Shown here piece after piece: positions 1-13,784 of a DNA stretch of 13,784 bases. The DNA comes from an uncultured Planctomycetota bacterium (GTDB lineage: Bacteria > Planctomycetota > Phycisphaerae > Sedimentisphaerales > Anaerobacaceae). How positions within the stretch are numbered: position 1 is the first letter of the stretch; each line of letters begins with the position of its first letter. The notes beneath the pieces were generated by a model. It saw only the letters and a program-made list of their open reading frames with translations. It searched no databases and was not told the DNA's origin. Position numbers and translations under genes: made by a program. The DNA lies in contig CAIYOL010000111.1 of the NCBI GenBank assembly GCA_903927855.1, positions 1 through 13,784 on the forward strand, written 5' to 3'.

Positions 1-233
1 GCTATTTCACTAATAATAGCCTGGCCATTCTGGTCATACTTTAGGATAACCTTCAGTATTCCCTGTTTGCCATCATCGATACGGCTGAAATCTGAGATAT
101 AACCTTCCTGCTTAAGCACAGCCGCTATGCCTTCGCAGATACTTGATGCCTTAATGTCAACATCGGTCTTGTTTACCCTGATCGCATTGCGAATTCTCGT
201 CAGCATATCAGCTATTGGGTCACTGGCGCTCAT
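1..233 (-). CDS. rpsH: 30S ribosomal protein S8, N-terminal part (cut by window edge)
   Basis: S8 is a primary 16S rRNA-binding protein of the 30S platform; in many bacteria it also represses its own spc-type operon. The ATG at 233-231 opens a frame that stays open to the window edge (77 codons), too short to be listed as a complete ORF. It begins [17 protein letters not shown], the diagnostic S8 start ([13 protein letters not shown]), and continues through QEGYISDF and ILKVILKYD, matching the first half of the ~130-residue family. It follows rpsN with a 52-nt spacer, the standard spc order. A GGAG lies about 18 nt upstream of the ATG, so no well-spaced ribosome-binding site is obvious. Identity is certain; only the C-terminal half is missing. 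Confidence 0.96.
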
Positions 234-285
234 AATTAGGTTCCAAGTCAATCTCCAAATTACGATTTTTCTACGGTAAATCGCT

Positions 286-471
286 TTACCAACTGGCTTT
301 TTTCACTCCCGGTATTTTCCCTTCGAGAGCTAAAGTTCTGAAACAAATACGGCAAACCTTGAACTTACGATAAACAGCGTGGGACCTTCCACAAAGCTGG
401 CATCGCGTATACTGCCTAACACGAAACTTTTGTTTCTTTTTTGACTTATTTTCCAGAGCTTTAGTCGACAC
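286..471 (-). CDS. rpsN: 30S ribosomal protein S14, zinc-binding short (type Z) form
   Basis: S14 sits in the head of the 30S subunit and contacts 16S rRNA near S3 and S10. The 61-residue product is the short zinc-ribbon version: CQLC at about residues 24-27 and CRIC at about 40-43 form the four-cysteine site, and it ends [11 protein letters not shown] as this family does. The longer cysteine-free form of E. coli is ~100 residues. The start is GTG at 471-469, supported by GGAG seven nt upstream on the minus strand. It lies between rplE (46-nt spacer) and rpsH, its normal place. A zinc-free paralogue may exist elsewhere in the genome, but that cannot be judged from this window. Confidence 0.97.
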
Positions 472-517
472 TTACTTACTCCAAATCAATCGTTTGCCTT
501 CAAACAGTTACTAACTC

Positions 518-1075
518 TTACGGCTCCTGCGATGCCGATTCTCTGAAGGGCATTCCAAAAAGTGCCAGCATCTTCTTTGCTTCTTCATCGGTATTGGCCG
601 TAGTTATAAAAGCTATGTTCATACCCTGCTGAAACTCTACCTTCGCAGGGTTAATTTCAGGAAAAATACTCTGTTCAGTCACTCCCATCGAGTAATTGCC
701 CCTGCCGTCAAAACTTTTTGGGCTAAGGCCCCGAAAATCTCTTACTCGCGGAATTGCAAGACTGATAAGTCTATCCATAAATTCATACATTCGCCCGTGA
801 CGGACAGTCACCTTCAAACCGATTTCGTTACCTTCACGAAGCTTAAAATTAGAGACGCTTTTTTTAGCTTTACATACGAGCGGCAACTGGCCGGTAATCA
901 TCATCAGGTCATTTTTGGCAAGTTCCAGAAATTTCTTGTCCTGCGTCGCTTTGCCCACTCCCATAGAAATAACAATCTTTTCCATCCGCGGCACAGCCAT
1001 AGGATTTTTGTAGTCAAACTCCTTTATCAACTCCGGAACTATCTTGGACTTATATAAATCCTTCAAACGTGCCAT
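518..1075 (-). CDS. rplE: 50S ribosomal protein L5
   Basis: L5 binds 5S rRNA and forms part of the central protuberance, bridging to the small-subunit head. The 185-residue product matches the family's usual ~180. Recognisable blocks are [16 protein letters not shown] at the N-terminus, [33 protein letters not shown], the core [20 protein letters not shown], and the C-terminal [20 protein letters not shown] stretch. The start was set at the ATG at 1075-1073, where homology begins, not at an in-frame codon 28 residues upstream that would lie inside rplX. With this start the spacer to rplX is 13 nt, and it consists of a CGAGATA heptamer pair whose last three bases are the start codon itself. 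Confidence 0.97.
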
Positions 1076-1086
1076 CTCGTATCTCG
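1073..1086 (-). repeat. CGAGATA/CGAGATG heptamer pair forming the rplE start region
   Basis: Two tandem units on the minus strand, CGAGATA then CGAGATG; the second ends with the rplE start codon. It fills almost the whole 13-nt rplX-rplE spacer and is the same unit as before rplC. Confidence 0.65.
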
Positions 1087-1088
1087 CT

Positions 1089-1427
1089 TTAGGCCTTCTT
1101 GGCCCTCTTAACAACGCTAATTTCGCTGCCATCGGCCGCAAGGCGTCTCTTGCTTCCATCGGCGTTTATCTGATAATGAACTCTGCTGCCTTTTGAGCTT
1201 TTTGGACTCAGAAGCAGGACATTACTCATATGAATAGGCTGCTCAACATCAATACGACCTCCATGCGGATTTTTTTGTGAAGGCCGAACGTGCTTTTTCG
1301 CCATATTGTGTCCCTGAACTACTACCTTATTCTTTTCCGGTATGACACGTAATATCTTGCCGGTAGCACCCTTATGGTCACCTGTTATAATCTCGACCAT
1401 ATCACCTTTTTTTATATGTAGGGCCAT
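1089..1427 (-). CDS. rplX: 50S ribosomal protein L24
   Basis: L24 binds 23S rRNA domain I, helps start 50S assembly and lies near the exit of the peptide tunnel. The 112-residue product has the KOW motif at the N-terminus ([20 protein letters not shown], residues 5-24), then [17 protein letters not shown] and the family block [17 protein letters not shown]. The tail ([19 protein letters not shown] onward) matches the normal VGYRFEEDGKKVRI region with a somewhat extended basic end. It lies 44 nt after rplN and 13 nt before rplE, as in the standard spc order. The leader contains GATACGA, a unit related to those ahead of rpsC and rplE; no strong Shine-Dalgarno is visible. Confidence 0.97.
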
Positions 1428-1471
1428 CTTTAAATTTCGTATCTATCTTTATAAGACAATAACCAATTTCT

Positions 1472-1858
1472 TCAGACTACCTCGCTTGCGAGTGAAATAA
1501 TTTTCATGTAATTTTTTTCACGAAGCTCACGAGCAACCGCGCCAAAAATCCTCGTCCCTATTGGATTGCCCTCATTATCAATCATAACAGCGGCATTGTG
1601 GTCGAATCTTACGTAGCTGCCGTCGGGGCGTTTCAAAGGATGCGTGGTTCGTATAACAACGCATTTATGCACTTTCTTATCATCCAGCTGACAGGTCGGA
1701 AGCGACTTTTTGATGGCAACACAGATAACATCGCCTACTCTGGCTACAGTGCGCCTGAACTTACCCCTTGACCCTCCTTTGCCAAGAACCCTGATGCACA
1801 TTGCCAACTTGACACCTGAGTTGTCTGCTACATCCAACATTGTTTCTTGCTGAATCAC
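1472..1858 (-). CDS. rplN: 50S ribosomal protein L14
   Basis: L14 binds 23S rRNA and forms intersubunit bridges with 16S helix 14, close to L19. The 128-residue product begins [20 protein letters not shown] and ends [11 protein letters not shown], matching family ends; it is about 5 residues longer than E. coli L14 (123) because of a small insertion, [10 protein letters not shown], after CIRVLG. The signature [15 protein letters not shown] and [15 protein letters not shown] are present. I chose the GTG at 1858-1856 because homology begins there; the frame runs 26 codons further upstream but those codons overlap rpsQ and look non-homologous. The 32-nt leader includes ACGAGAA followed by ACGGGAA, a purine-rich heptamer pair that may serve as the ribosome-binding region. 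Confidence 0.96.
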
Positions 1859-1863
1859 TTTAT

Positions 1864-1877
1864 TTCCCGTTTCTCGT
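1864..1877 (-). repeat. ACGAGAA/ACGGGAA heptamer pair in the rplN leader
   Basis: Two tandem 7-bp units on the minus strand differing at one base, placed 6-19 nt before the GTG start of rplN. ACGGGAA probably acts as a weak ribosome-binding site. Confidence 0.55.
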
Positions 1878-1890
1878 CGCTTCTCTGACG

Positions 1891-2154
1891 TTACTGCTGC
1901 TGAACCGCTTTTTCCAGAACCTTTACAAGACGCCAATTTTTAGTTTTGCTGTAGGGCCTGCACTCAACAGCCTCAACGACATCACCTACGCCTGCCTGAT
2001 TATGCTCATCATGGACAGCATACTTTGTCCTGCGCTTTATGTATTTGCCGTACTTCGGATGCTTAACCTTGAAATCAATGGCAATTTTGATGCTTTTATC
2101 ACCGCTATTACTTATCACCACGCCGGTTACAGTTTTTAATTTCTTATCCTGCAT
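1891..2154 (-). CDS. rpsQ: 30S ribosomal protein S17
   Basis: S17 is a primary 16S rRNA-binding OB-fold protein of the 30S body. With the ATG at 2154-2152 the product is 87 residues beginning [15 protein letters not shown], matching the start of the family (E. coli 84). Family signatures are [38 protein letters not shown] and [17 protein letters not shown]. An alternative ATG at 2190-2188 overlaps the rpmC stop (TAATG) and would add 12 residues containing CRSC; GAGG lies only 2 nt from it, too close for a normal Shine-Dalgarno. I prefer 2154 because homology starts there and the stretch between carries the heptamer pair TGGTAAT/TGGAAAA typical of spacers here. The start is less certain than the identity. 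Confidence 0.93.
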
Positions 2155-2159
2155 CTTCG

Positions 2160-2173
2160 TTTTCCAATTACCA
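2160..2173 (-). repeat. TGGTAAT/TGGAAAA heptamer pair before the preferred rpsQ start
   Basis: Two units on the minus strand; TGGTAAT is identical to a unit of the rplB array. This is one argument that the stretch 2155-2189 is spacer and not the beginning of S17. Confidence 0.45.
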
Positions 2174-2189
2174 CAACTGCGGCAAACCA

Positions 2190-2375
2190 TTACCTCTTTT
2201 CACGCATTATCGTTTTAATCCTAGCAATATCACGTCTGACATTAATTAAAGCTTTGGAATTCTCCAGCTTCTCCGTAACCGCCTGTGAGCGCAAATCAAA
2301 CAAATGCCTCTGCATCTCCTCAAGCTTGTCTTTAAGCTCTTCCGGATTCATTTCACGATACTGCTGGGCTTTCAT
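2190..2375 (-). CDS. rpmC: 50S ribosomal protein L29
   Basis: L29 is a small two-helix protein on the 50S surface beside the tunnel exit, next to L23, where nascent-chain factors dock. The 61-residue product has the expected hairpin of helices: [21 protein letters not shown], then a middle [29 protein letters not shown]; the block [14 protein letters not shown] corresponds to the family's [17 protein letters not shown]. Its ATG at 2375-2373 is preceded by AAGGAAA about 9 nt upstream, one of the better Shine-Dalgarno sites in the cluster. Its stop lies next to or inside the start region of rpsQ. Confidence 0.96.
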
Positions 2376-2421
2376 CTAACGCTTTCCTTTTACAAGGGCC
2401 GCTTACTGCAAAATGGCAACC

Positions 2422-2841
2422 CTACAATGAATGTCTTCGCTTAATAAACCTGCACTTAATCGGCATTTTATGAGCGACTCTGCTCAACGCCTGCTTTGCG
2501 ATATTCTCACCTACTCCACCGACTTCAAAGCAAACCTGCCCTGGTCTGACTCTGGCGACCCAAAACGCGGGCTCACCCTTACCTTTGCCCATTCGCGTCT
2601 CCAACGGCTTGGCACTTACAGGCTTATGTGGAAATATTCTAAGATAAACTTTGCCTTCGCGATGCAAGAAATGGGTTGCCGAAACTCGGCCTGCCTCAAT
2701 CTGCTTGGCACTTATCCAACAGGTTTCCATCGCCTGCAAACCGTATTCGCCAAACGCCACGAAATTGCATCGAGAGGCATTGCCCTTCATTTTGCCACGC
2801 TGGCTTTTACGGTATTTAACCCTTTTCGGCATCGTCGCCAT
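2422..2841 (-). CDS. rplP: 50S ribosomal protein L16
   Basis: L16 lies near the A-site tRNA elbow and is needed for late 50S maturation. The 139-residue product begins MATMPKRVKYRKSQRGKMKG; blocks FGEYGLQAMETCWISAKQIE and KPLETRMGKGKGEPAFWVARVRPG are diagnostic, the RMGKGKG stretch being the loop that reaches toward the peptidyl-transferase centre. The start at 2841 is preferred over a second Met three codons later because AAGGG lies about 10 nt upstream of it. It follows rpsC with a 30-nt spacer that is partly made of AT-rich heptamers. The C-terminus KCRFIKRRHSL is a little different from the usual KTTFVTR ending but of normal length. Confidence 0.97.
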   Translation of the reverse strand: MATMPKRVKYRKSQRGKMKGNASRCNFVAFGEYGLQAMETCWISAKQIEAGRVSATHFLHREGKVYLRIFPHKPVSAKPLETRMGKGKGEPAFWVARVRPGQVCFEVGGVGENIAKQALSRVAHKMPIKCRFIKRRHSL

Positions 2842-2860
2842 TTTTTCAGACCCTTGCGGA

Positions 2861-2888
2861 TTAACAATTGATTATTGATTATTAATTA
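2861..2888 (-). repeat. AT-rich tandem heptamers across the rpsC stop codon
   Basis: On the minus strand four consecutive 7-bp units can be read: TAATTAA, TAATCAA, TAATCAA and TTGTTAA. The rpsC TAA stop lies inside the array, so the last residues of S3 (VINNQ) are encoded by the repeat and the rest forms the spacer before rplP. This suggests that expansion or insertion of the repeat set the present end of the S3 reading frame. Period and copies are seen directly; origin is inference. Confidence 0.75.
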
Positions 2889-3705
2889 CTGGTTTCTCCG
2901 GGTTTTCTGTGTCCCTGGATTTCTCCTGGGTTGGTTCTTTCTTAGCTTCGGCAATACTTCCACCTTCCCGTGCCGTCGCAGTTCTAGTCCGTCTCCTGCC
3001 ACCATGGCCCGTATCATCTCGCCTCGGTGGACGACGCCGGCGAACACCCTGCTTAGGCTCAAGCTCCTCACCAAATTTGCCCTTATAAACCCAAACTTTG
3101 ATACCAATTGCTCCATATGTCGTCCTGGCTGTCGCCGTGGCGTAATCTACATCAGCATCCAAAGTCTGCAGCGGGATACTACCGAGTTTCTGCGTCTCCC
3201 TACGCGCTATCTCTGCGCCTGCCAACCGTCCCGAGCAGGCAACCTTAACTCCTTTAGCGCCGGCGTTCATCGCCGCTTCGCAAAATTCTTTCATCGCGCG
3301 CCTAAACGAAGCCCGCTTACTTAGTTGTTCAGCAATTGCTTCACCTATCAAAGCAGCATTAAGGTCAGGCTCTTTTATCTCGATAACATTAACGCTCATC
3401 TTCCGACCCGTAAGTCCCTCAAGCTCTTCCCGCAACTTATCAACCTCACCGCCTCTGGGACCAATAACTATACCGGGCCTGGCACTATGCAGTGTTACTT
3501 TCACTTCATTACGTGTTCGGACTATTTCAACTTTTGCCACTGCGCCCTTAGGCATCTGACGGTTAAATTTCTTGTCAATGTACTGGCGTATCTTCTGGTC
3601 CTCGACAAGAAAATCACCATAATCGCTCTTGGAAGCAAACCATGTGCTTTGCCATCCACGCGTTATTCCTGTTCTAAAACCTGTTGGCGATGTTTTCTGA
3701 CCCAT
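2872..3705 (-). CDS. rpsC: 30S ribosomal protein S3 with extended charged C-terminus
   Basis: S3 lies at the mRNA entry side of the 30S head and contributes to ribosomal helicase activity. From the ATG at 3705-3703 the product has 277 residues, against 233 in E. coli. It begins with the near-universal MGQKTSPTGFRTG; the KH domain has IVIGPRGGEVDKL at about 79-91 with its GxxG loop, and the C-terminal domain has CSGRLAGAEIARRE and TTYGAIGIKVWVYKG. From about residue 213 it continues as a low-complexity tail rich in Arg, then Glu, Lys and Thr, ending VINNQ inside a repeat. An upstream in-frame ATG at 3756 overlaps the rplV stop as ATGA, but its 17 extra residues are not homologous and are partly read from heptamer repeats, so it was not chosen. 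Confidence 0.96.
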   Translation of the reverse strand: MGQKTSPTGFRTGITRGWQSTWFASKSDYGDFLVEDQKIRQYIDKKFNRQMPKGAVAKVEIVRTRNEVKVTLHSARPGIVIGPRGGEVDKLREELEGLTGRKMSVNVIEIKEPDLNAALIGEAIAEQLSKRASFRRAMKEFCEAAMNAGAKGVKVACSGRLAGAEIARRETQKLGSIPLQTLDADVDYATATARTTYGAIGIKVWVYKGKFGEELEPKQGVRRRRPPRRDDTGHGGRRRTRTATAREGGSIAEAKKEPTQEKSRDTENPEKPVINNQ

Positions 3706-3733
3706 AATCTCGTATTTCGTATCCCGTCGTATC
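3703..3733 (-). repeat. GATACGA-type heptamers in the rpsC leader
   Basis: Read on the minus strand: GATACGA, three bases CGG, then GATACGA, AATACGA and GATTATG in tandem, the last unit containing the rpsC start codon. The region supplies the only purine-rich sequence (CGAGATT) near the start, so it probably doubles as the ribosome-binding region. Confidence 0.7.
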
Positions 3734-3752
3734 GCAGTTGGCGAGATACATT

Positions 3753-4310
3753 TCATACTCCCTTTGCTTCTGTTACTGTTATATGTATGTGACAGGCCTC
3801 TTTCCTGATAGAATACGCCTTGCCTCTATCTTTTGCTCTAAATCTCTTGGTGCCGATGCGCCACCCTGCGCCATCAACACGAGCCTCACTGACATAGAGA
3901 TTATCAACGTCAGCCTGCTGCTCATCGGCATCCGCCACGGCACTTTTTAGAACTTTGTCAACCATTTCTGCAGCTCGTTTTCTTGTGAACTTCAAAATAT
4001 CCATTGCGTCCTGAACTCTTCGGCCAGCTACCAACTGTGTAACCAATTTAACCTTACGAGCAGAACCCGGAGCATAGCGATAGGACGAACACCATTCAGC
4101 CAAATCATTTACCTCGACAGATAAGGCTGTCGCCAAACGGCGAATATCCTCTTTACGTGGTATAGGTTTAAAAAGACCTTTCTGCCAGTTTTTAACAGCC
4201 GCCGCTGCTTTTTCCTTGTTCAGTCCGCCTCCGACAAGCTGACCAGCTAACTGCTCTGTGCTCATCCGCTGCCGTTTGCAAAGCTTTTTAAACTTATTAG
4301 AACTTAACAT
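3753..4310 (-). CDS. rplV: 50S ribosomal protein L22 with N-terminal HTH-like domain
   Basis: L22 spans all 23S domains and its long hairpin lines the peptide exit tunnel. Residues 76-185 are the normal ~110-residue protein: SSYRYAPGSARKVKLVTQLV, VQDAMDILKFTRKRAAEMVDKVLKSA-type blocks, DVDNLYVSEARVD, and the hairpin region KRFRAKDRGKAYSIRK. Residues 1-75 are extra. They read like a lambda-repressor/XRE-type helix-turn-helix: FKKLCKRQRMSTEQLAGQL, a third helix ending VKNWQKGLFKPIP, and DIRRLATALSVEVNDLAEW. The ATG at 4310 gives a 27-nt spacer to rpsS, typical for this cluster; starting at the L22 core would leave about 250 nt empty, so the extension is probably translated. Whether the domain binds rRNA, DNA or nothing is unknown. 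The leader has CGAGATA just upstream. Confidence 0.95.
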   Translation of the reverse strand: MLSSNKFKKLCKRQRMSTEQLAGQLVGGGLNKEKAAAAVKNWQKGLFKPIPRKEDIRRLATALSVEVNDLAEWCSSYRYAPGSARKVKLVTQLVAGRRVQDAMDILKFTRKRAAEMVDKVLKSAVADADEQQADVDNLYVSEARVDGAGWRIGTKRFRAKDRGKAYSIRKEACHIHITVTEAKGV

Positions 4311-4337
4311 ATCTTATCTCGCTTCTACCCTGACGCT

Positions 4338-4631
4338 CTATTGCGTAGCAGGAGCAGTTGTTGTTTCTATCTTCCTGCTTGAATGACCTCTAAAAATCCT
4401 CGTCGGTGAAAATTCACCCAGTTTGTGACCAACCATATCCTCGGTAATAAAAACCTTATTAAAAATCTTGCCATTGTGAACCATAAAGGTAAAACCAACA
4501 AATTCGGGAATTATCGTGCATCTTCTCGCCCAGGTTTTTATCGGCTCACGAGAGCCGACTTCAATTCGCTTGTTGACCTTGGCAAAAAGCTTTTCATCGA
4601 CGTAAGGCCCTTTTTTAAAAGATCTTCCCAT
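4338..4631 (-). CDS. rpsS: 30S ribosomal protein S19
   Basis: S19 forms a complex with S13 in the 30S head and contacts the A-site side and L5 bridge. The 97-residue product matches the family throughout: [16 protein letters not shown], the central [20 protein letters not shown], and the C-terminal [16 protein letters not shown]. The last ~12 residues ([11 protein letters not shown]) are a Thr/Ala tail beyond the conserved part. The ATG at 4631-4629 follows a 43-nt spacer from rplB with AAGG and GAG upstream, though both lie somewhat far from the start. Confidence 0.97.
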
Positions 4632-4674
4632 TTGAATTCACTCGACCTTAAAACTTTAATTACCAATCATACAA

Positions 4675-5523
4675 TTACGCTACAAACTGAAAACGTCCGC
4701 TTTTTCGTCTTCGAATAATTCTTTTATTACTTGTCTTTCGCGGATTTCTGGTTTTTCCGCCCTTTGCCAGCACGCCCGTAGGTGAACATGGATGCCGTCC
4801 GCCATTTGCCCGGCCTTCGCCGCCACCCATCGGGTGAGAAACCGGATTCTGCGCCTTGCCTCTGACGTGAGGTCTGATACCCATATGCCGCATTCTTCCG
4901 GCCTTGCCTATTGTAACGTTCTGGTAGTCGGGGTTACTGAGCTGGCCAATTGTAGCCCTGCATTCTTTGCGAACCATCCGCATCTCGCCACTTGGTAAAC
5001 TAATGGTAACCCAATCACCTTCTTTCGCCACAATTTTTGCAGCACTGCCGGCGCTTCGGACTAACTTTCCGCCCTGGCCTGCGGTCATTTCAATGTTATG
5101 AATCTCAAGGCCAGCAGGAATTGCCGTCAGCGGCATCGCATTACCAATTTTAGGCTCACATTCAGAACCACTTTCCACGCGGTCGCCCAGCTTTATACCA
5201 AGCGGTGCCAATATATATCTTTTTTCACCGTCAGCATAGTGCAACAGTGATATGAAGCAATTTCTGTTAGGGTCGTATTCAATCGCTGCCACTTTTGCAG
5301 GAACACCATCTTTATCACGTTTAAAATCAATGAGACGGTAAATTTTTCTTGCCCCGCCGCCTCTGAACCGTACCATCGTCATCCCGCTACTGTTTCTGCC
5401 GCCCGCTTTTTTTATGCGAACACAAAGCGACTTGGCCGGCTTATCGGTAGTCAACTCGGCATAATCATTTACCGAACTGTTTCGACGTCCGGGCGATGTC
5501 GGCTTATAAATTCGAATACCCAT
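4675..5523 (-). CDS. rplB: 50S ribosomal protein L2 with altered PTC-loop motif
   Basis: L2 is a core 23S rRNA-binding protein needed for subunit joining, tRNA binding and peptidyl transfer. The 282-residue product begins [17 protein letters not shown] and contains [10 protein letters not shown], the EYDPNRN block, [31 protein letters not shown] and a C-terminal basic tail. The start at 5523 is well supported by GAGG six nt upstream; a GTG four codons earlier is rejected. Oddity: residues 227-238 read [12 protein letters not shown] where bacteria nearly always have PVDHPHGGGEGR. The key His is kept (H230), but Asp is Ser and the second His is Met. The GGGHKQ block near residue 55 is also changed, to GGGARK. 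The changes are in clean high-quality frame, not a frameshift artefact. Confidence 0.97.
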
Positions 5524-5535
5524 AACATACCTCAC

Positions 5536-5570
5536 ATTGGTAATTGGTAATTACCATTTACCAGTTACCA
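5536..5570 (-). repeat. Five exact heptamers forming a palindrome in the rplW-rplB spacer
   Basis: On the minus strand three direct 7-bp units (TGGTAAC, TGGTAAA, TGGTAAT) are followed by two inverted units (TACCAAT twice): 35 bp, exactly five times seven. The inner 26 bp form two 13-bp arms with a single mismatch, so the RNA could fold into a hairpin ending just before the rplB Shine-Dalgarno GAGG. It could affect translation of L2 or mRNA stability; that is inference. Confidence 0.8.
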
Positions 5571-5573
5571 AAA

Positions 5574-5855
5574 TTAAAACAAATCTATATGATAGTCCGG
5601 TTTCAAAAATACAACGGCTTTCTTCCAACTTGCTGTCGTACCGAAATTCCCGCCTTTGCGGCGGTATTTGCCTCTGTGGTTAGCCGTTCTTACCTTGCTC
5701 ACCTTAACATTGTATATTTTTTCAACGGCGTTCCTTATCTGGGTTTTATTAGCTCTTTTGTTCACCTCAAAAGAGTACGCACCTTTTACATTCGCAAAAT
5801 GCATCCCCTGCTCTGTAATCAAAGGCCGAATTATTATATTAAGGTTATTAAGCAT
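5574..5855 (-). CDS. rplW: 50S ribosomal protein L23
   Basis: L23 lies at the tunnel exit and is the docking site for trigger factor and signal recognition particle. The 93-residue product has the family layout: IIRPLITEQGMHFA at the N-terminus, YSFEVNKRANKTQIRNAVEKIYNVKV in the middle, then KYRRKGGNFGTTASWKKAVVFL, the long loop and final strand. Start ATG at 5855-5853, only 6 nt after the rplD stop, so translation is probably coupled; AACGGCGA is the only purine-rich sequence before the start. Confidence 0.96.
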   Translation of the reverse strand: MLNNLNIIIRPLITEQGMHFANVKGAYSFEVNKRANKTQIRNAVEKIYNVKVSKVRTANHRGKYRRKGGNFGTTASWKKAVVFLKPDYHIDLF

Positions 5856-5861
5856 TCGCCG

Positions 5862-6497
5862 TTAATTCTCGCTTTTCTGGTCTCTATTCAAGAGGGACAA
5901 AAATGCCTCTTTAGTAAACAGTATTTTGCGGTGGCTGCAAATATCACCGGCGTTTAATTCAGTCACAGGCATAACAACCACCCTCGGAATGTTCCTGGCC
6001 GATCTATAAATATTGCCGTCATAGCCGCTAATCGTCACCAGGCAACTGCGTTCGATTTTCAAATTACCCAAGACACTTGCAAAATCGCTGGTGTGCGGCT
6101 TCTCAAACTTCAGCTCATCAACCACCACTATATCCTTGCTCAAAAGCTTTGCCAAAATCGCAGAGTCTCTGGCCAATATCCTTTGTTTCTTAGGCATATT
6201 TTTGCTGAAATCCCTGGTGACCTTAGCAAAAGTAACGCCGCCGCCTACTCGCTTGCCCGTTCTCACCGTTCCCGCGCGGGCGTTTCCGGTGTGCTTTTGC
6301 GCATAAATTTTTCTTGTCGAGCCTTCGACCATCCCTCTGCTTTTTGTCGCGACTGTTCCCACGCGCTTGTTGGCATGGTACATAACTATTGCCTGCTTAA
6401 GCAGTGAATACCTAACTGAGCCTCCAAGAAGTGACTCGTCGACTTTTAAGACGTCAACTTCATTTCCTGCCCTGTTGTAAACAGACAAATCAATCAT
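5862..6497 (-). CDS. rplD: 50S ribosomal protein L4
   Basis: L4 binds 23S rRNA; its extended loop reaches into the exit tunnel opposite L22. In E. coli it also represses the S10 operon through the rpsJ leader. The 211-residue product is of normal length (~205). It contains YSLLKQAIVMYHANKRVGT, the loop GSTRKIYAQKHTGNARAGTV-type block with KRVGGGVTFA, and MPKKQRILARDSAILAKL; the C-terminal part ends in the fold's Rossmann-like strand VVVMPVTELN. Start ATG at 6497-6495, 25 nt after rplC, with GGAG and GAG upstream; the leader has loose 7-nt spacing of GAG/GAA motifs. Whether this L4 regulates the operon cannot be seen. Confidence 0.96.
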   Translation of the reverse strand: MIDLSVYNRAGNEVDVLKVDESLLGGSVRYSLLKQAIVMYHANKRVGTVATKSRGMVEGSTRKIYAQKHTGNARAGTVRTGKRVGGGVTFAKVTRDFSKNMPKKQRILARDSAILAKLLSKDIVVVDELKFEKPHTSDFASVLGNLKIERSCLVTISGYDGNIYRSARNIPRVVVMPVTELNAGDICSHRKILFTKEAFLSLLNRDQKSEN

Positions 6498-6522
6498 TTC
6501 TGAACTCTATTCTCCAAATATA

Positions 6523-7173
6523 TCAGGCCTCTTCTTGGGAACTGCGGACTATAACGTAACTCCCGGATGAACCTGGTACGCAACCTTTGATCATTAACAA
6601 ATTTCTCTCCTCATCTATTGCCACCAGGCTGTGGTTTTTTTCCGTCGCTCTGTGGTCGCCCATATGTCCCGCCATTCTCTTGCCCTTATGAAGATTGCCG
6701 CCGTGACCACGGTCGGTAGCATGACTGGCAATCGAACCGGGAGAACGATGCTTACGCTCGGTACCGTGAGAGTCCGGCATCCCATGAAAATCATGCCGTT
6801 TCATCACTCCGGCAAAGCCCTTACCCTTGCTCGTACCTACAATATCAACGAACTTCTCTTTGCCAAAGACTGAAACCGTAAGAGAGTCTCCCACTTTATA
6901 CCCCGGTTCGGTATCATTAGGCAGACGCATCTCTCCGACGAATCTCTTCGGTACTGAATTGGCTTTCTTAGCATGACCGAGCTGCGGATTCTTTATTCGC
7001 GATTTTTTTACATCGTCGTATCCCAGTTGAACAGCGTTATAACCGTCTGTATTTACAGTTTTGACCTGCATAACAATGCAGGGACCGGCTTGTATAACTG
7101 TAACAGGCAGCAGATTGGCCGCCTCGTCATACATCTGAGTCATCCCTATTTTTTTGCCCAGCAACATTGCCAT
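6523..7173 (-). CDS. rplC: 50S ribosomal protein L3
   Basis: L3 is an early assembly protein whose long internal loop approaches the peptidyl-transferase centre. The 216-residue product begins LLGKKIGMTQMYDE and has VTVIQAGPCIVMQVKT, DIVGTSKGKGFAGVMKRHDF, RSPGSI, KGKRMAGHMGD and ERNLLMIKGCVPG, all family blocks. Between PGSI and KGKRMAG it has 14 residues (149-162, Gly/His-rich) where E. coli and Thermus have 10. The Gln methylated by PrmB in E. coli L3 (GSIGQ) has no Gln counterpart here (GSIAS). Start ATG at 7173-7171, 18 nt after the rpsJ stop; the spacer is made of CGAGGTG and CGAGATA heptamers that include a GAGG. Confidence 0.97.
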   Translation of the reverse strand: MAMLLGKKIGMTQMYDEAANLLPVTVIQAGPCIVMQVKTVNTDGYNAVQLGYDDVKKSRIKNPQLGHAKKANSVPKRFVGEMRLPNDTEPGYKVGDSLTVSVFGKEKFVDIVGTSKGKGFAGVMKRHDFHGMPDSHGTERKHRSPGSIASHATDRGHGGNLHKGKRMAGHMGDHRATEKNHSLVAIDEERNLLMIKGCVPGSSGSYVIVRSSQEEA

Positions 7174-7194
7174 TATCTCGCACCTCGTATCTCA
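7174..7194 (-). repeat. CGAGRTR heptamers between rpsJ and rplC
   Basis: Three tandem 7-bp units on the minus strand: TGAGATA (beginning with the rpsJ TGA stop), CGAGGTG and CGAGATA, followed directly by the rplC ATG. The same unit, CGAGATA, recurs directly before rplE (1080-1086) and near the rplV start (4315-4321). The GAGG inside the array is the likely ribosome-binding site of rplC. Confidence 0.75.
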
Positions 7195-7506
7195 GGCTTT
7201 AATCTTCACAAAAACGCCGGCTGGTACCACCAAACGGTTCAACACCTCAACCGTTCGCGCGTTGGCTTCATGAATATCTATCAGACGTTTGTGAGTCCTC
7301 AGCTCAAACTGTTCACGCGACTTTTTATCAACATGGGGACTTCGCAAAACGGTGTATCTTTCAATCCGCGTAGGCAGCGGCACAGGACCGCTGACACGGG
7401 CATTGGTCCTCCTGGCGTGCTCTACTATCTCCTTGGCTGATGCATCAAGAGCCCTGGGGTCGTAAGATTCCATTTTAATTCTTATCTTTTCAGTTTCAGT
7501 AGGCAC
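7192..7506 (-). CDS. rpsJ: 30S ribosomal protein S10 (NusE)
   Basis: S10 sits in the 30S head and also acts as NusE, the partner of NusB in antitermination and of NusG in coupling. The 104-residue product has [14 protein letters not shown], the tip loop [20 protein letters not shown], the block [16 protein letters not shown] and the end [10 protein letters not shown], all as in the family. The start is GTG at 7506-7504, chosen because AGGAAGG lies about 7 nt upstream and homology begins soon after; the next Met, 11 codons in, would cut the first strand. It is the first gene after the 550-nt gap, with promoter candidates and hairpins upstream, so it likely opens the S10 transcription unit. Confidence 0.97.
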
Positions 7507-7548
7507 AGTTTTCCTTCCTGTTCACCTTCAGCGAAATCTCGCCCAAAA

Positions 7549-7568
7549 GCGGATTCCCAACAATCCGC
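7549..7568 (-). promoter_or_regulatory. Stem-loop in the rpsJ 5' leader
   Basis: GCGGATT and AATCCGC make a perfect 7-bp stem with a GTTGGG loop, followed on the minus strand by TTTT then GGG. About 45 nt before the rpsJ start, between the proximal promoter candidate and the ribosome-binding site. A second small hairpin, GCGA/TCGC, lies at 7531-7542. The short T run makes it a possible weak attenuator or an operator for autogenous control; no similarity to the E. coli L4-responsive leader can be claimed. Confidence 0.5.
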
Positions 7569-7613
7569 CTCTTCACTTCAAATTTCTAATCTGAAAACTT
7601 GCGAAAACTCAAA

Positions 7614-7641
7614 ATTATACATACTTACAAACAAATTGCAA
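7614..7641 (-). promoter_or_regulatory. Candidate sigma70-type promoter for the S10 operon (proximal)
   Basis: On the minus strand TTGCAA (7641-7636) and a perfect TATAAT (7619-7614) are separated by 16 nt. Transcription would start near 7607, giving a leader of about 100 nt before rpsJ. Context is right: AT-rich, in a gene-free gap, before the first gene of the cluster. The -35 matches TTGACA at four of six positions. Confidence 0.55.
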
Positions 7642-7978
7642 AACAATTATCTTCAGCTATTTTCAGCAAATAGCTTCTCTCTTTCACCAAACACATCTTG
7701 GTTTGATTTTGGCAGGAAAGGCATTTCTTATCGGACCGTCTTTAACTCTCGATGACTAAAAAACACGACACACAACCAATAAATTCGCCTTCCTTAAAGA
7801 ATTCGGGGCCTGACCATTTACGGCCATCCCAAAGCCGCTTATCAGCTTTGGCATACCCCTTAACCTAACAAAGTAATTAACAAACCGTCCTTGACCACTA
7901 CATTACAGATATGTAACAGCCCAACTCGTAAACGCAAAACCAATCCCTGGTCATGCTCGCTACGGCTGAAAAAACGCG

Positions 7979-8007
7979 ATATTACTACACAAATCTTTTT
8001 ATATCAA
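7979..8007 (-). promoter_or_regulatory. Candidate sigma70-type promoter after fusA (distal)
   Basis: On the minus strand TTGATA (8007-8002; five of six to TTGACA) is followed after exactly 17 nt by TAATAT (7984-7979; four of six to TATAAT). It lies just downstream of the fusA stop and hairpin. It could start a long leader for the S10 operon (about 465 nt) or a separate small transcript in the gap. Confidence 0.45.
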
Positions 8008-8018
8008 ACAAAATATTG

Positions 8019-8044
8019 AAAAAATTTTGCTAAAAACTGCAAAA
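8019..8044 (-). terminator. Weak terminator-like hairpin after fusA
   Basis: TTTTGC and GCAAAA form a 6-bp stem with an 8-nt loop, followed on the minus strand by six T. The stem has only two G-C pairs, so termination efficiency may be low. It starts about 12 nt after the fusA stop, the right place for the end of the str unit. Confidence 0.35.
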
Positions 8045-8056
8045 ATATATGCTTTC

Positions 8057-10141
8057 TTATAAAATAATCTCCTTGGCAATCTGCTCCGGCACCCTTTCAT
8101 AGCTTAACGGCTCCATCGTGAAGGTTCCTCGGCCGGCTGTGGCACTTCTAATTTCGCCGGAATACCCAAACATTTCTGCCAAGGGTACTTTAGCATCAAT
8201 TATCCGCATATTTCCATGCATACGGCAATCAGTAATTAAGCCCCTTTTCCCCAGCAAATTACCTTGTACTGCCCCAAAATTGGCCTCCGGCACCACTATT
8301 TGGAGCCGCATTATCGGTTCAAGTAAAACCGGTTCTGCCTCTTTACACGCCTTTTCCACCGCAATCTTGGCAGCCTGCTCAAAAGCCAAATCCGAAGAAT
8401 CCACCGAATGGAATGAGCCGTCAATAAGCGTAACCTTGATCCCCACAACAGGAAAACCGGCCAACACGCCGCTGCCCATAGCATCCTTCACCCCCCTTTC
8501 CACCGCGGGAACATACTCTTTCGGCACCGCATTGGAAACTATCTTGCTCACAAATTCAATGTCATGGCTCCAATGGCCGTCCTCTGTTAACAGCGGCTCA
8601 ACCACCAAAACCACATCTCCATACTGGCCGCGACCGCCTGTTTGACGCACAAACTTACCTTCCGCCTGAGATTTCCTGGTAATAGCTTCCTTATAGGCAA
8701 CCTTTGGCTTGCCAACTCTGACATGAACCCCCTTTTCCTTTACCAGTTTGTGCTGGAGTATCTCCAGGTGCAGTTCTCCCATACCGCTGATGATTGTCTG
8801 GCCTGTTTCGCTGTCTATTTTACACTCAAAAGTTGGGTCTTCACGTTTCAAATCCGCCAATGCCTCCACCAACTTAGCTGATTCTGTGCCGGCTTTGGGC
8901 TCTATTGACATACTAATAACCGTTTCCGGGAACGTAATGCTCGGTAAACAAACAGGACTTTTGGGGTCGCAAAGCGTATCACCGGTAAGCGTTTCCTTCA
9001 ACCCCACAACTGCGATAATATCACCGGCAACAGCCGAATCCAAAATTTTTCGCTCATCAGCGTGCATTTCGAATATTCTGGTAATATTCTCTTTTTTGTC
9101 GCGATTTACATTTAAAACCCTGGTGCCGGGTTTTAACTTCCCCTGATAAATCCTCAAAAAATTCAAATCGCCGTGCGAATCGGCGGTAATCTTAAATGCA
9201 AGAGCAACAAAGCTGGCATTGCGGTCGCATTTAATCGATATTTCTTTATCTTTGTCTTTACCTTTACCTCCCGCTTTGTGCACAACTATATCAGGCCTGT
9301 CCAGCGGCGAAGGCAAATACGCCACAACACCATCAAGCAGCTTTTGAATACCAATATATTTCAGGGCCGAACCGACAAATACCGGATGAAGTTTGTTGGC
9401 TATAGTTCCTTTTCTAATCGCTCTATTAATCATCTCGGTATCGACCGGCTTATCATGAACATAAGCATCCATCAACCCTTCATCGTATTCGGCTGCATGT
9501 TCAATCATATGTTTTCTGTATTGTTCCGCGGTTTTCAGCAAATCATCTGGAATTTCAGTTTCTTCAAAGGTCGCCCCTAATTCTTTGGTTTCGTAGAAGA
9601 CCGCCCGCATCTTTATAAGGTCTATTACCCCTTTAAAAGAATCTTCCGCTCCGATGGGAATCTGTACACAAACAGGATTGGCAAGGAGCTTTTCGCTAAT
9701 GCTTTTAACAGTCATCTCGAAGTCGGCGCCGACTTTGTCCATCTTATTCACGAAGCAAAGACAGGAAAGAGCATATTTTTGTCCCTGTCTCCAGACAGTC
9801 TCACTTTGAGCCTGAACACCTTCACTACCGTCAAATACGGCTACAGTGCCATCGAGAACGCGCAGAGACCGTTCGACCTCAGCGGTAAAATCAATGTGCC
9901 CCGGCGTATCGATAAGATTAATCTCAAAACCCTCCCATGGACATTTCGTTGCGGCGCTGGTTATAGTAATGCCCCTTCTTTGCTCCTCTTCCAAATAATC
10001 CATGACGGCGGTACCGTCGTGGACTTCCCCCATCTTGTAGGTTTTTCCTGTATAATAGAGTATGCGCTCGGTTACCGTCGTCTTGCCGGCATCGATATGA
10101 GCCATGATTCCGATATTACGTAATTGTTTCAATTTGTCCAT
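8057..10141 (-). CDS. fusA: Translation elongation factor G
   Basis: EF-G is the GTPase that drives ribosome translocation. The 694-residue product has all five domains. GTPase motifs: AHIDAGKT (14-21), switch I RGITIT (56-61), DTPGH (78-82), NKMD (132-135). Domain [14 protein letters not shown] (451-461). Domain IV: GGRGQYG (502-508), and the tip loop FHSVDSS keeps the His equivalent to E. coli His583. Domain V has LLEPIM and the [11 protein letters not shown] block. KREDPTF with [11 protein letters not shown] resembles spd-type and mitochondrial EF-G. A Lys/Gly-rich stretch at 290-300 interrupts domain II. The start is the ATG at 10141; there is no strong Shine-Dalgarno, and a perfect 16-bp palindrome lies just upstream. 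Position after rpsL-rpsG makes it the main fusA, though paralogues may exist elsewhere. Confidence 0.97.
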
Positions 10142-10155
10142 TGTTCATTACCGAA

Positions 10156-10171
10156 AGTTCATCGATGAACT
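10156..10171. promoter_or_regulatory. Perfect 16-bp palindrome before fusA
   Basis: AGTTCATCGATGAACT is a perfect inverted repeat, 14 nt before the fusA ATG. As RNA it gives a 6-bp stem with a UCGA loop. A second ATGAAC (minus strand, 10148-10143) directly before the start could pair with the same GTTCAT arm, so two mutually exclusive folds are possible, one of which covers the initiation region. It could also be a dimeric protein site on DNA; no family is recognised. Confidence 0.45.
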
Positions 10172-10182
10172 ACAAAGAAGTT

Positions 10183-10223
10183 AAAAAAATAGCGGACAAG
10201 AAAAATTATACCCTATCCGCTAT
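10183..10223 (-). terminator. Hairpin with T-run between rpsG and fusA
   Basis: ATAGCGGA (10223-10216) and TCCGCTAT (10196-10189) form a perfect 8-bp stem with a 19-nt loop, followed on the minus strand by six T (10188-10183): the layout of an intrinsic terminator or attenuator. The left arm belongs to the heptamer array. The loop contains TATAAT (10210-10205) but no fitting -35. If active, it would lower fusA expression relative to rpsL-rpsG. Confidence 0.5.
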
Positions 10224-10235
10224 CTGCTATACCCT
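10208..10235 (-). repeat. Four tandem heptamers between rpsG and fusA
   Basis: On the minus strand: AGGGTAT, AGCAGAT, AGCGGAT, AGGGTAT, all of the form AGNNNAT, 28 bp with exact period 7. The third unit supplies the left arm of the T-run hairpin. Same period as the arrays found in the S10-spc spacers, with a different unit sequence. Confidence 0.75.
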
Positions 10236-10242
10236 ATTAAAA

Positions 10243-10749
10243 TTACCACGCGAAGTGAGCAAACGCCTTATTGGCTTCAGCCATTTTGTGTACATTATCT
10301 CGGGTGGTCATTGCACCGCCGCGCTTGTCATAAGCTTCCATCAATTCAGAAGCCAACCGCTCACAGAAAGCAGAGCCTTTTTTGCCCCTAGCCGACTGTA
10401 TTATCCACCGAAACGCAAGCGACTGCTGACGGCTGGGTCTTACCTGCATCGGGATTTGATAACTGGCTCCGCCGATACGTTTGCTGCGAACTTCAAGTAA
10501 TGGTTTCACATTATTAATGGCGGTCTCGAACACCTCCAACTCGGTTTTCTGGCCAGTTGCTCCCTCGCCCGAGCCGCCGGTGACCAGCGGTGAGCGGCGA
10601 ATTATATCCATAGCATCATAAAACGCTCTCTGTGCTACGCTTTTTTTGCCGGCCCACATTATAGCGTTAACAAACTTTGATACCAGTTTGCTATTATATA
10701 CAGAGTCCGGCTTTAATTGCTGACCTGAAGCGGTAAAGTTTTTCGCCAT
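10243..10749 (-). CDS. rpsG: 30S ribosomal protein S7
   Basis: S7 nucleates assembly of the 30S head and lies near the E site; in E. coli it represses the str operon. The 168-residue product (usually ~156) contains [40 protein letters not shown] and the C-terminal [14 protein letters not shown] Gly-rich insertion of about 12 residues follows helix DAMDII (about 54-66, [10 protein letters not shown]) and accounts for the extra length. Start ATG at 10749-10747, 70 nt after rpsL, with AGAG about 8 nt upstream. The gene is followed by a 101-nt spacer with repeats and a terminator-like hairpin. Confidence 0.97.
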
Positions 10750-10819
10750 AATTTTTCTCTTTTATCGTAAAGTTCGCAGTGCTTTTCAATTCCAACTTTT
10801 TCTCTGCGGTTGACCCTTT

Positions 10820-11191
10820 CTATTTCGGCGTTTTTGCCCCGTATTTACTCCTGCCCTGTTTGCGGTTGGCCACGCCAGCACAGTCAAGTACGCCGCGAAC
10901 AATATGATACCGAACGCCCGGCAAATCCCTGACTCGACCTCCGCGAATTGTAACTGTGCTGTGCTCCTGCAGGTTGTGGTCGATACCAGGTATGTAAGCC
11001 GTGATTTCCTTGCCGTCGGTCAGCCGGACGCGGGCGATTTTTCGCAGAGCAGAATTCGGTTTTTTGGGCGTTTGAGTCCGGACAATCAGACACACGCCTC
11101 TTTTTTGTGGTGAGCCACTGATTTCAGATACTCTTTTTTGGCCCTTCGATTTCGCTCTTGGCCGTTTGACTAATTGGTTTATAGTAGGCAT
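10820..11191 (-). CDS. rpsL: 30S ribosomal protein S12, Arg at position 88
   Basis: S12 lies at the decoding centre and controls accuracy; it is the classic target region for streptomycin resistance. The 123-residue product matches the family over its length: [63 protein letters not shown] and [10 protein letters not shown]. The Lys at 43 (E. coli K42 without Met) is kept, but position 88 is Arg (codon AGG) where most bacteria have Lys. The Asp at 89 that is methylthiolated by RimO in E. coli is present. Start ATG at 11191-11189, 42 nt after rpoC; AAGTG is the only nearby purine-rich sequence. Confidence 0.98.
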
Positions 11192-11233
11192 AATTCACTT
11201 TCGTTTTAATTTTCGGTTCTCAATCACTTCCTG

Positions 11234-13784
11234 TCAATTAATTCCCAGAGCTTCCTTAATAGCGGCCTCTGCCTTTGCCTCGGTCTCTTCAACTTCTTTA
11301 ATATCTGCAAACTCCTTCGGCAGCGGAGCTTCTGCAAGGTGCTTAACCTTAATATCAAGATGCGGTTTGAAAGCCGTGCCGGCCGGTATAAGATGACCAA
11401 GTATCACGTTTTCTTTTAAGCCACGAAGCTTATCTATTTTAGCGGACAACGAAGCAGCAGTCAAGACCTTTGTTGTTTCCTGGAAGCTGGCCGCTGCGAT
11501 GAAGCTTTCAGACTGCAGTGAAGCTTTTGTTATTCCCAAAAGTAATGTCTTGGCAGTTGCGGGCTTTGGCTTTTTCCCTTTTGCAGGCGTGCCGCCGATC
11601 GATTCAACCTTTTCATTCATCGCAGCAAGCTCATCGTTGCTGATAATCTGACCTTCTTGCAAATCGGTAGCATCCCCAAGGGTAGTTATCTTGACACTAT
11701 TGGCTAATCTCTCATTCTCTTTTCTGAACTGAAATTTATCAACGACCTCGCCCGGCAGGAACGAACTGTCGCCAACAGATTCAATCTCAACTTTACGCAT
11801 CATTTGGGAGCAGATAATCTCAATGTGTTTGTCATTGATATTTACATTTTGTGAACGATAGACATTTTGAATCTCTGCGATTAAATATCTCTGCAATGCT
11901 TCCTCACCTTTAATTCGCAGAATATCGTGCGGAACCAGCGGTCCATCCGTCAACGGGTCGCCGGCTTCTGTCATATCTCCGGCGTGAACATTCAGGTGTC
12001 TGTCTCGCGGAATATGGTGTTCCTTCTCCATTCCGGATTCAGCTCCGCGAACTATAACTGTCATTTTGCCTTTGCGTTTATCGCTTCGCAACTCGACCCG
12101 GCCCGAGATTTCCGCCATCGCAGCGGGGTCTTTAGGTTTGCGCGCTTCGAATACTTCAGTAACTCTCGGCAAACCTCCCGTGATATCCTGAGTGCCGGCA
12201 GCCGCCCTCGGCTGATGAGCAAGCAACTGCCCCGCCCGAACTTGCTGGCCTTCGTCAACCTCAATCCTGGCCCCCGCAGGCAGATAGTGGACATCAAGTA
12301 TTTTGCCGTCCGTATCTTCTATGATAATTTGCGGATGTGTATCTCCTTTATGCTCGATTACTACGCGTTTACCACCAAGCTGACCTTTTCGCTCTTCTTC
12401 AAACCGAACAGTTTCGCCTTCTATAATATCTACAAACGCAATTTGCCCCGAAACTTCAGCCAGAATCGGCGTGCGGTGCGGGTCCCAGGAGAATAACAGT
12501 TTACCTATAGAACATGATTGTCCGTCCTCTACCTGCATAAGTGCACCGTAAGGCACCTTATACTTTTCAAGCTCACGGCCTTTTTGGTCCACTATAGCAA
12601 GTTCACCGCTGCGTTTCAGCACAACTCCTTTAGACCTAACTTTCTTTTCTTTGAGCTTTGTGTCCGCAGGAGATGTTTCACCTTTCGAGGCAGAAGAACG
12701 AGATAGTTCCCCGGGGTCCTCAACAACGCCTAAATTTCTAAACTCAACTTTTCCTTCGGCGTCGGCTTTCTGGCCGCTCTCAAGTATGGCTCTCGCAGCG
12801 ATGCCGCCGGTATGGAACGTACGCAGTGTCAGCTGCGTGCCGGGTTCACCAATTGACTGTGCAGCAACAATGCCAACTGCCGAACCCTCTTCGACAAGAT
12901 TGCTGGTGCTCATATCCCAGCCATAACACTTCGCACAAATACCAAACGTGCTGTCGCAGGTTAGAGAGCTTCTAACTCTGATGGCATCAAGCCCCAAAGC
13001 CTCAATCTTCGCCGCTGATTTAGGGGTAATAACTTCGTTCTCACAAACAATCATCTCATCGGTAATTGGATTGCGGATATTATCTCTGGCAGTTCTGCCG
13101 ACAATAAGTTGAGAAAGTGGTATATCAGCCTGCTCGCCTCTGCTGATTATACTTTTGGTAACTCCCTGTAAGGTTCCACAATCGCGCTCGGTGACAATTA
13201 CATTTTGTGCTACATCGATTAGCTTGCGTGTCAGATAGCCCGAATTAGCAGTCTTCAATGCGGTATCAGCCAGCCCTTTACGAGCTCCATGCGTGGAGCT
13301 AAAGTACTCAAGAACAGTCAAACCCTCGCGGAAGTTCGATTTAATTGGGGTCTCGATAATCTCACCGCTGGGATTGGCCATTAACGCTCGCATCCCGGCA
13401 AGCTGCTGAATCTGGTCGACACTGCCTCTTGCGCCGGAAGTGGTCATTAGGTATATCGGGTTCAGATACGGAGAGCCATCTTCCTTTTTATCTTCCCTAA
13501 GGCCACGCATCATCTCGCCGGTAACCGCCACGCGAGCATGTGTCCACGCATCGATAACCTGGTTATACCTTTCACCCTCCGTCAGAACACCATCGTTATA
13601 ATTGGTCTGGATTCTGCTGACCTTTTTTTCTGTCTCGTCTATAATCTCTTGTTTTTTGGCGGGAATTTTTAAGTCCATAATGCCAAAGCTCAAACCTCCG
13701 AGTGTGGCATATTTGAAGCCCAAATCTTTTATTCTATCAAGCAAATCTACCGTCTGAGCGCTGCCGGCCAATTCGAAACAGTCA
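11234..13784 (-). CDS. rpoC: RNA polymerase beta' subunit, C-terminal part (cut by window edge)
   Basis: The frame is open to the window edge (about 849 residues seen); the apparent TTG start inside it is an artefact, and the Mg-binding NADFDGD centre lies outside the window. Visible parts (numbered from that TTG): funnel region [20 protein letters not shown]; bridge helix and following ([30 protein letters not shown]); zinc site 2 with C198, C272, C279, C282; trigger loop [20 protein letters not shown]; then an SI3-like insertion of about 190 residues (to about 525) as in E. coli; [38 protein letters not shown]; and GHLIPAGT near the C-terminus. It ends with an Ala/Glu-rich tail, 42 nt before rpsL, so rpoC and the str genes are probably co-transcribed. 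Confidence 0.98.

Follow-up and report, generated by a model that had tools for sequence, protein, structure and literature searches.

The spacers of a ribosomal protein gene cluster from an uncultured planctomycete carry short tandem repeats in which the unit sequence varies and the 7-bp step does not. From comparison of sequences, we think it probable that 7-bp duplication keeps making such arrays, and that the bacterial family to which this organism belongs has recruited one unit, ATACGAG (equivalently CGAGATA), as a predicted translation leader that would act independently of a Shine-Dalgarno (SD) sequence. An earlier note on the 13,784-nucleotide stretch of DNA analysed here (hereafter the window) had proposed a dispersed, expanding type of heptamer repeat that is recruited for translation. 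Our results bear out most of this idea, although arrays are scarce in the genus of the window itself.

The period-7 signal in the window is real. Across the 18 spacers that measure 8 nt or more (1,271 nt in total, each taken with 10 nt of flank), identity at lag 7 is 0.324, whereas dinucleotide shuffling (300 rounds) gives 0.277 (z = 4.31). The corresponding z values at lags 5, 6, 8 and 9 are -0.19, -0.16, -1.31 and -1.85, and those at lags 10 and 14 are 1.17 and 2.45. The lag-7 excess is absent from the window's coding DNA. Seven period-7 arrays with a score of at least 6 are present in the spacers, against a shuffle mean of 0.49, and none of the 300 shuffles reaches seven. No array of this score exists in these spacers at periods 5, 6, 8 or 9. 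Periods 10, 14 and 12 yield three, three and two arrays, which are matched by 9, 8 and 40 of the 300 shuffles, respectively, and periods 4, 11 and 13 yield one each.

Six of the eight heptamer sites originally reported give an array with a score of at least 5, and those before rpsQ and rplC fall below this cut. The rplC site (CGAGGTG/CGAGATA) misses it because its units are too diverged, though the leader form is present. The reported occurrence of a start codon inside an array is evident at rplE, and a weak array at the start of fusA extends the original list. No Rfam family matches the window at E <= 0.5. The sites are as follows.

1073-1086, minus strand: rplE leader CGAGATA CGAGATG, with the start codon in the second unit (array at 1074-1086); the copy in G002, a genome of the window's genus, is 1 nt shorter and has a changed last unit.
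1425-1447, minus strand: start region of rplX, where one ATACGAA unit stands alone (GATAGATACGAAATTTAAAGATG); weak, no array.
1863-1877, minus strand: ACGAGAA ACGGGAA before rplN, which has a GTG start; array score only 5.
2160-2173, minus strand: TGGTAAT TGGAAAA before rpsQ; below the array cut.
2865-2886, minus strand: TAATCAA array spanning the rpsC stop codon (scored at 2867-2881).
3703-3733, minus strand: rpsC leader GATACGA CGG GATACGA AATACGA GATT-ATG (array scored at 3710-3722); the rpsC spacer holds a leader word in 29 of 57 loci.
3740-3749, minus strand: hairpin arm GTATCTCGCC, an antisense copy that lies upstream of the leader of rpsC and is also present in G002.
4308-4323, minus strand: rplV start region AGCGAGATAAGATATG, with one leader-like copy.
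5536-5571, minus strand: TGGTAAC TGGTAAA TGGTAAT / TACCAAT TACCAAT before rplB, two arrays in inverted order (scored at 5536-5570); G002 has one 7-nt unit fewer.
7171-7193, minus strand: rplC leader GAGATAC GAGGTGC GAGATAATG, one unit of which holds SD-like GAGGT; below the array cut.
10134-10149, minus strand: start of fusA, with a weak array (AATGAAC AATGGAC) that scores 6.
10208-10235, minus strand: AGGGTAT AGCAGAT AGCGGAT AGGGTAT after rpsG (array scored at 10213-10230); by eye, the 5′ arm of a putative terminator-like hairpin with 10183-10196.

The same period dominates in relatives. Across 55 RplV loci, 49 arrays were found at period 7 and 47 at period 14, all from 18 of the loci, with no more than 6 at any other period between 4 and 15. 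Sampled stretches of the relative G024 yield 33, 28 and 17 arrays at periods 7, 14 and 21 and at most 6 at other periods; two of its 20 stretches (C36 and C89) were picked at known hits, and these account for 4 of the 33 arrays. The claim that the period is 7 bp whatever the unit sequence is borne out, and in the window's spacers lag 7 alone is strong. Degenerate arrays with units of exactly this length and many different unit sequences occur in ribosomal protein loci of the window's family and of other orders of its class, and none was seen among 29 loci of other classes. The two unit families proposed originally are too few, since 46 canonical units are represented among the 95 distinct arrays that the window and its relatives contain.

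The window's own genus differs. The 400 kb of G002 contain 7 arrays at period 7, compared with 0, 1, 2 and 2 at periods 5, 6, 8 and 9 and 6 at period 10, and identity at lag 7 (0.268) barely exceeds that at lags 6 (0.265) and 8 (0.266). Likewise, 76 kb of G000, which holds the window's contig, contains one period-7 array and lacks the perfect 14-mer CGAGATACGAGATA. The explicit leader pattern matches nowhere in the contig of the window and at only two places elsewhere in G000. We therefore dropped any strong genome-wide claim for this genus on the basis of these lag and array statistics. A dispersed, expanding repeat type is a description that fits relatives such as G024, but not the source genome.

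Alignment of spacers between close species revealed some gain or loss of whole units. In 13 hand-picked close pairs, 4 of the 14 gaps within arrays are multiples of 7, compared with 17 of 192 gaps elsewhere. These four are clean whole-unit indels of 7, 7, 21 and 21 nt, of the kind expected from slippage, but the other ten in-array gaps have other lengths. Some of the latter stem from poorly aligned spacers. A peak at 7 was absent from a first indel spectrum computed with lax gap costs, and from a second based on the 25 pairs that ranked highest in ungapped identity, some of which (several) are not truly close.

The ATACGAG unit stands apart from the rest. It occurs almost only on the sense strand, is anchored to the start codon as ATACGAGATACGARAT[T]-ATG, and is phase-locked to it in 7-nt steps. 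Within 40 nt upstream of genes in the 55 loci, ATACGNNATACG occurs 32 times in sense and once in antisense, a count that leaves out 11 of 46 ATACG matches located inside mechanically called ORFs (no gene finder was used). The sense:antisense ratios near genes are 4:0 in G024, 3:0 in G015 (where 9 of 20 stretches were picked because hits were already known) and 0:0 in both G031 and G002. Leader words are present at positions -20 to -1 of 177 of 761 starts (spacers shorter than 20 nt being left out), compared with 7 to 23 in shuffles and none in antisense. Among 210 GAGAT matches, 80 lie at -12/-13, 28 at -5/-6, 15 at -19/-20 and 8 at -26, and after removal of duplicates 85 of 117 fall in two of the seven phases. 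The last ATACG ends 4 or 5 nt before the start codon in 26 of 41 cases. Strand bias is not unique to this unit, because the GTGAA class near starts also favors the sense strand by 7:1. The TGGTAAT class (TTACC) near starts has one sense and one antisense copy in the RplV loci and two and none in G002. Therefore, the proposed recruitment as translation leaders suits the ATACGAG class, which is sense-oriented, start-anchored and mostly without an SD, but it is unsupported for the TGGTAAT class, which is found on both strands in the arrays seen.

The leader is largely confined to the window's family, as evident by its presence at 30 of 133 starts there, versus 2 of 54 (order) and 6 of 125 (class). 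When 13 spacers are mapped on a quick tree, leader state changes at least 105 times, so the leader is not a single copy passed down with each gene. Because the compared rows share kinship, P values exaggerate the significance. An unlikely alternative is that the repeats are purely neutral products of 7-bp slippage and that the leader is an old unit that came to lie near starts by chance and was copied along without function. Non-leader arrays of many units do exist on both strands, and the densities of ATACG arrays and other arrays rise together across loci (Spearman 0.59). However, chance placement fits poorly with the near absence of antisense copies at starts, the fixed distance of the last unit, the many state changes and the inverse relation to the SD described next.

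An SD is present in 5 of 36 array genes, compared with 327 of 725 other genes, and the leader and SD are inversely related across 52 loci (Spearman -0.56). Genome-wide, in four samples, canonical SDs precede 44-52% of starts and leader-like sequences 0-4.5%. It is improbable that the leader is a disguised SD in which GAGAU serves as a weak anti-SD partner multiplied by the repeat. The GAGAT peak at -12/-13 is the register expected for the GAGGT of an SD, and the window's rplC copy contains GAGGT. But the predicted duplex of 72 leaders with the 16S tail (-4.5 kcal/mol) is weaker than that of shuffled leaders (-5.8) and of SD genes (-7.3), the SD register shows no enrichment of GAGG (10/124 versus 1/44, 4/39 and 2/22), and the tail is ordinary CCTCC in the two genomes read (L215 and L218). 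Pairing with longer 16S stretches (217, 217, 1,147 and 1,558 nt) reaches -14.0 at best, whereas the leader in reversed order reaches -14.1 to -14.8. A reading as -10 promoters of leaderless transcripts was set aside on inspection by eye.

Still less probable is a regulator that acts on many mRNAs jointly and for which the leaders are binding sites, with the repeats permitting cooperative binding. The repeats are strand-specific and stand before unlike genes, and hairpin partners occur in 13 of 231 leader spacers versus 0-6 in ten shuffles, yet gene-by-gene gain and loss fits a regulon poorly and most leaders are short. A small mobile or dispersed element with heptamer arrays as its ends is very improbable, for although the same ATACG unit occurs at many loci and inversion improves the match in 5 of 7 close array pairs (the other 2 tie), changes between close pairs, in spacers read by eye, involve units within one spacer and units differ between sites.

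The reading we prefer is 7-bp duplication followed by recruitment of one unit. Short non-coding stretches would be duplicated in exact 7-bp steps, presumably by slippage, to give short arrays whose units mutate afterwards; the unit would thus vary with locus and lineage while the step stays constant. Template switching at hairpins may have produced the inverted pairs. Sense-strand ATACGAG copies just 5′ of a start codon would then be retained as translation leaders of the form ATACGAGATACGARAT(T)-ATG, often without an SD. Their reader would have to be something other than the anti-SD, such as ribosomal protein S1 or a different factor that binds RNA, or the leader may serve as a landing site that is unstructured and rich in purines.

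We offer more tentatively the possibility that the ATACGAG tandem heptamer is a second initiation signal, independent of the SD, that evolved in this family. A factor with 7-nt spacing would read it, and individual genes would gain and lose it through 7-bp duplications. Ribosome-binding sites would thereby draw their raw material from a bias in how the replication machinery mutates DNA. Two questions meet here: why units of exactly 7 bp are so common in mid-length tandem repeats of bacteria, and how genes that lack an SD initiate translation. Because unit, phase and clade of the leader are defined, and its unit number differs between close species, both halves can be put to experiment.

The STRR sequences of heterocystous cyanobacteria likewise have 7-bp units, several unit sequences and degenerate positions. 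Their unit sequences differ from those found here, and leader use is not known to be part of their description. Searches of the open-access literature, with subscription journals mostly outside their scope, returned no report of heptanucleotide tandem repeats in planctomycetes and none that joins Sedimentisphaerales-type names with the SD. The heptamers known from Xanthomonas and Nostoc (GGGAATC and GGGGA(C/T)T), as the consulted sections of the report describe them (PMC4692102, which also mentions three Calothrix heptanucleotides), resemble our arrays in unit length, fixed and free positions, mostly intergenic location, convergent inverted pairs and length variation between close species. They are G-rich, have G-quadruplex potential and lie near the 5′ neighboring ORF ends without being anchored to start codons, whereas our units are A/T- or A/G-rich. 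The G-quadruplex pattern (GGGANTN, with runs of at least three G) is not seen here, as the listed units contain no GGG and the 95 arrays have a composition of A 0.374, T 0.303, G 0.171 and C 0.151. A survey that found longer SSRs over-represented in prokaryotes (Mrazek and Huang, 2014, PMC4060949) and a polymerase-footprint idea for heptamers (quoted in PMC4692102) offer, in the sections consulted, a cause both of the 7-bp step and of the evasion of mismatch repair; the string phycisphaer has no occurrence in the survey text consulted.

The closest precedent for the ATACGAG leader is TAACTGA of Beggiatoaceae (MacGregor, 2015, PMC4679880). In the portions of that report consulted, exact 7-bp units in 2-6 tandem copies lie in forward orientation just 5′ of start codons, SDs are rare alongside, some arrays are in ribosomal protein operons, and a translational role is proposed but undemonstrated. 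The leader shares these traits of unit length, ribosomal protein operons, forward orientation (32 sense and 1 antisense copies; 26 of 41 ending 4-5 nt before the start) and SD rarity (5/36 versus 327/725). It differs in unit and phylum, as TAACTGA is not among 45 of the 46 canonical units of the 95 arrays and is neither a rotation nor the complement of ATACGAG. Moreover, many units are repeated here, whereas heptamers similar to TAACTGA are described as rarely or never repeated in Beggiatoaceae, and here the period-7 habit extends across the sampled class, with a leader phase-locked to the start over several units. TAACTGA thus gains a counterpart with another unit in another phylum, which points to convergence rather than transfer of one sequence.

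Spacers of the ribosomal-protein superoperon carry tandem repeats with a period of exactly 7 nt. The window is one entire contig (C111 of the source genome, G000) from an assembly of 2.05 Mb in 417 contigs that is 89.96% complete. Gene names were assigned by reading translations, and relatives were gathered via RplV from metagenome assemblies of Phycisphaerae, Phycisphaerales, Sedimentisphaerales and Planctomycetota.

Gene set used in the window
Minus strand: part of rpoC, rpsL, rpsG, fusA, rpsJ, rplC, rplD, rplW, rplB, rpsS, rplV, rpsC
Minus strand, continued: rplP, rpmC, rpsQ, rplN, rplX, rplE, rpsN, part of rpsH

Across the window's 18 spacers, self-match gives z values of 4.31 at lag 7, 2.45 at lag 14 and 1.17 at lag 10, with the remaining lags from 4 to 13 lying between -1.85 and 0.52. 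The lag-7 peak is absent from the window's coding DNA. Seven period-7 arrays (tandem units of one period) score at least 6 in these spacers versus 0.49 expected, a result matched by 0 of 300 shuffles. Of the eight heptamer sites proposed in the earlier note, six reach the array cut of 5, and those at rpsQ and rplC fall below it.

The TAATCAA array spans the rpsC stop (window 2865-2886) and is altered in the relatives G002, a genome of the window's genus, and G001, so that the S3 end and stop are placed differently within the repeat. Between rpsG and fusA (window 10183-10235, minus strand), a hairpin resembling a terminator is visible by eye; its 5′ arm is an AGGGTAT/AGCGGAT heptamer array and it ends with a T run (TCCGCTATTTTTTT), and a like form is present in G002 and G001.

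The same period prevails in relatives. The 55 RplV loci yield 49 period-7 and 47 period-14 non-coding arrays scoring at least 9, with at most 6 at every other period from 4 to 15, all confined to 18 of the loci. Within 324 kb sampled from relative G024, there are 33 arrays at period 7, 28 at 14 and 17 at 21 (at most 6 at others from 4 to 20), and lag-7 identity is 0.298 versus 0.272 at lags 6 and 8. The window's genus is array-poor: G002 has 7 period-7 arrays in 400 kb, together with 6 at period 10, and the source genome has 1 in 76 kb.

Among small rplB loci, the window's family, f1, has 7 period-7 arrays scoring at least 9 in 4,999 nt of non-coding DNA (4/22 loci), and other orders of the class also have 7, in 7,150 nt (4/24 loci); in 29 such loci of other classes of the phylum (9,553 nt) there are none, not even at score 7. 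Other families of the order have 1 period-7 array in 1,836 nt (9 loci). Units in other orders differ, GATTGCG, ACGGACA and TTTGCGA among them. Therefore, in this sample, whose groups have uncontrolled base composition, the 7-bp habit extends beyond f1 and the unit tracks lineage.

Long ATACGNN arrays lie at contig ends in two relatives (locus L202 on G015:C147, and G011:C481), and on G015:C147 the variant units follow one another in an order that recurs every 84 nt; arrays may thus break assemblies and so be under-counted. By eye, the rplX-rplE spacers of loci L009, L011 and L018 are hairpin-like, with TTGGTG and repeated TAACCAGT flanking, and have period 8, not 7.

Some spacers of close pairs differ by whole units.

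Clean length changes (L, loci of relatives)
rplW-rplB, window versus G002: 7 nt
rplN-rplX, L009 versus L011: 7 nt
rplX-rplE, L002 versus L004: 21 nt
rplV-rpsC, L003 versus L006: 21 nt

Base-by-base conservation without gain or loss, which the earlier note had set against its proposal of an expanding repeat, is therefore not the pattern. Gaps that are multiples of 7 make up 4/14 within arrays and 17/192 elsewhere (13 close pairs), several non-clean in-array gaps stemming from badly aligned spacers (L003/L006 at rpsG-fusA, and L020/L056). The period is demonstrably exact, the unit free, some indels whole-unit and the distribution nested. The arrays probably stem from slippage or template switching in steps of 7 nt, and loops of that size would be poor substrates for mismatch repair, whose efficiency is noted to drop as loops lengthen (PMC4060949). 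PMC4692102 quotes a polymerase-footprint idea to account for heptamers.

The ATACG unit is, in addition, tied to strand and start codon. Four tandem ATACGNN copies occur in 47/89 f1 genomes (reversed pattern, 0 matches) and in 3/392 genomes of a phylum-wide draw; G000, G001 and G002 are among the 42/89 f1 genomes in which they were not found. At most 40 nt upstream of genes in the 55 RplV loci, ATACGNNATACG occurs 32 times in sense and once in antisense, a count omitting matches inside mechanically called ORFs (11/46). Sense:antisense counts for individual relatives, with matches so omitted, are 4:0 for G024 (5/13), 3:0 for G015 (7/15), 0:0 for G031 (3/3) and 0:0 for G002 (3/3). Other unit classes near starts give 4:2 for ATTGA, but 7:1 for GTGAA.

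We sampled 761 r-protein gene starts from 58 loci, each preceded by a spacer of 20 nt or more. ACGAGA, CGAGAT, GAGATA or ATACGA, words of the ATACGAG leader, fall in -20..-1 at 177 of them versus 7-23 in ten shuffles, and antisense forms at 0 of 761. The 210 GAGAT matches in the last 44 nt start mostly at fixed distances (-12/-13, 80; -5/-6, 28; -19/-20, 15; -26, 8). With duplicate spacers removed, two of the seven phases with respect to the start hold 85/117 GAGAT matches, and 21/31 of those past position 18; ATACG phase is looser (70/129 in the two best phases). A weight matrix built from 72 leaders (36 genomes, 12 spacers), aligned at a GAGAT in -14..-12, reads ATACGAGATACGARAT(T)-ATG, with copies fading further upstream. 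In 26/41 spacers with ATACGNNATACG, the final ATACG stops 4 or 5 nt short of the start.

A Shine-Dalgarno (SD) sequence, called as four letters of AGGAGGT, precedes 5/36 genes with a ATACGNNATACG array versus 327/725 without (P 2e-4), and 5/36 versus 94/240 in the 20 array-bearing genomes alone (P 0.003), although rows are related in both comparisons. Leader and SD fractions correlate at Spearman -0.56 (52 loci, each with 8 or more starts). Strand, phase and this inverse relation to SD are demonstrated for the ATACG unit. Despite its SD-register position, the leader looks unlike a disguised SD: it pairs more weakly with the 16S tail than its own shuffles do (-4.5 versus -5.8 kcal/mol; -7.3 for genes with an SD, -5.1 for those with neither), and the SD register shows no GAGG enrichment (10/124 versus 1/44, 4/39 and 2/22). 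The tail is the ordinary CCTCC in both genomes read (G001, G037). Slightly less of the sequence is predicted to pair in leader regions than in shuffles (unpaired 0.577 versus 0.550); SD-gene regions, counting genes with both as SD, give 0.522 versus 0.524.

Canonical SD dominates starts genome-wide (44-52%; leader-like 0-4.5%, four samples). Leader-like words precede 30/133 starts in f1, 2/54 in other families of the order and 6/125 in other orders; the counts for SD words are 45/133, 32/54 and 77/125. GAGATACGARA-N1/2-ATG has 225 matches in 56/89 f1 genomes (reversed pattern, 9), with none in the window's contig among the matches listed. A looser word precedes unlike genes outside the ribosomal operon (8 in G024, 1 each in G015 and G002), whose putative products, judged by sequence from predicted starts, look like PTS enzyme I, an ABC transporter, iron-sulfur proteins, an IscU-like protein and MraY. 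In a quick tree built from 58 loci, leader presence requires a minimum of 2 to 14 changes per spacer (105 summed over 13 spacers), counts inflated by 18/55 unsure inner branches. The leader never occurs at fusA-rpsJ (0/48), rplE-rpsN (0/50) or rpsC-rplP (0/54), and occurs once each at rplP-rpmC (1/50) and rpmC-rpsQ (1/49).

The fusA-rpsJ spacer (window 7507-8056, minus strand) holds a long stretch conserved across 48 loci: promoter-like TTGACA..TGATAA, then CAGCCGTAGCGAGCA..GGGCTG, and GGAAGGC paired with GCCTTTCC around a loop that, in some relatives, contains fold-back heptamer arrays. RNAalifold predicts no more than 19 pairs, of which 3 show two-sided change, and Rfam has no match within the window. 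This stretch is perhaps an S10-operon leader RNA of f1.

Array pairs at most 150 bp apart match better inverted in 5/7 cases, tie in 2/7 and match better direct in 0/7. In 13/231 spacers a sense leader has an antisense copy upstream of it, versus 0-6 in ten shuffles; the window's rpsC spacer is among the 13. The window's rplB spacer is itself palindromic; G002 keeps this shape and so, by eye, does G001.

Our literature search found nothing on planctomycete heptamer repeats or such a leader. Known heptamer repeats include GGGAATC/GGGGAYT (PMC4692102), and the Xanthomonas heptamers described there share the inverted-pair habit. The ATACG unit probably serves as a landing site, recognized either by the ribosome or by some factor, and MacGregor raised matching options for TAACTGA (PMC4679880). 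That source describes about 169 TAACTGA sets, chiefly in forward orientation directly upstream of start codons, about 10% with SD and some within r-protein operons, and similar heptamers as seldom repeated. Compared with that account, the ATACG leader works like TAACTGA, yet it is not the TAACTGA repeat because the unit does not match. By analogy, it would belong to a kind of start-codon heptamer already known from TAACTGA, with a different unit.
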